Made by a program: the position numbers and the translations under genes. This document shows positions 1 to 64,000 of a DNA stretch of 64,000 nucleotides, piece after piece. Below the pieces are notes generated by a model. That model saw nothing but the letters and a program-made list of their open reading frames with translations, did no database searches and was not told where the DNA came from. The DNA comes from Candidatus Wallbacteria bacterium. GTDB lineage: Bacteria > Muiribacteriota > JAQTZZ01. The stretch spans positions 62,001 through 126,000 of the forward strand of contig JAQTZZ010000003.1 of the NCBI GenBank assembly GCA_028687545.1, in the 5' to 3' direction. The stretch's first letter is position 1; every line of letters begins with the position of its first letter.

Positions 1-1
1 A

Positions 2-301
2 GCCAATGCCTGGGAGCGCTTCCGGCACGTCACCTGGCCGCTGCTCTCGCCTGTCACCTATTTTGTGCTGGTGATGTCCACAATTTCCTCTTTCCAGGTA
101 TTCGCCCAGGTCTATATGATGACTCCCAACGGCGGCCCCATGGGCAGCACCACAGTGATTGTTTTCTACCTTTACCAGTATGCCTTCAGGCAGTATAAAT
201 TCGGCTACGCCTCAGCGTTGGCCTTTATTCTCTTCCTGATCATCCTGACCATGACTCTTCTGCAGAAGTTTTTTGTGGAGAAGAAGGTACACTATTCATG
301 A
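2..301 (+). CDS. Sugar ABC transporter permease (MalF/UgpA-like), 3' part
   Basis: This is the C-terminal end of an inner-membrane permease of a carbohydrate ABC importer; the gene begins before the window. The frame opens at base 2 with a stretch reading AWERFRHVTWPLLSPVTYF, which matches the end of the EAA loop of the MalF/UgpA family, the loop that contacts the ATPase. Two hydrophobic segments follow, and the protein ends in a short basic cytoplasmic tail. The stop overlaps the start of the next permease by 4 bases, so the two are translationally coupled, as is usual for MalF/MalG-type pairs. The substrate cannot be read from this fragment; sugars or glycerol-phosphate are typical. The solute-binding protein is probably upstream, outside the window. 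Confidence 0.88.
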   Translation, partial: ANAWERFRHVTWPLLSPVTYFVLVMSTISSFQVFAQVYMMTPNGGPMGSTTVIVFYLYQYAFRQYKFGYASALAFILFLIILTMTLLQKFFVEKKVHYS

Positions 302-1128
302 GCCGCATAAAACTGAGTCCTTCGAAATTCCTGATCCACCTGATCCTGCTGCTGGGCGCAATAGCCATGGTGATGCCCTTTTACTGGATGGTCTCGACTT
401 CGCTCAAAACCTCTCAGGAAGTTCTGCAGTTCCCGCCTAAACTCTGGCCGGACACCATGCAGTGGGGAAATTACGCTGAAGCTTTCACCAAGCAGCCCTT
501 TGGCCGCTATTTTCTGAATACTTTTTTCATTGCGCTCGCCACTACCGGGGGCCAGTTACTTCTGGGATCCCTCGCTGCCTTTGCTTTCACTTTCATGGAA
601 TTCCCCCTGAAAAACACTATTTTCATGCTGCTACTTTCCACAATGATGATCCCCCAGCAGGCGCTTTTGATCCCGGATTACATTGTCCTCTCCAAACTGG
701 GCTGGATCGATACTTTCAACGCACTGATCGTGCCCTGGATGGGTTCTGTCTTTACCATTTTCCTGCTCAGGCAGTTTTTCATGCAGCTTCCAAAGGACCT
801 GTATGATGCGGCCAAAATCGACGGCTGCACCAAATTGCGTTTCTTTTTCCAGATCATCCTGCCACTTTCCGTGCCTCCGATGATCACAGCCGGGATCTTC
901 AACTTTCTGGGCAGCTGGAACAGTTTCCTCTGGCCCCTGATGGTCACCAATTCCCAGGAGATGCGCACGATCCAGGTGGGCTTAGCTTATTTTTCGCAGG
1001 ATTCCGGGACAGCCTGGGAACTCCTGAGCGCGGCGGCCACATTCTGTACACTGCCGCTGGTCATCGGCTATTTCATGGCTCAGAAGCAGTTCATCGAAGG
1101 CGTTGCCAGATCGGGGATGAAGGAATGA
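298..1128 (+). CDS. Sugar ABC transporter permease (MalG/UgpE-like)
   Basis: Second inner-membrane permease of a carbohydrate ABC importer, 276 residues, the usual length for the MalG/UgpE family. An N-terminal membrane segment is followed by the family phrase PFYWMVSTSLK. About five further helices follow, and the EAA loop at roughly residues 170-190 (DAAKIDGCTKLRFF) docks on the ATPase. The start overlaps the previous permease by 4 bases, and its stop overlaps the following TPR gene by 4 bases, so all three probably sit in one operon. No ATPase gene lies in the window; many importers of this class share one ATPase encoded elsewhere. Substrate unknown. Confidence 0.93.
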   Translation: MSRIKLSPSKFLIHLILLLGAIAMVMPFYWMVSTSLKTSQEVLQFPPKLWPDTMQWGNYAEAFTKQPFGRYFLNTFFIALATTGGQLLLGSLAAFAFTFMEFPLKNTIFMLLLSTMMIPQQALLIPDYIVLSKLGWIDTFNALIVPWMGSVFTIFLLRQFFMQLPKDLYDAAKIDGCTKLRFFFQIILPLSVPPMITAGIFNFLGSWNSFLWPLMVTNSQEMRTIQVGLAYFSQDSGTAWELLSAAATFCTLPLVIGYFMAQKQFIEGVARSGMKE

Positions 1129-2858
1129 AAATATTTCTGGTTATCCTGCTGTTCATCGGATTGCCCCTGTTCGCCGACACAGAGGACGATAAGGCCGAGG
1201 CCAGCGCCAGGATCCGCGCCAGGCTGGAGCAGCAGTGGCAGGCCAAAAATTATTATTTCAACACGATTTACCAGATGGAGCGGGAACAGTGGGACAAAGC
1301 CATGTACAGTGCCCAGAAAGTCCTTGAACTGTCTCCTGACGACCAGCGGGTCAGAATACTGATCCAGGAAATCGAGTCCAAGCGCTGGGAAGGTTATAAG
1401 AAGCTTTATCACGATGATTCCCCGGCCCGCAAGACGATCGGCATCAAGTTCGACTGGAACAAGGTGGATACTTTCGCTGAGGAAGTGATCCCGGTCTGCA
1501 CTGAATCAATGAAGTATTTCACACTGGGCGAACGGGCGTTCGAGCTCGGAAGCACGGAAGTGGCCGAGTCTTATTACAAGATGGCGATCTCCAAGTCGCC
1601 CGGATTTGGTACGGCTTATCAGCGTCTCGGAGAGATTTATTTCGTCAGGGACGACAAGGAACTGGCTTCTTTCTGTTTCAACAAATCTGTGGAGTATCAG
1701 AAATACAGTCAGGAAAACAGGCTCTGCCTTGCCAACCTTCTGCTGCTTGCCCATGATTATGATGAAACCGAGAAGGTTCTTGCCGAGATCAGGAAGCTCG
1801 ACTCTGAAAGCGAAGTCGCGGCTGTGGCGCGGGGGATGGAATTCAGAGTGAAGCGGGAACGGATGATGTACGGGCTGATGGCTGAACAGAAAATCGACGA
1901 AGAGAGGTTCGTGAATCTCTCGGCCAGGCAGGAAAAGGAACTCTACACCTATGCCTTCGGACATTTCTATTTCCTGGAAAAAGCGAGACAGGCGAATCCG
2001 GACTTCTGGTTCATCAATTACCTGCTCGCCTATGCTCACATCATGATTTTCAGCAAGAACGAAGCTCTTACAGCCATCGATACAGCCGGAAATCAGGCTC
2101 CTAAAAGTTATCTGCCATATCTGTCCAAGCTGAGGCAGTATGTTTCGGAACTGGAGCTCAAGCCGTACCAGTATGACTCGCTGGATTTCCACATGGCCCG
2201 CGCGAAAATGCTTTTCGAAAAACAGTTTTACAATGACGCGGTCAGCGAACTGGTGGTGGCGCTAAGCCTGAGCCCTGATTCAGTGAACGCGCATCTGATG
2301 ATGGGAAAATGTTTTTCAGCGCTGAACAACCTGACCAGGGCGATCGCTGAATTCCGCCAGTGTGTCAGCCTGGACTCCAAAAACATCGAGGGCCATTATC
2401 TGCTCGGCGTTGAGTATCAGAAGGTGCATCAGTACGAGGATGCCGTGGATACCCTGAAAACCGCCTGCCAGCTCGATCCGAAAAACACGGATGCGCTTGT
2501 GAGACTCGGCGATGCCTATCTCAGCCTGGAGGATTACGTCTCATCCCTGGATTCCTTTAAAAAAGCCGTGGAAATCAATAAAGAACTGCCGTATGCCTAT
2601 CTCAGCATGGGTACGGTTTTCACAGAGCAGTCCGAATTCGAGCGGGCGATTGAAAGTTTCGAGACAGCCATCGGTTTCAAGAAAGACTATGTGAACGCTT
2701 ACGTGAATCTCGGCATTGTTTATTACAGGCTCTGGGAAATCAAAAACGACGAGACCTATCTGGTGAAGGCGATTTCCGCGACCGATGAAGCCCTTAAATA
2801 TGAACCGGACAACGAAATCATCAAAGATTACCTCAATTTCTACAAATCAAAAAAATAA
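1125..2858 (+). CDS. Exported TPR-repeat protein
   Basis: A 577-residue protein with a signal peptide (MKIFLVILLFIGLPLFA, cleavage expected after FA). Tetratricopeptide repeats fill most of the rest, clearest in the last 230 residues, where phrases such as LSPDSVNAHLMMGKCF, LDPKNTDALVRLGDAYLS and INKELPYAYLSMGTVF recur every 34 residues. TPR arrays are protein-binding scaffolds, here presumably outside the cytoplasmic membrane. The gene overlaps the MalG-like permease by 4 bases upstream and directly abuts miaB downstream. Operon position alone does not show a transport role. No enzymatic domain is visible. Confidence 0.85.
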   Translation: MKIFLVILLFIGLPLFADTEDDKAEASARIRARLEQQWQAKNYYFNTIYQMEREQWDKAMYSAQKVLELSPDDQRVRILIQEIESKRWEGYKKLYHDDSPARKTIGIKFDWNKVDTFAEEVIPVCTESMKYFTLGERAFELGSTEVAESYYKMAISKSPGFGTAYQRLGEIYFVRDDKELASFCFNKSVEYQKYSQENRLCLANLLLLAHDYDETEKVLAEIRKLDSESEVAAVARGMEFRVKRERMMYGLMAEQKIDEERFVNLSARQEKELYTYAFGHFYFLEKARQANPDFWFINYLLAYAHIMIFSKNEALTAIDTAGNQAPKSYLPYLSKLRQYVSELELKPYQYDSLDFHMARAKMLFEKQFYNDAVSELVVALSLSPDSVNAHLMMGKCFSALNNLTRAIAEFRQCVSLDSKNIEGHYLLGVEYQKVHQYEDAVDTLKTACQLDPKNTDALVRLGDAYLSLEDYVSSLDSFKKAVEINKELPYAYLSMGTVFTEQSEFERAIESFETAIGFKKDYVNAYVNLGIVYYRLWEIKNDETYLVKAISATDEALKYEPDNEIIKDYLNFYKSKK

Positions 2859-4166
2859 ATGGCCGGCAGAGGATTGGTTCATATCGTCACTTACGGCTGC
2901 CAGATGAACGAGCATGACAGCGAAAACATCACCGGCCGCCTTGTGGCTGCCGGATTTGAGATCACAGACAGCCCTGACGCAGCGGATGTGATCATTGTCA
3001 ACACCTGCATTGTCAGGCAGAGCGCCGAAGAGCGGGCGGTCGGCCAGCTTAATTCGCTCTTCAAGCACAAGCGCGACCGGGGTGCCCTGATCGGCTGTGC
3101 AGGCTGCCTCTCATCTGCATACGGCCGCAAACTGCTGAAAAAAATTCCGCATCTTGATTTTGTGCTTACGCCTCAGGATATCGGGGATGTAGCTGAAATC
3201 ATCGATGATGCGAGAAAAAAGCGTGTCGTCTCCGAATACAGGGAGCGGGCCTTTATCCCTGACAACAGATTCAACCTGAAGAAGAATGCTTACAGATACT
3301 GGGTTTCCATCATGAAGGGCTGCAACAATTATTGTTCATACTGCATTGTCCCATTCACCAGGGGCAGGGAAGTTTCCAGGCCGGCAGGGGAGATCCTGGA
3401 CGAGATTAAAAGGCTTGCAGCCGGCGGAGCCCGTGAATTCGTGCTGCTCGGGCAGAACGTCAATTCCTACGGGAGAGGCCTTGCCGAACCCCTGGATTTT
3501 GTCGGACTCCTGCGAGCGATAGATGCGATTGGCGGAGATTTCAGGGTGAAATACATGACATCGCATCCCAGGGATTTTTCCCTGGAACTTGTCGAATTCA
3601 TCAGAGAATCGGATAAAATCTGCCGCCATTTCCACCTGCCTCTCCAGTCCGGGTCTGACTGCATCCTGACGGCGATGAACAGACAGTATACTCTGGAGCA
3701 CTATGCCGGAATCGTGGATTACATTCATGCGAAGGTCCCGGGAGCGTGCATCACCACTGATATCATTGTGGGCTTTCCAGGAGAAACTGACGACGATTTC
3801 GAAAGAACGCTTTCAGCTGTTGAGAGATTCCGATTCAACGGCCTCTATAGTTTTTACTATTCCGACCGGCCTGGTACTGCCGCAGAGAAGATGGAAGGAA
3901 AAATTCCTCTTGCCATCAGAAAAGAACGGCTGCGGCGGTTGATTGCAGCTCAGGATCTAATCACAGCCGGGATTCATGCAGGGATGGTGGGGCTTGAAAC
4001 CAGAGTGCTGGTCGAGCGCTGGTCAGGGAGGCCCGGCCAGGTGTTCGGGCATGATTCTGAAAACAGGGTGCTCGTTTTTGACGGAGATGAGAGCATGTTC
4101 GGAAAGTTCATCACAGTCAGGATCAAGGAAGCAGGGAAATGGGCGTTCAAGGCTGAAAAGATCTAA
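2859..4166 (+). CDS. miaB: tRNA-2-methylthio-N6-dimethylallyladenosine synthase MiaB
   Basis: Radical SAM methylthiotransferase that converts i6A37 to ms2i6A37 in tRNAs reading codons that start with U. At 435 residues it has the usual family length. The N-terminal domain carries the auxiliary-cluster cysteines C14 (YGCQMNE), C50 (NTC) and C83. The radical SAM motif CNNYCSYC (C155, C159, C162) is followed by IVPFTRGRE, as in MiaB, and a TRAM-like tail ends the protein. The ATG follows the TAA of the TPR gene without a gap and has no clear ribosome site, so translation is probably coupled. The close relatives MtaB and RimO are less likely because the N-terminal YGCQMNEHDSE matches MiaB. Confidence 0.95.
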   Translation: MAGRGLVHIVTYGCQMNEHDSENITGRLVAAGFEITDSPDAADVIIVNTCIVRQSAEERAVGQLNSLFKHKRDRGALIGCAGCLSSAYGRKLLKKIPHLDFVLTPQDIGDVAEIIDDARKKRVVSEYRERAFIPDNRFNLKKNAYRYWVSIMKGCNNYCSYCIVPFTRGREVSRPAGEILDEIKRLAAGGAREFVLLGQNVNSYGRGLAEPLDFVGLLRAIDAIGGDFRVKYMTSHPRDFSLELVEFIRESDKICRHFHLPLQSGSDCILTAMNRQYTLEHYAGIVDYIHAKVPGACITTDIIVGFPGETDDDFERTLSAVERFRFNGLYSFYYSDRPGTAAEKMEGKIPLAIRKERLRRLIAAQDLITAGIHAGMVGLETRVLVERWSGRPGQVFGHDSENRVLVFDGDESMFGKFITVRIKEAGKWAFKAEKI

Positions 4167-4195
4167 GTTGATTTTTTTTATCGCTTGTTTACTGC

Positions 4196-4232
4196 AAGAA
4201 GTTAGTAAGTTAGTTGGTTGGTAAGTTTATAT
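4196..4232. repeat. Relic of the GTAAGTT palindromic element
   Basis: The 168-base gap between miaB and the next gene contains a run of TAAGTT-type units (AGTAAGTTAGTTGGTTGGTAA) closely related to one arm of the inverted repeat at 10771-10850. Only one arm is recognisable here, so this may be a decayed copy. Nothing else stands out in the gap except the ribosome site of the following gene. Confidence 0.4.
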
Positions 4233-4334
4233 GTGTGGAAATATCGTTTGCTGGTTAATAGGTGAATATTGTGATTCTAAATGGTAAAATCTTAGCTGGA
4301 GAATTATTTTTTTGAATAAAGTGAAGGAGGAACT

Positions 4335-4817
4335 ATGGATTGCCCGGTCTGTTCCAAGGCTATGACAACAGAAGACTTTGGCGGAGTCCAGGTGGACGTC
4401 TGCCAGAATTGCGGAGGCATCTGGTTCGACATGCTGGAGCTGAGAAAGCTGGATGAACCTGCCGAAGGCAGCGGGCCCGCAATGGAAAAAGCCTTGAGCG
4501 CGGCCCTTGCCGACGACACGAAGCGCAGCCCGATCAGTTGTCCGTACTGCAAGATCGGGCTCAAGAGGCATAAATATCAGTTCAACAAGGATGTGACTAT
4601 CGACGAGTGCTATGAATGCGGAGGTATCTTCCTCGACGCAGGAGAACTCAAGCTGATCAAGCAGGGATTTATGGATCAGGAAAAGCGTGCCAGGTTCTGC
4701 GAAAACCTTTTGCGGAACATACCTGAGTATGAACAGAGTCTGGAAGAGCAGCGGCTGCGGCAGGAAAAGCTCGGCAAGCTTTTCAGAGTCATCGATAAAG
4801 TCAATCCTGACTTTTAG
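4335..4817 (+). CDS. Double zinc-ribbon (TFIIB-type) protein
   Basis: A 160-residue cytoplasmic protein with two zf-TFIIB modules. The first (about residues 3-40) has the pairs CPVC and CQNCGGIWFD; the second (about residues 73-100) has CPYC and CYECGGIFLD. The phrase CxxCGGIW(F)D followed by an ELxxL stretch is the signature of this bacterial zinc-ribbon family, whose function is unknown. A basic, glutamine-rich helical tail follows. The ribosome site AAGGAGG lies 6 bases before the ATG. The small membrane protein gene 26 bases downstream is probably cotranscribed. Confidence 0.85.
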   Translation: MDCPVCSKAMTTEDFGGVQVDVCQNCGGIWFDMLELRKLDEPAEGSGPAMEKALSAALADDTKRSPISCPYCKIGLKRHKYQFNKDVTIDECYECGGIFLDAGELKLIKQGFMDQEKRARFCENLLRNIPEYEQSLEEQRLRQEKLGKLFRVIDKVNPDF

Positions 4818-4843
4818 CAGAAACCGTCAAATCAGGAGGTAAC

Positions 4844-5152
4844 ATGGATCAAGTCAAGGGATTTGTTTCAATCATCATCGGAGCGATCATTCTTTTCTAC
4901 GTTTCACAATTCGCGGACGACCTTCAGTATTTTATTGGAAAGTTCCACGAGGAGCTGCACAGCGACTACATGGCGCAAAATGCCTATGAAAACGTGATTG
5001 AACAGTATGGAAACTGCATCCCGGACGCCAAAGAACGGCTGGCGGCAATGGGTGTGCAGCGCTATGTCAAGGAACTTGCTGATGAGAAAAAATACCGGGA
5101 ATGGCTCCAGAAATACAGCAATCAGCCGCCCAAGCCCAAGGATGACAATTAA
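4844..5152 (+). CDS. Small single-pass membrane protein, unknown function
   Basis: A 102-residue protein I do not recognise. It has one hydrophobic segment at residues 7-24 (FVSIIIGAIILFYVS) and then a charged, helical, TPR-like soluble part of about 75 residues ending in a proline-rich PPKPK tail. AGGAGGT lies 5 bases before the ATG, which supports the start. It follows the zinc-ribbon gene by 26 bases. Its stop overlaps, in opposite orientation, the stop of the glycosyltransferase gene at 5149. Confidence 0.7.
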   Translation: MDQVKGFVSIIIGAIILFYVSQFADDLQYFIGKFHEELHSDYMAQNAYENVIEQYGNCIPDAKERLAAMGVQRYVKELADEKKYREWLQKYSNQPPKPKDDN

Positions 5153-5958
5153 GGGCGGTTTTTCAGCAGATCATACAGATAGCCTGAGTAATAATTAAGA
5201 TATTTCAGGAGTTCCAGAGCTGAGAGTAATAAAAATTCAGGCAGAGGAAATCTGCGGAAATAGATTTGAAGTGTAAATGGAAGCTGGAATTTCCTGACTT
5301 TCGGTAATCCGCCATACAGGCGGGCGAATCTGGCCCTGCCCAGACCGTATCTGAAATATTTCAGGCAGAAAGCGATCAGGTCCTCCGGGATATCATGGTA
5401 TACCCAAGCCTCTTTCAGGAAAATGATTTCCTTTTTTCTGAAATTGAGCGAAAAGGCTACGTCTTCGCATGAAAAATCGAAACGCTCATCAAAGGTCAGT
5501 CCTGTATTGCGCACAGAGAAGTTGCATGACACGAACAGACGGCTTGAATGTTTCCAGGTGAACGGCTGTGCTGCGAAATACCACCCCAGAATTCCACCGG
5601 TTTCCTTGTGCCTGATGTTTCCCGCGATCCCCATTGCTTCCGGGTGATCCTGATAAGCTCTGCGGTAAGTTCCCAGCAGCTTTTCTGATGCAATCGCGTC
5701 ATCGTCCAGAAAAATCAGGTGCGAACCACGCGCCACCCTGATGGCTGCATTTCTGGCGCAGGCCGGTCCCGGTTTGGTGCAGCACAGGAAGCGGGCTTCC
5801 GTGTACACTGTTGTCAGGTTTTCATAAGCAGAAGCTGAACTTACGATTACCAGGATTTCATCGCCTTCAGTCAGCTTATTCTTTAGTGATCCGAGAAGTC
5901 TCCCCAGGCGATCCGGTCTGACTGAAGGTACAATGATGCTGAAAGTGATTCTTTCCAT
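5149..5958 (-). CDS. Family 2 glycosyltransferase
   Basis: A GT-A fold glycosyltransferase of about 269 residues. It begins with the nucleotide-sugar binding strand FSIIVPSVRPDRLGRLL, has the metal-binding motif LDDDAIA near residue 85 and an ED pair (FSCEDVAF) near residue 170 as the probable catalytic base. The C-terminal third is hydrophobic and aromatic and could associate with the membrane. I start it at the ATG at 5958; a TTG 36 bases further upstream is in frame but adds residues the family does not need. Acceptor unknown; surface polysaccharide or glycolipid synthesis is typical. It has its own orientation between two plus-strand units. Confidence 0.85.
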   Translation of the reverse strand: MERITFSIIVPSVRPDRLGRLLGSLKNKLTEGDEILVIVSSASAYENLTTVYTEARFLCCTKPGPACARNAAIRVARGSHLIFLDDDAIASEKLLGTYRRAYQDHPEAMGIAGNIRHKETGGILGWYFAAQPFTWKHSSRLFVSCNFSVRNTGLTFDERFDFSCEDVAFSLNFRKKEIIFLKEAWVYHDIPEDLIAFCLKYFRYGLGRARFARLYGGLPKVRKFQLPFTLQIYFRRFPLPEFLLLSALELLKYLNYYSGYLYDLLKNRP

Positions 5959-6083
5959 AGGATTAAGTTTATTCGTTAATCTGATGCTTGGCAAATTCAG
6001 GCAGACTTATCCAAGCTTTTTATTGACTGCCGGTGGTTAATTTTAGTAGAATTTCTGACAAGAAGTCAGAACGGAGAATTCAG

Positions 6084-6779
6084 ATGTCTAACCCGAAAGT
6101 GGAAATCATTGCCGCCAATTACAACTATACCTTCCAGGTTTACAAGTCCGAAAGCGTTTCGCATGAAAACCTGTATATGATTCTGAAGAAGGACGAACTC
6201 TCCACGGATCTGGAGAAAATGAAGCCCGGTTTTTTCAAGATCGAGAAATATCTCGGTGCAATCATGGCCATTTTCGCCTATCCCCTCAAAGAAATGATTG
6301 AAGTTCTAAGGGAAGGAGTGTTGAGCAAGCTGGAAGTCCCTGTGCTGGAAACTGCCAGGGTTCTCTTTGTGCCTGGCTACATCCTGTTTTCAGGTAAAAG
6401 TTCCCCCGCCAAAATGGCCCTGCAGATTCTCAGCCCTTTCGTCAACATCTCTACCAGCTATCTGAAAGCAGACCCGGAAAAAATGAGGGAAATCCTCGAA
6501 CAGGCTGCAGTCATCAAGTCCATTCAATTCAGAAACATTCCCCATTCGGAAGTGGACAGGATAACGCTGGCAGGCGAACTTGAGGATGTTTACAATTTCG
6601 GTTCCCTCCCGCTTCGCGAAGCTGAGATCACACATTTCACCGGCGTCTATAATACTCCGCTGGGTATCCGCAATCTGAAATTTTCCCAGAACGGCAGGAT
6701 CCAGATCGCAAAATCCAAAAAATCCGCGATTACTCTGGAGCTGATCGACTGGGTACTGAAAATTTTCGGTGGATCATGA
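6084..6779 (+). CDS. Uncharacterised 231-residue protein coupled to the HEAT-repeat gene
   Basis: I do not recognise the family. The protein is soluble, without a signal peptide or membrane segment, and mixes helices and strands. Conserved-looking phrases are FFKIEKYLG, PLKEMIEVLREG and ILSPFVNISTSYLKADPEKM. The start is set by GGAGAA 6 bases before the ATG at 6084; an in-frame GTG at 6033 has no such site. The gene overlaps the following HEAT-repeat gene by 4 bases (ATGA), so the two products are made together and may interact. Confidence 0.7.
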   Translation: MSNPKVEIIAANYNYTFQVYKSESVSHENLYMILKKDELSTDLEKMKPGFFKIEKYLGAIMAIFAYPLKEMIEVLREGVLSKLEVPVLETARVLFVPGYILFSGKSSPAKMALQILSPFVNISTSYLKADPEKMREILEQAAVIKSIQFRNIPHSEVDRITLAGELEDVYNFGSLPLREAEITHFTGVYNTPLGIRNLKFSQNGRIQIAKSKKSAITLELIDWVLKIFGGS

Positions 6780-8902
6780 TTTCCCAGCTGATCCAGAGCG
6801 TAAAGGAACTGATCAGGCACGGCAGCCTCGAAGAAGCCAGGAATGGCATCCGGGAGGCAGCAAAACTTTCGCACGATGCTGCACTTCCCTTTCTGTACAG
6901 CCTGTTCTCCGACCAGCAGTTTTCATTATGCCAGATTGCCTGCGATGAACTGGTGGGCCTGGGAAAACCTGCGCTCACCTATCTGAAAAATCTTTATACA
7001 ACAGCCGATGAAAATCAGAAGTACTGGTCCATCAGAACCCTGATCCGCGGGGGCAAGCCTGAAGTGGATTTCCTTGCGGAAATTGCCCTGAAAGAGAAAG
7101 AAGAGATCTGCGCATTCCTGGCTACTCAGCTTTCCGCGGTTTCGGATCCTGAGCTGGCCATTCCGGTTTTGATCGCCCTGTTCAAGAAAGACAACTGGCT
7201 GATCAAAAAAAACTGCGCTCAATCAATGATTGCCATCGGCAAACCGGCAGTGCCGCACCTGAAAAAACTCTTTTCAGGGCGGGGGCGTGATCTGAAGTAC
7301 TGGGTGATCAAGGTGTTGGCGGATATCATGGGCAAGGATCTTTATCCCTTCCTCGAAAAAATGCTTTCTGAGAACCCGGATACACATGGTTACTATGCAA
7401 TGGTGGGCCTGGACGAAATCAACACCCCGGACAGTCAGCAGCTCCTGGTCGACATTCTGAATCACAAAAAATGGCTGCTGCGTGCCGAGGCCGCTGAGAT
7501 ACTCAGAAAAAAAGGTAAAGATATTGTACCTCTTTTGAAAAAAGCTTTCCGGAAAAAACACCCGGAACAGCAATACTGGATTATTATACTGCTCTCGGAA
7601 ATCATGGAAAACCGGGCGCTGCCCTTTCTCAAGGAAATCGTGCAGAATCAGGGTTCTGAACTCAGGCATTATGCCGTCACTGCCCTGGGACAGGTGAAAA
7701 CCAGTGAGTCAGTGACGTTGCTGATCGACTGTCTGGACGACCGGGCCTGGATTGTACGCAAGGAAGCAGCCAAGGCCTTGCAGATGATGGGTTCCATAGC
7801 CCTGCCGGCTGTGCAGCTCGGGGTCTTGGACTTACGGGAAAACGTCTGCTTCTGGTGCATCCACATTTTATCAGAGCTCGCCAACTGGGACCTCAACCTT
7901 TATCTGCCCCTGCTTTCCCACCCTGACAAAAAACGCCGGATTTTCGCCGTACAGCAGGCATTGAATATCAGAAACAAGGACATTATCCGTCATACTGTGC
8001 CGCTGCTGGCTGACAAGCACTGGGCAGTACGCAGGGAGGCCGCCGACGTCCTCGTGAAAATGGGAAGGACCGGCCTGGAAACTTTTGTCAAGTACATCCT
8101 TGAGCGGGAGCAGAATCCTCATCTGGAGTACTGGGCCGCCTACATCGTAGGCAAGCTGCCGATCGACACGATCAAGCAGTTCCTGTCCGAATACCTCACA
8201 GCCAGCAGCCAGGACCGTGAGATCACACTGGCTTTGCACCTGTTATGTTCGATCGCTTCTGAAGAAGCCTGGGAACTCACGATCCAGAAATACATTTCAG
8301 GAGACAAGTATTTCCGCAGACGATTCCGCGAGCTGATCAAGACCCAGGATTTGAATTGCCTGATCCGGCCTTTTTTAAAGGCACTGAGACGCACTCCTCC
8401 GGAAATTTCCCTGGAAATATCTGAAATCTTATCCTCAATCTCCACGCTGGAAAAATTCAAGATCGTGCGCGAAGAATTCTTCCGCAGCACAGAAGATCAG
8501 GCCATCTGGATGATCAAGATCCTTGCGAATTCCCCGCATCCTGCAAAATATCAGTTCCTGATGGACATCCTGATCCGGGACAAGCGGGAAAAGGTCAAGG
8601 CGGAATCTGTGGGCTATCTTGGAGCCATCAAGGAAGGCAGCATCAACCAGGTGGTTTACAAGGTCTACATGTCCGGGACTGATGAGGAAAAAATGCTGAT
8701 TTTGAATACATACAATGGACGGCCGGACGAAATCATGATCAGAGAGCTGATCTCCACTCTCACCAAACTTCCCAAGCAGCAGGCATTCTGGGTAGCCAAG
8801 TTTCTCCAGAAATACCTCGGCGTCTATCAAAAGCTTTATCAGGAAATCATGAAGGAATCCGACTTGAAAACCAAAGAATGGGTCGCGTTTATCCTAAAAT
8901 AG
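6776..8902 (+). CDS. HEAT-repeat protein
   Basis: A 708-residue cytoplasmic scaffold made almost wholly of HEAT repeats, paired helices of about 30-40 residues. Repeated phrases include LIKKNCAQSMIAIGKPAVPH, WLLRAEAAEILRKKGKDI, WIVRKEAAKALQMMGSIALP and WAVRREAADVLVKMGRTGLE. The recurring tryptophan and VRREAA core resembles the phycobilin-lyase/HEAT_2 group, but no catalytic residues are visible and a binding role is more likely. It is coupled by a 4-base overlap to the gene upstream. Its stop overlaps the 3' end of the opposite-strand zinc-ribbon gene by 9 bases. Confidence 0.85.
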   Translation: MISQLIQSVKELIRHGSLEEARNGIREAAKLSHDAALPFLYSLFSDQQFSLCQIACDELVGLGKPALTYLKNLYTTADENQKYWSIRTLIRGGKPEVDFLAEIALKEKEEICAFLATQLSAVSDPELAIPVLIALFKKDNWLIKKNCAQSMIAIGKPAVPHLKKLFSGRGRDLKYWVIKVLADIMGKDLYPFLEKMLSENPDTHGYYAMVGLDEINTPDSQQLLVDILNHKKWLLRAEAAEILRKKGKDIVPLLKKAFRKKHPEQQYWIIILLSEIMENRALPFLKEIVQNQGSELRHYAVTALGQVKTSESVTLLIDCLDDRAWIVRKEAAKALQMMGSIALPAVQLGVLDLRENVCFWCIHILSELANWDLNLYLPLLSHPDKKRRIFAVQQALNIRNKDIIRHTVPLLADKHWAVRREAADVLVKMGRTGLETFVKYILEREQNPHLEYWAAYIVGKLPIDTIKQFLSEYLTASSQDREITLALHLLCSIASEEAWELTIQKYISGDKYFRRRFRELIKTQDLNCLIRPFLKALRRTPPEISLEISEILSSISTLEKFKIVREEFFRSTEDQAIWMIKILANSPHPAKYQFLMDILIRDKREKVKAESVGYLGAIKEGSINQVVYKVYMSGTDEEKMLILNTYNGRPDEIMIRELISTLTKLPKQQAFWVAKFLQKYLGVYQKLYQEIMKESDLKTKEWVAFILK

Positions 8903-9262
8903 GCTGGACAGATAATTAAAGGCCAGGCTGAAGGATGAAGCCTTTCTGGTGGGCAGATTGTCGCTGCGGCGCAGTTCGAGAAATTCTCCGCAGGATGAGC
9001 AGAAGATGTTGTGGATGTCGTTGGCGTGGCTGTTCGGGCAGACTCTGATGTATTCATCATTCTGCTCTGGTTCCTCTTTTTTGGGAGCTACTGCCTTGAG
9101 CTTTGAAGTGAGGGTCTTGCCACAGAGATTGCAAAGTCTGGCTGTGTCACGATTCTTGGTGCCGCATTCCATGCAGATGATGCCTGGAGAAAGTTTTGTA
9201 CCGCAGTTAACGCATTTTTCCAGTGACTGGTGATAGTTGATTTCGCATCTGGGACAGAACAT
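8894..9262 (-). CDS. Double zinc-ribbon protein
   Basis: A 122-residue protein with successive Cys pairs: MFCPRCEINY with CVNCG, CMECG with CNLCG, and a further CSSCG near residue 95. This is the zinc-ribbon/DZANK arrangement often found in adaptor proteins. A short hydrophobic or aromatic end follows (SFSLAFNYLSSLF). I place the start at the ATG at 9262, which has AAGGAG at good spacing; an in-frame TTG at 9289 is less likely. Function unknown. Confidence 0.75.
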   Translation of the reverse strand: MFCPRCEINYHQSLEKCVNCGTKLSPGIICMECGTKNRDTARLCNLCGKTLTSKLKAVAPKKEEPEQNDEYIRVCPNSHANDIHNIFCSSCGEFLELRRSDNLPTRKASSFSLAFNYLSSLF

Positions 9263-9327
9263 GGTGGGCTCCTTATCGGAAAATATCAAATCCGTTTTAA
9301 ATGATATCGGAAGAAGAGCAGGATAAA

Positions 9328-10011
9328 TTACTTTTCCGAACTATCCCAGATGCTTTTATCGCTGTCGCGGGATTTATCTGAGAAATATGATTCTTTGCTT
9401 TCGAGCTGCACATAATTGAGCATCTGACTGTCAAAGGAAGAAGTTTCCTTGACCTCGTAGTAAAGGTCTTTCTGATAACCGGGATCGACAAAATCAAAGA
9501 AGACGATTTCGCCTTTCTGGTCATAGATCTTGAGAATGCATTTCAGGTATTTTTTGATGGAAATATAACGGTAATTGGTTCCAAACCAGAGATATTCCTG
9601 AGTGATTTCCCCTGCTTCAGAGAGTTCCAGCTCAACGAATCCGTCCAGCCTGTATTTTTGAATTGTCTCAGCCCTTCTTTTTTTGTCATGCGGAATGTCG
9701 TGGGCCGAATCCAGAGAGGTCAGGTCCAGGATCTCGGAACTGGAAAACACGATTTCGCCGGTGATGCCTGCTTCGATTGTACCGTCCAGAAAGACAACCC
9801 CTTTCGGACTCTGCCGGTTGAACTTGGTGAGTCCGAGCCGTTTGACGCCGGGATTCTGGGTGGTGATGAAGTAAGTCAGGTCAGTTAAAGCTTCCTGAGG
9901 GTAGCAGTAGCGGATCATCTTTCCGTAAAGCCGCCATTCGGCGTTCTGATATGGGAAACACCAGGCCGAGGTCGCGAGCAGCATGATTATGAAAAAAAAT
10001 GGTTTCATCAT
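9328..10011 (-). CDS. Exported protein of unknown function
   Basis: A 227-residue protein with an N-terminal signal peptide (MMKPFFFIIMLLATSAWC) and a soluble, mostly beta-strand remainder containing phrases such as GVVFLDGTIEAGITGEIVFS and FVELELSEAGEITQEYLWFG. The cysteine near residue 18 does not sit in a good lipobox, so I read it as an ordinary signal peptide. It overlaps the glycosyltransferase gene upstream by 4 bases (TGATG), so the two are coupled. I do not recognise the family. Confidence 0.65.
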   Translation of the reverse strand: MMKPFFFIIMLLATSAWCFPYQNAEWRLYGKMIRYCYPQEALTDLTYFITTQNPGVKRLGLTKFNRQSPKGVVFLDGTIEAGITGEIVFSSSEILDLTSLDSAHDIPHDKKRRAETIQKYRLDGFVELELSEAGEITQEYLWFGTNYRYISIKKYLKCILKIYDQKGEIVFFDFVDPGYQKDLYYEVKETSSFDSQMLNYVQLESKESYFSDKSRDSDKSIWDSSEK

Positions 10012-10730
10012 TTTATTCTACCTCCTGAAGTGAAGTGATGTTTCAGCCTGGCCTTTACAAGATGAAAGATCCCCAGACCGAAATTGATGCAGAAATCTGA
10101 GATCAGCGGCCTGGACCTGTAAAAATTGATCCTGTTCCGGCCGATGTTCTCGAATTTTTTTCCGTGCAGATTGCAGATGTAGACTATTTCGCTGGCGATG
10201 CTGTAACGGATCCCTACCAGGTTGCTGAGGATCAGTTCCAGAGCATGGCGATTCATGATCCTGAGGCCTGATTCGATATCGCGGATTTTTACTCCGAGCA
10301 GGATAGTGGCGATCAGGCTCAGAATCCGGTTGCCGGTTTTCTGCCAGAGCGGATAGAGTTGAAATTCTCTGGAAACGATCAGTACATCCAGGTCTTTTTT
10401 TTTAAACCTGTCCATATACTGCGGAAGCATTTTCAGGTTGTGCTGTCCGTCAGCATCCAGGGTTACCACAGGAAATTGTGATTCTGCATAGTTGAGGGCC
10501 CGGGCCAGCCCCTTTTTCAGAGCAGAGGAAAGTCCAAGATTCGTCCTGTGCTCCAGGATCTCGATTGAAGTACTGCCGGCTGCGAAATTGCTGAGCAGCC
10601 GCCCGCTCATGTCAGTGGAACCGTCGTTCACGAAAATTGCCCGGTCCTGATCAGAGAACACTGTCTGAAATTCCGAGAAAAATGCAGGAAGGTATGCTTC
10701 CTCGTTATAAACTGGGATGACGTAAAGCAT
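10008..10730 (-). CDS. Family 2 glycosyltransferase (DPM1/GtrB-like)
   Basis: A 240-residue GT-A glycosyltransferase of the dolichyl- or undecaprenyl-phosphate sugar synthase type. It starts LYVIPVYNEEAYLPAFFSEF and carries FVNDGSTDMSG and the metal-binding motif VTLDADGQHN near residue 92. A late basic stretch, including RSRPLISDF, fits a membrane-apposed C-terminus. There are no C-terminal transmembrane helices, unlike GtrB. It is the first gene of a two-gene unit with the exported protein at 9328. Confidence 0.87.
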   Translation of the reverse strand: MLYVIPVYNEEAYLPAFFSEFQTVFSDQDRAIFVNDGSTDMSGRLLSNFAAGSTSIEILEHRTNLGLSSALKKGLARALNYAESQFPVVTLDADGQHNLKMLPQYMDRFKKKDLDVLIVSREFQLYPLWQKTGNRILSLIATILLGVKIRDIESGLRIMNRHALELILSNLVGIRYSIASEIVYICNLHGKKFENIGRNRINFYRSRPLISDFCINFGLGIFHLVKARLKHHFTSGGRIK

Positions 10731-10770
10731 GTTTTAGATAATTACCTGCTAAATAATATTGCTGGATTGC

Positions 10771-10850
10771 GGTTTGCGGTTTGTAAGTTCATAAGTTGGT
10801 AAGTTCTAGCAGGTTTTCCTCCAACTTATAAACTTACAATCTTATAAACC
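10771..10850. repeat. Palindromic element with 17-bp arms
   Basis: The arm at 10783-10799 (GTAAGTTCATAAGTTGG) is repeated inverted at 10821-10837 with one mismatch. The pairing extends imperfectly outward to GGTTT at 10771 and AAACC at 10850. The loop is 21 bases. The element sits between the rny 3' end and the glycosyltransferase start, and a single-arm relative lies at 4196-4232. It looks like a small mobile palindromic (MITE- or REP-like) sequence. Confidence 0.55.
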
Positions 10851-10851
10851 T

Positions 10852-10887
10852 AAAGGCGCCGAAAAACGAGCGCAGTCCAGCGCCTTT
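10852..10887 (-). terminator. Possible rny terminator hairpin
   Basis: Arms AAAGGCGC (10852-10859) and GCGCCTTT (10880-10887) pair over 8 bp with a 20-base loop, directly after the rny stop codon. On the minus strand the second arm ends in TTT and is then interrupted by AGG, so the U tract is weak. Confidence 0.45.
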
Positions 10888-10895
10888 TGTTCCAA

Positions 10896-12434
10896 CTATC
10901 TCGCATACTCCGTCGAGCGGATTTCCCGGACGACTACGACCTTGATCTCACCAGGGTATTCCAGCGATTCCTCGACTTTTTTTGAGATATCCCGGGCCAG
11001 CTTATAGGTCAGATTGTCATCGATCTCCTCGGGTTTGACGATCACCCGGAGTTCTCTGCCGGCCTGAATCGCGTATGTCTTGTCGACACCAGGAAAGCTC
11101 GAGGCTACATTTTCCAGTTCCTGCAGCCGCTTAATATAGGCTTCGATGCTTTCATGCCTGGCTCCGTATCTGGCTGCAGAGATGGCGTCTGCAGTGGCTA
11201 CGAGCACTGCTTCTATGGTCTGCGGTTTTTCTTCCTCATGATGAGCGAGGATCGCATTGATCACAGGCTCCTTTTCACCGTTCCTCTTTGCCATTTCCGC
11301 TCCCAGCTGGGTATGTGTGCCTTCAATTTCATGGTCAATGGCCTTGCCGATGTCGTGGAGCAGCCCGGCCCGCTTGGCAAGCGTCACGTCGCATTTGAGC
11401 TCCGCAGCCATGGCTGCGGCGAGAGTGGCGACTTCCAGGGAATGGGCCAGCACGTTCTGGCCATAGCTGGTACGATAATGCAGCCGCCCCAGCGCTTTGA
11501 CGATCTCCGCGGATACTTTCACGCCCATTGATTCAGCGGCTTCATTTCCCTTTTCCTTGATCTTTTCCTCGATCTCCTTCTCAACTTTCTGAACCATTTC
11601 TTCAATTCTGGCTGGATGGATCCTGCCGTCAGCCACCAGGCGCTCCAGCACGATGCGGGCTATTTCTCTGCGGATGTTGTTAAAGCCGGAAATGACGACT
11701 GCCTCAGGAGTGTCGTCGATGATGATGTTGACTCCGAGCAGGGATTCCAGGGTACGGATGTTGCGGCCTTCCCTGCCGATGATCCTTCCCTTCATTTCAT
11801 CGTTGGGGAGGGGTACCACTGATACAGTGGTGTCGTTGGCATGATCGACCGCCACTTTCTGGATGGCAATGGAAACGATATCTTTGGCCTTTTTATCGGC
11901 CGTGTCCTTGATTTCCTCTTCACCTTTCCTGATCCGGACCGCTATTTCCAGTTCCAGATCCTTTTCCACTTCTTTCAGAAGAATATCCTTGGCCTGTTCT
12001 GCGGACAGATTCGCGATTTTTTCCAGCCTGTTTTTCCAGGCTGCCAGGACTTCTTCTGTCTGCTGTTCGCGTTCCTTGATTTTGTTATCGCGTTCTTTCA
12101 GGGTGACGCCCAGCTTTTCCTGTTCCTCAGTACGCTTATCCAATTTTTCTTCCCGCTGGATGATACGTGTTTCCAGACGGGAAAGTTCGGTTTTCTTGTC
12201 CCTTGTTTCTTTTTCGAATTTTCTTTCCAGGTCCTTCCTTACATTGATCCTTAATTCCTTGATCTCAAGGTCGGCCTTCTGCTTCAGCACATCGATATCT
12301 TTGTCGGCTTCAGCTTTGATTTGCAGGGCGGTCTGTGTTGCCTGTTTGATCTTTTTGTGGTTGATTACAGGGTACAAAGCGCATGCAACGACAATCCCGA
12401 TGACGAATGCTAAAATGGCGTAAGATAGCGTCAA
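10896..12434 (-). CDS. rny: Ribonuclease Y
   Basis: Membrane-anchored endoribonuclease that starts mRNA decay, 512 residues, the usual length. Order of parts: an N-terminal membrane helix (YAILAFVIGIVVACALYPVI), a long charged coiled coil to about residue 190, a KH RNA-binding domain with GRIIGREGRNIRTLE, and an HD phosphohydrolase domain with LLHDIGKAIDHE and a further HH pair (AHHEEE). The start is a TTG at 12434, well supported by AGGAGGT 5 bases upstream, and no ATG fits. It is transcribed alone from the spacer shared with the protease gene. Confidence 0.95.
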   Translation of the reverse strand: MTLSYAILAFVIGIVVACALYPVINHKKIKQATQTALQIKAEADKDIDVLKQKADLEIKELRINVRKDLERKFEKETRDKKTELSRLETRIIQREEKLDKRTEEQEKLGVTLKERDNKIKEREQQTEEVLAAWKNRLEKIANLSAEQAKDILLKEVEKDLELEIAVRIRKGEEEIKDTADKKAKDIVSIAIQKVAVDHANDTTVSVVPLPNDEMKGRIIGREGRNIRTLESLLGVNIIIDDTPEAVVISGFNNIRREIARIVLERLVADGRIHPARIEEMVQKVEKEIEEKIKEKGNEAAESMGVKVSAEIVKALGRLHYRTSYGQNVLAHSLEVATLAAAMAAELKCDVTLAKRAGLLHDIGKAIDHEIEGTHTQLGAEMAKRNGEKEPVINAILAHHEEEKPQTIEAVLVATADAISAARYGARHESIEAYIKRLQELENVASSFPGVDKTYAIQAGRELRVIVKPEEIDDNLTYKLARDISKKVEESLEYPGEIKVVVVREIRSTEYAR

Positions 12435-12810
12435 AGAGCACCTCCTATATTTTTAAGGCAAGAGTTTCTAAATACAAAAAAATGGCACTGTGGAATATGA
12501 GAAAACAGACATTTTTCGTACTGAGAAGCTCTATGCCGCGTCTACTACGGCCTGTGAGAATTGTACCAGTCACCATCGTCACTGTCAATCCGGAAGGAAC
12601 ATTTTTTCCTGACTGATGCAATCTATTGAGCTTTTACCTGGCCAAAGAAGCATTGAAAATTGCGAAAGCGGCCAGTAGAATGGAATTCGTTGGACAGTTA
12701 AAGATCAATAATGCTTGCCTATTCCCTTCCGGCTTTGTATAATGAATTTCAGCAAAAACCGTGGACTGCGGGTCTCATTAAAAAAACAGGGGAAGTTACC
12801 GGAGGTAGGA
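12435..12810. other. Divergent spacer between rny and the metalloprotease gene
   Basis: A 376-base gap. It holds the rny ribosome site (AGGAGGT, minus strand) at its left edge, and a strong plus-strand promoter and the GGAGGT ribosome site of the protease gene at its right edge. The 200-odd bases between them show no convincing gene; the one small plus-strand frame reaching 12616 lacks a ribosome site and family features. Confidence 0.6.
12715..12743 (+). promoter_or_regulatory. Sigma-70 type promoter for the metalloprotease gene
   Basis: TTGCCT (12715-12720), a 17-base spacer and a perfect TATAAT (12738-12743). Transcription would start near 12750 and give a leader of about 60 bases. Confidence 0.7.
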
Positions 12811-15800
12811 ATGAGAACCGCATTTATTTTCGTTTTCTTTTGTATTTCAGCTTATGCCATGCCTGCTGCCCTGCTCGATCAGGCTAATCTGCAGAATGGT
12901 CCTTATTACCTTGATGGCACAGACATGTTCCTGACCGAAGCCGCCCAGTTTTTCCAACTGCACGGCAAAGAGGATTTGTCCCTGCTTCAGCACAAGCCGA
13001 TCAAGACCCAGATCGGCGGTAAAGAACAGTTCTGGTCCATGAACATCTCCACCAAACAGTTCGAGAAGATCAACGCCACTCTGAGAGCTGTAACAGCCCA
13101 TGCGTATATTTATGTGGAGGAAGGACAGACCGTTTCTGACCAGACGATCACCAGATTCTCTTCCGAATTTGACAATAACATCTATCCGAATGACCACAAG
13201 TATTATGGCAGCGAATGGAATCCCGGCATAGACTTTGACGAGCGGGTTACCATGTTTTTCCTGGACATCAAGGATGGATACGATCCCCAGACTTCACCCG
13301 GCTTCGTGGCTGGCTATTACTTTCCTATGAACGAGTATTCCACCAAGACCTTCGAATATTCCAACGAACGCGAAATGCTCTATATAGACACCAATCCTGC
13401 GACTCCTTCCAGCAAAATGACTTATTCGGTGATTGCCCATGAATTCCAGCATATGATTCACTGGAACGTGGACCCCAGGGAAGAAGTCTGGCTCAACGAA
13501 TCCTGCGCCCAGCTCGCCATGAAAACCTGTGGATACGAACATCCCAATCAGATCTTCGCCTATATCCTGAATCCCAAGCTCTCCCTTCCGGCCTGGGATA
13601 AAAAAGTAATGCTGGAAAACTATGGGGCAGTCTATCTCTGGAATTATTACCTGGCCTCCAAGTTCAGTTCCCCTGATTATGAGAATTTTACCCTGAAGCT
13701 GGTCGCCAACCAGAAGCACGGACTGGACAGCGTCAGCGATACACTGGCCCAGATCGGGGTGACAGAAGACCTGACCAAGATTTTTGCAGACTGGGCTGTA
13801 GCCAACATCATCAACAGCAGGGGTTCGGATTATGGATACGACAGTACGATGGGCATGAAGCTCCACCCCACTAAAACTTATGTTGCTGACACCGGCGACT
13901 GGGTTTCGGACAAAGTGCTCAAGTTCAGCGCAGATTATCTGCAGTTCTCATACAATGTGCCGTTCCTGCCCCTTTTCCCGACCCTGATCGACAAGATCAC
14001 TGTGCGTTCCGACAAGGCAGGCGTTGTGGTCTGGGGAGTCAACGGCTGGCAGACCCCGATTTCGGAGTATCTGCCGCCGGATTCCACACTGGATGACGGA
14101 CGGATCAAGACTGCGCTCAAGTCAAGAAGCGGTAAATTCGAGGCAGATCTCGGGCCTTTCAAGATTCTTTCCAAGCAGGAAGTCAAGCAGCTTAACTTTG
14201 TTTTCCGCTATGAAGACGGCACATTGAGCCAGGAATATACTGTGCCGGTCACCTCGATCGACATGACCAAGGAGAATCAAAACACTCTCAAGCTCAGTTT
14301 CGATGGGAGTTCCTGGTTTTTCAGCAAGACTTTCCAGCTTTATCTGGTCAAATTCGATTCCAGGAATCTGGAATCCACTCTCAAGATCGATAAACTGACC
14401 CTGGGCTCTGACAATAAACTGACAGTGCAGGTCGATGATTACGGTACTCTGTTCGATACAGTGATCCTGATTCCGATCAACACCACAGACAGTTCTTCGC
14501 TATCCTACAAGTACAAGGCCGAACTGTTGACTTCCCCCAAAAGCGCTCTCCATGATGTGCATGTGCTGAAATCACTGCAGGCCAGGGCTCTGGAAAAGCT
14601 TAATCATCAGGATATAGACTCCTATCTGCAGTACCTGGACAGAATCGAAGCAGTGACTGCTGTTGCCGGAGAACGGATATTCAGGGAATCAACAAAACCG
14701 GAAACGACGCAGACGCAGCTGAAATCCGACGAGCAGGACACTTCTCATGATAATCTTGGTTACCTGGTGAGCAAAAAACAGGAAATCATCGACGGGCTGA
14801 CCCATCTGAAGATAGACCCGGTATACTTGGAAGGACAGATCAAGCAGATGCTTCAGCTTCTTGAGATCAACCTCCATTTCCCGCATATTCCATTCCCCAA
14901 CGGATTAGCTCTCAGGGATTACAACGAGGAAGCTGCCAAGGCTTATCTTGCTCAGCTGACCCAACTTGGGCCACAGGGTGTGCAGGCATCAGACCTGGAA
15001 CTGCTGAGACGGCTGACTCTGGGCGAGAACTTTGTGGAGCAGAGCTATGACAAAAGCCTGCTGCTCGCCGAAGACGCAACACTCTCCCTGTTTCGCCTGA
15101 TCCTTCTCTTCGCCCACAGCACTGATATTGTAAGCCTTGCTCTTGATGGTGCCACCAACCTTCCTCTGATCGGTCCATACGCTGAGACAATCAAGTTCAA
15201 GCTGATTGAGAAGATCACCGTGCTGTTTCAGCGCGTGGTGAGTTACGGCTCCCAGAGCCTGCCTTCGCCATACAGCAGCATTGTCCCCATAGCCTCTGAT
15301 CTGATGGTGAAGGTCTTTTTCAAGGTGATGCACATCGATCCGCAGGGAAGCCCATATGAGGCAGGCTTCATGAAGGAGCTGGCAGTCAAGACCATCGGAA
15401 AATATGTGCTTTCCTCGCTTCCAGTGATCGGCTATGTCCCGCTGACGCAGAATAATGTGGACCTGGGTGTGAACCTGGTCAATCAGAAGGAGTTCAGCCT
15501 GAGTCAGAAAGACGCTCTGGCAAAGGTCTGGGAAGGGGACAGCTCGATACTTGGCATTATGAACAAGCGGGTTGACGGTGTTCTCTCCACCTGCGACAGG
15601 GATAGACAGTTATCAGGTATCGCCAATGCCGTATCCGATGTGACAGCTATCACCAGCGCCATCGATCCGACAGTGATTTCCAAAGTGCTCACAATAGCGG
15701 GTAAGGTCGCGAGCGGCGGGTTCCTGGTTCATGCAATCGGCACTTCGGGATGTGGCTATTATAAAGAACTTCCTGATTTTACCGTTCAAGCCGTGAATAA

Positions 15801-16611
15801 AAGCTTTTTCCCGGACAGGGAGTGCATGCCTGAGAAGGTGAAATCTCCATATCTTTATAAAGAGAACTCGCTGGCTCCGCTGCTTGCCAGTTCGGCTCAG
15901 ACCCTGATTTCCAAGTATCTGGATCGGCTGGAACGGGTGAAAAATGCTGCAGTGAAACAGGATGCAGCTCAGATGAAGCTCTGCCTGCCTTCATTCCTGG
16001 AATCAGACACGGATCTGAACAGGGCAGAAGAGAGCGTCACCCAGATCCTGGGTTCGAAAATTCGACAGGGTCAAGACAGCAGGGCGGAAGAGATGCTGAC
16101 CGAGATCCAGAATCAGGACCTCAACCGGGCAAATTTCTTTGCTGAACTGATTGCCCAGGATTACCTCGCAGCCCATAAGTATGACAACAAGGAAATCCTG
16201 AACAAGCTTGAGCAGCTGGCAGGAATTATCAAAAACGCCTATCAGAATTTCGGAAGCCAGCTGAACAGCTATTTCTCAGGTTCTGTCTCTACTCCTCCAC
16301 TCATTGTTGTCACTCAGCTGAGTGAACTGAGGGAGATCGAAGCTGGGAAATCCCTGGAACTGAAGCTGACACTCAGCAATGTCGGATCTGATTCCACCGG
16401 GAATTTCAAGTTTGACATCTATCAGCCGGAAAATTTAGAAATCAGCCAGAGCTCTTGGGATCTCAACCTCTCGCAGGGGGAGGAGCGAGATCTGACGGTA
16501 AGAGTCAACGCAAAGGGCGACGGTTATAAAGGGCTTACATCCATAGGTTACGGTGTCAGCGGAAACTGCGTGCCTGGCAGCAACGGCAGCATCTGGATCA
16601 AAGTGAAGTAA
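12811..16611 (+). CDS. Large secreted M30-like zinc metalloprotease
   Basis: A secreted protein of 1266 residues with a signal peptide (MRTAFIFVFFCISAYA). A peptidase domain follows, with HEFQH at residues 210-214 and a third zinc ligand E230 in EVWLNES. The HExxH plus WLNE arrangement and the FVAGYYFPMNEY phrase upstream resemble the M30 (hyicolysin) gluzincins. The middle 800 residues are helical and unrecognised. The last 110 residues form a CARDB-like beta-sandwich (GKSLELKLTLSNVGSD). The start is fixed by GGAGGT 4 bases before the ATG and by the signal peptide; an in-frame ATG at 12715 lies inside the promoter. It is monocistronic and ends at a strong terminator. Substrate unknown. Confidence 0.8.
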   Translation: MRTAFIFVFFCISAYAMPAALLDQANLQNGPYYLDGTDMFLTEAAQFFQLHGKEDLSLLQHKPIKTQIGGKEQFWSMNISTKQFEKINATLRAVTAHAYIYVEEGQTVSDQTITRFSSEFDNNIYPNDHKYYGSEWNPGIDFDERVTMFFLDIKDGYDPQTSPGFVAGYYFPMNEYSTKTFEYSNEREMLYIDTNPATPSSKMTYSVIAHEFQHMIHWNVDPREEVWLNESCAQLAMKTCGYEHPNQIFAYILNPKLSLPAWDKKVMLENYGAVYLWNYYLASKFSSPDYENFTLKLVANQKHGLDSVSDTLAQIGVTEDLTKIFADWAVANIINSRGSDYGYDSTMGMKLHPTKTYVADTGDWVSDKVLKFSADYLQFSYNVPFLPLFPTLIDKITVRSDKAGVVVWGVNGWQTPISEYLPPDSTLDDGRIKTALKSRSGKFEADLGPFKILSKQEVKQLNFVFRYEDGTLSQEYTVPVTSIDMTKENQNTLKLSFDGSSWFFSKTFQLYLVKFDSRNLESTLKIDKLTLGSDNKLTVQVDDYGTLFDTVILIPINTTDSSSLSYKYKAELLTSPKSALHDVHVLKSLQARALEKLNHQDIDSYLQYLDRIEAVTAVAGERIFRESTKPETTQTQLKSDEQDTSHDNLGYLVSKKQEIIDGLTHLKIDPVYLEGQIKQMLQLLEINLHFPHIPFPNGLALRDYNEEAAKAYLAQLTQLGPQGVQASDLELLRRLTLGENFVEQSYDKSLLLAEDATLSLFRLILLFAHSTDIVSLALDGATNLPLIGPYAETIKFKLIEKITVLFQRVVSYGSQSLPSPYSSIVPIASDLMVKVFFKVMHIDPQGSPYEAGFMKELAVKTIGKYVLSSLPVIGYVPLTQNNVDLGVNLVNQKEFSLSQKDALAKVWEGDSSILGIMNKRVDGVLSTCDRDRQLSGIANAVSDVTAITSAIDPTVISKVLTIAGKVASGGFLVHAIGTSGCGYYKELPDFTVQAVNKSFFPDRECMPEKVKSPYLYKENSLAPLLASSAQTLISKYLDRLERVKNAAVKQDAAQMKLCLPSFLESDTDLNRAEESVTQILGSKIRQGQDSRAEEMLTEIQNQDLNRANFFAELIAQDYLAAHKYDNKEILNKLEQLAGIIKNAYQNFGSQLNSYFSGSVSTPPLIVVTQLSELREIEAGKSLELKLTLSNVGSDSTGNFKFDIYQPENLEISQSSWDLNLSQGEERDLTVRVNAKGDGYKGLTSIGYGVSGNCVPGSNGSIWIKVK

Positions 16612-16636
16612 CCGTTTTAACAGTAAGACAAGTCAA

Positions 16637-16660
16637 GGGCAGCTCAGGGCTGCCCTTTTT
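16637..16660 (+). terminator. Terminator of the metalloprotease gene
   Basis: GGGCAGC (16637-16643), loop TCAGG, GCTGCCC (16649-16655), then TTTTT. The hairpin includes the last codons and the stop of the opposite-strand HTH gene. Confidence 0.8.
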
Positions 16661-16865
16661 CTTCAGGTTTGTATTCAATGATGTCGCCAGGCTGGCACTG
16701 CAGGGCCTCGCACATCCCTTCCAGAGTTGAGAGCTTGACAACCTTGATTTTGCCTGTCTTGAAATTGGACAGGTTCACGATGGAGATCCCGAGTTTTTCC
16801 GAAAGTTCTGTCAGTTTCATCTTCTTTTTGGCTAATTCAACGTCGAGCCTGATGATTATAGGCAT
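16644..16865 (-). CDS. Small Cro/CI-type HTH regulator (YozG-like)
   Basis: A 73-residue DNA-binding protein that is little more than one helix-turn-helix: KKMKLTELSEKLGISIVNLSNFKTGKIKVVKLSTLEGMCEALQ is split between helices 1-5, and the tail QPGDIIEY is typical of the YozG/Xre_3 family. It is the last gene of the minus-strand ABC operon, 16 bases after the permease, so it may regulate that operon. Its stop codon lies in the loop of the terminator of the convergent protease gene. Confidence 0.85.
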   Translation of the reverse strand: MPIIIRLDVELAKKKMKLTELSEKLGISIVNLSNFKTGKIKVVKLSTLEGMCEALQCQPGDIIEYKPEEKGQP

Positions 16866-16881
16866 GTTTTTCTCCAGTTTT

Positions 16882-17703
16882 TCATCCCAACAGCTCCGAT
16901 TGCTCCATTTTCTTTGAAAGAACCAGCACTGACAACAAATACAGGAACAGAGTCAGGCATGCCAGATAGGCCAGTGCAGTGAAAAAAAACTGAACTTCCC
17001 CGTTGCCGAAAGCAAACTCGTTCTCCAGAATTTTGAGCTTTGCCGTGAAGTAGCTCCAGTCAGGAAATGCATAATAAAGCAGGGCAAAAATTGATTTGAA
17101 TCCTACTGCGATAGCTTTGAGGATTCCGGTCCAGATCGAAGCCTTGTATCCGGCATAGAGATATCCCTGGACAAATGTCTGTTCGCCAATGAAAAACCAG
17201 CAGGCGAACCCTGAATAGGTGCCGATCAGGAGTGTAGCCAGTAAAAGCAGTGCAATTTTGGAAAGATCGAGTATGAAACGTAAGAATTCGGCTGCAGGCA
17301 GGCCTATTCCAAGGTCAAGACCAAGATAAAGCGAGCTGAAAACCAGGATCAGAAAATTTATCAGAAACAAAATTCCCGTCACTGCAGCCACGGCCAAAAA
17401 CAATGAAAGCACCCAGATTGACGGCTGCACCGGGCGCGTGAAGACAAGGCGCAGGCTTTGATTCACCTGGCCGCGTACCAGCAGCATCAATGAAAAAGTA
17501 GCGACCATGAAAGGAAGAAGATTGATGTAACTTTCAATCACTGCCAGTTTTTCCAGACCTTCCCTGCTGGAAATCTCACTCCTTACCTGGGTCCCGTATA
17601 TGAACAGCATGAGCACAAATATGGCAATCACAAGGCTGATCGTATCCCTGGAACGGAGGAGATATCTGAGATCATAAATCACCTGTTCTCTGATCTGCTT
17701 CAT
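16882..17703 (-). CDS. ABC-2 type transporter permease
   Basis: A 273-residue membrane protein with six predicted helices. A cytoplasmic N-terminus (MKQIREQVIYDLRYLLRSRD) leads into the first helix, and the rest alternates hydrophobic stretches such as ILFLINFLILVFSSLYLGL and ALAYLACLTLFLYLLSVLVL. Together with the ATPase gene, which overlaps it by 4 bases, it forms an ABC exporter or a membrane-acting ABC complex of the NosY/GldF type. In NosDFY-like systems such pairs act with exported proteins, so the thioredoxin upstream may be a partner. Substrate unknown. Confidence 0.83.
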   Translation of the reverse strand: MKQIREQVIYDLRYLLRSRDTISLVIAIFVLMLFIYGTQVRSEISSREGLEKLAVIESYINLLPFMVATFSLMLLVRGQVNQSLRLVFTRPVQPSIWVLSLFLAVAAVTGILFLINFLILVFSSLYLGLDLGIGLPAAEFLRFILDLSKIALLLLATLLIGTYSGFACWFFIGEQTFVQGYLYAGYKASIWTGILKAIAVGFKSIFALLYYAFPDWSYFTAKLKILENEFAFGNGEVQFFFTALAYLACLTLFLYLLSVLVLSKKMEQSELLG

Positions 17704-18605
17704 TTATCCTCCCCGAGTACCTGTCGAAATGCATCTTCCAGGCTGCGTCTCTTCAGATGACATTCGTATAACACAACATTTCTGCTGCGGCAGTATTCGG
17801 CGATCTGAGGCAGTCTGGAAGTCTCGAATTCCAGAATCAGCCTGTTCTGAACTCTGGAAACCAGTTCTGCGAACTCAGGGACTTCACAACTTCCGATTTC
17901 AGCAGTATAGCGTTCGATGTCTGTAGACATGAGATTATCCAGAGTGTCCTGCCTGATCACTCTTCCTTTATTGATAATCACCGCCTTTGTGCAGAGCTGT
18001 TCTACTTCGGACAGCATGTGGGAATTCATGATAATGGTTTTGCCTTCCGAAGAGAGTTCCAGCAGGATATCCCGCAGATCCATCAGCATGATCGGGTCCA
18101 GGCCTCGCGATAATTCATCCAGGAAGTAAACTTCGGGATCATTGGCCAGGCAGATCGCTATCCCGAGTCTTTGTTTCATGCCTTTTGAACATTGGCCCAC
18201 TTTGAGCTTTTCAAAATCAGTCAAGCCGACTCTGCCGATCAGCTCCCGGATTTTCTTTTCGTTGCAGTCATTTTTATAGAGACCTGAATAGTAGGTCACA
18301 GTTTCTCTGATGTTAAGAAATTCCGGATAAAGAGGCTCTTCAGGAAGATAGGCCACCCGCTCGAAAACAGGAGCGCCCGGATATGGAGATGAACCAAGCA
18401 GCGAGACTGAGCCTGTAGTGGGTTTGATCAGCCCCAGCATGCAGAGCATGGCTGTAGTCTTGCCTGCTCCGTTGGGGCCGAGCAGCGCGAGAAAATCGCC
18501 TTTTTCCACTGCCAGGTCCACATCTGACAGTGCTTTCAGGTATTTGCTTTTTCCTGTCCGATAGGAAACAGAGAGTTTTTCCGTTCTGACCATTGTTTCC
18601 ATCAT
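17700..18605 (-). CDS. ABC transporter ATP-binding protein
   Basis: A 301-residue ATPase subunit of an ABC-2 exporter (CcmA/NatA group). Walker A is GPNGAGKT at residues 43-50, the signature is CSKGMKQ near 139-145, and Walker B is VYFLDE near 159-164. The D-loop reads LSRGLDP where SGLDP or TSGLDP is common. About 80 residues after the ATPase core form a C-terminal domain. Overlaps of 4 bases with both neighbours place it firmly in the thioredoxin-ATPase-permease-HTH operon. Confidence 0.92.
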   Translation of the reverse strand: MMETMVRTEKLSVSYRTGKSKYLKALSDVDLAVEKGDFLALLGPNGAGKTTAMLCMLGLIKPTTGSVSLLGSSPYPGAPVFERVAYLPEEPLYPEFLNIRETVTYYSGLYKNDCNEKKIRELIGRVGLTDFEKLKVGQCSKGMKQRLGIAICLANDPEVYFLDELSRGLDPIMLMDLRDILLELSSEGKTIIMNSHMLSEVEQLCTKAVIINKGRVIRQDTLDNLMSTDIERYTAEIGSCEVPEFAELVSRVQNRLILEFETSRLPQIAEYCRSRNVVLYECHLKRRSLEDAFRQVLGEDK

Positions 18606-19249
18606 TCCCCCCCGTTTTCCAGAGTCTGTTTTGCCAGTCTGGTCAGGTAATCGTCTCGGCTGATGCCCAGACCGCGTTCCAGACCCCTGAGATTTGCGTC
18701 GATTTCTTTGCCCAGGGTTTCGGGATTTATGGCTCCAACGTGCATGCTGGATACTTTTCCCAGAATGTTGATCAGGACAGTGACTGGAATTGATTTTACG
18801 TTAACTTTTTCAGCAATACTCGGGATTTCCGGAAAACCCACAGGATAAGTTACTCCTGACTCAGCCAGAACACTGTCCAGGGCTTTCCTGTCTTTTTCCT
18901 GGTCCAGGCTGATGCCGATAAAAAGCACAGGTTTATCGCGGAGTTTCTCGAAGTATTTCTCGAAATCCGGCAGTTCAGATTTGCAGGGAGGGCACCAGGA
19001 GGCGAAAAAGTTGATGATGATCACCTTTTTGCCTATGCTTTCAGTAATATCAAGCGATTCGCCGCTGAGAAGCCTGATCCGCGCTTCAGGGAAGTATTGC
19101 CCCTGCCTGGCATAGGAATTCAGCTGGTCCATGATCCCGGATTTCATTGCACCTGCATCAGGCAGCTGCTTGATTTTGATGTGAAATACTGTCAGAACCA
19201 TGCCGGTCAATAACAGAAGAATGACTATAGCCCGCTGTCGTTTTTCCAT
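18602..19249 (-). CDS. Membrane-anchored TlpA-like thioredoxin
   Basis: A 215-residue protein with an N-terminal signal anchor (AIVILLLLTGMVLTVFHI) and an extracytoplasmic thioredoxin fold with the redox motif WCPPC (C86, C89) and a later cis-proline phrase VKSIPVTVLI. TlpA/ResA proteins reduce or exchange disulfides of exported proteins. It is the first gene of a four-gene operon (thioredoxin, ATPase, permease, HTH) and has its own promoter at 19285-19313. A Cys-rich secreted repeat protein and a second TlpA-like protein are encoded just upstream, which suggests disulfide handling of that protein. Confidence 0.87.
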   Translation of the reverse strand: MEKRQRAIVILLLLTGMVLTVFHIKIKQLPDAGAMKSGIMDQLNSYARQGQYFPEARIRLLSGESLDITESIGKKVIIINFFASWCPPCKSELPDFEKYFEKLRDKPVLFIGISLDQEKDRKALDSVLAESGVTYPVGFPEIPSIAEKVNVKSIPVTVLINILGKVSSMHVGAINPETLGKEIDANLRGLERGLGISRDDYLTRLAKQTLENGGE

Positions 19250-19284
19250 GTTCCTGTCTCCAAACAGATCTGATCGACTTTTTT

Positions 19285-19313
19285 ATTATAGCACGATAAA
19301 ATTATAATGTTAA
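19285..19313 (-). promoter_or_regulatory. Promoter of the thioredoxin-ABC operon
   Basis: Read on the minus strand: TTAACA (19313-19308), 17-base spacer, TATAAT (19290-19285). The surrounding 130 bases are very AT-rich. The expected leader to the ATG at 19249 is about 30 bases. Confidence 0.65.
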
Positions 19314-19385
19314 TAAAATATTAACGAGATACATTAAGAAATTAAAAATAGTTTAACAATTAAATCTTATGAATATTTACCAAAT

Positions 19386-19412
19386 GAAAAAGGGCTCTGG
19401 TTAGAGCCCTTT
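19386..19412 (-). terminator. Terminator of the CDGDNCP repeat gene
   Basis: On the minus strand AAAGGGCTCT pairs with AGAGCCCTTT across a 4-base loop and is followed by a T run. It separates the repeat-protein gene from the thioredoxin-ABC operon. Confidence 0.85.
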
Positions 19413-19432
19413 CGGTTTAGCATTCCGAAAAG

Positions 19433-19810
19433 TTACTTGGGAACCGGGCAGTTGCCGCCGTCGCATCCGCCGTCATCATCATCAGGTGGAGGAGGAAGCG
19501 GGCAGTTGTCGCCATCGCAGTCACCGGTCAGTTTAGGAAGCGGGCAGTTATCGCCATCGCATCCACCGCCGTTATCATCATCAGGTGGCGGAGGAACCGG
19601 GCAATTGTCGCCGTCACAGTCACCGGTCAGCTTGGGAAGCGGGCAGTTGTCGCCGTCGCATCCACCGCCGTGGTCATCATCAGGTGGCGGAGGAACCGGG
19701 CAGTTGTCGCCGTCGCAGTCGCCACAGACAATCCCCTGGGCAGTGACTGGAGTGCCGGCCATGGCCAGTGAGGCCACGAAAAGAATCAGTAGTACCAACA
19801 CACTCTTCAT
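19433..19810 (-). CDS. Secreted Cys-rich protein of six CDG(D/G)NCP repeats
   Basis: A 125-residue protein with a signal peptide (MKSVLVLLILFVASLAMAG, cleavage near ALA-type sites before TPVTAQG). The mature part is entirely low-complexity repeats: CDGDNCP followed alternately by (V/L)PPPPDDD(H/N/D)GG or LPKLTG. The motif occurs six times, giving 13 cysteines in the mature chain, and the last copy reads CDGGNCP. Alternating acidic DxD clusters and proline runs suggest metal or calcium binding and an extended structure with a local disulfide in each unit. The motif faintly recalls thrombospondin type 3 DxDGD...DNCP units. It has a near-consensus promoter, an AAGGAGG ribosome site 7 bases before the ATG and its own terminator, so it is a real, probably strongly expressed gene. 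Function unknown. Confidence 0.8.
   Translation of the reverse strand: MKSVLVLLILFVASLAMAGTPVTAQGIVCGDCDGDNCPVPPPPDDDHGGGCDGDNCPLPKLTGDCDGDNCPVPPPPDDDNGGGCDGDNCPLPKLTGDCDGDNCPLPPPPDDDDGGCDGGNCPVPK
19449..19728. repeat. Tandem repeat within the Cys-rich protein gene
   Basis: Imperfect tandem DNA repeats of about 105 bases, each coding two CDGDNCP modules (one with a PPPPDDD linker, one with a PLPKLTG linker), with 2-3 copies. This arrangement is prone to copy-number change by slippage or recombination. Confidence 0.75.
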
Positions 19811-19842
19811 ACTTATGCCTCCTTATATACTTGCTTGAATAA

Positions 19843-19871
19843 ATTATACCATGAAACCAGTTGAAAGTCAA
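19843..19871 (-). promoter_or_regulatory. Near-consensus promoter of the CDGDNCP repeat gene
   Basis: On the minus strand: TTGACT (19871-19866), 17-base spacer, TATAAT (19848-19843). It lies directly after the stop codon of the second TlpA-like gene. It is among the best sigma-70-type matches in the window. Confidence 0.82.
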
Positions 19872-19875
19872 AACT

Positions 19876-20382
19876 TCAATTCAGGGTTGCCAAAAGAGCT
19901 TCCAGTTCTTCGACAGACTTTGTACCAAGCATCAGCTGTTCGCCGGTTTTGCTCACTACCAGTATGTCCGGAATGTACTCAAGTCCGAACTGCTTGAAAA
20001 CGCTGCCGGATTTGTCCAGCAGGCAGGGGAGCTGGATACTGGCAGACCCGAAGTAGTCTGTGACCTGCTGCGTGGTTTCGCGGTAATTGATGGCTGTGAA
20101 ATCGCAGGTCGGGTATTTGTTGCGGATGGCATTGATCTGGGGCAGTTCTTTCTGGCAGGCGCCGCACCAGGTGGCAAAAAAGACGAACACGTGATTTTTC
20201 TGTCCCAGATTATCATTCAGCGTGAATGTCTTGTTTGGATCATCATAGTATGTCAGGCTGAAATTCGGAGTCTGAACCCTGTCCATGGTAAGTTCGTCCG
20301 GCTGAATCTCATCTGCCTGAAGAGCCGGGCAGAAGCCGGCAGCAGCTAAAACCAGCAAAATGAGGGCTACGATCTTCATCAT
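19876..20382 (-). CDS. Periplasmic TlpA-like thioredoxin
   Basis: A 168-residue exported thioredoxin-fold protein. The signal peptide (MKIVALILLVLAAAGFCPALQA) is followed by a domain with WCGAC (C73, C76) in the phrase FFATWCGACQKELP and a cis-proline region EYIPDILVV. Two ATGs occur in tandem at the start. GGAGGT abuts the first, so the second (20379) is better spaced. The strong promoter of the Cys-rich repeat gene begins right after its stop. Position suggests a role in disulfide state of exported proteins such as that neighbour, which is inference. Confidence 0.85.
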   Translation of the reverse strand: MMKIVALILLVLAAAGFCPALQADEIQPDELTMDRVQTPNFSLTYYDDPNKTFTLNDNLGQKNHVFVFFATWCGACQKELPQINAIRNKYPTCDFTAINYRETTQQVTDYFGSASIQLPCLLDKSGSVFKQFGLEYIPDILVVSKTGEQLMLGTKSVEELEALLATLN

Positions 20383-20519
20383 ACCTCCCGGGAGATTGAT
20401 AATATAATTTTATCCGTAAACCAAAGCCTGTCAACATTTTCCATGTTACAATATGTCTAAAGCAAAAGCTTGTATTGACGGGACGTAGCTAGCAAACCAT
20501 AAAATCCATGCGAAAACTC

Positions 20520-20547
20520 TTGATTTTCGACTTTTTACCGATATAAT
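20520..20547 (+). promoter_or_regulatory. Promoter for the secreted protein gene at 20646
   Basis: TTGATT (20520-20525), 16-base spacer, TATAAT (20542-20547). A weaker TTGACG-CATAAA pair lies about 45 bases upstream. The leader would be about 90 bases. The 263-base divergent spacer shows nothing else. Confidence 0.55.
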
Positions 20548-20645
20548 GAATGTATAAAGTATAGTACTCAGTAATTTGTATTCATAAATTTATCCTGAGA
20601 ATTGTGGGCAGAGCGCAGTGGTGATACCTTTTCACTGGAGTGAAA

Positions 20646-21284
20646 ATGAAAAAGGTTCTTTTACTGCTTTTAGTTGCAGGTCTCATGTTTCCCTTGCTCG
20701 CCAGGGGTGAGACGTTCAATGCAAACAACAAAGACGACTATTCCACCGGCCTGATTATACCCGAAGGAGATCAGATTTACCGGATGCCGCAACTTCTTGG
20801 CAGAGTTCATGAATTCCTGCAGGCCATGCTCGGGCAAGCCGGCAGCAAGGACCGGGAAATCATCAGCGGCTTGATGAAGATTCTGGATGGGAGCGGTGCA
20901 ATCGGATTCAAAATCGACACCCGCGATGACAGCATTGGTTTCTTTGAGCCGGGCTTAGTGTACTGCCAGGATCCTGGTCTGAAACCCCCTGTGCAGTATT
21001 CCGCCAAGGACCGCGGGCTGGTGCTGGGCATTGCCAGATACCTGGATGTAGTGAATCGACATGTTTTCGACGGCAAATATCGATATCCAAAGACCGTGAC
21101 TGCAGTGGTCAACGATGTGCATGTCAACGATAACCAGCCGATCACTTCAGGAACTCCCTATGTGGTGAAGATCAATTATACAGTGCTCCTCACCCATCTC
21201 ACTGCCACTGAACCGGTGGAAGACAGATTTATCGGCACTTTCAATGAAGATGTATTCATCACGGATGTACATCCCGAACAGTAA
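20646..21284 (+). CDS. Exported protein of unknown function
   Basis: A 212-residue protein with a signal peptide (MKKVLLLLLVAGLMFPLLARG) and a soluble beta-rich domain that I do not recognise. Phrases include YSTGLIIPEGDQIYRMPQLL and GIARYLDVVNRHVFDGKYRY. The ATG at 20646 has GGAG 5 bases upstream; a GTG two codons earlier overlaps that site and is unlikely. It is followed 23 bases after its stop by a strong hairpin terminator. Confidence 0.7.
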   Translation: MKKVLLLLLVAGLMFPLLARGETFNANNKDDYSTGLIIPEGDQIYRMPQLLGRVHEFLQAMLGQAGSKDREIISGLMKILDGSGAIGFKIDTRDDSIGFFEPGLVYCQDPGLKPPVQYSAKDRGLVLGIARYLDVVNRHVFDGKYRYPKTVTAVVNDVHVNDNQPITSGTPYVVKINYTVLLTHLTATEPVEDRFIGTFNEDVFITDVHPEQ

Positions 21285-21306
21285 AAAAAACCATCATATT
21301 TTAGTG

Positions 21307-21336
21307 AAAAAGAGGTGCAGACACCTCTTTTTTTTT
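21307..21336 (+). terminator. Intrinsic terminator or attenuator before the radical SAM gene
   Basis: GAGGTG (21312-21317), loop CAGA, CACCTC (21322-21327), flanked by an A run and a T run of nine, which makes a strong terminator. It ends only 11 bases before the ATG of the radical SAM gene. Confidence 0.85.
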
Positions 21337-21347
21337 AAGAGATAGTC

Positions 21348-22997
21348 ATGAATCGTCCGGAAGCATTGAAAAGGCTCGACATCATCCAGTTTGGGATCAC
21401 TGATTTCTGCAACCTGCGCTGCGTGATGTGCGTGCAGAGCGAAGTCGAGTTCCAGCAGTTAAAAAAGTACTGTTTCAGCCTTGAGCAGTTCCGCTCTGTC
21501 ATCGACAGCATGCTGGATAGCGGGCTCCATGCCAATGCCTTGTATTTCTATAATGTGGGAGAAATTTTCCTGGCGCCTGACTTTTTATCGATGCTTTCTT
21601 ACGCTTTTGAGCAGAATACGGAAAACAGAATTTTCGACTGGGTTTTTCTCAATACAAATGCCACTCTGATTGATAGGGAATCAGCTGAATCTCTGCTTGG
21701 AATTCTTGAGATGCAGGCTCAGAAAACGAGGGTTGTGATTGATTTTTCGCTGGATGCCAGTTCAGCTTCTGTTTATGGGAAAATCCGCCGAAACGGTGAT
21801 TTTGACCTGGTTCAGGAAAATGTCCGTAATTTAGTAATCAGGAGAACTGAACGAGGTACCTCTAACTTGAACTTCATTTTCCAGATCGTGATTCAACCCA
21901 GGAATTTTCACGAAGTCGGGTCTTTCGTAGATTACTGGTCCGGGTTTCTCGAACAGCTCTCTCTTTCACATGCACTGCTTCCGATGGAAAATCTTTCCTA
22001 TACCACGGTGCTGAAAGAGGGCTGCGATATCATCAACCTGCGTCCATTGTCTATCTGCCATGAGAAGGAATTCGACCGTTCAACCCGGAAACTCTGGGAA
22101 TTCTGGGTGGAAAAGCTGATCAGGGGCGGCAGTCCTGCTCTCCCGGAGATTCCGGACGATGATTGGAAAATAGCCTCTCTGGACCGTTTGCAGATAGCGG
22201 AAGGGAAAGATCTGGCAAAAGTCCGCAAAATTATTCCCTGGGAACATCAGAGAAAAAATCCCTGCCCGTTCCCGTTTAAAAGTGCGCTGATCTTACCGAG
22301 CGGTGAGGTTACAGTCTGCTGCTTTGAGCCTTTCAGCCTTGGAAACCTTGATCAAAACACTTTCAGTGAGATCTGGTTTTCTAAGACAGCCTCTGAGAAA
22401 AGGGAGGCCAGCGTCAGGCGGGATTTTGCTCGTCTCTCAGCCAACTGCCCGACCTGCCCAGTAGCAGAAGACACATTTTTTGATTATCTGCAACTCTCTG
22501 AGATTGACGAGATTTTCAGCGGAAAACCTGAGATTATCGACCTGGTCCTCTCGGATTGCGGAGAAAAAGTTTTAATGAAAGCTGATTTTTTTCTGAGGAA
22601 AGGCCGATACGGGCTGGCCCTGCAACTCTGCCGGAGTCTGCCTGAAGGGATTGAGCGGGGTGAGTTTACCCATTACGCTGCATGTCTCGCTCAGTCGGAT
22701 GGGTTTGACAGCGAAGCCCTGGAATTTTTATTACTGGCTGAGCAATCTGACCCTGACTCTGTCAGGGTCAGACTGACGGAAGCCCTGATCAACTCGGGGC
22801 GATATGCAGAAGCCGAAGCGAGGCTGCAGAGGCTTGAGCCTGGAGATCAGAGAGGCAGGCTTTATTACAGGCTTGGAAGGGACTACCTGAGGGATAATCC
22901 TGCTGAAGCTGAGCGCTGCCTGATCACAGCAGAACAGGAAATGGACGATCCTAAGGAAGCTAAGGCACATCTGAGAAACATCAGGATTTCTTTGTAA
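21348..22997 (+). CDS. Radical SAM/SPASM protein with C-terminal TPR
   Basis: A 549-residue iron-sulfur enzyme. The radical SAM motif CNLRCVMC (C21, C25, C28) lies in a TIM-barrel half of about 250 residues. A SPASM-type region near residues 300-385 (CPFPFK, GEVTVCCFEPF, LSANCPTC) should bind one or two extra clusters. The last 160 residues are tetratricopeptide-like. SPASM enzymes modify peptides, proteins or sugars, but no substrate is evident. No RRE-type leader-binding domain is seen. AAGAGA precedes the ATG by 5 bases. A terminator hairpin sits immediately upstream, so expression may depend on read-through. Confidence 0.85.
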   Translation: MNRPEALKRLDIIQFGITDFCNLRCVMCVQSEVEFQQLKKYCFSLEQFRSVIDSMLDSGLHANALYFYNVGEIFLAPDFLSMLSYAFEQNTENRIFDWVFLNTNATLIDRESAESLLGILEMQAQKTRVVIDFSLDASSASVYGKIRRNGDFDLVQENVRNLVIRRTERGTSNLNFIFQIVIQPRNFHEVGSFVDYWSGFLEQLSLSHALLPMENLSYTTVLKEGCDIINLRPLSICHEKEFDRSTRKLWEFWVEKLIRGGSPALPEIPDDDWKIASLDRLQIAEGKDLAKVRKIIPWEHQRKNPCPFPFKSALILPSGEVTVCCFEPFSLGNLDQNTFSEIWFSKTASEKREASVRRDFARLSANCPTCPVAEDTFFDYLQLSEIDEIFSGKPEIIDLVLSDCGEKVLMKADFFLRKGRYGLALQLCRSLPEGIERGEFTHYAACLAQSDGFDSEALEFLLLAEQSDPDSVRVRLTEALINSGRYAEAEARLQRLEPGDQRGRLYYRLGRDYLRDNPAEAERCLITAEQEMDDPKEAKAHLRNIRISL

Positions 22998-23020
22998 AAA
23001 GGCTGTCTCACTCTTTCAGA

Positions 23021-24610
23021 TTACTGTTCCAGCAAGCCCGATTTCTTCAATGTTTCGAATACTATTTCAGCCATCACTCTGTTGCCTTCTGCATTGCAAT
23101 GGCCGTCAGGCAGGAAAAAATCGTCTCTGTTCATTCCGTTTTTCCATAAATCATCGAATCCAGTCTTAAGATCGATCAAAGGGATCCCGAATTTCTCCGC
23201 AACCTCCCGCATCTCTTTGATTTCATCCTCAGGGTAGTTCAGAAATAAGATTGCAGAGCCATGTTTTTGGGCTTCAGAGATAAATTCACGATAGTCCGTC
23301 CTGAGCCAGTCCCCGATTTTCTGTCTGTCGAATTCCAGGCTGATCAGCCTCTTTATCCATGACAGGGCCTGCCTGTTGCCGGCCTTGCGAAAATATTCGC
23401 CTGCTTTAACCAGATTTTCCTGCCTCTGATAGTATTCAGCCATGCTGTTCAGCAGATAGGCACTGCCTGGAGTCAGCGCTTCAGCGTCCAGAAAATATTT
23501 TTCCGCCTCCTGCCGCTCAGCGGCATTGCGGCTCTGGGATTTGATCAATCCTTTCAGGACATAGATGTCGGCGAGCGATTCGGGATCAGACAGGTGCAGG
23601 GACAGAGCCTGGTCAAAGCATCTGATAGTATTGGCCAGGTCATTCAGCCTGGAATGGACACGCCCCAGATTATAGTGGAGCATTGCGTGATCAGGATGCC
23701 TGCTGATGCCCTCCGAGAGGATTGTCAAAGCAGCGGAGTACTTTTTCTGATCATAGTAGAATTCTCCCAGGGCGTTGCAGGAGTTGCCGTTGTCCGGAAG
23801 TTTCAGCGCTGATTCCAGCCATTCGCGGCAGAGGTCCGGTCTGGAAAGTGCATCAAAGGATTCCGCCAGTCCAATCAAGGGGGCTGTATTTCCCGGATGA
23901 AGCCGGATAGCTTCCCGGAACAGTTTGATTGCAGTTCTCGGTCTGCCTGAGTCAAGCGCTTCCAGTCCCTGCTTTAGTGGATCATCATTTGCCACAATTT
24001 CAGAAGTATGGGGCTGAGTGGGTATTTCACCTTCCCCCGGGCGGGAAAGGGGCGGGTGAAGGTACTCCACTTTCGTGGTCAGGGACTCGATCAGAAAGTT
24101 CCAGATCTGGAACCAGCTGAGATCGTTTGTTTTATCCCGAAGATTCAGGAGCAGGGAGCGGAAAAGTTTCATGCTTCTGGCATTGTCGCTCAGAAAACGG
24201 ATCAGCTGCCAGACTGGATTTCCCTTCTCCGGATAGCCGGAAAAATCTGAGTAATTCCGCATCCCTGCCTGGACCAGGATGATTTTAGGGGATGCCGGCA
24301 GTTGAGATTCCAGGCGCTGCATGACTTTTCTGGTGTTGCCTCCGCTCACTCCAAGATTGGAGACTGTGAATTTTCTGAGCTGGATATCTTTATTTAACAT
24401 CTCTTGAAGCATGGAAGGATAGTCTTTTCCCTGAGTTACACCGTAACCAAAGGTGAATGAATCTCCGCAGCAGAAAATCTGAAAATCGTTCCCGCTCGGC
24501 GCAACAGATCTGGAATTTACTGTAAACAGCCCGCTGATCCACAATACTGCTTCCAGCAGAATCAGGGAGCAGAGAAATCCGAGAAAAAGTGTCAGAATTT
24601 TTTTCAGCAT
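23021..24610 (-). CDS. Membrane-anchored SGNH/GDSL hydrolase with TPR repeats
   Basis: A protein of about 529 residues. An N-terminal membrane segment (ILTLFLGFLCSLILLEAVLWI) precedes an SGNH hydrolase whose block I is CCGDSFTFGYG (nucleophile S51) and whose last block is DGHCNAEGNRVMAE near the C-terminus. Between them lie about 240 residues of TPR repeats, so the hydrolase fold is split by the repeats. SGNH enzymes hydrolyse esters, often of surface polysaccharide. I start it at the ATG at 24610; an in-frame TTG 27 bases upstream has no better ribosome site. A GC-rich palindrome is inserted in the linker at 24026-24060. Confidence 0.8.
   Translation of the reverse strand: MLKKILTLFLGFLCSLILLEAVLWISGLFTVNSRSVAPSGNDFQIFCCGDSFTFGYGVTQGKDYPSMLQEMLNKDIQLRKFTVSNLGVSGGNTRKVMQRLESQLPASPKIILVQAGMRNYSDFSGYPEKGNPVWQLIRFLSDNARSMKLFRSLLLNLRDKTNDLSWFQIWNFLIESLTTKVEYLHPPLSRPGEGEIPTQPHTSEIVANDDPLKQGLEALDSGRPRTAIKLFREAIRLHPGNTAPLIGLAESFDALSRPDLCREWLESALKLPDNGNSCNALGEFYYDQKKYSAALTILSEGISRHPDHAMLHYNLGRVHSRLNDLANTIRCFDQALSLHLSDPESLADIYVLKGLIKSQSRNAAERQEAEKYFLDAEALTPGSAYLLNSMAEYYQRQENLVKAGEYFRKAGNRQALSWIKRLISLEFDRQKIGDWLRTDYREFISEAQKHGSAILFLNYPEDEIKEMREVAEKFGIPLIDLKTGFDDLWKNGMNRDDFFLPDGHCNAEGNRVMAEIVFETLKKSGLLEQ
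24026..24060. repeat. GC-rich palindromic insertion in the SGNH-TPR gene
   Basis: TTCACC (24026-24031) and GGTGAA (24055-24060) flank a C-then-G-rich core with further self-complementarity. It codes the proline-rich linker PPLSRPGEGE between the hydrolase N-part and the TPR block. Its base composition differs sharply from the flanks. Confidence 0.4.
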
Positions 24611-24674
24611 TCCATCTCGCCGCCGCTCAGGCAGCAAAATACTACTAGAAATTAATGACTATGGGAAGTAGTGC

Positions 24675-24703
24675 TTTATTTATTCACGGGTTGGGATTAT
24701 AAT
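24675..24703 (+). promoter_or_regulatory. Possible promoter for the gene at 24748
   Basis: Perfect TATAAT (24698-24703), 17 bases after a poor TTTATT (24675-24680). It sits in the divergent spacer, 44 bases before the start codon. Confidence 0.45.
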
Positions 24704-24747
24704 TCTGTCAATTGGAAATGCCGTTTTGAGAATTAAAGGAGGACGCA

Positions 24748-25170
24748 GTGGACAGATTGAAAGTTCTGTTACTGATCAGCGTAATTTTTATCGGAGCTGT
24801 GATGCTCAGATCCGAAGACAATGGCGCACAGCCTAGACCTGCCGTCAAAAGTGCCATGACCCTGGTGGGGACGGTCAAATTTGTCCACGACGACAGCGGA
24901 ACCCAGAAGGATGAACTCAAGATCGTCACCGAGGGTGACGAATATCTGGTCGAAGATAATATGATGATCAAGGAACTGATGATATTCAACGGCAGGAAAG
25001 TTCAGGTCACAGGTGAATTGAAGAAAGTGATCAAAGTTACAAAATATCAGGTCCAGTCCGACAATAACACTTCACTCACACCAGAGCCGACTCCCAGCGA
25101 AGATGCACCAGTGTCGCCAATGCCGGATAATCCGGACAATTCAACCGACGGTTCAGGTTCCGGATCGTAG
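24748..25170 (+). CDS. Small exported protein, possible OB-fold
   Basis: A 140-residue protein with a signal peptide or anchor (LKVLLLISVIFIGAVMLRS). A 70-residue beta-rich domain follows (TLVGTVKFVHDDSGTQKDEL, EYLVEDNMM, RKVQVTGELKK) whose pattern resembles small OB-fold proteins that bind ligands. The tail is low-complexity Pro/Ser/Asp. The start is a GTG, well supported by AAAGGAGG 5 bases upstream. It converges with, and overlaps by 18 bases, the nuclease-like gene on the other strand. Function unknown. Confidence 0.65.
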   Translation: MDRLKVLLLISVIFIGAVMLRSEDNGAQPRPAVKSAMTLVGTVKFVHDDSGTQKDELKIVTEGDEYLVEDNMMIKELMIFNGRKVQVTGELKKVIKVTKYQVQSDNNTSLTPEPTPSEDAPVSPMPDNPDNSTDGSGSGS

Positions 25171-25689
25171 CCGGGATTTTCTGGATGCCATTTTCTGCTG
25201 TTTCTTGATTTCTTTGAACGCATGCGGCGGCAAGGGGTCATCGTCCTGCCAGAGCCCGATTTTTTTAGCCCTGGCCAGCTTTTCCAGTTTATTCAGCGTA
25301 AGCTCAGTAGGTGATTCCACCTGATTCCACCAGGCCAGGCCCTGTTTGACCAGTTCTCGATTCAGGCAGTCGCCGTCATTGTTCTTTTCCAGATAAACCC
25401 GTCCCGCTATTACTCCGTTATCGTCCCTGCTCTTGACTACTACCTGAATCTGCTTACCATTTACGGCTCTTGCCGAATATTTGCAGGCCATCAACCCATA
25501 TGGCTGGCGGAGGTCCGGGCAGGCGATCCCGTAAAGCCTGACTTTGAGCTGAGCCGAATCAGTCTGCACGATCAGGGTGTGGCCGTTGATCACTCCGATC
25601 ACTGAAGCTTTGAAATCTTTATCAGCAGAAGCGAAAGCAATTCCATGGAAAACAGCGAGTATTAAAAAAGTTGTTTTAAGCATGCTCAT
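25153..25689 (-). CDS. Secreted SNase-like (thermonuclease-fold) protein, altered active site
   Basis: A 178-residue protein with a signal peptide (MSMLKTTFLILAVFHGIAFA) and one staphylococcal-nuclease-like OB-fold domain. The fold markers are clear: VIGVINGHTLIV, VRLYGIACPD, AGRVYL and NRELVKQGLAWW. Measured against staphylococcal nuclease, the metal-binding DGD is replaced by NGH, the second Asp (VDTPE) by Ala, and Glu43 by Asp, while the two arginines are kept. Nuclease activity is therefore doubtful. A nearby ATG at 25683 could also serve as start. Confidence 0.8.
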   Translation of the reverse strand: MSMLKTTFLILAVFHGIAFASADKDFKASVIGVINGHTLIVQTDSAQLKVRLYGIACPDLRQPYGLMACKYSARAVNGKQIQVVVKSRDDNGVIAGRVYLEKNNDGDCLNRELVKQGLAWWNQVESPTELTLNKLEKLARAKKIGLWQDDDPLPPHAFKEIKKQQKMASRKSRLRSGT

Positions 25690-25773
25690 GAATCATCAAT
25701 CGGCAGAATCATGTTTTTGTTCATTAAAGAAGGCAAGTCTTTCTTGTGTTAAAATATAGACTGGAGGAACTCT

Positions 25774-26319
25774 TTGAAAACCGAGTTTTTTTCCGCACTG
25801 TTATTCCTGGCGATTTCCAGCCCCTATTTTACGATAGAGAAAAACACGCGGGAAGTTCTGATCGAAAATGCGGGATGGTCTGCAGAAAGTCAGTATAAGC
25901 TTGGTTTGGAATGCTTTACCGGCAGTGCGGGAGTTCCACAGGATTACAAACAGGCCATGCAGTGGTTCCTGAAAGCAGCCATCCAGGGTCATTCAGGCGC
26001 CCAGTTCAAATGCGCGGTCATGTATGAAAATGGCTACGGCGTGCAGGAGGATTCAGGGCAGGCTGCTCTCTGGTACGAAAAAGCCGCTGAACAGAGCATC
26101 ACAGCAGCTCAGTATGCGATAGGGCTCATGTATTACGAGGGCAGCGGAGTCGAGATCGACATGGTGAAAGCTTACTTCTGGCTGAATCTGGCGGCAGCGA
26201 CCGGATATAAAGACTCGGTTCTGAATCGGGATATCCTGGAAGACAATCTGACTCCAGACCAGTTGAAGGCAGCAGGCAGAATGGCACAGGATTGGAAGGA
26301 AAAGCATCCGGGAAAGTGA
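25774..26319 (+). CDS. Exported Sel1-repeat protein
   Basis: A 181-residue protein with a hydrophobic N-terminus (FFSALLFLAISSPYF) and three to four Sel1-like repeats, for example YKLGLECFTGSAGVPQDYKQ, FKCAVMYENGYGVQEDSGQA and YAIGLMYYEGSGVEIDMVKA. Sel1 solenoids bind proteins or peptidoglycan. The start is a TTG with GGAGG 6 bases upstream. The next gene, 21 bases downstream, is also a Sel1 protein with the same C-terminal WxEKHPGK ending, so the pair probably arose by duplication and is cotranscribed. Confidence 0.82.
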   Translation: MKTEFFSALLFLAISSPYFTIEKNTREVLIENAGWSAESQYKLGLECFTGSAGVPQDYKQAMQWFLKAAIQGHSGAQFKCAVMYENGYGVQEDSGQAALWYEKAAEQSITAAQYAIGLMYYEGSGVEIDMVKAYFWLNLAAATGYKDSVLNRDILEDNLTPDQLKAAGRMAQDWKEKHPGK

Positions 26320-26340
26320 ATAATCCGGCAGGAGACACAA

Positions 26341-26979
26341 ATGGCATATATCATCGGAGCATTGACTGGAGCGCTGCTGACAACATTTCTTTTGACCAGA
26401 ATTATTATTTTCTTTGTTGCCAGAAGAACGGATTGGGTAAGAGCTTCTTATCTTACTTTCTGGCTAGGTTCAATCTGTCTTTTGCTGACTGGTTTCTTTT
26501 TTGGTGTGCGGGGATTTTTGATATTTATTCCCTGCATGGTGTTCTGGCTGTTTATGGATTTGTCTAAAACTGGAAAAAATGGAGACGAACATTTTTGCGG
26601 GAAATTCTCTGATACCACTGGAAATTTTAAGGAATATCACGCAGCTGATGCTGAAATTGCTCAAAGCCAGGACATGGTTGAATTTGTTGAAGTTGTAGAA
26701 TCCCCTGAAGATTACGGACAGATTCTGCAGAAGAATCTGAAAGAGGCGGAATCCGGAGATGCTGCTTCGCAGTTCAATCTCGGGGCAGCCTATGAGACAG
26801 GATTGGGAGTCCCCCAGGATTATGTGAAGGCCCATTTCTGGTGGAATCTGGCAGCTGCTTCAGGTAACCAGGAAGCGAGAAAAAATCGCGATACAGTTGC
26901 CATGAAGATGACTGCAGAGCAGGTCGCTGAAGCTCAGAAAATGGCGACTGAGTGGACAGAAAAGCACCCTGGTAAATAG
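26341..26979 (+). CDS. Membrane-anchored Sel1-repeat protein
   Basis: A 212-residue protein. Two or three N-terminal membrane helices (MAYIIGALTGALLTTFLL and a second block ending IFIPCMVFWLFMDL) anchor a cytoplasmic or periplasmic tail with one and a half Sel1 repeats (FNLGAAYETGLGVPQDYVKA, FWWNLAAASG). The end WTEKHPGK matches that of the preceding Sel1 gene. CAGGAG lies 7 bases before the ATG. It is followed by a bidirectional terminator at 27045. Confidence 0.8.
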   Translation: MAYIIGALTGALLTTFLLTRIIIFFVARRTDWVRASYLTFWLGSICLLLTGFFFGVRGFLIFIPCMVFWLFMDLSKTGKNGDEHFCGKFSDTTGNFKEYHAADAEIAQSQDMVEFVEVVESPEDYGQILQKNLKEAESGDAASQFNLGAAYETGLGVPQDYVKAHFWWNLAAASGNQEARKNRDTVAMKMTAEQVAEAQKMATEWTEKHPGK

Positions 26980-27044
26980 AAACAACGAATAATAGTTCCT
27001 ACACGAATATCCTGATTTTCGCTGCATGTGAAATCAAGCCAAAC

Positions 27045-27096
27045 AAAAAACCCGCAGCTGTTAGTTTTTAATAAAACTTACAGCTGCGGGTTTTTT
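27045..27096. terminator. Bidirectional terminator between the Sel1 genes and tRNA-Leu
   Basis: AAAAAACCCGCAGCTGTTAG pairs with CTTACAGCTGCGGGTTTTTT around a short AT loop. A runs and T runs on both sides make it work in both directions. It ends the Sel1 unit (plus) and the ferredoxin-tRNA unit (minus). Confidence 0.9.
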
Positions 27097-27101
27097 GATA
27101 G

Positions 27102-27187
27102 TGGTGCGGAGAGGGGGACTTGAACCCCCATGGCTCTTAACCATAGGTGCCTGAGACCTACGTGTCTACCAGTTCCACCATCTCCGC
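27102..27187 (-). tRNA. tRNA-Leu(CAG)
   Basis: An 86-base tRNA read on the minus strand. The acceptor arms GCGGAGA and TCTCCGC pair, followed by a genome-encoded ACCA end. The anticodon stem TAGGT/ACCTA encloses loop CTCAGGC, giving anticodon CAG for CUG codons. A 13-base variable arm (TGGTTAAGAGCCA) marks a class II tRNA, and the T arm is GGGGG-TTCAAGT-CCCCC. It lies 9 bases after the ferredoxin gene and just before a strong terminator. Confidence 0.97.
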
Positions 27188-27196
27188 AGAAATAGC

Positions 27197-27367
27197 TTAT
27201 GCCGGTGAAATCGCACTGACCGGGCAGGTGTCCACGCAGGCGCCGCAGTCAATGCAGACATTGGGATCTATCTTGTACTTGGGAGTTCCTTCTGCGATCG
27301 CTCCCACCGGGCATACATCCTTGCAGCTTCCACAGGTGACGCAGGAATCGGAAATTACGTGCGCCAT
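27197..27367 (-). CDS. 2[4Fe-4S] ferredoxin (56 residues)
   Basis: A bacterial-type ferredoxin carrying electrons for anaerobic redox enzymes. Both cluster motifs are complete: CVTCGSCKDVCPVGAI near residue 9 and CIDCGACVDTCPVSAI near residue 38, so two low-potential 4Fe-4S clusters are expected. The protein starts MAHVISDSC, the clostridial pattern, and is the standard length. GGGAGG lies 6 bases before the ATG at 27367. The tRNA-Leu gene begins 9 bases after the stop on the same strand with no terminator between, so one primary transcript may carry both. Confidence 0.96.
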   Translation of the reverse strand: MAHVISDSCVTCGSCKDVCPVGAIAEGTPKYKIDPNVCIDCGACVDTCPVSAISPA

Positions 27368-27415
27368 CTCATTCCTCCCATTCGAATTTTTTCGAAAAAG
27401 TCACTAACCTTCATT

Positions 27416-27444
27416 ATATTAAACATGGTCTTTTGTCTTGGCAA
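27416..27444 (-). promoter_or_regulatory. Promoter of the ferredoxin-tRNA unit
   Basis: On the minus strand: TTGCCA (27444-27439), 17-base spacer, TAATAT (27421-27416). The ATG follows about 48 bases downstream. Confidence 0.55.
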
Positions 27445-27488
27445 GTATTTTTTTGTACCGATGTCCTCAAACAATGTTCACCACGATC

Positions 27489-27935
27489 TTAAATTTTTTC
27501 GTCAGGATCGTTCAGATAGCAGACAGGATGAAAAAAATACGATTTTTTCTTTCCGGCAGACGACAGCTCCAGCATTGCGATCCTGCCGTCGAAGCTGAAA
27601 CTGAACCCTGTGATTTTATTGCGGGAGAGGTTTCGCAGTTTTGAGCCCTTCCGCAGGACCAGATTTCCCTCTTCCAGTATGACCTCAGCTGTTTCAGATG
27701 AAGTGGCGAGGAAAATCCGGTTGTTTACAGGTTCCCATTTTATCAGGCGCAGGTTATCGAAGATAGGTTTCAGATAAAGGAGCATGTCTTCGTCCTGTTC
27801 CAGGTTGTTGGCATCCGACAAACCAGCCGAAAATGTGCTGCTGGCGTTTTTTCCGATACTGAAGACCAGCAGCAGGACCAGGCTCAGCAGAGACAGGCTC
27901 AGCATTGTTTCCAGGATGGTGAATCCACGTTTCAT
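27489..27935 (-). CDS. Pseudopilin-like protein (type IV pilin N-terminus)
   Basis: A 148-residue protein with a class III prepilin leader: MKRG, then FTILETMLSLSLLSLVLLLVFSI, with the cleavage Gly at position 4 and the conserved Glu at +5. The remainder is a small beta domain (AEVILEEGNLVLRKGSKL, GFSFSFDGRIAMLEL) like the minor pseudopilins GspJ/PilW. The ATG at 27935 has AAGGAG 5 bases upstream. It overlaps the preceding pseudopilin gene by 4 bases. Prepilin peptidase and assembly ATPase genes are not in the window. Confidence 0.82.
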   Translation of the reverse strand: MKRGFTILETMLSLSLLSLVLLLVFSIGKNASSTFSAGLSDANNLEQDEDMLLYLKPIFDNLRLIKWEPVNNRIFLATSSETAEVILEEGNLVLRKGSKLRNLSRNKITGFSFSFDGRIAMLELSSAGKKKSYFFHPVCYLNDPDEKI

Positions 27936-28288
27936 TTCAGCTCCTTGATCAGGCAGAATCTCAAGGTTTTCTGGAGCGGGCATTCCAGATATACGTATTG
28001 AAGAGGGGCGTGGTTTTCCACCCTCACCATGATGCTGTCCACACCTTCCTTCGGGGCCTGAAGGTGCAGTTCGGAAAATTTCACGAATTTCCCTGTATCC
28101 GGAAGTGCTGACCCATCTAAAACTTCAAGGGCATTGAGGCACAGGAACAGAGCTTCGTTGCTTCTGGAAAGCAGATGCCCTCTGAGATTCGTCTGCCGTG
28201 AGAGGTCCAGATAAGCTAAAGCGAGTACGGAAAAAATGGCTATGCTCATGATGATTTCCAGATAGGTGATCCCTTTAACGGTTTTCAA
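27932..28288 (-). CDS. Pseudopilin-like protein (type IV pilin N-terminus)
   Basis: A 118-residue protein with a prepilin leader MKTVKG, then ITYLEIIMSIAIFSVLALAYL, with the conserved Gly before the cleavage site and Glu at +5. The short tail is probably a small globular head like PilV/GspI. The start codon is TTG, supported by CAGGAG 6 bases upstream. It overlaps the 520-residue gene upstream by 14 bases and the next pseudopilin by 4 bases, so all three are cotranslated. Confidence 0.8.
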   Translation of the reverse strand: MKTVKGITYLEIIMSIAIFSVLALAYLDLSRQTNLRGHLLSRSNEALFLCLNALEVLDGSALPDTGKFVKFSELHLQAPKEGVDSIMVRVENHAPLQYVYLECPLQKTLRFCLIKELK

Positions 28289-29837
28289 ATTTCAGCTCCT
28301 GAAAATTACCGGCCAGCACCAGACTGTAATTTTCCTGGGAAAAATATTCCCTGAAAGCGTTGTTATATGTAATACTGCCGCCACAGCTGTAATCGTCAGG
28401 GAAGATATTGTCCGCGAAAAGCCCTCCCTGGATTTCTATCCTGCGGCTCCTGACCTTGACCGAGGGACCCGCCAGACAAAGGTATGCATCGACTGGCCCC
28501 TCCAGTGAGACCGTGTTCCCGAGGCAGGCGATTGTCAGAGGTGCACTAGAGCTGATGTTTCCGAGCACTGCGTCCCCGGTACAGATCAGAATTCCAGGGG
28601 ATTTGCTCCTGACATTCTTCAGGGTCAGATTTCCGTCAAACAATACCACATTGCCTGAGAGATCGAGCTGCGAATGATCAAGAAAATTGCTCTGAAAATT
28701 GTGTAATTGCTCCTGGGACCTGGCGTGATAGGTGGTCTTGGAAACCAGAGCCTCAATCAATGGAAACTGATGGGCTTCTCCGCGCCAGAAAAGCGTTCTG
28801 TCTGGCGCGATCACCTGAAGCATGTCCCGCTCCCTGTCATAGAAGGCCTGCGGGTGGAAAATATTCTCCATGGACGCAGGCAGGGAATGAATCTGCGGTT
28901 TCAATTCGCTGGTGTCCCCGGAAATGATCGTGAAATCTCCCAGTTTCCGGTCAGAAACGGCGAAATCAGCAGTCACGCTCAGGCAGTTGAAGGAAACATA
29001 GCCCAGGGTCTGTGTTTTGGATGGACAGCCGTTGCTTCCGAAGATGCAGAGTACAGCTGAATTAAGATTTTCCCCGGCGTACTTCGCATAGGATTGGGAA
29101 AAACAGAAATACTCGGTGACCAGAGCGCTCCTGCCGTCGGGAGCAAGTTTGATTTTCCGCTCAGGCAGTAAAAACTCCTCCAGTCCTGCAGAAAGGTTCA
29201 GTATGTGTTTCTGGACTCCAAAATATTGCATTCCTGAATTGTTGTTCAGAGTCACGGTGCGCTTCGGGTCGCTGCAGCAGTTGATGTTGCCGTTGAATCC
29301 TCTCCGGCTGAAAACAGAGAAAAAATTGACGACTGGAGGAAGATCGTTGATCAGCTGGAATCTTTTCGAAGAATGCAGGGAGAACTGAGTGCCTCCGACA
29401 ATAGTCGAGAGGGACAATGAAATCAGACCGCTTTTTTCTCTGCTGTCCGAGTAAACTTTATTCTGAATTTTTTTGACATCAGTCACAGACAGGATGTTTT
29501 CCGGGTATGAACAACCGCTGTATTCTGCTATCTGCCGAAGCGAAGCAGAACCTTCAGCCGACAATTTCAGGTTCATTTCGAAATTGTCGGTCTGGCGCAG
29601 GGAGGCGAAAAGTTCGCTGTCCCTGTCATTGGCGGCTTTCGCGATTTCCCTGAAAATCAGGTTGCCTGAAGCCCTGAGAAAGTAATATGCCTGCCTGTTA
29701 TGGAGAAAATGGGTATTCTGGAACGTCAGCTGGCTTCTCAGATTGGATATGTACATTAGTACAAGCAGGGCGCTTCCCAGGAGGACGGCCACAAGGTACA
29801 GGGTATATCCCTTTTTCAGGCAGCCTTGATGTTTCAT
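28275..29837 (-). CDS. PilX-like exported protein with beta-helix domain
   Basis: A 520-residue protein anchored by one N-terminal helix after MKHQGCLKKGYTLYL. It resembles PilX/GspK-type proteins that start pseudopilus assembly, although Glu at +5 is not evident. About residues 390-490 form a repetitive strand region (VVLFDGNLTLKNV, GDAVLGNISSSAPLTI, VKVRSRRIEIQGGLF) that resembles bactofilin-type or other parallel beta-helix folds. It is the first gene of the three-gene pseudopilin operon. Function is inferred mainly from its neighbours. Confidence 0.65.
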   Translation of the reverse strand: MKHQGCLKKGYTLYLVAVLLGSALLVLMYISNLRSQLTFQNTHFLHNRQAYYFLRASGNLIFREIAKAANDRDSELFASLRQTDNFEMNLKLSAEGSASLRQIAEYSGCSYPENILSVTDVKKIQNKVYSDSREKSGLISLSLSTIVGGTQFSLHSSKRFQLINDLPPVVNFFSVFSRRGFNGNINCCSDPKRTVTLNNNSGMQYFGVQKHILNLSAGLEEFLLPERKIKLAPDGRSALVTEYFCFSQSYAKYAGENLNSAVLCIFGSNGCPSKTQTLGYVSFNCLSVTADFAVSDRKLGDFTIISGDTSELKPQIHSLPASMENIFHPQAFYDRERDMLQVIAPDRTLFWRGEAHQFPLIEALVSKTTYHARSQEQLHNFQSNFLDHSQLDLSGNVVLFDGNLTLKNVRSKSPGILICTGDAVLGNISSSAPLTIACLGNTVSLEGPVDAYLCLAGPSVKVRSRRIEIQGGLFADNIFPDDYSCGGSITYNNAFREYFSQENYSLVLAGNFQELKFENR

Positions 29838-29946
29838 TCTCTAAATTATACTCTCCGGCCCGGCAAGAATAAATGGCTTGATTCTGCAGGGATCTTAATT
29901 TTTCGATACTCAGGCCGATATCATAAAAAAAACTAGAGGTTTGAAC

Positions 29947-30846
29947 ATGGCCGGTAAAATACTTGCCGCATTGCTCTTGTTATACACAGTAACCCTTTTG
30001 GGATCAGTAGTTCCTTCTGAAGAGAAATATCGCGTGGGTGTTGAGGATCAGCTGAGGATTTTTGTTGACAGGCATTCAGAACTTACTGTCTCAGTTCCAG
30101 TCGGACCTGACGGATATATTTCATATCCCCTGATCGGAAATGTGCAGGTACTGGGGCTTTCCAGGGAAGAAGTGCGCTTGAAAATGACTCAACTCTTGAG
30201 CAAGTATTATAAGAACCCCATGGTGTCGGTGGTAATCGAAGCATACAACAGCTTCAAAGTCGCTGTGCTTGGGGAAGTAGGAAAGCCGGGGCTTTATGTG
30301 TTGAAGAGTGAACCTACCGTGATGCACGCGATTTCCATGGCCGAAGGGCCGAAGGATACAGCCTCTCTTTCAGAAGCTTACTTAAAAAAAGCCGACAGCA
30401 GTGAGCTGTTGAGGCTGGATTTGTATTCACTGCTCGTCAAGGGCGACATGACCAAGAATCTGGAACTGGGGCCTGGGGATGTGATCTATGTTCCCCAAGG
30501 CACTAAAAATCAGTTCTATATCCTGGGGGAAGTGATTAAACCCGGAGTTTTTCCGATGAAAGACGGGCTTACATTGCTGGAAGCAATTGCTTTGGCCGGT
30601 TCTGAAACAGATAAAGCCATGATGCGGAGGATTTCTATTGTCCGGAAAAAAGAAGGCAAAACAGATCCTGATATTTACATCGTGAATGCGGAAAAGATCA
30701 TCCGTGAAGGAAAGCTTGAGTTTAACATGAAGATTGAGCCTGGCGATGTGATCTATGTGCCGAAGAGCGCCAAACCGGAATGGGACAGGATCGCACCGAT
30801 GCTGACAACGATCTCAACCACGCATGGCCTGGTCAAGGGCTGGTAA
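29947..30846 (+). CDS. Polysaccharide export protein (Wza-like, SLBB)
   Basis: A 299-residue periplasmic or outer-membrane polysaccharide export protein. A signal peptide (ILAALLLLYTVTLLGSV) precedes a Poly_export domain (YRVGVEDQLRIFVDRH, GPDGYISYPLIGNVQVLGLS) and two SLBB domains (VAVLGEVGKPGLYVL and FYILGEVIKPGVFPM), each followed by a GDVIYVP phrase. There is no lipobox cysteine, unlike E. coli Wza. I use the ATG at 29947, spaced 8 bases from AGAGG; an in-frame TTG two codons earlier is too close. No Wzc-like kinase is adjacent. A second exported gene follows after 9 bases. Confidence 0.88.
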   Translation: MAGKILAALLLLYTVTLLGSVVPSEEKYRVGVEDQLRIFVDRHSELTVSVPVGPDGYISYPLIGNVQVLGLSREEVRLKMTQLLSKYYKNPMVSVVIEAYNSFKVAVLGEVGKPGLYVLKSEPTVMHAISMAEGPKDTASLSEAYLKKADSSELLRLDLYSLLVKGDMTKNLELGPGDVIYVPQGTKNQFYILGEVIKPGVFPMKDGLTLLEAIALAGSETDKAMMRRISIVRKKEGKTDPDIYIVNAEKIIREGKLEFNMKIEPGDVIYVPKSAKPEWDRIAPMLTTISTTHGLVKGW

Positions 30847-30855
30847 GGGGGTAAA

Positions 30856-31851
30856 ATGCGGAAAAATATTATTCTTATGTCCCTCGCTTTCTGCTTCCTC
30901 CTGAATGCCAATGTGATCTATCTCACAACTCCGGATCAGATGTTCGATCCCCAGCAGTTTTATTTTCCAGGCACCAAGATGCCGCAGCGTAAAAATCTGA
31001 ATCTGTATCTGATCTATGAGAATGGAAGCGGAAGCATCAAGAACCAGGCTGATGACATCACCATCGCACACGTTGATGATCAGTACAAAAAGATCGTGCT
31101 CAGTTACTCGCTTTTAGACAATTTTTTCATGTACATAGGCAGGAACGCAGGGAACAATTCCTATGACCTGAATCAGAACAGCATATTTGTTCAGGGCTAC
31201 AACCAGTATCTCAATAATCAATTGACCACTTATCTGACATCTTCGCAATACAACCTGATGTTCCCGTTCGGATACAAGCCTCCGCTGCATCCGGACCGGG
31301 ACCGCAGGGACAACCTGTTTGGATTCACCTTTAAAATGGGTGAAATCGGAAAACAGAAGATCGGGGCGTATTTCGATTATTATTCTGAAGATCGTAAATA
31401 TATCAATATTGTGTATTCTCTGAAATACGGCATCGCTCCAGTTCCAGTGACTTTCATGGATCTTTTGATGCAGATCGAGGATAACTATTATAGAGGTTAT
31501 GTTTCCTATGATTGTAAGATCTGCACATTATATGGCGGTTTTGAGAACATGCACCGCCGCACTTCCATGCATGACGGCGCCAGCGACGATTTTCACATTT
31601 ACAACACCTTGTTCCTGAAACTGGATGCCAACTGGCAGGATTTCAAAGTTACTCTCGCTGAAAAAAAGAAATGTTCAGGTGTCTCGCTGTTCTATCAGAG
31701 CAAGGAGTCTTTCGGCATTGAAATGTCATACAGGAAGATGAAAAACCAGATCCAGGACTCCTCAAACTATTTCGCCAACATCTTCAACACTGATATCAAT
31801 TTCATAGAAGACAGCCAGACAATGAGCATTGCTATTACCCAGAAGTTTTAG
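30856..31851 (+). CDS. Exported protein, probable outer-membrane beta-barrel
   Basis: A 331-residue protein with a signal peptide (MRKNIILMSLAFCFLLNANV). The rest alternates aromatic and polar strands, for example KIVLSYSLLDNFFMYIGRN, LFGFTFKMGEIG, KIGAYFDYYSEDRKY and ESFGIEMSYRKMKN, and ends in the aromatic residue F (MSIAITQKF). This pattern and the terminal Phe fit an outer-membrane barrel. It follows the Wza-like gene closely, so it could be its outer-membrane partner. I cannot name a family. Confidence 0.65.
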   Translation: MRKNIILMSLAFCFLLNANVIYLTTPDQMFDPQQFYFPGTKMPQRKNLNLYLIYENGSGSIKNQADDITIAHVDDQYKKIVLSYSLLDNFFMYIGRNAGNNSYDLNQNSIFVQGYNQYLNNQLTTYLTSSQYNLMFPFGYKPPLHPDRDRRDNLFGFTFKMGEIGKQKIGAYFDYYSEDRKYINIVYSLKYGIAPVPVTFMDLLMQIEDNYYRGYVSYDCKICTLYGGFENMHRRTSMHDGASDDFHIYNTLFLKLDANWQDFKVTLAEKKKCSGVSLFYQSKESFGIEMSYRKMKNQIQDSSNYFANIFNTDINFIEDSQTMSIAITQKF

Positions 31852-31927
31852 GAGCTGTTAAAAATCCGAGTTACAACGAGGATTTTGTTACAGCTCCTTA
31901 TCCCCGAAGATGAAACACAGTTTCATC
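31851..31927. terminator. Two hairpins between convergent transcripts
   Basis: GGAGCTG (31851-31857) pairs with CAGCTCC (31891-31897), and inside it AAAATCC (31861-31867) pairs with GGATTTT (31880-31886). A second perfect hairpin follows: GATGAAAC (31909-31916) with GTTTCATC (31920-31927). Neither has a long T run. They lie between the barrel gene (plus) and fabI (minus) and may stop or stabilise both transcripts. Confidence 0.45.
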
Positions 31928-31955
31928 TGAGTGGGATTAAGAGTGGGACTTTCCT

Positions 31956-32759
31956 TTACTTGACTACTTTTTCCACTATCTTTTTATCGAAATAATTCGT
32001 TTCCATTCCTGCGTCCACAATGATTTTCTGGGCATTGATGCCTGAACTGCGCCTGCTGAGCAGGAAAACGGCTGCATCAGCTACTTCCTGAGTTTCCAGG
32101 TTTTTCTTTCTGAGTATAGCCTGCTCAGCGAACAGATAGCTGTCGACATAGCCGGGGATCCCGGCTGAAGACGAGGTTTTCAGAAGCCCGGCACAGACTG
32201 CGTTGAAGCGAACCTCTGAAAATTCGCTGAATGATTTGGCAAGGAAACAGAGGCATGATTCAAGGGCTGCCTTGATGGGAGCCATATAGCCGTAATTTTC
32301 CGCAGCCATGCGGGTAGTGGAAATGGAGATCGTCACCACTGAGGCATCTTTAGCCAGCATGTCTTTGAAAACATGGCTGATTTCCACCAGCGAAAAACAG
32401 GAAATCGCTGTAGAGCTCAGAAAATCTTCCCTGGAAGTTTCGAGAAATTTCCTGCCAGGCACATAGTTGGCGAAGGCCACTGAATGCACTATGCCGTCCA
32501 GTATCGTTTTAGCGGGCATTGAAGATTTGAGACGGCAAAGATTTTCCGGATCCCTGAGGTCACAGATTTTCGAGCTGCAGCCAGGGAACAATTTTTCCAC
32601 CTGCCGGAGCTGCTCTTCTGTCTGCACTGAAAAGATAGGAACAGCGCCTGATTCCTGCAGATTCCTGGCGATGAAATAGGCCACGCTCTTTTTGTTGGCC
32701 AGACCGAAGATCAGATATTTTTTGCCGGAAACACCCAGAAAATCTTTCGGAGAATTCAA
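31956..32759 (-). CDS. Enoyl-ACP reductase (FabI-like)
   Basis: A 267-residue short-chain reductase of the FabI family, which reduces trans-2-enoyl-ACP in the last step of fatty-acid elongation. The nucleotide site reads IFGLANKKSVAYFIA, the FabI variant of the glycine motif. The catalytic pair is Y156 and K163 in NYGYMAPIKAALE, the Y-X6-K spacing that separates FabI from FabG. It is the last gene of the ole/FAS cluster, 62 bases after fabZ. A housekeeping copy would be expected elsewhere, so this one may serve the cluster's product. Confidence 0.88.
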   Translation of the reverse strand: MNSPKDFLGVSGKKYLIFGLANKKSVAYFIARNLQESGAVPIFSVQTEEQLRQVEKLFPGCSSKICDLRDPENLCRLKSSMPAKTILDGIVHSVAFANYVPGRKFLETSREDFLSSTAISCFSLVEISHVFKDMLAKDASVVTISISTTRMAAENYGYMAPIKAALESCLCFLAKSFSEFSEVRFNAVCAGLLKTSSSAGIPGYVDSYLFAEQAILRKKNLETQEVADAAVFLLSRRSSGINAQKIIVDAGMETNYFDKKIVEKVVK

Positions 32760-32801
32760 TTTTCCTCCCTAGACATTGCCATTTGATCAGATCCTTCGTA
32801 T

Positions 32802-32821
32802 GGGCGGAGCATGCTCCGCCC
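32802..32821. repeat. Perfect 20-bp palindrome after fabZ
   Basis: GGGCGGAGCATGCTCCGCCC, fully self-complementary, directly adjoins the fabZ stop codon. There is no T run on either side, so it is not a classical terminator. It could be a REP-like element or an mRNA processing or stability hairpin. Confidence 0.7.
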
Positions 32822-33253
32822 TTACAATTTATCTTTTTCATCCACAACCGTGCAGGTGAAATCGCAGGCTGCAGCGATGGTTTCGCCTACCCTGATTTTA
32901 CCCTTGAACAGATAGGCATTGGCTATTTTTTCCAGGAATTGCGCTTCGATCTGCAGTTCATCCCCCGGACGGACAAGCTTTTTGAATTTGACATTATTGA
33001 CTCTTGTCACAGCAGGGATCCCCTCGGGCATTTCAGGAAGCTTGAGAGCGAGCAGTGCTGCCCCGGCCTGGAACATGGCTTCACAGAGCAGGACACCCGG
33101 CAGGACCGGATTGCCCGGGTAATGGCCCTGAAAAAAGAACTCGTCTGCTCTGATTTTACGCTTTGCTAGAATAAACGTGTCTGTAGCCGACACGATTTCA
33201 TCGATGAAGAGGAAGGGAGGGCGATGTGGCAGAATGTCAGTCACCTGTTTCAT
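32822..33253 (-). CDS. 3-hydroxyacyl-ACP dehydratase (FabZ-like)
   Basis: A 143-residue hot-dog-fold dehydratase that removes water from 3-hydroxyacyl-ACP. It begins ILPHRPPFLFIDEI and carries the catalytic region FFQGHYPGNPVLPGVLLCEA with H44 and E58. Length and motifs are standard for FabZ. The gene overlaps fabG by 4 bases, so the two enzymes of successive steps are made together inside the ole/FAS cluster. Confidence 0.92.
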   Translation of the reverse strand: MKQVTDILPHRPPFLFIDEIVSATDTFILAKRKIRADEFFFQGHYPGNPVLPGVLLCEAMFQAGAALLALKLPEMPEGIPAVTRVNNVKFKKLVRPGDELQIEAQFLEKIANAYLFKGKIRVGETIAAACDFTCTVVDEKDKL

Positions 33254-33987
33254 AGACCACCGTTAACGTCATAGATTGAGCCCGTGATATAGCCTGCTTC
33301 TTTGGAAGCAAGGAAAAGCACCACAGGAGCCACTTCCTCGGCTTTGCCGAAGCGTTTCAGCGGGATCAATTTCTGATATTCCGCCACCTGATCTGCCGGC
33401 AGATCCTTGATCAGCTCGGTTTCGATGAATCCTGGAGAAACGCAGTTTACTGTGATTTTACGTCTGGCCACTTCCTTGGAAAGGCTCTTGGTGAATCCCA
33501 CTATCCCGGCTTTGGTTGCTGAATAGTTGGCCTGCCCCTCAAACCCGGCTTCGCGGCCTGCGGAAGTGAGATTGATGATGCGGCCGTAACGCTGACGCAT
33601 CATGTTCAGTACCCCGAATTTGCACATATGGAAAGTCCCGCTCAAATTGGTGTCGACCACTGATTTCCAGTCGTCCTGCTTCATCATCCCCACGATCGAG
33701 TCCCGTCTGATGCCTGCGTTGTTGACCAGCACTGACACGGAATCCCCTTTTTCTTCCAGGGAGCGGAAAAAAGCTTCGACTTCAGAATATGAAGAGACAT
33801 CGCATTTAACGGTTGACAGACGGCCCGATGGATTGGCTTTGCTGAATTCCCCGGCTGCCTTGCCGTCCCTGCCATATGTTGCGATCACCCGGGCGCCTGA
33901 TGCGAGAAACGCATCTGAAATCGCCCGGCCGATGCCCCTGGTCCCGCCTGTCACAATCACCAGCTGTCCTGAAAAATCAAAGATCAT
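33250..33987 (-). CDS. 3-oxoacyl-ACP reductase (FabG-like)
   Basis: A 245-residue SDR that reduces 3-oxoacyl-ACP with NADPH. It has the cofactor motif TGGTRGIG (13-20), NNAG near residue 90, S142, and the catalytic YSATK (Y155, K159). The C-terminus ITGSIYDVNGGL is typical of FabG. It is coupled to fabZ by a 4-base overlap and follows the FAD oxidoreductase gene by 14 bases, within the ole/FAS cluster. Confidence 0.92.
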   Translation of the reverse strand: MIFDFSGQLVIVTGGTRGIGRAISDAFLASGARVIATYGRDGKAAGEFSKANPSGRLSTVKCDVSSYSEVEAFFRSLEEKGDSVSVLVNNAGIRRDSIVGMMKQDDWKSVVDTNLSGTFHMCKFGVLNMMRQRYGRIINLTSAGREAGFEGQANYSATKAGIVGFTKSLSKEVARRKITVNCVSPGFIETELIKDLPADQVAEYQKLIPLKRFGKAEEVAPVVLFLASKEAGYITGSIYDVNGGL

Positions 33988-34001
33988 GTATTATCCCCGC
34001 T

Positions 34002-35411
34002 TTATTTTTTAAGATATTTATCTGCATTATTTGCTACAATCACCCCATAATTAGCGGCTCCCAGCCAGCCTGACATGATGATGCCGACCGAGCCTGTGTG
34101 GAACAGCCCTCCGATTTCCCGCTCGAGCCCCATGCTGATCTTCAGGCCCTCGAATTTAGTGCCGAAAGAAGCGCCCTGTTCATGCAGGGTATAGCGGTGG
34201 AAAGTGCGGGGAGTGGCTGCTTCGATGTAATCGATTTTAGACCTCACGCCCGGGATGAATTTTTCAAGTGTTTTCAGCGTGATTTCGCAGAGGTTTTTCT
34301 TGGCAGCGCTGTATTCAAGATCGCTCAATGCAGTCCAGTCTTCAAATTTTGCGTTGCTGGAAGCCACTATGGAATAACGGTTCGTTCCGGGACGGGTTTT
34401 CGGGTAGTAAAGGGAGAAAGTGCGGCTGCTGGTGTCAAAAGCCAGCAGTTTTTCAGGTATGAATTCAGGCTCTTCTGAACAGAAAATCAGATCTCCGATT
34501 TCCGGGATTTTCTCTCCACTTCTGACACCCATGTATACCTGGCAGGAGGAATTATTGAGCCTGACTCCAGACAGATTTTTTCTGAACTGATCTGAAAAAT
34601 GCTGTTCCCCGACCATTTTTTTTACTGTAGTCAGGATGTTCCCATTGGAGATCACGCTTCTGCAGCGGATCTGATGGCCGCAGGATTCCACTGACTGAAC
34701 CCTGCCTGAGGCCAGATTGATCTTATCCACCAGGCTGCAGAGCGCAATATCCACCTTGCTGTCCAGCAGCTCTTTCTGCATCTTGGAAATCAGCAGATCA
34801 GTTCCACCCTGGAAGGTGAAAACTCCCTTGCTCATGAAGTTGGAGAAGACAATGCCGTAAGTCAGGGCAGGTTCCGAGAGGGTGGATCCATTGGCGTAAG
34901 TGATAGGTTCCATCAGCAACCGTACCACATCGTTCCTGCCCGGAAAAAAGCGCTCGAACAATTGAGCCACAGTCAGATCAGGTTCGTCCACGAATTCCAT
35001 CCTGCGGGCTGTTTTGAAAAATTCGGATACAGTTTCCGGATTGAGCTTGAACTGATGGACCAGTTTACTTGTGAAATCCTGTTCGTCAAAAGTAGTGGAG
35101 AGAGAGAACTGAGGGTTTTCAAAGCGGATTTCGGAAAGCTGGACTATGGAAGCGGCGATCTCTTCGTTCCAGTAACGTTTGCAGGTCTTGATCATGCCTA
35201 CAGGGAAACCGTGAAGAGAGACATCGAAAATATGGCCTTTCCGGTTGAACCAGGTGGCCAGTCCGCCCAGCTTGTCATGCTGCTCCAAGAGCACGACCCT
35301 GCGCCCCATTTTTTTGGCAAGCACGATCGCGGCAGTCAGGCCTCCCAGGCCTCCGCCGATCACTGCCACGTCGTATTCGCTTTTGAGCTCAGCCGGTGTA
35401 TGGTATAACAT
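34002..35411 (-). CDS. CrtI/retinol-saturase-like FAD oxidoreductase
   Basis: A 469-residue flavoprotein of the phytoene desaturase, CrtISO and retinol saturase superfamily. The FAD-binding Rossmann motif is VIGGGLGGLTAA (18-29), followed by VVLLEQHDKLGGLATWF. The C-terminus has the second FAD contact region (GLFHTGSVGIIMSGWLGAAN). Members desaturate, isomerise or saturate conjugated polyenes. In this cluster it may act on an acyl or polyene chain made by the FabF/G/Z/I set. A second, diverged member is encoded at 36532. No other carotenoid genes (crtB, crtE) are present, so a true carotenoid role is less likely. Confidence 0.85.
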   Translation of the reverse strand: MLYHTPAELKSEYDVAVIGGGLGGLTAAIVLAKKMGRRVVLLEQHDKLGGLATWFNRKGHIFDVSLHGFPVGMIKTCKRYWNEEIAASIVQLSEIRFENPQFSLSTTFDEQDFTSKLVHQFKLNPETVSEFFKTARRMEFVDEPDLTVAQLFERFFPGRNDVVRLLMEPITYANGSTLSEPALTYGIVFSNFMSKGVFTFQGGTDLLISKMQKELLDSKVDIALCSLVDKINLASGRVQSVESCGHQIRCRSVISNGNILTTVKKMVGEQHFSDQFRKNLSGVRLNNSSCQVYMGVRSGEKIPEIGDLIFCSEEPEFIPEKLLAFDTSSRTFSLYYPKTRPGTNRYSIVASSNAKFEDWTALSDLEYSAAKKNLCEITLKTLEKFIPGVRSKIDYIEAATPRTFHRYTLHEQGASFGTKFEGLKISMGLEREIGGLFHTGSVGIIMSGWLGAANYGVIVANNADKYLKK

Positions 35412-35464
35412 ATAATCCTTAGTCAGTTAATGCAGAGTATATTCTATCCAGTTCTGTTTTATTT

Positions 35465-36397
35465 TCAATCTCTTACCCTCTTCCCGCACTTTGCACTTGT
35501 CTTCGAAGCATGTTCAGATTCGCTTTGCTTCTGGAGTGCAGGTTTTGAGTGATTTTCGATTACCCTGTCGTAATTTCCTGAATCAACCCATTTGCTTATT
35601 TCATGACAGCGTGTCACTGTCCAGGGGTGACTCTCTTCATCTGAAGACAAAACTTTCGCCAGCAGGTCCAGATTATCTTCGCCGAGACCTTCGAAATGCT
35701 CTGTCTGGTCCAGAAAATCCTGTGGATCCAGTGAATTGTAATGCGATTCCGGAGCTCCGGCCATTTTCATCATGATAGTGATGGCGCTTTCAATGCTCTG
35801 GCATGCCAGCAGTCCCGCTCTGTCGCCTGTGAATTCTGATTTCCTCCGCCAGGCAAGTAAGGCTGACCTGATTCCCATGGAAACGAATTCTCCTACCCCT
35901 AGAGTCGCCTTTCCGAGGAGATTGCTGATGATCGGAAAAGCCATGGCCATTTGATGATAAGCGCAGTGCTGGCTTTTAATATGCCCGACTTCATGCCCAA
36001 GCAGAAACATTAATTCCAGGTTTGTCAACTTTTCCAGGCAGCCCTGATTGATCACGATGATCGGAGCTTCAGAACCGATAGTGATTGAATTGATATCATC
36101 ACCCTGACGGATATACAAATCAGGAACGTTTTTTAAAGAAATTACCTCGCAGACTGCAGCCAGAATCCGGTAGGCTTTCGGGATGAATTTTGGCGTAACC
36201 TTGAGATTGCTGCCCGTATACTGGACTTTAAAGAATTTTTCCACGCCGGACTGGTTGATTTTCTGGATCAGAGTATTCAATCCCGGGGTCTTTTGCAATG
36301 CAACAAGTGCATGTTTATCTAATTCATGTTCATATTCAACGGGCTTAAGGTGTGTAAGAGTTTTTATCTTTAAGCTCAGATCGGTATTTCTACCCAT
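35465..36397 (-). CDS. M48-family metalloprotease
   Basis: A 310-residue zinc peptidase of the M48 (HtpX/Ste24-like) group. The zinc motif is HEVGH (135-139) and the third ligand is probably E188 in SEFTGDRAG. There is one weak hydrophobic stretch around residues 150-185 and no signal peptide, so it resembles the soluble or peripherally bound members. The C-terminus is charged and disordered (KQSESEHASKTSAK). It lies between the two CrtI-like genes, with gaps of 134 and 53 bases. Its role in the cluster is unclear, and it may simply be a passenger. Confidence 0.85.
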   Translation of the reverse strand: MGRNTDLSLKIKTLTHLKPVEYEHELDKHALVALQKTPGLNTLIQKINQSGVEKFFKVQYTGSNLKVTPKFIPKAYRILAAVCEVISLKNVPDLYIRQGDDINSITIGSEAPIIVINQGCLEKLTNLELMFLLGHEVGHIKSQHCAYHQMAMAFPIISNLLGKATLGVGEFVSMGIRSALLAWRRKSEFTGDRAGLLACQSIESAITIMMKMAGAPESHYNSLDPQDFLDQTEHFEGLGEDNLDLLAKVLSSDEESHPWTVTRCHEISKWVDSGNYDRVIENHSKPALQKQSESEHASKTSAKCGKRVRD

Positions 36398-36531
36398 ATT
36401 ATTTTTCTTTACAGTGGGAAGCAGAGATGCGTTACCTCATCAGGAATATCAACTGAAAGGTGTTCTACTGTTATTATAGATTCTAAAATCTTCAATTGCA
36501 AAACCTGCCCGTTTATTATTAATTTTATATT

Positions 36532-37920
36532 TCAGCCATTATCCTTCAGCACATGCAGGTTGGCCATGGATACGCCTGAGAGCATGGCTCCGACTATACC
36601 CAGAAATCCCTGGTCAGTGCCTGCGAGGAAGAGATTCCTGAACCCGGTTTCTCCGTTCCTGATCTTGTCCGGGCTGCCATAGACTGCTCCGTTGATGTGC
36701 CCGGTGAATCGTTCCACAGTAAGGGGAGTAAACATGTCTGTAAAGATGATATTTTCCTTTTTCAGCGGCAGTATCGAGGAAGCCTTATCGATGATTTTTT
36801 CCAGCCAGGCCTTTTTTTCCGCGTAATATCCAGTTTTCCCGAGTTTTTTCCATAGATCAAAGGACGCCATATTGGTCACTCGAAGCATCGGCTCAGGCTT
36901 CGGGTCAGGACTGGCGAAATTGTCCGGTATACAGAGCACTCCACTATTCAGGGAGACGAGGCTTTCAGCCTTCCTGTATTCGAATTTATCCGAGTCATTA
37001 TAAAAAACGATCGTGCTGGTATGGCCTAGTGCTGAAAGAGGTTCGGACAGACAGAGGATGACTTCTGTGAAGGACATGGTTCCGGGTTTTCCTGAATAGA
37101 GGGTGCCGCCTGCCAGATTCATCGTTTCGCAGTACCCGGCAGTGGAAATAATCGAGGCAGCGGTCAGTTCTTCACCGGATTCCAGTTCCACTCCCTCGGC
37201 TTTATTGTCTTTAACGATTATTTTTACCACATTGGCACTGAGCCTTAGTTCGCCTCCATGATCAAGAAACTGCTTTTTCAGCAGATTGATCACTGTCAGC
37301 ACTCCCTTCTTCGGCCTGGCAAAACCTTCCAGGAAAATCGAGCGGAACATGATCGCAAACTGGGACAGGTCCATGTCATGCTCCCAGGCGCTGCCATAAT
37401 ACATCAGCGGGCAGAGGATCATTTCGGGCAGCAGAGGGTCTGTGAAAAAATCCGACAGCGCTGTACGGGTGGATGAATAAGTATTGGTCAATGAAAGAGC
37501 ATCGAATTTTTCAATGAAATCCAGAAGCTTTTTGAAGCCGACAGTCTGGGCTGGAAATTTTTCCGCGATTTCATGTTTCAGAAGATCGATCTGATTGGAA
37601 AAGCGCAGCGAGACTCCAGGAAAGCGGATTTCTGAATGATTCTGAGGAATCAGTTCCAGATCTTCCCATTTCAATTTCAGCTGCCGCAGAAGCTTGTTGA
37701 GCGGGGCCAACCGCACATTCTTAGGTACATAGTTGGTCATGGCGTGCAGACCCACGTCCAGCACCCTTTTGTTACGCACAAAATAAGAGTTCAGACCGCC
37801 GGGTACAGTGTGTTTTTCCAGGATCAGCACTTTTCTGCCATAGTAGGCCAGGCGGATGCCTGCAGCGAGCCCTGACATCCCGGCTCCGATGATGATGGTG
37901 TCGTAATTAGCGGGCGACAT
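36532..37920 (-). CDS. Second CrtI/retinol-saturase-like FAD oxidoreductase
   Basis: A 462-residue flavoprotein of the phytoene desaturase superfamily, paralogous to the product at 34002. The FAD motif is IIIGAGMSGLAAGIRLAYYG, followed by VLILEKHTVPGGLNSYF and the phrase VGLHAMTNYV. The C-terminal FAD region reads NLFLAGTDQGFLGIVGAMLSG. It is separated from the TolB-like gene by 88 bases. Two different members in one cluster suggest successive or opposing redox steps (desaturation, isomerisation, saturation) on a lipid chain; the substrate is inferred only. Confidence 0.85.
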   Translation of the reverse strand: MSPANYDTIIIGAGMSGLAAGIRLAYYGRKVLILEKHTVPGGLNSYFVRNKRVLDVGLHAMTNYVPKNVRLAPLNKLLRQLKLKWEDLELIPQNHSEIRFPGVSLRFSNQIDLLKHEIAEKFPAQTVGFKKLLDFIEKFDALSLTNTYSSTRTALSDFFTDPLLPEMILCPLMYYGSAWEHDMDLSQFAIMFRSIFLEGFARPKKGVLTVINLLKKQFLDHGGELRLSANVVKIIVKDNKAEGVELESGEELTAASIISTAGYCETMNLAGGTLYSGKPGTMSFTEVILCLSEPLSALGHTSTIVFYNDSDKFEYRKAESLVSLNSGVLCIPDNFASPDPKPEPMLRVTNMASFDLWKKLGKTGYYAEKKAWLEKIIDKASSILPLKKENIIFTDMFTPLTVERFTGHINGAVYGSPDKIRNGETGFRNLFLAGTDQGFLGIVGAMLSGVSMANLHVLKDNG

Positions 37921-38008
37921 GAAATGAGTTTAAGGGAAAAAGGTTGTTTATTCAATAAAAGGTTGGGTTAAGATAAAAGTGAAAGGGAATATCTGAAATA
38001 TTTATTTT

Positions 38009-38929
38009 TTACTTTCCATTACGCCAGGCAGGATTGATGTCGTAACTGTCTGACTCTATCATCCTGGGTTTGCCGCCTTCAGAACTGAGTATGAAAGTCC
38101 GGCCTGAGGATTCAAAGACAATCGATCTGCCGTCTCTTGAATATGACGGCCAGGCCATTACATTGATCGAAGAATGAAGTTCCAGGCATTTCTTATCCGA
38201 AAAGGAAAGCTGCACTATGGAACAGGCTTCGCCTGCCGAGTAATTTTCCCGGATGAAGATGAGTTTTGTTCCGTCAGGGGAGAGCGCAGGCTGGCTGAGC
38301 AGGCCGTAATTATCAGGAAGATTGCAGGTCAGGATCTTCAGATCCCCGCCCTGCAGGTCGGTTGAGCAGATGTCGTATCTTGGTGCAGGTAGCTTTCTGG
38401 TGAGAAAATCAAAAAGTACTCTCTGGCCGTCTTTACTGAAAACAGGTCTGGGAGTAGCAGGAGAATATTCTGAAATTCTGGTCTTTTCGATTCCGTCTGA
38501 ATTCATTATCTGCACAGCGAATTCATCCAGTTTGTCGCTTCCCAGATTGGTTGCGAAGGCAACAGACTGCCCGTCCGGAGAGAATGAAGCGGAAAAGCTG
38601 TGATTGGCTGGAGTCGTAAGACGCTGCAGGCCGCTTCCGTCAACGTTCATCAGGCAGATGAAGCAGCGGGGATCTGCATATGAGATGTCAGCCCTGATGC
38701 GGGCACTGAAGAGAATCTTTGTCCCATCCGGGGAAATGCTGGGTTCAAGTTCGTCGATCTCAGGAGTTTTTGTCAGATTGATTCTGATAGAACTGTTTTC
38801 TTCGATTCTGTAAAGGTCAAAATCCTGTCCTGTGCGGGATGAGATGATCAGAGTGGCACCTGCGTTCAGGGCAAAACCCAGGCAGAAGGCTGCGATCAAT
38901 TTGACTGTATTAATAGTATAGATCGACAT
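38009..38929 (-). CDS. Exported TolB-like PD40 beta-propeller
   Basis: A 306-residue exported protein with a signal peptide (LIAAFCLGFALNAGATLII) and five to six PD40/WD40-like blades, each with a phrase such as EPSISPDGTKILFSARI, SFSPDGQSVAFATNL, PVFSKDGQRVLFDFL, ALSPDGTKLIFIREN and SYSRDGRSIVFESSG. It resembles the propeller half of TolB but lacks the N-terminal domain needed to work with Pal. It lies inside the ole/FAS cluster, 80 bases before the MetX-like gene, and may bind an envelope protein or a lipid product. Confidence 0.83.
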   Translation of the reverse strand: MSIYTINTVKLIAAFCLGFALNAGATLIISSRTGQDFDLYRIEENSSIRINLTKTPEIDELEPSISPDGTKILFSARIRADISYADPRCFICLMNVDGSGLQRLTTPANHSFSASFSPDGQSVAFATNLGSDKLDEFAVQIMNSDGIEKTRISEYSPATPRPVFSKDGQRVLFDFLTRKLPAPRYDICSTDLQGGDLKILTCNLPDNYGLLSQPALSPDGTKLIFIRENYSAGEACSIVQLSFSDKKCLELHSSINVMAWPSYSRDGRSIVFESSGRTFILSSEGGKPRMIESDSYDINPAWRNGK

Positions 38930-39009
38930 TCCCCCCTCCTGTTAAATAAATTGTAGCCGTGAAAGATCAAACGTCAAGGTTTTTCGATATTGCCTGTTGG
39001 GATTATACC

Positions 39010-40083
39010 TTACGATAGGAATTTTCTAATCTGTTCGGCAAACAGAACCGTATGCGTCACTCCACCCAGATGGCCGTCAGCAGAGGAAAATTCGTGATAT
39101 TCAGAATCGTTTCGTTTTGCAAGCAATTCTCCGAATTTACGGGATTCCTCGATCGGAAACAGTACATCATTGGTTTCCGCTATCAGGAGATACCGGGCTC
39201 TGGAGGTTTTCAGTGCATCAGTAGGCGATGAATTACCTTCAAACAGGTTGAATCCGATGTTGGTCCTGCACAATTGGATAAAACAGTTGGCATCATACTG
39301 CAGAGCCCTGCTCCTGGCTATTTTCAGCAATTCGTCTTCGAATGCCTGATAACCTGACAGATAGTTGCCGCCCCATCCGCGTGGCCTGGCAAGAAGTGTG
39401 AGGGCTGCGAGAGCGTTTGCCAGGCCTGTCAGCGGCCTTGTGCCATGCTCGTAATATCGGCCGCCGTGAAATTCCGGGTCCAGCCGGACTGAGTCGATCC
39501 CTTGCCGCATGGGAAGAAATCTTGCGAATCCGTCAAGTCCCGGGCCAGTGGTCACTGCGATTATCCGCTCCACCATCTCCGGATAACTCAGGCTCCACTG
39601 CAGGGCCTGCATGCCGCCCATCGAGGGACCGGCGACTGCGTGCAGCTTCCCGACTCCCAGATAGTCAAGCAGCAATTTCTGTGCATTCACCATATCCCTG
39701 ACTGAAGTGACCGGAAAATCAGGTCCGTAGATTTTACCGCTTGATGGGTTGATGGAACGCGGACCGCTGGTTTTGATCAAGTCCGAATCATGCAGGCAGC
39801 AAAGGCTGTCGCTTGAGATTATAAAATATCGATTCGTGTCAAATGGCTTGTCAGGACCGATCAGATTGTGCCACCAGCCAGGTGCTTTATCTCCGGGGTA
39901 AAACCCTGCAGCATGCTTATTTCCGCTGAAAAAATGACAGAGCAGGATGGCGTTATCACGGGCAGAATTTAGAGTGCCATATGTTTCATAGCTGATGTCC
40001 AGTTCAGGAATAACAGAATCACCAATAAACGCAAATGGCTTCCCTGAAGTGAACTGGAGGATTTCCGGATTGGTCAAAGCCAA
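39010..40083 (-). CDS. MetX-like alpha/beta hydrolase (acyltransferase or thioesterase?)
   Basis: A 357-residue alpha/beta-hydrolase of the homoserine O-acetyltransferase (MetX) family. The nucleophile elbow is GPSMGGMQALQWS (S154), the acid is in NDVLFPIEES, and the base is probably in the late ADGHLGGVTH phrase, where MetX normally has GHDAF. It starts at a TTG only 4 bases after the ACP stop, with no clear ribosome site, so translation is coupled to ACP. Position next to ACP and a ketosynthase, and the altered His region, suggest acyl transfer or release from ACP rather than methionine synthesis. This is inference. Confidence 0.75.
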   Translation of the reverse strand: MALTNPEILQFTSGKPFAFIGDSVIPELDISYETYGTLNSARDNAILLCHFFSGNKHAAGFYPGDKAPGWWHNLIGPDKPFDTNRYFIISSDSLCCLHDSDLIKTSGPRSINPSSGKIYGPDFPVTSVRDMVNAQKLLLDYLGVGKLHAVAGPSMGGMQALQWSLSYPEMVERIIAVTTGPGLDGFARFLPMRQGIDSVRLDPEFHGGRYYEHGTRPLTGLANALAALTLLARPRGWGGNYLSGYQAFEDELLKIARSRALQYDANCFIQLCRTNIGFNLFEGNSSPTDALKTSRARYLLIAETNDVLFPIEESRKFGELLAKRNDSEYHEFSSADGHLGGVTHTVLFAEQIRKFLS

Positions 40084-40087
40084 GAGA

Positions 40088-40339
40088 TTATTTGTTGGCG
40101 AGTTTAGGAGCCAGGTAATCTACACAGCCCTGCAATGTGGAAAGTTTCATGTAGTCATCTTCAGGTACCTGGACTGCGTAACGCTTCCTCAGTTCCATGA
40201 TGATATCGAGAAAATCCATCGAGTCCAGCTCAATCTGGTCTCTGATGCGAACATCGTCCTTCAGCTTCGACAGGTCCGCGTCTTCGGCAAGGTCTTTAAT
40301 GATATCGAGTATCGCCTGTCTGATCTGTGGTCGTGTCAT
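40088..40339 (-). CDS. Acyl carrier protein
   Basis: An 83-residue acyl carrier protein that holds the growing chain on a 4'-phosphopantetheine arm. The attachment site is S40 in ELDSMDFLDI, where DSM replaces the common DSL. Four-helix length and the acidic helix II (DFLDIIMELRKRY) fit the family. GGAGGAG lies before the ATG. It sits between the FabF-like synthase (23 bases) and the MetX-like hydrolase (4 bases), which marks it as dedicated to this cluster. Confidence 0.93.
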   Translation of the reverse strand: MTRPQIRQAILDIIKDLAEDADLSKLKDDVRIRDQIELDSMDFLDIIMELRKRYAVQVPEDDYMKLSTLQGCVDYLAPKLANK

Positions 40340-40362
40340 ACATTCTCCTCCGAGCCGTTCTA

Positions 40363-41601
40363 TTATATTTTATATTTTTTTACGATCACGCTGGAATTTA
40401 TTCCAAGCATCCCGAAACTGCTATTCAGGATATAATCAATTTTATCAACTTTCAAGCTTTTATTCATTACAAGGTTGGGCATGAAGCATTCAGGATCCAG
40501 ATTCTCCACATTGATTGTGGGGTGGATTACATTGTCCTCGAAGCTCGGCAGATTTCCGGCCAGTTCCAGCGCTCCTGCAGCGCCCATAGCGTGACCGATG
40601 AAACTCTTGGTGTTGTTGATGTAAACTTTGGAGTCTATCCCGAAAACTTCTCTGACTGCCTTGATTTCCTCGATGTCGCCGATCGGGGTGGAGGTGGCGT
40701 GGGTGTTAATCAGATCAATGTCCGCAGGCTGGATTCCGGCTTTTTTCAGTGCATTTCTAAGGCAGACGGCCTGCTGCCTGTGGTCGGGCTGGATGAAATC
40801 AAAGGCGTCCGAGTTTACTCCATAGCCTGCGATTTCGCAGTAGATTTTGGCGCCTCGTGCTTTTGCGTGTTCTAGCGTCTCGAGGATAAAGAGGCAACCC
40901 CCTTCTGAGACCACAATGCCGTTCCTGGCTTTATCAAATGGTCTGGAAGCTTTAGCAGGATCAGGGTGTGAGCCGAGTGCCATCTCATTCTTGAAGCTCG
41001 CGAAAATGCCGAATGTATGGATGCTTTCCGACACACCTCCTGCGACAGCCATCTCGATCTCATCGAGCTGCAGCATCTGGTAACCCTGGACCAGGCCCAG
41101 GTTGCCTGCTGCGCAGGCTGCGCCGATGCAGTAATGCGGGCCGGTAATTTTCAGGTTGATCGTGACTTCTCCAGCCGGGTTGTTGGCCACAGTCCGTGGA
41201 TTGTGATGATGAGACCAGAAATTAAGGTCATATTTATATTGGGAAAGATTGTAGATTTCGTTTTCAGTCTCCACATTGCCGTGTTCTGTGGTTCCGATGT
41301 AGACACCGATTCTGGAAGTGTCGAGGGTGCTGAGATCCAGTTTGCTGTCTTTGAAAGCTTCATTGGCGCAGTAGATGGAGATCGAGCCGGCGCGGGTACC
41401 GCGGCGCAGCTCTTTTTTCTTCTGATATCGCAGTTCATCAAAATTGCAGGCGCCTGCCAGAACTTCGCCAATGTATCTGGTCTCGAATTTTCTGATGCCG
41501 GATTTTCCGCAAAGGAGACTCTGCCTGAATTCAGATAAGTTGTTGCCGTTAGGGGCAGTCAGTCCCACTCCTGTGATCACGATCCGTTTCTTTTGCAGCA
41601 T
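40363..41601 (-). CDS. Beta-ketoacyl-ACP synthase II-like (FabF family)
   Basis: A 412-residue condensing enzyme that extends acyl-ACP with malonyl-ACP. The Cys-His-His triad is C163 (IGAACAAGNLGL), H301 (INTHATSTPIGD) and H337 (FIGHAMGAAGAL). The Cys context AACAAG differs from the usual TACATG, and the loop near residues 120-145, rich in His and Tyr (YKYDLNFWSHHHNP), is unusual, so chain length or starter choice may differ from housekeeping FabF. AAGAGG lies 4 bases before the ATG. A 96-base gap separates it from oleD; a second promoter there is possible but not clear. Confidence 0.92.
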   Translation of the reverse strand: MLQKKRIVITGVGLTAPNGNNLSEFRQSLLCGKSGIRKFETRYIGEVLAGACNFDELRYQKKKELRRGTRAGSISIYCANEAFKDSKLDLSTLDTSRIGVYIGTTEHGNVETENEIYNLSQYKYDLNFWSHHHNPRTVANNPAGEVTINLKITGPHYCIGAACAAGNLGLVQGYQMLQLDEIEMAVAGGVSESIHTFGIFASFKNEMALGSHPDPAKASRPFDKARNGIVVSEGGCLFILETLEHAKARGAKIYCEIAGYGVNSDAFDFIQPDHRQQAVCLRNALKKAGIQPADIDLINTHATSTPIGDIEEIKAVREVFGIDSKVYINNTKSFIGHAMGAAGALELAGNLPSFEDNVIHPTINVENLDPECFMPNLVMNKSLKVDKIDYILNSSFGMLGINSSVIVKKYKI

Positions 41602-41697
41602 AGAGCCTCTTGTAAAGTGTTTTTGTCGGTCATGGAAACATACTAAAAATCGATGTTTAGAGAAAAATTACCTCAACAGCTTGAAAAAATCAAGGAC

Positions 41698-42696
41698 TTA
41701 TAAAGTTTTTTTCCTGAGATGTTCAATCAGCGAGGCCAGACCTGCATCCACACTGACGACCGGTTTGTATCCAAGATCGCGTTGAGCGGCTTCAATGGAA
41801 TAACAGTGAGATGTAGCAAGCTGCAGGGCCAGAAAGCGGGTCATCAGCGGTTCCGACCGGATTCCAAGCGCTCTGTAAACCGACTCCATCGCAAAACCGA
41901 TGCAATATGCGGCAGAGAGAGGCATTTTCCGGGCCACTGCCGGATGTCCCATCCCGGTGATGATGCGGTTGATAAAGTCCCAGAGATTCACTGGTTCTCC
42001 GTTTGTAATGAAATAAGCCTTCCCGCAGATTGCCGATCCTTCGGTTAACTTCCTGGAAGCAAGCAGATGGGCATAAGCTACGTTTTCCACATGAGTCACG
42101 TCAGCCATGTTTTTTCCGTTACCAACGGTGAAAAGCTTTTTTTTAGCTGCCCTTTCCAAAAGGCGCGGGATCAGGTTTGTGTCCTCTGGCCCCCAGATCA
42201 GGTGGGGCCGCAGTGCGACTGTCAAGAGTTTTCCCGGCTGGTTGGCAGCGAGTACAATCCGTTCTGCCAGAGCTTTGGTTTCGGAGTAGCAAGATAAATA
42301 TTTCTCAGGATAAGGAGCCGATTCAATCAGCATCTGCTGATCACTACCACCGAAGATTACGCTCGGGGAGGAAGTGAAAACAAGTTTTCCGACTCCGTTT
42401 CTCAGACAGGCTTTGACCACATTTTCAGTTCCCAGTACATTGGTCTTAAAATAAGGCTCCCTGAAGACCGAGATCCCGGTCCTGGCAGCTATGTGGTGCA
42501 CCTCATCAAAGCCTTGGAATGCTTTCTGGAGGTTTTCACCATCACTGATATCAGCGGTGATCACAGGGAATTTTTCTCGTTCGGCGAATTCATAATGCCC
42601 ACGTCCAAGGATGGTCACAGAGTGCCCCTCATCCCGCAGTTTGCGGCAGACAAAGCGCCCCAGGAAACCGCCTCCACCTGTGACGATTGTTTTCAA
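41698..42696 (-). CDS. oleD: 2-alkyl-3-oxoalkanoate reductase OleD
   Basis: A 332-residue NAD(P)-dependent extended SDR (3-beta-HSD group) that reduces the 2-alkyl-3-keto acid from OleA to the 2-alkyl-3-hydroxy acid. It has the cofactor motif VTGGGGFLGRF (5-15) and catalytic Y137 and K141 in YSETKALAER. Assignment rests on sequence type and on direct linkage with oleC (4-base overlap), oleB and oleA in the standard order of the long-chain olefin pathway. Confidence 0.88.
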   Translation of the reverse strand: MKTIVTGGGGFLGRFVCRKLRDEGHSVTILGRGHYEFAEREKFPVITADISDGENLQKAFQGFDEVHHIAARTGISVFREPYFKTNVLGTENVVKACLRNGVGKLVFTSSPSVIFGGSDQQMLIESAPYPEKYLSCYSETKALAERIVLAANQPGKLLTVALRPHLIWGPEDTNLIPRLLERAAKKKLFTVGNGKNMADVTHVENVAYAHLLASRKLTEGSAICGKAYFITNGEPVNLWDFINRIITGMGHPAVARKMPLSAAYCIGFAMESVYRALGIRSEPLMTRFLALQLATSHCYSIEAAQRDLGYKPVVSVDAGLASLIEHLRKKTL

Positions 42697-44345
42697 AGCT
42701 TTTTCCTGGCCCAGACCGAGAGCTTTTCCCGGAAGATTTTAGCATTGTGGCGGATGTCGACAGGAAAGGATTTGTGAAACAGGAAGATTTTAATATTTCT
42801 GGTATGTTCATATTTCTTCCCAAGTTCGAACAATTCACGCCTGAACTGTTTGACAGCCTGCCTGTCTTCAGGAAAAAATCCAGTTTTTGGTTCTACCACT
42901 ATCACCGGGCATGTTTCCCCGTCGATTTCGATTCCGACCAGTGCGGTCCTGCTAACATTCGGATGCTGATTGTAAATTGCCTCACAAGGGACAGTGAACA
43001 GAATCCGGTCTTTCAGTTCGACCCGGTGCGACTTGCGACCGCAGAACCAGAGTCTGCCCTGCTGATCCAGGTAGCCCACATCTCCAATCCTGTGCCAGAA
43101 TTCACCACCCTGCCTGATTTTTGAGAGTTCGGTTTCCGCAGGGTTCCCATAATACTCCTTTGTCACCTGGGGTCCCTTGATCACGATCTCCCCGACTTCG
43201 GAAGGGGGAAGAATCAGGGAGGAAATCCATTCCTGGATCGGGGATTCTGAAATCCTGATTACCCTGATTTCCACGTTTGGGGCAGGCATGCCCACGCAAG
43301 TGCCGAAACCCTGCCTGCTCTTCTCGAGCGTATCAGATATGAGTTTACTTCCACTGATCGAAGAGGCGGGGAGGGATTCTGTAGCACCATAAGGCGTATG
43401 GATATCTCCAAGCGGTATTACTTTCTTGAATTTTTCAACCAGACTGCCTGGCACAGGAGCTCCAGCCATCAGAACGCGTCTGAGTGTCGGCAGGACGATG
43501 TTATGATCAAGGCAGTATTCACTGACTCTGTTCCAGATTGCAGGAGATCCGAAACTGGTGGTGACTCCGTTGTCCCTGATCGCTTCCACGATGTTTGCAG
43601 GGTTGACCAGAGCAGGATGACTTGGATCCATGTCAGGTACAACGCAGGTCATGGCCAGGGCCGCGTCGAAAAGCGCGAAGACAGGAAGTCCGGCCAGGTC
43701 TACCTCGCCGGGCTGGAAATCATAGAGATCATGGAGCATCTGCACCTGGGCGTCAAACATGCCGTGTTCATAAAGCACTCCCTTGGCTGGCCCTGTACTG
43801 CCGGTTGTGAAAAGAATCGCAGCCGGAGAAGCCTTTGTGGTATCTGAAATCGGAAATGATTCACTGCATTCGGGAGAGATTTTCTCAAGCGGCAGTCCCA
43901 GAAATGAGAGGTTGCTGTTCACCACTACATTGAGCCGTGTTTTTTTGAAACAGGCTGGGAAGAGTATTCTGGCGGCATGTGCCTGTGGGATACCGATTAA
44001 AGCGTCAGGTTCCACGTTTCGGATGCATTCCAGTAGCCTTTTTATACCCATCCCTGGATCGATCAGCACAGGGATTGCGCCGATCTTGAAAACCGCAAAA
44101 GTGAGGGCGATGAATTCAATCGAAGGTTTGACCATCAGAAGAGTTTTCATACCTCTCGTCAGCCCGGAATTGAAAAGCCCGTGCGCGAATCTATCACATT
44201 CTGCGTTCAACTGCTGGAAATTCACTGAAAGATAACTCCTGCGGCCGTTGATTCTAGCGCCAGGGCAGATCACTGCTTTCTGCAGCGGAAATTTAGCCGC
44301 TGTTTCAGGCAGATATTGCGCGATGTTGAATCGTTCAGAATCCAT
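42693..44345 (-). CDS. oleC: Beta-lactone synthetase OleC
   Basis: A 550-residue AMP-forming synthetase-family enzyme that converts the 2-alkyl-3-hydroxy acid into a beta-lactone with ATP. The P-loop is LFTTGSTGPAKG (178-189). The later motifs include PYGATESLP and IGDVGYLDQQGRLWFCGRK. The phrase FALFDAALAMTCVVPDMDPSHPA is characteristic of OleC rather than of acyl-CoA ligases. It overlaps oleB by 11 bases and oleD by 4 bases. Confidence 0.92.
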   Translation of the reverse strand: MDSERFNIAQYLPETAAKFPLQKAVICPGARINGRRSYLSVNFQQLNAECDRFAHGLFNSGLTRGMKTLLMVKPSIEFIALTFAVFKIGAIPVLIDPGMGIKRLLECIRNVEPDALIGIPQAHAARILFPACFKKTRLNVVVNSNLSFLGLPLEKISPECSESFPISDTTKASPAAILFTTGSTGPAKGVLYEHGMFDAQVQMLHDLYDFQPGEVDLAGLPVFALFDAALAMTCVVPDMDPSHPALVNPANIVEAIRDNGVTTSFGSPAIWNRVSEYCLDHNIVLPTLRRVLMAGAPVPGSLVEKFKKVIPLGDIHTPYGATESLPASSISGSKLISDTLEKSRQGFGTCVGMPAPNVEIRVIRISESPIQEWISSLILPPSEVGEIVIKGPQVTKEYYGNPAETELSKIRQGGEFWHRIGDVGYLDQQGRLWFCGRKSHRVELKDRILFTVPCEAIYNQHPNVSRTALVGIEIDGETCPVIVVEPKTGFFPEDRQAVKQFRRELFELGKKYEHTRNIKIFLFHKSFPVDIRHNAKIFREKLSVWARKKL

Positions 44346-45222
44346 CCGATTCCCTTTCTGTCAGAAAATTTTTAATCGCCAGGGCGGATTTGAGTGGTTC
44401 GTCCTCTAGCACGAAATGCCCGGCGTTTTCCATTTTAATGGTCAAGGCGTCCGGAAAAAAATCCAGCCAGCGGGAGAGAAACTTAGGTGTGAAGCAGAAG
44501 TCACGCATTCCCCAGAGGAGAAGGACAGGTTTGGATGCCAGACTGCTTAGTTTACCTTCGATACCCAGTATCGTGTTGTAACTTGGGTGAGACTTATTCA
44601 TCGGAATGTCCTTTACGAAACTGTCGATGCCTACCCTGGAAGCATAATTTCCATATGGGAAGAGATAACCATTCCAGACACCGGCTGGGAGCCCTGTATG
44701 CTTGGCTGTCCCCATGTATCTCGCAGCCCGGAGAAACAGATTCAGTTTCCGTACTGCAAAAGTGCCCAGCAGAGGAAACCTGCAGATTGCGATCTGCCAT
44801 GGCATCCGACGGGAGCGAAAGGAGGCTGAATTCATGATCACCATCTTCCTTACCCGGTCAGGGTTTCTGACCGCTACCCCCATACCGATGGCTCCTCCCC
44901 AGTCGTGCACGATCAGGTCGAATTTGTCGATGTTCATTGAATTGAGGAGGCTTTCGCAGTTGTCGATGTGATTGCTGAGAAGGTATGGATAATTCTGTGG
45001 TTTATCCGACAGGCCGAATCCGATATGGTCTGGAACCACGCAGCGGAAGCTGCCGGAAAGCTCCCGCACAAGGCTCCGGAAATAATACGACCAGGTAGGA
45101 TTTCCGTGCAGCATCAGGGTGGGAAATCCTGTACCTTCATCGAGATAGTTCAGTCGATAGCTGTTAATCTGGTGTTTGAATGTGGAAAACGGATATTCCG
45201 TCGGGGAGAGCCGGTCTACCAT
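44335..45222 (-). CDS. oleB: Beta-lactone decarboxylase OleB
   Basis: A 295-residue alpha/beta-hydrolase related to haloalkane dehalogenases that decarboxylates the beta-lactone to a cis-olefin. Motifs: oxyanion HGNPTWSY (39-46), nucleophile D107 in VHDWGG, acid near D241 (WGMRDFCF), base H269 (AGHFVLED). The Asp nucleophile and its place between oleA and oleC support OleB over a dehalogenase. It overlaps oleA by 7 bases and oleC by 11 bases. Confidence 0.9.
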   Translation of the reverse strand: MVDRLSPTEYPFSTFKHQINSYRLNYLDEGTGFPTLMLHGNPTWSYYFRSLVRELSGSFRCVVPDHIGFGLSDKPQNYPYLLSNHIDNCESLLNSMNIDKFDLIVHDWGGAIGMGVAVRNPDRVRKMVIMNSASFRSRRMPWQIAICRFPLLGTFAVRKLNLFLRAARYMGTAKHTGLPAGVWNGYLFPYGNYASRVGIDSFVKDIPMNKSHPSYNTILGIEGKLSSLASKPVLLLWGMRDFCFTPKFLSRWLDFFPDALTIKMENAGHFVLEDEPLKSALAIKNFLTERESDGF

Positions 45223-46262
45223 TTTATCCCGAGCATCATGCAGTTGATTCCGCTGCCGATGCCGAGCAGGGCTATCAGATCGCCGCTGCGGACAAGGTTG
45301 TTCTCCACACCCATGGACAAAGTGACTGGCAGTGAAACTGCGCCCATATTTCCTAAAAATTCAAAAGTCGAAAAATCTTTCTCCAGGTCTATTCCCAGAG
45401 TCTCAAACATCAACTTGCGGTGAGCCTTGCCCACCTGATGGCAGAAAAATCGTTTGACATTGCTTTCCGTAAATTTCAAGGTGTTCTTGGTTTCTTCCCA
45501 GGTGCGGCGCGCCAGCTGGCAGCCGGCCTGCAGCAGAGTTTCAGCTTCCGTCTTCATCAGCATGGTGATATTCTTGGCTACAGGTGCCGTGGATCCGCCC
45601 TGGCAGAGATGGCTGAATTTTGAAGAAGCCATGAAGCTTCCACCAAGCAGCTGATGCTTGGCTTTGGAGATCGATGAATGCACGAGTACCGCGGCTGCCG
45701 CACCGCAACCGATGGTCAGGGATGGAAATGAGGCCTTGATCGTTTCGCGGGTGAGGTTCTCATCATGCAGCAGCATGTCGATGGTGGATTCCACCAGCGG
45801 TCTGCCGTTTTCCCCTGCGACAACCAGAGCGGATTTGATGATCCCGCTTTCGATCATGTTACCGACTACCACCATGGCGTCGAGAAAGCCCAGGCAGGCG
45901 TTGGACAAGTCGAAGACCATCGAATTGTCAGACAATTCCAGTTTCTCGTGAACCACGGAAGCTGTGGCTGGTTCCATAAAATCCCTGCAGACAGAGGAAT
46001 GCACAAGGCAGTTTATCGAGTCTTTAGAAATTCCGGATTTTTCCAGGGCGAGTTTTCCGGCCTGGGCTGAAACTTCGCTTGGAACAGTGCCGGGTTTCCA
46101 GAATTTACGCTCGCGGATTCCGGTCATCATTTCCAGGCGGCCGAAGGGCAGCTTGAGGCGCTCATAGACAGGCGCCAGCCAGGATTCGATCTTTTCCGAT
46201 GTCACCACTTCTTCAGGCAGGTAGTGAGCGATCGACTCGATGCAGACATTTTTAAAAAGCAT
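45216..46262 (-). CDS. oleA: Acyl-CoA head-to-head condensing enzyme OleA
   Basis: A 348-residue thiolase-fold condensing enzyme (KAS III group) that joins two long-chain acyl-CoA (or acyl-ACP) molecules into a 2-alkyl-3-keto acid. Catalytic residues by family pattern are C123 (SNACLGFL), H275 (CHQVGKAH) and N305 (LGNMGAVS). E97 in MEPATAS corresponds to the glutamate that reaches the partner subunit in characterised OleA and separates it from FabH. It is the first gene of the cluster, with its own promoter 27 bases upstream. Confidence 0.93.
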   Translation of the reverse strand: MLFKNVCIESIAHYLPEEVVTSEKIESWLAPVYERLKLPFGRLEMMTGIRERKFWKPGTVPSEVSAQAGKLALEKSGISKDSINCLVHSSVCRDFMEPATASVVHEKLELSDNSMVFDLSNACLGFLDAMVVVGNMIESGIIKSALVVAGENGRPLVESTIDMLLHDENLTRETIKASFPSLTIGCGAAAAVLVHSSISKAKHQLLGGSFMASSKFSHLCQGGSTAPVAKNITMLMKTEAETLLQAGCQLARRTWEETKNTLKFTESNVKRFFCHQVGKAHRKLMFETLGIDLEKDFSTFEFLGNMGAVSLPVTLSMGVENNLVRSGDLIALLGIGSGINCMMLGIKW

Positions 46263-46288
46263 TTTCAGACCTCAAGGTTAGGAAAAAG

Positions 46289-46317
46289 ATTGTATTGCAT
46301 AACTTTGTGAAAATCAA
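46289..46317 (-). promoter_or_regulatory. Promoter of the ole/FAS cluster
   Basis: On the minus strand: TTGATT (46317-46312), 17-base spacer, TACAAT (46294-46289). The leader to the oleA ATG is short, about 20 bases. Confidence 0.65.
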
Positions 46318-46417
46318 GCGATGGTAACTGGTACATATGTGGAGAAGTCAAGTGTCAGAGTTATCAAAAGGAATGAATTTCATTATATAATGAGTGCAGC
46401 ATTTTGCAAGAGGCTCT

Positions 46418-47539
46418 ATGGATAACCTTACCCCTGAACAAAAACGGAGAGAATTAATCGCAAACCTGCGCCGGGACCTGGCAAAGATTGTCTCGGACTG
46501 CCAGTCCATTGAAAACGAGGTGTTCAATCAGTTGATCGAGCTTGACCTGAATTCAGTTCCAGAAGAGATTTTCAGGAAGGTTTCCGAATTCAAGGGTGTT
46601 TTTTCTGAATTTGAAAAGGAATCAGCAAAGAAATCCCGGCTCGAAGAGAATGAGAACCACTGGGATCAATTGGAAGCATCCTGTCAGGTGCTGAAAAAAA
46701 GGCTGCTGAAATTCCAGGGGGAAATTCAGGACCAGTTCCGCGGATTCGGGGACAGCATTTTCATGAACATCGTCGGCTGCAGATACGATGAGCGGCGGAT
46801 GACAGTGATCCACACCCTGCTGCACGAAGAATTGAAGAAAAACAGTGCTGAGCTGGAAGCTTTTTTCAAGCAGGCTGATTTTATTTCGATCCCGGAACTG
46901 GACGATGTGATTGAAACTCTTCAGAGAAAGTCATTGAATATCCCTGACAATGTAAGAGCGAGGATAGGCGGAAAAATTCCTGGAATTTTATTTCAGGTTC
47001 TGATCTCCTACTATAAGATGAAGCAGATTGAGGTGAAAAAAAGTCAGAATCCAGGCGGATTCCTTGGTTTTCTGAGTAAAGTTAAACTTAACATCGAAAC
47101 CTGGTGTATTGATTCCCTGACTAAACATTATGCAGAAATCGAAACTGAGATTGTGGACCGCAATCTGATCGAGTTATTTAAAACACCTGAATTCGAGGAA
47201 AAAGCGGAAAAGGCCAAAAAAATTCAAGTGCAGATTTCACAGGCAGGAAGCGAGATCGATGCCAAGCTTCGGGAAATGGAAGCATTTCTGATTGGGAAAG
47301 GATTCCAGACATATGATGATTTGGTCAGTGCCATTGAGATGACTGCAGAGGTTCTCAAGACGCTGACTGAGAAAAAAGAGCTGATCAGACGAAAGATTAT
47401 CGATGAACTGCCGGATCATCCGTTTGCTTATCCCGAGAAAATCATGAACTATCTTGACCTGAAAAAGAAGGAAACCCTGCTTGCAGCTCAGATCAGCACT
47501 CTGCAAATGGACCTGAATAATAATTTCCTGCCTGAATGA
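46418..47539 (+). CDS. Coiled-coil protein of unknown function
   Basis: A 373-residue, highly charged, mostly helical protein with long stretches of heptad character at residues 1-110 and 270-370. No signal peptide, membrane segment or catalytic motif is visible. A less helical middle (residues 185-235) contains the phrase NPGGFLGFLSKVKLN. The ATG at 46418 has AAGAGG 4 bases upstream; a GTG 24 bases earlier is also in frame. A TATAAT at 46386-46391 may be its -10 element, but the matching -35 is poor. I do not recognise the family. Confidence 0.7.
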   Translation: MDNLTPEQKRRELIANLRRDLAKIVSDCQSIENEVFNQLIELDLNSVPEEIFRKVSEFKGVFSEFEKESAKKSRLEENENHWDQLEASCQVLKKRLLKFQGEIQDQFRGFGDSIFMNIVGCRYDERRMTVIHTLLHEELKKNSAELEAFFKQADFISIPELDDVIETLQRKSLNIPDNVRARIGGKIPGILFQVLISYYKMKQIEVKKSQNPGGFLGFLSKVKLNIETWCIDSLTKHYAEIETEIVDRNLIELFKTPEFEEKAEKAKKIQVQISQAGSEIDAKLREMEAFLIGKGFQTYDDLVSAIEMTAEVLKTLTEKKELIRRKIIDELPDHPFAYPEKIMNYLDLKKKETLLAAQISTLQMDLNNNFLPE

Positions 47540-47564
47540 CATTTTTTTTGAGACCCGGTATAAT
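47536..47564 (+). promoter_or_regulatory. Promoter for the small gene at 47601
   Basis: ATGACA (47536-47541), 17-base spacer, TATAAT (47559-47564). The -35 overlaps the stop codon of the coiled-coil gene. Confidence 0.6.
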
Positions 47565-47600
47565 GTAACTCGAAATCCCATTTAATTCCCGGAGGAGAAA

Positions 47601-47867
47601 ATGAAAAAGCATTTCTTTCTTCTGGCCGGACTGGCGGCCGGCATCCTGCTGGCTCTGAAATGCCGCAATCATAGCTGCCAAACCTTCTCGTTCCTCGATC
47701 AATACAAGAAGTTTGTGACCCACGTCAGTCAGGTGATTTTCAAGGATTACAAAAAGATGAGCCGCAAGCAGATGAAGGAATTTCTCAGTTGCCAGGTAGA
47801 CCTGCTGCTGGATGCCATCTATCCTGACGATGAGGAGAGCAAGGAAGCTACGGATTCAATATTATAG
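47601..47867 (+). CDS. Small exported or membrane-anchored protein
   Basis: An 88-residue protein with a hydrophobic N-terminus (HFFLLAGLAAGILLAL) and a charged helical remainder with three cysteines (KCRNHSC and FLSCQVD). GGAGGAG lies 4-5 bases before the ATG, and a good promoter lies upstream, so it is probably a real gene. It ends 5 bases before the 3' end of the opposite epmA gene. No family recognised. Confidence 0.65.
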   Translation: MKKHFFLLAGLAAGILLALKCRNHSCQTFSFLDQYKKFVTHVSQVIFKDYKKMSRKQMKEFLSCQVDLLLDAIYPDDEESKEATDSIL

Positions 47868-47871
47868 AGAG

Positions 47872-48849
47872 CTATTTTTGAAACTGCCTGTGATTCCTGA
47901 AACTGAACGGCAGGAAAGAGTGAATCGTCGGTTCACCGGTCAGAACCTGATACAGCCTGTCCACGCCGAGAGCATTGCCTGTGCAGGCCGGCAGACCATT
48001 GGAGAGCACTTCCAGAAAGCGGTCGTTGATTTCATAAACAGGCTGGCCCCGCAATCTGCGTTCAGTCTGATCAGACACGAATCTCTTCTTCTGATGTCCG
48101 GCGTCTGTCAGCTCCGAAAAACCGTTGCAGATCTCTATCCCATCCAGATAAAGTTCGAATCTTTCCGCATAAAGGGAATTTTTCACCGAAGGCCTGGCCA
48201 TTGAACCGAGTTTTTCCGGATAATCGCAGAGAAAAACCGCTTTGCCCTTGAAGGTTGGCTCGATGTAAGTCAATAAAAGCTTGAAGAACAGATCCTCCCA
48301 TTCGCCGTCTGATGTAAGCGTAAGCTTGGATTTCAAACAGGCTTCCTGCAGTGTTTCCTTTGTCAGGCAGCGGTCCAGGTCGATTTTCAGGATTGCTGCG
48401 AACAGTTCCCTGATCGAACGGCGTTCAAAGGGTGGTTCCCAGTCTTTGCGGATTTTTTCTCCTAAAACTTCCCGCACCAGTTCCTCTGTCTCCCTCATCA
48501 TGTAGTTATAATCATGTCCGGTGATGTACCATTCCAGGATGGTAAACTCCGGGTTGTGGATTTTACCGATTTCACCGTAACGGAAGGCTTTACAGAGCTG
48601 GAAGATACTGTCGAACCCCATGGAAAGCAGCTCTTTCATGTAATATTCCGGGGAGGTCTGAAGATAGAGGGGGAAACCATTGAGGCAGGATTCGAATGAG
48701 GCAATATTGGCGTCCAGTGTGGCATAAGGAGAAAGTTCCGGTGTTTCCACTTCCAGATAGCCTTTTCGATCAAAAAATTCCCGGATCGTCTTGAGAAGCC
48801 GGAATCTGCCTTTGATCAACCGGAAATTATCTGAACTGCTGGATGTCAA
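47872..48849 (-). CDS. epmA: EF-P lysine ligase EpmA (PoxA/GenX)
   Basis: A 325-residue class II lysyl-tRNA-synthetase-like enzyme without the anticodon-binding domain, the same length as E. coli EpmA. EpmA attaches beta-lysine to elongation factor P, which relieves ribosome stalling at polyproline. Class II motifs are visible: FFDRKGYLEVETPELSP, FRYGEIGKIHNPEFTILEWY and the motif 3 region ACTGNALGVDRLYQVL. The start appears to be TTG at 48849, and its 5' end overlaps the FecR-like gene by 23 bases. The partner genes epmB and efp are not in the window. Confidence 0.88.
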   Translation of the reverse strand: MTSSSSDNFRLIKGRFRLLKTIREFFDRKGYLEVETPELSPYATLDANIASFESCLNGFPLYLQTSPEYYMKELLSMGFDSIFQLCKAFRYGEIGKIHNPEFTILEWYITGHDYNYMMRETEELVREVLGEKIRKDWEPPFERRSIRELFAAILKIDLDRCLTKETLQEACLKSKLTLTSDGEWEDLFFKLLLTYIEPTFKGKAVFLCDYPEKLGSMARPSVKNSLYAERFELYLDGIEICNGFSELTDAGHQKKRFVSDQTERRLRGQPVYEINDRFLEVLSNGLPACTGNALGVDRLYQVLTGEPTIHSFLPFSFRNHRQFQK

Positions 48850-49813
48850 GACCCTTCAGCCTTTCGAATTCCTTGAAAATGTCGGGTACGAGTATGTTGT
48901 CTTCGCTTTCTGAAGGCTGGGAAGTGCCTGCAGGAGAAATGGCTGTACTTTCAGCTTTATCCCAGTTCCGGATTTCCGACATGAGCTGATCTGAGATTTT
49001 ATAGGCCTGGATTTTCTCGGTTCCAGCCTCAATCAGAGTTTCTTCCCCTGCGTTGAGTGTGGCGTTTGTGAATCTGTTGCTGATCTCAATTTTCCCTTCG
49101 ATCAGCGAAACCCGCAACTTATCTGATCCGGCTGAGACAAGAAGCCGGGTGCCTACGATTTTTACCTGGCCCAGACTGCTTTTTATGAAAAACGGAGCCT
49201 GGAGATGGTTGAAGGAGAACAGGCTCCTACCCTGCGTGAGGAACAGGCAGTTCTGCTCGATCCTGAGCACTGTATTAGGCTTGAGCCGCATTTCGGCGAC
49301 ACCGGGGAAATTGATGTCAAGCGATGAGAAAGAAGGAGTCCGGATTTCCAGAGGCAGGCTGAATGTTCCAGCAGAACCCTGGATCCAGTTGCTGCCTTTG
49401 TGAAGGCTGAAACTTCCGTTTTTCACTTCAATCGCTGCAGCTAGAGAGTTGTCGCTGAGAACGGCTTTGTTCAAGGGCTGTTCCGCCCTGTATAGCCAGA
49501 GGTCGAGCAGGGCGAAAAAGACGATTACAGCTGCCATGGCATATGACCAGATCGGTCTGGTTTTTGGCGGAAGTATCTCATTCATCACTGATTGTGAAAT
49601 TTCTGGCATCAGCCTGTTTCTGAAGGCAATTTCCTCATCCCTGAAGGAAGCGAGGGCTGAGTCGAAGCTCTGATTCAGGCTTACGAGACGGGCACAGGCT
49701 TCACAAGACTTGCGATGCTTTTCCACAAAGGAGAACTCTTCCGCGGTCAAGCTCATCAGCTCGGCGTCTTCCAGCAGTTGCATGAATTTCTGACAGTTCT
49801 TCTTTACAGCCAT
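48827..49813 (-). CDS. Zinc-finger anti-sigma factor with FecR domain
   Basis: A 328-residue membrane protein. The cytoplasmic N-terminus has an anti-sigma zinc site H33-X3-C37-X2-C40 (EKHRKSCEACARL). One membrane helix follows (WSYAMAAVIVFFALLDLWLY, about 89-108), then a periplasmic FecR-like beta domain (VLRIEQNCLFLTQGRSLFSF, GQVKIVGTRLLVSAG, RVSLIEGKIEI). It overlaps the sigma-factor gene by 10 bases and should hold that factor inactive until an envelope signal arrives. Its 3' end overlaps epmA. Confidence 0.86.
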   Translation of the reverse strand: MAVKKNCQKFMQLLEDAELMSLTAEEFSFVEKHRKSCEACARLVSLNQSFDSALASFRDEEIAFRNRLMPEISQSVMNEILPPKTRPIWSYAMAAVIVFFALLDLWLYRAEQPLNKAVLSDNSLAAAIEVKNGSFSLHKGSNWIQGSAGTFSLPLEIRTPSFSSLDINFPGVAEMRLKPNTVLRIEQNCLFLTQGRSLFSFNHLQAPFFIKSSLGQVKIVGTRLLVSAGSDKLRVSLIEGKIEISNRFTNATLNAGEETLIEAGTEKIQAYKISDQLMSEIRNWDKAESTAISPAGTSQPSESEDNILVPDIFKEFERLKGLDIQQFR

Positions 49814-50355
49814 TTTTCCAGCGCCTTCCGTAAGAGTTTCCTGGCCCTGTGGATTCTGATCTTGACCGTGTTCAGCGGCAACTCCGTGACAGATGCGATT
49901 TCGTCGTAGCTCTGGTTTTCCACCAGGAGCAGCAGCATGATTTCACGGTAGAGGTCAGGCAGGGCACTCACTGCTTCTCTGACTTTCTCATTCAGGTTCT
50001 TGTCGCTCAGAGTCTGGATCACTTCCTCATCTGAACTGAACTTGAAGAAGTATTTCTCCTCCATTTCCTCGATGCTGAAAGAATCCTTCTTCTTCTTGAG
50101 CCACCAGTCCTTCAGTTGGTTATGGGCAATCGAATAGAGCCAGCTCTGGAACGAGTAATCGAAGTTGTAGCTTCTGATGTAATTGAACGCCCTCAGGAAG
50201 GTGTTCTGCGTCAGATCCTTCGCTTCCTCGTAATCTTTGGTCATCCTCAGGAAGTAGTAAAAAATCTTTTTTTCGAATTCCAATACAAGGAACCGGAATT
50301 GCGACTTGTCTCCCTGGATGACTCCCATAATCCAATTTTTAAGGTTTTCCTCCAT
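49804..50355 (-). CDS. ECF RNA polymerase sigma factor
   Basis: A 183-residue sigma-70-family factor of the ECF (RpoE-like) type. Region 2 includes YYFLRMTKDYEEAKDLTQNTFLRAFNYI and SFQSWLYSIAHNQLKDW. Region 4 includes LPDLYREIMLLLLVENQSYDEIASVTELPLNTVKIRIHRARK, split here between helices. Its anti-sigma gene overlaps by 10 bases. The putative extended -10 promoter ends only 7 bases before the ATG, so the message may be leaderless. Confidence 0.93.
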   Translation of the reverse strand: MEENLKNWIMGVIQGDKSQFRFLVLEFEKKIFYYFLRMTKDYEEAKDLTQNTFLRAFNYIRSYNFDYSFQSWLYSIAHNQLKDWWLKKKKDSFSIEEMEEKYFFKFSSDEEVIQTLSDKNLNEKVREAVSALPDLYREIMLLLLVENQSYDEIASVTELPLNTVKIRIHRARKLLRKALEKWL

Positions 50356-50362
50356 AAATTTT

Positions 50363-50371
50363 ATTATATCA
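50363..50371 (-). promoter_or_regulatory. Extended -10 promoter of the sigma-factor operon
   Basis: On the minus strand TGATATAAT: a TGn extension plus perfect TATAAT (50368-50363), with no good -35. The spacing puts the transcript start at or next to the ATG at 50355. Confidence 0.5.
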
Positions 50372-50425
50372 TACCTGCTGAAGCGAGGAATGTTTCATAT
50401 CTGATTTTCTCTTCAGGAGGGAGAA

Positions 50426-52282
50426 TTGCTTTATTGGCAGGGAAATGATTTTTCCGGCTTGTTTTGTTATTATTCTTCCATGTTTACTCCACTCCGCCTT
50501 TTTGTCTGCCTGAAACAGGTCCCTGACACTGCCGAGATTTCCATTGATCCTGTGACTGGAAGTCTGAAGCGCGAAGGCGTGGACTCGATCATCAGCCCTT
50601 TTGACATGCATGCATTGGAAGAAGCAGTGAGAATCAGGGAAGAGCATGGTGGAACTGTCACTGTAATTTCAATGGGTCCGCCGCAGGCTGCAGACGCCCT
50701 GGCTGAAGCGATCGCCAGAGGTGCCGACAATGCATACCTGATCACTGACAGAGCATTTGCCGGATCAGATACCTGGTGCACTTCCCTGATCCTTTCCAGG
50801 GCGATCGAGCACCTGGGCGGAGCAGACCTGATTTTCTGCGGCAAGCAGGCCATTGATGGCGATACCGCTCAGGTCGGGCCAGGCATTGCTGAGCATCTGG
50901 GAATTCCACAGATTGACTCAGTCAACAGAGTGGTAGCCCTGGGAAAAGATAAAATCACAGTTCAATCGTTATGCGGGAATGGCAGTGACACCATCCAGTC
51001 CGGACTGCCGCTTCTGATCACTGCTGTCAAAGAGCTCAACACGCCCAGACAGGCAAGTCTCGCGGACTGGAGCAGAGCACTGGTTTCAGAGATCAGGACT
51101 TTGGATGCTGCTACACTGGGATTCGAAACATCCCAGGTGGGATTGAGTGGTTCTCCGACCAGAGTCAGATCAATCAGGACTGTTGCCTATTCCAAGAAAA
51201 CTGTTTTTCTGACAGGAAACACCGAAGAAATCTGCAGGCAGATTCTGGATCTGCTGAAAATAAAGAAGACCATTTCAAAGATCGACTATAATGTTCAGCG
51301 TTGCGCAGTAAACGACGCGAGACTGATTCTGGTAATCGGGGAATTGGATGCTGAAATCACAGCTCTGACCAGGGAACTGCTCTCAATCGCCGCAGTGCTG
51401 GCTGCTCAACGCTGCGCCAGAGTAGGAGTGATTTTCTGCGGGCATCAGCTGAACCTTCCGTTGAATGAGATACAGGCTGACTCGGTTTACCTGCTTGACG
51501 ATCAGAAACTTTCAATTTTTGATGCCAGAGTACATTGTTCGGCCATTGCACAGCTATGCAAGTCCCTGCAGCCGGAAATCATCCTGGGTGGCGCGAGTTT
51601 TCAGGGCAGAGCACTGCTGCCCCGGATTTCCGTAAAGCTTCGTACAGGCCTGACTGCAGACTGCACTGAACTTGATCTCGACGAAAAAGGCCTGCTTCTT
51701 CAAATCAGACCTGCGCTGGGAGGGAATATTCTGGCCACCATTACCTGCGAGAGGCATAAACCGCAAATGGCTACTGTGAGAGCCGGTGTTTTCAAGCAGG
51801 TTAATCATTTTCCGGGTGGCTGCAAACCTGAAATTTTGACTCCTGCAGTTTTGATCGAGGAAGAGAGCGGATTCCGGATTATCAGACATGAAAGTTATTC
51901 ATGTCCAGAAAAAGACTCAGGTCTGATGATTTCCGGAGGGATCGGAATCGGGTCCAGAGAAGCCTTTTCAGGTTTAAAAAAACTCGCTGAAATAACCGGA
52001 GCTTCGCTTGGTGCTTCCAGAGCTGCAGTAGACGCAGGCTGGATCGAATACAGGCATCAGGTCGGGCAGACTGGAAAGACAGTTCAGCCTGAGCATTATC
52101 TTTCCTTCGGAATTTCCGGCGCTGTGCAGCATCTGGTGGGGATGCAGTCTGCAGGCATTGTGATTTCAATTAATAAGGATCCTGCAGCTCCGATCTTTTC
52201 CATTTCCGACTATGCGGTAGTTGCAGACTGTTTTCCAATCATGGAAATTATGCTGAAAATGGTTGCTGCGGAAAAACTATGA
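50426..52282 (+). CDS. Electron transfer flavoprotein, beta-alpha fusion
   Basis: A single 600-618 residue chain joining EtfB and EtfA, which are usually separate subunits. The beta half has FVCLKQVPDTAEISIDP, SPFDMHALEEAVRI and KQAIDGDTAQVGP. The alpha half ends with the FAD-binding part: GGIGIGSREAF, HQVGQTGKTVQP, SFGISGAVQHLVGM and SINKDPAAPIF. The protein takes electrons from a dehydrogenase. The start is uncertain: TTG at 50426 has AGGAGGG at good spacing, whereas ATG at 50480 begins MFTPLRLFVCLKQ as in other EtfB proteins but has no ribosome site. It overlaps the GlcD-type gene by 4 bases. Confidence 0.92.
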   Translation: MLYWQGNDFSGLFCYYSSMFTPLRLFVCLKQVPDTAEISIDPVTGSLKREGVDSIISPFDMHALEEAVRIREEHGGTVTVISMGPPQAADALAEAIARGADNAYLITDRAFAGSDTWCTSLILSRAIEHLGGADLIFCGKQAIDGDTAQVGPGIAEHLGIPQIDSVNRVVALGKDKITVQSLCGNGSDTIQSGLPLLITAVKELNTPRQASLADWSRALVSEIRTLDAATLGFETSQVGLSGSPTRVRSIRTVAYSKKTVFLTGNTEEICRQILDLLKIKKTISKIDYNVQRCAVNDARLILVIGELDAEITALTRELLSIAAVLAAQRCARVGVIFCGHQLNLPLNEIQADSVYLLDDQKLSIFDARVHCSAIAQLCKSLQPEIILGGASFQGRALLPRISVKLRTGLTADCTELDLDEKGLLLQIRPALGGNILATITCERHKPQMATVRAGVFKQVNHFPGGCKPEILTPAVLIEEESGFRIIRHESYSCPEKDSGLMISGGIGIGSREAFSGLKKLAEITGASLGASRAAVDAGWIEYRHQVGQTGKTVQPEHYLSFGISGAVQHLVGMQSAGIVISINKDPAAPIFSISDYAVVADCFPIMEIMLKMVAAEKL

Positions 52283-53841
52283 GAAATGTTCTGTCTGCAT
52301 TCTTCTATTCGGACCCCGCGAAATGTCCAATCATTGAAGGACAGGAAAAAATCAGCACTTCATATCTGAAATATTGCCTCGATGAATCCCGTCTGGACGG
52401 AACGATTCCGGACAGGATTTATTTCCCTGAAAATACGGAACAGACAGCACAAGCCCTTGCCGAGATATCCGCAAGAGGCGAATCGGTCACGATTTCGGGC
52501 GGCAGAACCGGGATCGTTGGCGGAGCTGTGAATCACGCTTTGAATATCCTTTCACTGGAAAGAAATACCCCGCTGGCTGTAAATCTGTCCAGCGACAGGA
52601 AGTTCACGGTAACAGCAGGTGCAGGAGCCAGACTAAGTGATCTTAATAATTTCCTGAAAAAGCGCTGCAGTTTTGCAGACGGAAATCTATTCTTTCCTGT
52701 TGATCCCACGGAGACGACGGCATCTTTGGGAGGAATGGCGGCAGCCAACGCGAGCGGCGCTCGAACTCTTTACTATGGCCCGTGCAGGGACTGGATCAAC
52801 GGTCTGACTGTTGTATTGCAGGACGGTGCTGTGCTCAAGCTCAAGCGAGGAGAGTGTTTTTGTGTTGACGGAGAATTCATTCTGGAATCAGCTGGTTTCA
52901 AAAAGCACAGGCTTGAAGGGATCAAGCCTCCTGCCACCAAACATGTCGCCGGATATCTTCTGAATCGTGAGATGGATCTGATCGATCTTTTCATCGGGGG
53001 AGAAGGAACGCTGGGAGTAATCACAGAGCTGGAGCTCAAGCTTGCCCCTGCCTGGAAAAAATGCCTGTATTTATGTATTTTTGCTCCTGAGCGCTGTCTG
53101 GAGGCTCCTCTGGTGCATGACCTGAAAGAAATGAATCTTATTTCCCTGGAGTTCATGGACTCCGGTTCTTTGAAGATCCTCAAGGAATTCAAGCAGGAAA
53201 TAGCAGCAGCCAGCTTTGTACCGGACTTCCCGTCAGATACAGCCAAGGTGTTTTATCTGGAGATCGGACTGGAACACGAAAGCGGGATTCCAGAACAAAT
53301 ATCCAGCCTGGAATCTATCCTTAAAGTGCACGGCATGGATCCCAGCCATACCTGGGCTGGATTTTCCAGACAGTACCAGGACGCCATGAAAAAGTTCCGT
53401 CATGCTTTGCCAGAGAGAATCAACAGTCTGATCTCCCGCCGCAAGCTTAAAAATCCGGACCTGACAAAAGTCGCTACAGACATGGCGGTTCCTGATGAAG
53501 CCTTATCCGAAATCATGAGCTGCTATTATCAGGAACTGGGAAAACTGGGACTCCAGTCCGCAGTATTCGGGCACATCGGGAACGGACACCTGCATGTCAA
53601 CATTCTACCTGACTGTAAGGCGGATCTGCAGAAAGCCAAGGCTCTTTACCTGGAGTTTGCTGCCAAGGCAGTCTCACTAGGCGGAAGCGTGGCTGCTGAG
53701 CACGGCATCGGCAGGCTTAAAAAAAACCTGCTGGAAGTGCAGTATTCAAAGGCGGAATTGCAGGAAATGCGCAGTCTGAAAGAATTCTTTGACCCTGAAT
53801 ACAGGCTGAATCCGGGGGTGCTGTTTGACAAGCCGGTTTAG
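52279..53841 (+). CDS. GlcD/D-lactate dehydrogenase-type FAD oxidoreductase
   Basis: A 520-residue flavoprotein that oxidises a 2-hydroxy acid such as D-lactate or glycolate. The FAD_binding_4 domain carries VTISGGRTGIVGGA and PVDPTETTASLGGMAAANASG. The C-terminal FAD-oxidase domain carries GHIGNGHLHVNI and AAEHGIGRLKK. It is coupled to the fused ETF gene by 4 bases, the same partnership as in electron-confurcating lactate dehydrogenases (LctBCD), where ETF passes electrons onward. No 4Fe-4S domain is seen in either protein. Confidence 0.9.
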   Translation: MRNVLSAFFYSDPAKCPIIEGQEKISTSYLKYCLDESRLDGTIPDRIYFPENTEQTAQALAEISARGESVTISGGRTGIVGGAVNHALNILSLERNTPLAVNLSSDRKFTVTAGAGARLSDLNNFLKKRCSFADGNLFFPVDPTETTASLGGMAAANASGARTLYYGPCRDWINGLTVVLQDGAVLKLKRGECFCVDGEFILESAGFKKHRLEGIKPPATKHVAGYLLNREMDLIDLFIGGEGTLGVITELELKLAPAWKKCLYLCIFAPERCLEAPLVHDLKEMNLISLEFMDSGSLKILKEFKQEIAAASFVPDFPSDTAKVFYLEIGLEHESGIPEQISSLESILKVHGMDPSHTWAGFSRQYQDAMKKFRHALPERINSLISRRKLKNPDLTKVATDMAVPDEALSEIMSCYYQELGKLGLQSAVFGHIGNGHLHVNILPDCKADLQKAKALYLEFAAKAVSLGGSVAAEHGIGRLKKNLLEVQYSKAELQEMRSLKEFFDPEYRLNPGVLFDKPV

Positions 53842-56800
53842 GGCGCTTTTACATACCAAGGAGTAGTGTCCTCCCCGGGATCAGTTGTAATCCTCAACTG
53901 GTTTGTTCCGTCAGACGCATTCATGGTGTAAATATCTGTGTTGCCGTTGCGGTCTGAGCTGAAAACGACCTTTTTTCCGTCAATGGAATAGCATGGAGAC
54001 TGCTCATTGTAAGGTGAGTTGGTCAGGCAATTGGCATTGGTGCCGTCTGTGTTCATCGTATAGATCTGATATTTCCCGGAGCCATTGCCATTGGTGCAGT
54101 AGAGGATCTTACTCTCGTCAGTAGAATACATCGGTGTGACATTGTCGACCTTATTCGTGTAAGTGAGCTGAGTCTGGTTGCCGCCGCTTGAAGTCATAGT
54201 AAAGATCTCATTGCTGCCGTCACGGTCTGAACTGAAAACTATCATGGTTCCGCTCGGGGAAAATCTTGGAGTAGTATCATTGCCAGCGATGTTTGTGAGC
54301 TTGGTGGAACCTGTGCCGTCGGCGTTCATGGTAAAGATCTCCGGATTTACAGGCATTGTGATCACTGCTGAGACATAGGCGATCTTGGACCCGTCAAACG
54401 AATAAGCTCCCATGCCGTCGGCAGCACCCGGATTGTTGGTCATGTTCTGCTGGTTTGTGCCGTCAATGTTCATTTTAAAGAGCTCGTAGTTGTATGTGCC
54501 GAGATCTCTGGAAAAGATAATGCTGGTTCCGGCCCGCGAGACACAAGGCATCAGGTCGTTCTGAGTATTGTTCGTGAGCCTGGTCACATTGGTGCCGTCA
54601 TCATTCATGATGTAGATCTCGAGATTGCTGGTGCCCCCGTCGCGGCTGGAACAAAAGACAATCCTTTCTTTGGCGACTGTGACGATTGTGACATTGAAAT
54701 CCGCTGTAACTGTGACACCGCTTTCAACATAAGTGTTTCTCAATACTGCAGTCCCGGCAGATGACGGGGCTTCGTAGTTTCCCGCAATGATGGCGCCGTT
54801 ACCGTTTACAAGCTTCCAGGTTCCTGTGGTCACGACTTTGGTCGAACCGTCAGAATAAACTGCAGTGACAGTGATATTGCTCAGCGCATATTTGGAATTA
54901 ATCTGAACCTCTGTCGAATTCGGAGTGAGCGTCAAACCCACCAGCTTGAAATTGTTGACTGCAAACACAATCGATTCTCCTGGAGTGCCGTCTGCCTTTC
55001 CATCATTAGGTAGAATTCTCACCCTTACGTTCGGTTCATTGGTCTTGATGTCCTGGAATGATCCCCAGGTGATTTTTTTACCTGTGCCTGGAGCGATCCC
55101 GGTTGTAGTGCCTGAGACGTTGTTGCTCTGTATGTAGTTTGTACCGCCATTCTTGGAGTAATAGAAAGTGATCTTGCAGGGGTCATTATCAGCATCCGTC
55201 AGGTTGTATGTAACTTCGATGCTGTCGGAATTCCCGCTTGTAGTAACAGTATTGACTGCTGGAGGAGTGTTTCCGTTGTTGACGGCAAACACGGCTGAAT
55301 AACCGGGAACTCCGTCCACTTTTCCATCATTAGGCAGGACCATGATTTTAACATTCGGCTCATTGGTGGTGACGTCTGCTGTGGAATTCCAGGTAAAAGC
55401 GTGATTCGGACCTGGAGTAAGGTTCGTTGTCGGCCCGAAGACGCTGCCGCTCTGAGTATAAGTAGTACCGCCATCCTTACTGTATTTGAACACAATGCTG
55501 CATTTGTCATTCTCGGCATCTGCCAGGTCAAATGTAACCTGGATGCTCCCTGAGTTTCCGACTACATTGACATTGCTGGATACAGGCGGGTTGTTGAGCG
55601 GACCGCCGTTCAGCACCTGGAACACTCCTGATTCTCCGGCAGTGCCGTCCTGAACTCCATCGTTGGGCAGTATCTTGACTTTGACATTGATCTCATTAGT
55701 GGCAATGTCCAGGTTGGATTTCCAGCCGATGGTTTTCCCGGTTCCTGGTACAATGCCGGTGGTTGCACCGTTCAAATTGTTGCTCAGGACATAGGTCGTG
55801 CCGCCATTCTTGGAAAAATAGAATTTAATGCTGCAGGCATTGTTTTCATTGTCTGCCAGATTGTAGGAAATCGTGATCTCTCCGCTGTTGCCCTGATTCG
55901 ATACGCTGGTGGCCACCGGAGGACTGTTGTTCAGCGTGGTGACAAGCAGCACCTGCGAAGGAACGCCTTCTGTTCCGACCCCATTTACAGCAGTGACGGT
56001 GATTTGATATTGAGTGTTTGGATTCAGGCCGGTAATTACGACTTCGTTAGAATTTCCTACAGTGGAATAGAGGACGCCGTTAACATAGACTTTGTAGCCT
56101 GTAGCACCGGTCACAGAATTCCAGTCGAGAGTAAACGAATTTCCGGTAATATTTGAGGAAGCGAGTCCAGTCGGTGGAGGCAGCAGGGTTCTGACTGTCA
56201 GGACAGCTTTGTCACCCTCGCTGCTGGCGGTCAGGCCGCAGACCTCCATCCTGTATGAAGTGTCCGGCTGCAGGCCTGAAATGCTCTTGGAAAGGGCGTT
56301 CAGATTCTGGACCACCAGAACTCCGTCCCGGTAGATATTGTATCCGGTCGCGCTGGCGACAGCGTTCCAGCTCAAAGTAAAGGATGAGTCGGTCAGCATG
56401 CTGGCTGCGAGACCAGCAGGAGGTGCCAGTCTGGTCAGGACTGTGATGGGAGAGGACTTGGCTGATTCTCCATACGTGTTCGACGCCGTGACCTGTACAT
56501 TATAGGAAGTATTGGCGGTAAGCCCGGTCAGGGACGCATTGGCAAAGACCAGATCCGACATGGTCAGGACATTGTCAAGGTAAACCGAGTATTTCGTAGC
56601 TCCAGTGGACTTGTTCCAGGCCAGTTTGAACCCGCTCGAGGTCACTTCAGTGGCAGCAAGTCCGGTAGGCGGTTCGGGCGGAAAATGCTGTTCAGGCAGA
56701 GTCTTTACATTGATCTCGGCTTTCTGGCTCTCACCATTGCTGTTCACAGCTGAAACAGCCATCACATAGGTTGTATCAGCAGTGAGTCCGTTGACTTCCT

Positions 56801-57320
56801 TGGAGGTTCCTGCGACATTGTCGGCCAGCAGAGAGTTGTTTTTATAGATCTTGTAGTACAGAGCTTTGTCCACCGGATTCCAGTTGAGCATGAAACTGGC
56901 AGTAGTGATATTGAGAGCGGCTAGACCGGTCGGGGCTCCGGGTGGATTGGCGCCTGGAGTCCTCACGATGAAAGGCGATGAAAGGGAGCTTTCTCCCCGC
57001 TGGTTTTCTGAACTCACCTGCATCACATAATTGACTTCCTTGGTCAGACCCGTGATATTAAGCAGATTGTCAAAAACGAAGGCTTTGTATAACTTCCCGT
57101 CTTTGTAAACCCTGTATTTATCCGCTCCCGGTGTTTTATACCAGATAAGCTTAAAACTGGTGGTGGTAAGGTCATCCGCTTTGAGTACAGTCGGTACTCC
57201 AGGCAGCTCGGTCAGGACGAGGCCCCCGATCTCTTTCCCCTGGCAGCCGGAAAAAACGGCAATAAAAACCGTCAAAACGGCCATTATCGATAGAAAAACA
57301 CTGAAATCAATTTTTTTCAT
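53838..57320 (-). CDS. Lipoprotein with fibronectin III modules and PD40 propeller
   Basis: A 1160-residue surface or periplasmic lipoprotein. The signal ends in a lipobox (VFSGC, Cys26). Five fibronectin-type III modules follow (about residues 38-465), each with a PTGLAA...FTLSWN...YKVYVNG pattern. Three roughly 105-residue repeats come next, each with a CSIKFYFSKNGG- and NVKVKILPNDG-type core. A Big_2-like domain (about 800-880) and a PD40/TolB-like propeller (about 885-1160) with IYTMNADGTN-type blades complete the chain. The structure suggests binding to polysaccharide or proteins at the envelope. Its stop overlaps the convergent GlcD gene by 4 bases. Confidence 0.85.
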   Translation of the reverse strand: MKKIDFSVFLSIMAVLTVFIAVFSGCQGKEIGGLVLTELPGVPTVLKADDLTTTSFKLIWYKTPGADKYRVYKDGKLYKAFVFDNLLNITGLTKEVNYVMQVSSENQRGESSLSSPFIVRTPGANPPGAPTGLAALNITTASFMLNWNPVDKALYYKIYKNNSLLADNVAGTSKEVNGLTADTTYVMAVSAVNSNGESQKAEINVKTLPEQHFPPEPPTGLAATEVTSSGFKLAWNKSTGATKYSVYLDNVLTMSDLVFANASLTGLTANTSYNVQVTASNTYGESAKSSPITVLTRLAPPAGLAASMLTDSSFTLSWNAVASATGYNIYRDGVLVVQNLNALSKSISGLQPDTSYRMEVCGLTASSEGDKAVLTVRTLLPPPTGLASSNITGNSFTLDWNSVTGATGYKVYVNGVLYSTVGNSNEVVITGLNPNTQYQITVTAVNGVGTEGVPSQVLLVTTLNNSPPVATSVSNQGNSGEITISYNLADNENNACSIKFYFSKNGGTTYVLSNNLNGATTGIVPGTGKTIGWKSNLDIATNEINVKVKILPNDGVQDGTAGESGVFQVLNGGPLNNPPVSSNVNVVGNSGSIQVTFDLADAENDKCSIVFKYSKDGGTTYTQSGSVFGPTTNLTPGPNHAFTWNSTADVTTNEPNVKIMVLPNDGKVDGVPGYSAVFAVNNGNTPPAVNTVTTSGNSDSIEVTYNLTDADNDPCKITFYYSKNGGTNYIQSNNVSGTTTGIAPGTGKKITWGSFQDIKTNEPNVRVRILPNDGKADGTPGESIVFAVNNFKLVGLTLTPNSTEVQINSKYALSNITVTAVYSDGSTKVVTTGTWKLVNGNGAIIAGNYEAPSSAGTAVLRNTYVESGVTVTADFNVTIVTVAKERIVFCSSRDGGTSNLEIYIMNDDGTNVTRLTNNTQNDLMPCVSRAGTSIIFSRDLGTYNYELFKMNIDGTNQQNMTNNPGAADGMGAYSFDGSKIAYVSAVITMPVNPEIFTMNADGTGSTKLTNIAGNDTTPRFSPSGTMIVFSSDRDGSNEIFTMTSSGGNQTQLTYTNKVDNVTPMYSTDESKILYCTNGNGSGKYQIYTMNTDGTNANCLTNSPYNEQSPCYSIDGKKVVFSSDRNGNTDIYTMNASDGTNQLRITTDPGEDTTPWYVKAP
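55150..55900. repeat. Internal protein-coding repeats of the lipoprotein gene
   Basis: Within the lipoprotein gene, a unit of about 310 bases recurs roughly three times (about 54950-55900), coding the NSPPV...SNQGNSG...FYFSKNGGTTY...ILPNDG domain. The copies differ at many bases, which points to old duplications rather than recent expansion. Confidence 0.6.
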
Positions 57321-57401
57321 AACAAAAAAGGGCGCTCTCGCAGACTTTGGAGGCTCTTTGAAATAGATTCGGCAGAAGAGATGATTTATTTACGACCTGT
57401 G

Positions 57402-59474
57402 TTAAACCTTCCTGCCCCGCCTCAGGATGTCAAGCACCCTGTCGTGAGGTATCGAAGGGCAGAAACGGCCTGAACGTCCGTCCATGCCGTTTGAGCAGAA
57501 AATTGCGTTCAAAACAGCTTCTTCGGTAGCTTCGATCACTGCTTCGTAAAAAGAATTGATCTGGGAAATGCTCAGGAATTTCATTGTCTGATAATGGCTC
57601 TTACCCCTGGCCTCCCGGTAAAAACGGTTACCCGTGGAAAAGGCGATGATGATTTCACCGCTGGTAGTGGCTGCGTGTGAACCTACCCGGCCCAGCCCTA
57701 AGGCAGCCCTCTTGCAGATCCGGTTGAGCTGTCCGGCGATCAGTGGAGCGTCGGTGGCGATTACCACGATGATCGACCCATAGCTGTAGTTTCGCCGGAT
57801 CTCCTGTTCGTATAGTTTGTCCAATTCCCTTCCGACTACCGCTCCATCGATGGTCAGGTTGCGCATGTTGCCGAAATTCGAAAGCACCAGTACACCGATA
57901 GTGTAGCCCCCTTCCTCGATGGGGAGCATCCGCGAACTGCTGCCGATGCCGCCTGCGAAATCGAATGTGGTCATACCGGTTCCCGCTCCGATCGAGCCCT
58001 GAATCACAGGGCCGCCTTTAGCCCGGTTGAGAGCTCTGATTGCGTCGTTGGGAGTAGTGCGCTTGACCCGCACATCGTGCAGGAATGAGTCATCAGTTTC
58101 TCCGACTACGGGTATGATCACATCTGAAATCGTGCCAAGCCCGGAATATTTAGAAGTCATATACGATACTATTCCTGTATGAACTTCACCTACAGACATG
58201 GTGTTGGTGAGCACAATCGGGGATTCGATCCATCCCCATTCCATCACCTGGTTGAGACCGATCATTTCACCGATTCCATTGAGCACGAAACCGCCTGCCA
58301 CAAACGGATGTTCATAGATGTTGCCTTCAGTAGGAAGAATTGCAGTCACACCAGTCCGGACAGAAGTGAGTTCAGCTGAACCCGGAATTTCCACATTGTC
58401 CTCGACATAGGTCAAATGCCCTACCTTCACACCCTTGACATCAGTGATGGCATTGAATTTACCGGTCGGAAAGATTCCGATTTCAAGTCCCAGTTCCCTG
58501 ACTGTAGATCTGGGAGGAAGCAGTTTGCGCGCCTTGAATGGCGGTTTGGGGCTGTATGTGAAATAAATCTTGTAGCGCTGTTTTGCGGACTGGATGATGG
58601 ATCTGATCACAAAGCGGAAGTCCATCCCTTTGCTTAGAAAATATTTATAATATTCACTTTCCGGAAAGAGTGAAGGCATGGGATTGAAATTTACGAAATA
58701 AAGTTCTCCCTCATCATTTCTGATGAAGATTATTTCGCCGAAATCGCTTGCAGCCAGGGATTTGAAGATATCCACGGCCAAAGTATTCAGACGGGGTTCC
58801 AGTTCCGTGAGGTCAGGCAGTTTCTTCTTACGCCCGCTGGACAGCTCCGAGAAATTGATGGCTGTAATTGCCTTTTCCATTCCTTCGATCACCAGCACCC
58901 GGATTTTCCTGCCTCTGATGAATGACTCCAGCACAAGACCTTCGGGATGCCTGCTGAGCATGCGTCTGATCTTTTCCCGGTATTTTTTGGGGTTATCCAC
59001 TAAAATGTCTCTCTTGATGTCTGGAGCGAGGTCCAGTTTATGAGGCTTGATCAAAACCGGAAAATCGATTTCCCCCCTGATCTTCTGCCCCGGGTCCTTG
59101 ACGTAGAGTGTATCAGGGACAAGGACTTTGTGGCTGCTGGAGATGCTCTGAAAAAGGAAGCTGGAAAAACTGATGTGAAAAGTATTGGAATTGCTGCCGA
59201 TGTAAGGAATACCCTGCTGTTCAAACAGGGAAGGATAAAAAGCCATCTGGGTCTTATTGCGATTCCCGTCGGCCAGGTTGAAAATCATGTCCGGCTCGGT
59301 GGAGAGAATTTTCTCGGCAATGAAGTCGGGTTTCCCGGAAACTTCGATTGGCACAGGTGTGTCACCCAGTTCCCTGATCACAGTGGAAATTTCATCAATG
59401 AATATTTCTTCATAGTCTTTTCTGAATTGAGGTGAATCTTCGCGAGGGAGATTATATGCAACAGCGATTCTCAT
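57402..59474 (-). CDS. Fusion of ATP-grasp domain and P1 (DmpA-type) aminopeptidase
   Basis: A 690-residue two-part protein. Residues 1 to about 315 resemble D-Ala-D-Ala-ligase-type ATP-grasp enzymes (FPVLIKPHKLD, VLESFIRGRKIRVLVIEG), but the metal-binding end reads YFVNFNPMP where an ExN motif is normal, so this half may be inactive in ligation. Residues from about 330 form a P1-family peptidase (DmpA/BapA): GVKVGHLT, GSIGAGTGM, GGIGSSSR and GSIIVVIATDAPL. In DmpA-type enzymes a Gly-Ser bond ahead of the VVATDAPL strand self-cleaves; here that is before S567, leaving a beta chain of 124 residues. AAGGAG 5 bases before the ATG at 59474 fixes the start. Confidence 0.88.
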   Translation of the reverse strand: MRIAVAYNLPREDSPQFRKDYEEIFIDEISTVIRELGDTPVPIEVSGKPDFIAEKILSTEPDMIFNLADGNRNKTQMAFYPSLFEQQGIPYIGSNSNTFHISFSSFLFQSISSSHKVLVPDTLYVKDPGQKIRGEIDFPVLIKPHKLDLAPDIKRDILVDNPKKYREKIRRMLSRHPEGLVLESFIRGRKIRVLVIEGMEKAITAINFSELSSGRKKKLPDLTELEPRLNTLAVDIFKSLAASDFGEIIFIRNDEGELYFVNFNPMPSLFPESEYYKYFLSKGMDFRFVIRSIIQSAKQRYKIYFTYSPKPPFKARKLLPPRSTVRELGLEIGIFPTGKFNAITDVKGVKVGHLTYVEDNVEIPGSAELTSVRTGVTAILPTEGNIYEHPFVAGGFVLNGIGEMIGLNQVMEWGWIESPIVLTNTMSVGEVHTGIVSYMTSKYSGLGTISDVIIPVVGETDDSFLHDVRVKRTTPNDAIRALNRAKGGPVIQGSIGAGTGMTTFDFAGGIGSSSRMLPIEEGGYTIGVLVLSNFGNMRNLTIDGAVVGRELDKLYEQEIRRNYSYGSIIVVIATDAPLIAGQLNRICKRAALGLGRVGSHAATTSGEIIIAFSTGNRFYREARGKSHYQTMKFLSISQINSFYEAVIEATEEAVLNAIFCSNGMDGRSGRFCPSIPHDRVLDILRRGRKV

Positions 59475-59662
59475 GAGAACTCCTTGGTGATGCAAATTGC
59501 TGCGTTGGTATAATATTCTTCTATTAATTCGAGTTTTGCAAGTGCCGGGAACCAGTTCTGAAAGTGGCAGTAGTATTTCTCAAAAAACCAAAAAAATTAT
59601 TGCTTTTTTTCACCCGATAAATTAGCCTCATTATCAAAACAGAGCAGTGGAGAAAAAGAATT

Positions 59663-60640
59663 GTGAAGATAGGCATGACCTATGATCTCAAGGATGATTA
59701 TGTTGCAGAAGGCTGGAGCGACGAAGATGCAGCCGAATTCGACAGTGTTGAGACTGTCGAGGCCATTGACGCCTCTCTCAAGAAACTTGGACATAAAACT
59801 GACAGGATAGGACATTTCAAATCACTGGTAAACAGACTGGCCCGCGGTGACAGATGGGATCTTGTTTTCAACATTGCAGAAGGCATTTACGGAGTGGGCA
59901 GGGAAGCCCAGGTCCCGGCGATTCTCGATGCCTACCAGATACCCTACACTTTTTCCGACACTGTGATCATGGCTCTGACCCTGCAGAAAGCCCTCACCAA
60001 GTGGGTGGTGCAGGATCTGGGAGTTCCTACTCCCGATTTTGTGGTGGTCAGAAAACTCCTGGACATAACTCAGGTAAACCTGGCTTACCCGCTTTTTGCG
60101 AAACCTGTGGCTGAAGGAACAGGGAAAGGGGTTACCTCTAAATCCAAAATCGCTGATAAAAAAGAACTGACCACTGCCTGCCGCGAACTGCTGGAGCGCT
60201 TCAAGCAGCCTGTACTGATCGAACGCTACCTGCCTGGTCGTGAATTCACTGTGGTGGTGGTTGGAACAGGCAGCAATTCCCAGGCCCTCGGAGTGATGGA
60301 GATCATCCTGAAACCCGTAGCCGAACAGAACGCATATTCCTACCTTAATAAGGAAAATTACAAGGAAGTTGTGGAATATGAATTTCCTGAGGATGAAGTG
60401 GCTGAAGCGGCCAAGAAACTCGCTGTGCAGGTGCATGTCGGGCTGAACTGCAGGGATTCTTCCAGATCCGATTTCCGGATGGACGAGCACGGAAATCTTC
60501 AGTTCATGGAAATCAACCCGATCGCCGGTCTGCATCCTGTAAATTCGGATATGCCGATCATCTGCAACCATTATGGCATAGATTTCGACACTTTGATCAA
60601 AATCATCCTGGATTCGGCGATGGAGCGAGTCGTCAAGTGA
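59663..60640 (+). CDS. D-Ala-D-Ala-ligase-like ATP-grasp enzyme
   Basis: A 325-residue ATP-grasp ligase related to DdlA/DdlB. It has the N-terminal domain with LVFNIAEGIYGVGREAQVPA (the Ddl-like EG region), LFAKPVAEGTGKGV for ATP binding, PVLIERYLPGREFTVVV and the metal-binding end FMEINPIAGLHP. Such enzymes join amino acids or peptides with ATP. It starts at a GTG and overlaps the next ATP-grasp gene by 4 bases. The fused ATP-grasp/peptidase gene lies divergently 188 bases away. A housekeeping Ddl role is possible, but the context points to a dedicated pathway. Confidence 0.88.
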   Translation: MKIGMTYDLKDDYVAEGWSDEDAAEFDSVETVEAIDASLKKLGHKTDRIGHFKSLVNRLARGDRWDLVFNIAEGIYGVGREAQVPAILDAYQIPYTFSDTVIMALTLQKALTKWVVQDLGVPTPDFVVVRKLLDITQVNLAYPLFAKPVAEGTGKGVTSKSKIADKKELTTACRELLERFKQPVLIERYLPGREFTVVVVGTGSNSQALGVMEIILKPVAEQNAYSYLNKENYKEVVEYEFPEDEVAEAAKKLAVQVHVGLNCRDSSRSDFRMDEHGNLQFMEINPIAGLHPVNSDMPIICNHYGIDFDTLIKIILDSAMERVVK

Positions 60641-61647
60641 GGAAGCAGGAGAAACTTTCCGCGCTTATCATTTACAACGAACCAGGAAATGACGCTGCTC
60701 TAGATGACAAAGATACACTTGTGCAGGTGGAACATGTTTCCAAAGCCCTGACAGGTCTTGGAGTCAGAAATGCCTGCCGGGTATTTTCACTTGATTTTCC
60801 GGATTTTTCCAGGGAAATCACCAGGGAAAAACCTGATTTCGTGTTTAATCTGGTGGAATCTCTGGAAAACCGTGACAGCCTGGCTTACATTGTACCGGAG
60901 TTCCTGGAAATCCTGGAAATTCCTTACACTGGAGCCAGTTCCCAGAGCATGTACCTCTGCGGCAACAAACTGCTGATCAAGAAAATTCTCCTCTGCTCTA
61001 ATATCCCGGCTCCTTCCTGTTTCTGCCTGACTGATCCGATGCTGCAGCACTTCCGAAAAGGAAGCTATATCTTGAAATCCGTATCTGAACATGCTTCCAG
61101 TTCGATCACAGACAATTCCATACTCGATGTCACTGATGCAGACATACTCAGAGGCACTCTGCTGGAACTCAGAAATAGTAAACATACCGAATATTTCGCT
61201 GAGCAGTATATTCCCGGGCGTGAATTCAGCATCTCCCTGATCGGTGATTTCGAGACTGTAGACTGCTTACCAGTGGTGGAACTGCGCTTCCACAAATATC
61301 CGGACGGCAAACCTGAGATTTACTCATATCAGGCAAAATGGGATGAAACTTCCTTCGAATATCAGCATGTTGAGCGTTTGTTCGAACATCCCAAGTCTGA
61401 TCTCCCCCTGATTGCCAGGATCAAGAAGCTTGCCAGATCATGCTGGACGGCTTTTCATCTTAAAGGCTATGCCAGAATGGATTTCAGGGTGGATGTGCGC
61501 AACCGGCCCTGGCTGATCGATATCAACGTCAATCCCTGCATTTCTCCTGACAGCACATTTTTCACCGCTTGTGAACAGGCCGGTTATTCTTATCAGGACA
61601 TGGTGAAAAAGATAGTTAAGATGGCGGTCAGCAGGTCCATTTTTTAA
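60637..61647 (+). CDS. Second D-Ala-D-Ala-ligase-like ATP-grasp enzyme
   Basis: A 336-residue ATP-grasp enzyme paralogous to the previous one. Phrases: FVFNLVESLENRDSLAYIVP, ILKSVSEHASSSITD, FAEQYIPGREFSISLIG, YARMDFRVD, and the metal-binding end WLIDINVNPCISPDS, in which DIN replaces EIN. It begins with GTG and is coupled by 4 bases to the gene before it. Two adjacent ligases of the same family suggest two successive couplings or a heteromeric enzyme. Substrates are unknown. Confidence 0.86.
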   Translation: MRKQEKLSALIIYNEPGNDAALDDKDTLVQVEHVSKALTGLGVRNACRVFSLDFPDFSREITREKPDFVFNLVESLENRDSLAYIVPEFLEILEIPYTGASSQSMYLCGNKLLIKKILLCSNIPAPSCFCLTDPMLQHFRKGSYILKSVSEHASSSITDNSILDVTDADILRGTLLELRNSKHTEYFAEQYIPGREFSISLIGDFETVDCLPVVELRFHKYPDGKPEIYSYQAKWDETSFEYQHVERLFEHPKSDLPLIARIKKLARSCWTAFHLKGYARMDFRVDVRNRPWLIDINVNPCISPDSTFFTACEQAGYSYQDMVKKIVKMAVSRSIF

Positions 61648-61709
61648 AAAAATATTGCTTTTTATAGATTTGCTTTATAATAAATCCCATCCTTTCAGGA
61701 GGGAGTAAA

Positions 61710-61862
61710 ATGGAAAAGTGTGAAATCTGCGGAAAGAAGATGATCCTCTGCAAAGAATGTGAAACAGAGTATTGCCTTGACTGCGATGGCGGGAACAAAA
61801 CGACCTGCGCTTACTGCCTTGAGGATGATGAAGACGATGATGAAGACAATGACGACGAATAG
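61710..61862 (+). CDS. Small Cys-rich zinc-binding protein with acidic tail
   Basis: A 50-residue protein. Residues 4-36 carry eight cysteines in CxxC or CxxxxC pairs (CEIC, CKEC, CLDC, CAYC), the pattern of a double zinc ribbon or B-box-like finger. The last 14 residues are almost all Asp and Glu. AGGAGGGAG lies 5-8 bases before the ATG. It ends at a bidirectional terminator. Function unknown; a DNA-mimic or chaperone-like acidic tail is possible. Confidence 0.7.
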   Translation: MEKCEICGKKMILCKECETEYCLDCDGGNKTTCAYCLEDDEDDDEDNDDE

Positions 61863-61886
61863 CTGAAAAATCCCGATCACAACTCA

Positions 61887-61920
61887 CAAAAAACACTCCT
61901 GAAAAGGGGTGTTTTTATTT
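61887..61920. terminator. Bidirectional terminator
   Basis: AAAAAACACTCC pairs with GGGGTGTTTTT around TGAAAA, with A and T runs on both sides. It separates the Cys-rich mini-gene (plus) from the convergent thioredoxin-TPR gene (minus). Confidence 0.8.
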
Positions 61921-61928
61921 ATCCTGCA

Positions 61929-62681
61929 TCAATATTTATCCAGCAGTGCCTGGAATCCTGATTGCTCGGCAAGCGGCTCCAGGTCAATGTCTTGCTTGAA
62001 ATACTGCAGCAACTCTTCAGTGTGGCGCTTCTTAGCCAGGAACAGGGCTTTTTCCAGATTTTTCAAAGCTTCTTCCGGTCGACCTGCTCTGGATAGTGCG
62101 CAGGCAAAGTCATATAGTATTTTCTCATTCTCGCTGCCGGTCAGTTCCACGGCCCTCCGGTATTTTTCAGCAGCTTTTCCGAATTCCCCGAATTCCATGT
62201 AGAAAGAACCGAATTCGCAATATATGGAGCTGTCTTCATGGAGAAACGAGATTTTTTTTGCCATCTTTTCTTCAAAGAAGTGGAACAGTTTTCCTGAAAA
62301 TACCTTCCAGGCCTCCTCTCCATCCGAGAATTTCCCCTGGCTGTCGACCAGGATATAATAAGGCAGTGTTTTCAATCCATATTGCCTTGAAACAGGAGAA
62401 TCCCAGTCAATTTCTTTGTGAGCTTTCCGGTCGATATTTACAATTGTGATGTAAACGCCGTGGTTTCCCGCCCCGTAATCCCTGATGAAATTCATCATGT
62501 TCTGGCACTTTTCGCTTTTGGGGCTGTAAAACATGAAAAAGCAGTCCTGCCCCCTGCGTGAAAGTGTGCTGACTTCAATTGTCGTCCCGAAAGATACTTC
62601 ATTGATTGTTTTATTTTCCTGACAAAAGGCCTGACCAGTCGTGAGCAATCCGGAAAGCAGCAAGCTAATCAGAATTTTCAT
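61929..62681 (-). CDS. Exported thioredoxin-fold protein with TPR tail
   Basis: A 250-residue protein with a signal peptide (MKILISLLLSGLLTTGQAFC). A thioredoxin-like domain (FFMFYSPKSEKCQNMMNFI, GLKTLPYYILVD with the cis-Pro) covers residues 35-130, and TPR-like helices cover residues 145-250. The redox motif is reduced to SEKC: only the second cysteine remains, so dithiol exchange is unlikely and a chaperone-like or monothiol role is more plausible. Monocistronic, ending at the terminator at 61887. Confidence 0.75.
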   Translation of the reverse strand: MKILISLLLSGLLTTGQAFCQENKTINEVSFGTTIEVSTLSRRGQDCFFMFYSPKSEKCQNMMNFIRDYGAGNHGVYITIVNIDRKAHKEIDWDSPVSRQYGLKTLPYYILVDSQGKFSDGEEAWKVFSGKLFHFFEEKMAKKISFLHEDSSIYCEFGSFYMEFGEFGKAAEKYRRAVELTGSENEKILYDFACALSRAGRPEEALKNLEKALFLAKKRHTEELLQYFKQDIDLEPLAEQSGFQALLDKY

Positions 62682-62843
62682 CTTCCAACCTCGCTAAATC
62701 AGAAACCAGCTTTGATTAATTTATAGCATATCCCGGGCAATCCGCGAAAGAATATCCTTCACACCAGGAGTCATCATGGCCAGAACTTTCCTGTTGGAGT
62801 GAAAGATGGTAATATATGGTTGCATTACAAAACGGAGGTAAAG

Positions 62844-63131
62844 ATGGATTTTCCTGCAGAACTGAAGAATTTTCTCGACCAGGATGGCAAACTGAAGCAG
62901 TGGCCCACCAAGCGCAGCCTGCAGCTTTTAGCCCTGAATCATCTGTATACACAGTTCGAAGTCGGCAAAAAATATGCGGAATCTGAAGTCAACCAGATCC
63001 TCAGGAACAGCCATACTTTTGAAAACCCGGCTCTCCTGCGCAGGGACATGATTGACGCCAAGCTTCTATACAGGACGAAAGACTGCAAGGAATACTGGAT
63101 AGAAAAGAAAGAAACTGAAGCCAAGACTTAG
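62844..63131 (+). CDS. DUF2087-type winged-helix protein
   Basis: A 95-residue protein matching the DUF2087 pattern: LDQDGKLKQWPTKRSLQLLALNHL, FEVGKKYAESEVNQIL, and LLRRDMIDAKLLYRTKDCKEYW, split here into helices and wing. The domain is usually found as, or attached to, a winged-helix DNA-binding regulator. GGAGGT lies 6 bases before the ATG at 62844; an upstream in-frame start has no such site. It is followed after 5 bases by the MscS gene, so the two are probably cotranscribed. Confidence 0.83.
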   Translation: MDFPAELKNFLDQDGKLKQWPTKRSLQLLALNHLYTQFEVGKKYAESEVNQILRNSHTFENPALLRRDMIDAKLLYRTKDCKEYWIEKKETEAKT

Positions 63132-63136
63132 TGCAC

Positions 63137-64000
63137 ATGAATCAGCAGGGATTCGATAGTCTTTTTTCTTTGATCGAGAAAATATTTTTCAGAAATCAAA
63201 TCTGGTCCTGGAAGTTTCTGGGCAACTCTTTTTCCAGCTATGCGATTGCAGTCCTGACTTTACTGTTTGCTTTTTCCTGCATGCGTTTCGTGAAGAATTT
63301 CTTTCTGCGGCGGCTTAAATTCCTGGCTTCAGCCGGAAAACTCCGAGCTGAAAGCATCATTCCCAAGCTGGTGGAAAAGTATCTTTTTCCTTTGCTCTAT
63401 TATCTGGCATTTTACTTTGCCGTGAATGAACTTGACCTGAGCGTAGCCATTAAAAAACTTGTGGACTGGTTTGGCCTGATCTTTGTGATTGTCCAGACCA
63501 CGAGATTCGCCATCTGCGTGACTGTCTATTTCCTGGAAGAGCACTGGTTCAAGCAGGAGGGCTCGCGAATCTCTCCCACTACCTCGGCAGGTATCACAGG
63601 AACAGTCAGACTGATTTTCTGGATTCTCTGCTCTACCATCATCCTCGACAACCTGGGTTTCAGCCTTACCACCATTCTTGCCGGTATGGGCATCGGAGGC
63701 ATGGCGATCGCTCTGGCTTCCCAGCATATCCTGAATGATCTCTTCAATTATTTCGTGATTTTTTTCGATCGGCCTTTCGAGGAAGGTGATTTCATAATGG
63801 TCGGAGAATCACAGGGTACAGTCCGCGAAATCGGGATTAAAACCACCCGCCTGGAAAGCGTCAGCGGGGAACAGATAGTGTTTTCCAATTCAGACCTGAC
63901 AGGCAGCAGGATCAGAAATTACCATAAAATGGTGCGCCGCCGCGTCTCTTTCGATCTGACTGTCGCTCATGGCATACCCACGACCAAATTGAAGGCCATC
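63137..64000 (+). CDS. Small-conductance mechanosensitive channel (MscS family), 5' part
   Basis: The first 288 residues of an MscS-family channel that opens on membrane tension to release solutes after osmotic downshift; the gene runs past the window end. About four transmembrane segments are visible. The pore-lining TM3 region is TTILAGMGIGGMAIALASQ, followed by the amphipathic NDLFNYFVIFFDRPFEEGDFI and the beta domain (GTVREIGIKTTRLESVSGE, FSNSDLTGSRIRNY). It begins 5 bases after the DUF2087 gene. Confidence 0.93.
   Translation, partial: MNQQGFDSLFSLIEKIFFRNQIWSWKFLGNSFSSYAIAVLTLLFAFSCMRFVKNFFLRRLKFLASAGKLRAESIIPKLVEKYLFPLLYYLAFYFAVNELDLSVAIKKLVDWFGLIFVIVQTTRFAICVTVYFLEEHWFKQEGSRISPTTSAGITGTVRLIFWILCSTIILDNLGFSLTTILAGMGIGGMAIALASQHILNDLFNYFVIFFDRPFEEGDFIMVGESQGTVREIGIKTTRLESVSGEQIVFSNSDLTGSRIRNYHKMVRRRVSFDLTVAHGIPTTKLKAI

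Follow-up and report, generated by a model that had tools for sequence, protein, structure and literature searches.

Several described systems come close to parts of the locus reported here, which encodes a fusion of a degenerate ATP-grasp ligase domain to a P1/S58 peptidase (F) and, divergently, two Ddl-like ATP-grasp ligases (L1 and L2). Carnosine is made by an ATP-grasp ligase and cut by P1 enzymes (PMC9235088). The likeness of carnosine synthase and beta-aminopeptidase to this locus is one of function, a beta-amino-acyl dipeptide being made and then cut, and is an analogy only; here there are two ligases, the genes form a bacterial cluster and a ligase part is fused to the peptidase. In glutathionylspermidine synthetase/amidase a single chain unites an ATP-grasp ligase with an amidase that opposes it, a plan comparable to that of the intact fusions in genomes G005 and G536 (see below). 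Glutathionylspermidine amidase is a CHAP cysteine amidase, whereas F gave no CHAP-type Pfam match, has a P1/S58 domain instead and a dead ligase half. DmpA, BapA and PH0078, all P1/S58 enzymes, share with F the fold, the Gly-Ser site and the Asn and Ser-x-Glu/Asp catalytic residues. Unlike F, the solved members of the family have no ATP-grasp fusion, and the position of Tyr146 in DmpA is occupied by Asp in F.

Beta-lysine is known from antibiotics, from the modification of EF-P, from lysine fermentation and from the solute acetyl-beta-lysine. The operons to which L1 and L2 are related share a lysine 2,3-aminomutase and a GNAT acetyltransferase with the acetyl-beta-lysine pathway (AblA/AblB); they differ from it by two extra ligases, and the GNAT protein of the operon tested gave no AblB match and only a weak match to RimI. 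Each of the three kinds of enzyme, ATP-grasp ligase, P1 peptidase and lysine aminomutase, is known, and for the present their combination is apparently undescribed: no published account of it was found in the open-access literature, a scope that leaves out most subscription journals.

Organisation of the locus

The window, a stretch of 64,000 nucleotides, corresponds to G000:C3:62001-126000, in which G000 denotes the source genome (assembly of 4.54 Mb in 108 contigs). All three genes lie where the initial annotation had placed them, L1 and L2 overlapping by 4 bases and diverging from F as it had described (Table 1). Among the genomes compared, this divergent three-gene layout was present in G000 alone.

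The likely start of F is the ATG at 59474, with AAGGAG (59480-59485) five bases upstream; the listed TTG start would add 7 residues (697 aa). Residues of F are numbered on the 690-aa form, except for Pfam spans, which use the 697-aa reading. A gene that starts 81 bases beyond the end of F in the same orientation (53838-57320, minus strand) is possibly co-transcribed with it and encodes a lipoprotein-like protein of 1160 aa containing fibronectin III and PD40 repeats.

Table 1. Features of the F-L1-L2 locus (positions in the window)
Feature	Position	Strand	Length or basis
F, fusion of a degenerate A-type ATP-grasp ligase domain and a P1/S58 peptidase	57402..59474	-	690 aa
F N half (residues 1-305), predicted Ddl fold, ligase motifs lost	58560..59474	-	motif alignment, tree, model
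N-F-N (residues 262-264 of F) in place of the E-x-N metal site	58683..58691	-	alignment
F C half (residues 325-690), complete P1/S58 peptidase	57402..58502	-	Pfam, near-invariant residues, model
Gly566-Ser567 of F, expected self-cleavage site and nucleophile	57774..57779	-	alignment
Divergent intergenic region F/L1, includes F ribosome-binding site (59480-59485)	59475..59662	.	188 bp
L1, Ddl-like ATP-grasp ligase, catalytic motifs complete; orthologue of aminomutase-operon ligase 1	59663..60640	+	
L2, Ddl-like ATP-grasp ligase, metal Glu replaced by Asp (DIN); orthologue of aminomutase-operon ligase 2, fast evolving	60637..61647	+	
Terminator-like hairpin downstream of L2	61889..61916	+	consensus match only

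The fusion protein F

Pfam recognised Peptidase_S58 (353 bits, residues 348-677, profile positions 1-305 of 307) and Dala_Dala_lig_C (37.7 bits, residues 231-302) in F, and together with the alignment this bears out the original description of one chain with a Ddl-like ATP-grasp half and a complete P1 peptidase containing a Gly-Ser site. A gene-calling artefact, which a stop between the two halves in related genomes was to reveal, is ruled out, since the halves share one frame in two of them. In G005 (same phylum, other family) a single frame of 758 aa spans both halves (identity to F 45% in total and 59% for the peptidase part); in G536, which belongs to the phylum of G067 and not to that of G000, the single frame is 756 aa long. 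In both genomes the ligase half is intact. Judged from these recurrences, the fusion is more than a chance event.

In the AlphaFold2 models, F (mean pLDDT 86.4, pTM 0.60) and the G005 fusion (mean pLDDT 87.7, pTM 0.58) each show two well-predicted domains; because of these pTM values, the relative placement of the domains is uncertain in both models. With the model of F as query, Foldseek returned the P1 aminopeptidases 2drh and 5tzb for the peptidase half and the Ddl structure 3r5x for the N half. A plasmid search with F matched 212 records, none of which covered 80% of it, and a contig scan with F as query gave a single distant ATP-grasp match only.

The C half retains 76 of the 80 near-invariant S58 residues, and its G566-S567, N533, S605 and E607 align with G249-S250, N218, S288 and D290 of DmpA. 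Its AlphaFold model superimposes on PH0078 and on a beta-aminopeptidase with TM scores (to target) of 0.93 and 0.92, and its closest solved relatives are aminopeptidases. F therefore combines the full-length Pfam domain, the fold, the Gly-Ser site and the catalytic residues of the P1/S58 family, and by its residues the peptidase half is intact, with the catalytic set kept. G001, from the same family as G000, encodes the peptidase by itself, with no ligase half.

The N half retains 34 of the 73 near-invariant A-type ligase residues, against 93-100% in each of the 15 relatives used as controls. The altered metal site (NFNPMP) noticed at first is real, and the damage extends further than was noted then: besides D249I and E262N at the metal Asp and Glu, there is R247E, the nucleotide-lid motif EGSSK is lost, the invariant Asp-Lys of A domains (residues 104-105) is gone, and a gap of about 20 residues lies near the Ddl Lys-Tyr region. 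The ligase halves of G005 and G536 retain the motifs lost in F. On the evidence of these motifs, the N half of F is a dead ligase. The kept residues are spread over its three parts (15/28, 9/22 and 10/23); the losses are about equal, so that substrate binding, the role that the initial annotation had tentatively proposed for this half, is not singled out. In the tree the N half groups with the G005 and G536 ligase halves (support 99/93), within the A-domain clade (100/99), on a very long branch. It still models as a Ddl fold, mostly with high confidence, and its codon use is coding-like, although part of this could come from the fact that the peptidase downstream has to be translated.

Ligases L1 and L2

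L1 and L2 share the Ddl-like ATP-grasp domain with the Ddl family (Dala_Dala_lig_C, 93 and 63.5 bits, respectively). The motifs are complete in L1, and L2 has the same motifs with one metal Glu changed to Asp (DIN). Both remain far below the NCBIfam Ddl cut-off of 243 bits (L1 158, L2 105.5). The true Ddl of G000, with both Pfam Ddl domains, is encoded on contig C52, and in the tree L1, L2 and the N half of F fall in clades separate from it. The scores, the tree and the Ddl on C52 rule out that L1 and L2 are ordinary housekeeping Ddl, the outcome that would have undone the initial annotation. From their motifs, L1 and L2 are apparently working peptide ligases. Contig C1 of G000 additionally carries a paralogue of L1, and contig C26 a gene in which an L2-like ligase is fused to a GNAT.

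Aminomutase operons and a possible link to beta-lysine

The clades in which L1 and L2 fall (support 100/100 and 100/99) are those of ligases from aminomutase operons; they include loci L098, L099, L120, L121 and L190, each with an adjacent lysine 2,3-aminomutase. The operon is widespread, in the phylum of G000 and many others, and consists of a lysine 2,3-aminomutase-like radical SAM enzyme, ligase 1, ligase 2 and often a GNAT acetyltransferase. L1 and L2 are orthologous to its two ligases; no aminomutase or acetyltransferase gene lies beside the G000 locus. In 382 genomes searched, an L2-like ligase and an aminomutase were both present in 55, and in 35 of the 55 they were less than 5 kb apart. 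All 26 aminomutases from loci with such a ligase have kept D293, D330, R134 and K337, of which D293 and D330 are the lysine side-chain contacts in solved lysine 2,3-aminomutase. Glutamate 2,3-aminomutase was ruled out as the operon enzyme by D293 and D330 and by a lower score.

The sole KamA-family gene of G000 is located on contig C2, where it is part of a lysine-fermentation cluster that also contains KDD and KCE. Its product scores over the AblA cut-off, as a lysine 2,3-aminomutase, and beta-lysine should therefore be made in the cell. An EpmA homologue (47872-48849, minus strand; TIGR00462, 313.9 bits against a cut-off of 286.9) is encoded in the window at 10 kb from the F-L1-L2 locus. EpmA is the EF-P beta-lysine ligase; no EpmB was found in G000, which has only the fermentation aminomutase. 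The link of the G000 locus to beta-lysine is thus indirect. An S58 peptidase and an aminomutase operon occurred in the same genome 7 times (p 0.05), which is borderline and ignores kinship.

A gene for an HDAC-type deacetylase overlaps the end of the fusion gene of G005, and relatives of this deacetylase are present in the aminomutase loci L120 (a GNAT-HDAC fusion with 43% identity in the HDAC part) and L099; none was found in G000. As a hint, the HDAC and GNAT genes would agree with a lysine-like side chain to which an acetyl group is added and from which it is removed. HDAC-type deacetylases of 580-586 aa are encoded at L120:7246-8991, L099:4582-6339 and L206:5686-7428, two of them within aminomutase-ligase loci.

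On a Thioflavicoccus plasmid (NC_019941.1, locus L082) an L2-like ligase gene adjoins KamA. SbnA-like, ornithine cyclodeaminase and diaminobutyrate aminotransferase genes also lie beside the ligase gene, possibly another diamino-acid peptide cluster.

Ligase-peptidase pairs in the phylum of G067

A double ligase with ATP-grasp domains A and B has its gene upstream of an S58 peptidase gene in the G067 phylum. Both were present in 126 genomes and on one contig in 111; the distance was less than 5 kb in 87 of these 111, always (87/87) on the same strand and in the same order, with a median gap of 314 bases. F likewise links an A-type ligase domain to an S58 peptidase, its N half belonging to the A clade and being fused. 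The coupling of the peptidase subfamily of F with ligases rests on many genomes; the adjacency of F to L1 and L2 is a single case. No aminomutase was found beside the A-B-peptidase pair in the loci read, and this module and the aminomutase operons may therefore handle different peptides.

Proposed function

From domain content, predicted fold, loss and retention of motifs, orthology, the recurrent fusion and conserved neighbourhoods, we infer a product shared by ligases and peptidase, its beta-lysine content, an order of steps and a role for the dead half. The reading that best explains the whole, which we hold tentatively and put a little short of an even chance, is that L1 and L2 build a small peptide, possibly with beta-lysine, that the peptidase of F opposes them, and that the N half of F is a former ligase. 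L1 and L2 would be active ATP-dependent ligases that add amino acids one after another, giving a small non-ribosomal peptide. The P1/S58 half of F would cut itself at Gly566-Ser567, and the mature peptidase would remove an unusual N-terminal residue (a beta- or D-amino acid) from this peptide or a close relative, in its turnover or trimming. The ATP-grasp half, formerly an A-type ligase, has lost catalysis and would serve at most in folding, assembly or binding. The peptidase also offers a clue to the product, given the preference of P1 enzymes for peptides that begin with an unusual residue; beta-lysine is the likeliest such residue, because the orthologues of L1 and L2 adjoin lysine 2,3-aminomutases. 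The building or trimming of a small non-ribosomal peptide, already suggested in the initial annotation, has gained strong comparative support from the neighbours in the second phylum and the aminomutase-ligase operons. A cell-wall peptide, its other suggestion, found no backing, as no peptidoglycan gene is among the annotated neighbours.

The same ligase-peptidase module might act on a peptide without beta-lysine, made of D-amino acids, beta-alanine or ordinary L-residues. That P1 enzymes also cleave other dipeptides, for example carnosine (PMC9235088), that the A-B-peptidase pairs have no aminomutase beside them and that the aminomutase of G000 sits in a fermentation cluster all speak for such a peptide; yet orthologues of L1 and L2 directly adjoin a lysine 2,3-aminomutase in at least five other genomes, and we consider it possible but rather unlikely. 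Still more doubtful is a role of F as a general P1 aminopeptidase, its N half a decaying remnant and its place next to ligases of an unrelated pathway accidental. G005, G536 and 87 genomes of the phylum of G067 also couple a peptidase of this subfamily to ligases, and the N half keeps its predicted Ddl fold, both of which argue against an accident, even though the divergent layout is not kept even within the family (G001 has the lone peptidase), fewer than half of the near-invariant residues of the N half are left (34/73, on its very long branch) and its frame must stay open in any case for synthesis of the downstream peptidase.

The P1 half could also work forwards, as an acyl transferase or maturase finishing the peptide of L1 and L2, and not as a hydrolase. 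Given activated donors, P1 enzymes synthesise beta-peptides and carnosine (PMC9235088); some members of the fold superfamily, such as ThnT, act on other acyl substrates; and in the phylum of G067 the peptidase gene is co-directional with the ligases, as a pathway gene would be. Since the closest solved relatives are aminopeptidases and no activated donor is evident at the G000 locus, we regard this as very improbable.

The conserved association of two ligases with an aminomutase and the presence of a corresponding ligase-peptidase system in at least two phyla point towards a metabolism of small peptides, one that is open to testing. A widespread, so far undescribed pathway can be imagined in which beta-lysine comes from lysine 2,3-aminomutase and is built into small peptides by paired Ddl-like ligases; a GNAT and sometimes an HDAC-type enzyme would acetylate and deacetylate these, and their breakdown would fall to a P1 peptidase, which is repeatedly found fused to a ligase or encoded next to one. 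In this full extent the pathway is a conjecture that we think less probable than its failure by a good measure.

Other observations

L2-like domains occur in further contexts. At L105:6104-8044 a methyltransferase is fused to an L2-like ATP-grasp domain (646 aa), and L2-like matches lie in frames of 640-710 aa in many other genomes, which may represent the same methyltransferase fusion. Elsewhere in the window, a likely oleABCD cluster for long-chain olefins (41698-46262, minus strand) comprises genes for an ACP synthase III-like protein, an alpha/beta hydrolase, an OleC-like AMP-binding ligase (PRK09274, 689 bits) and an OleD-like reductase.
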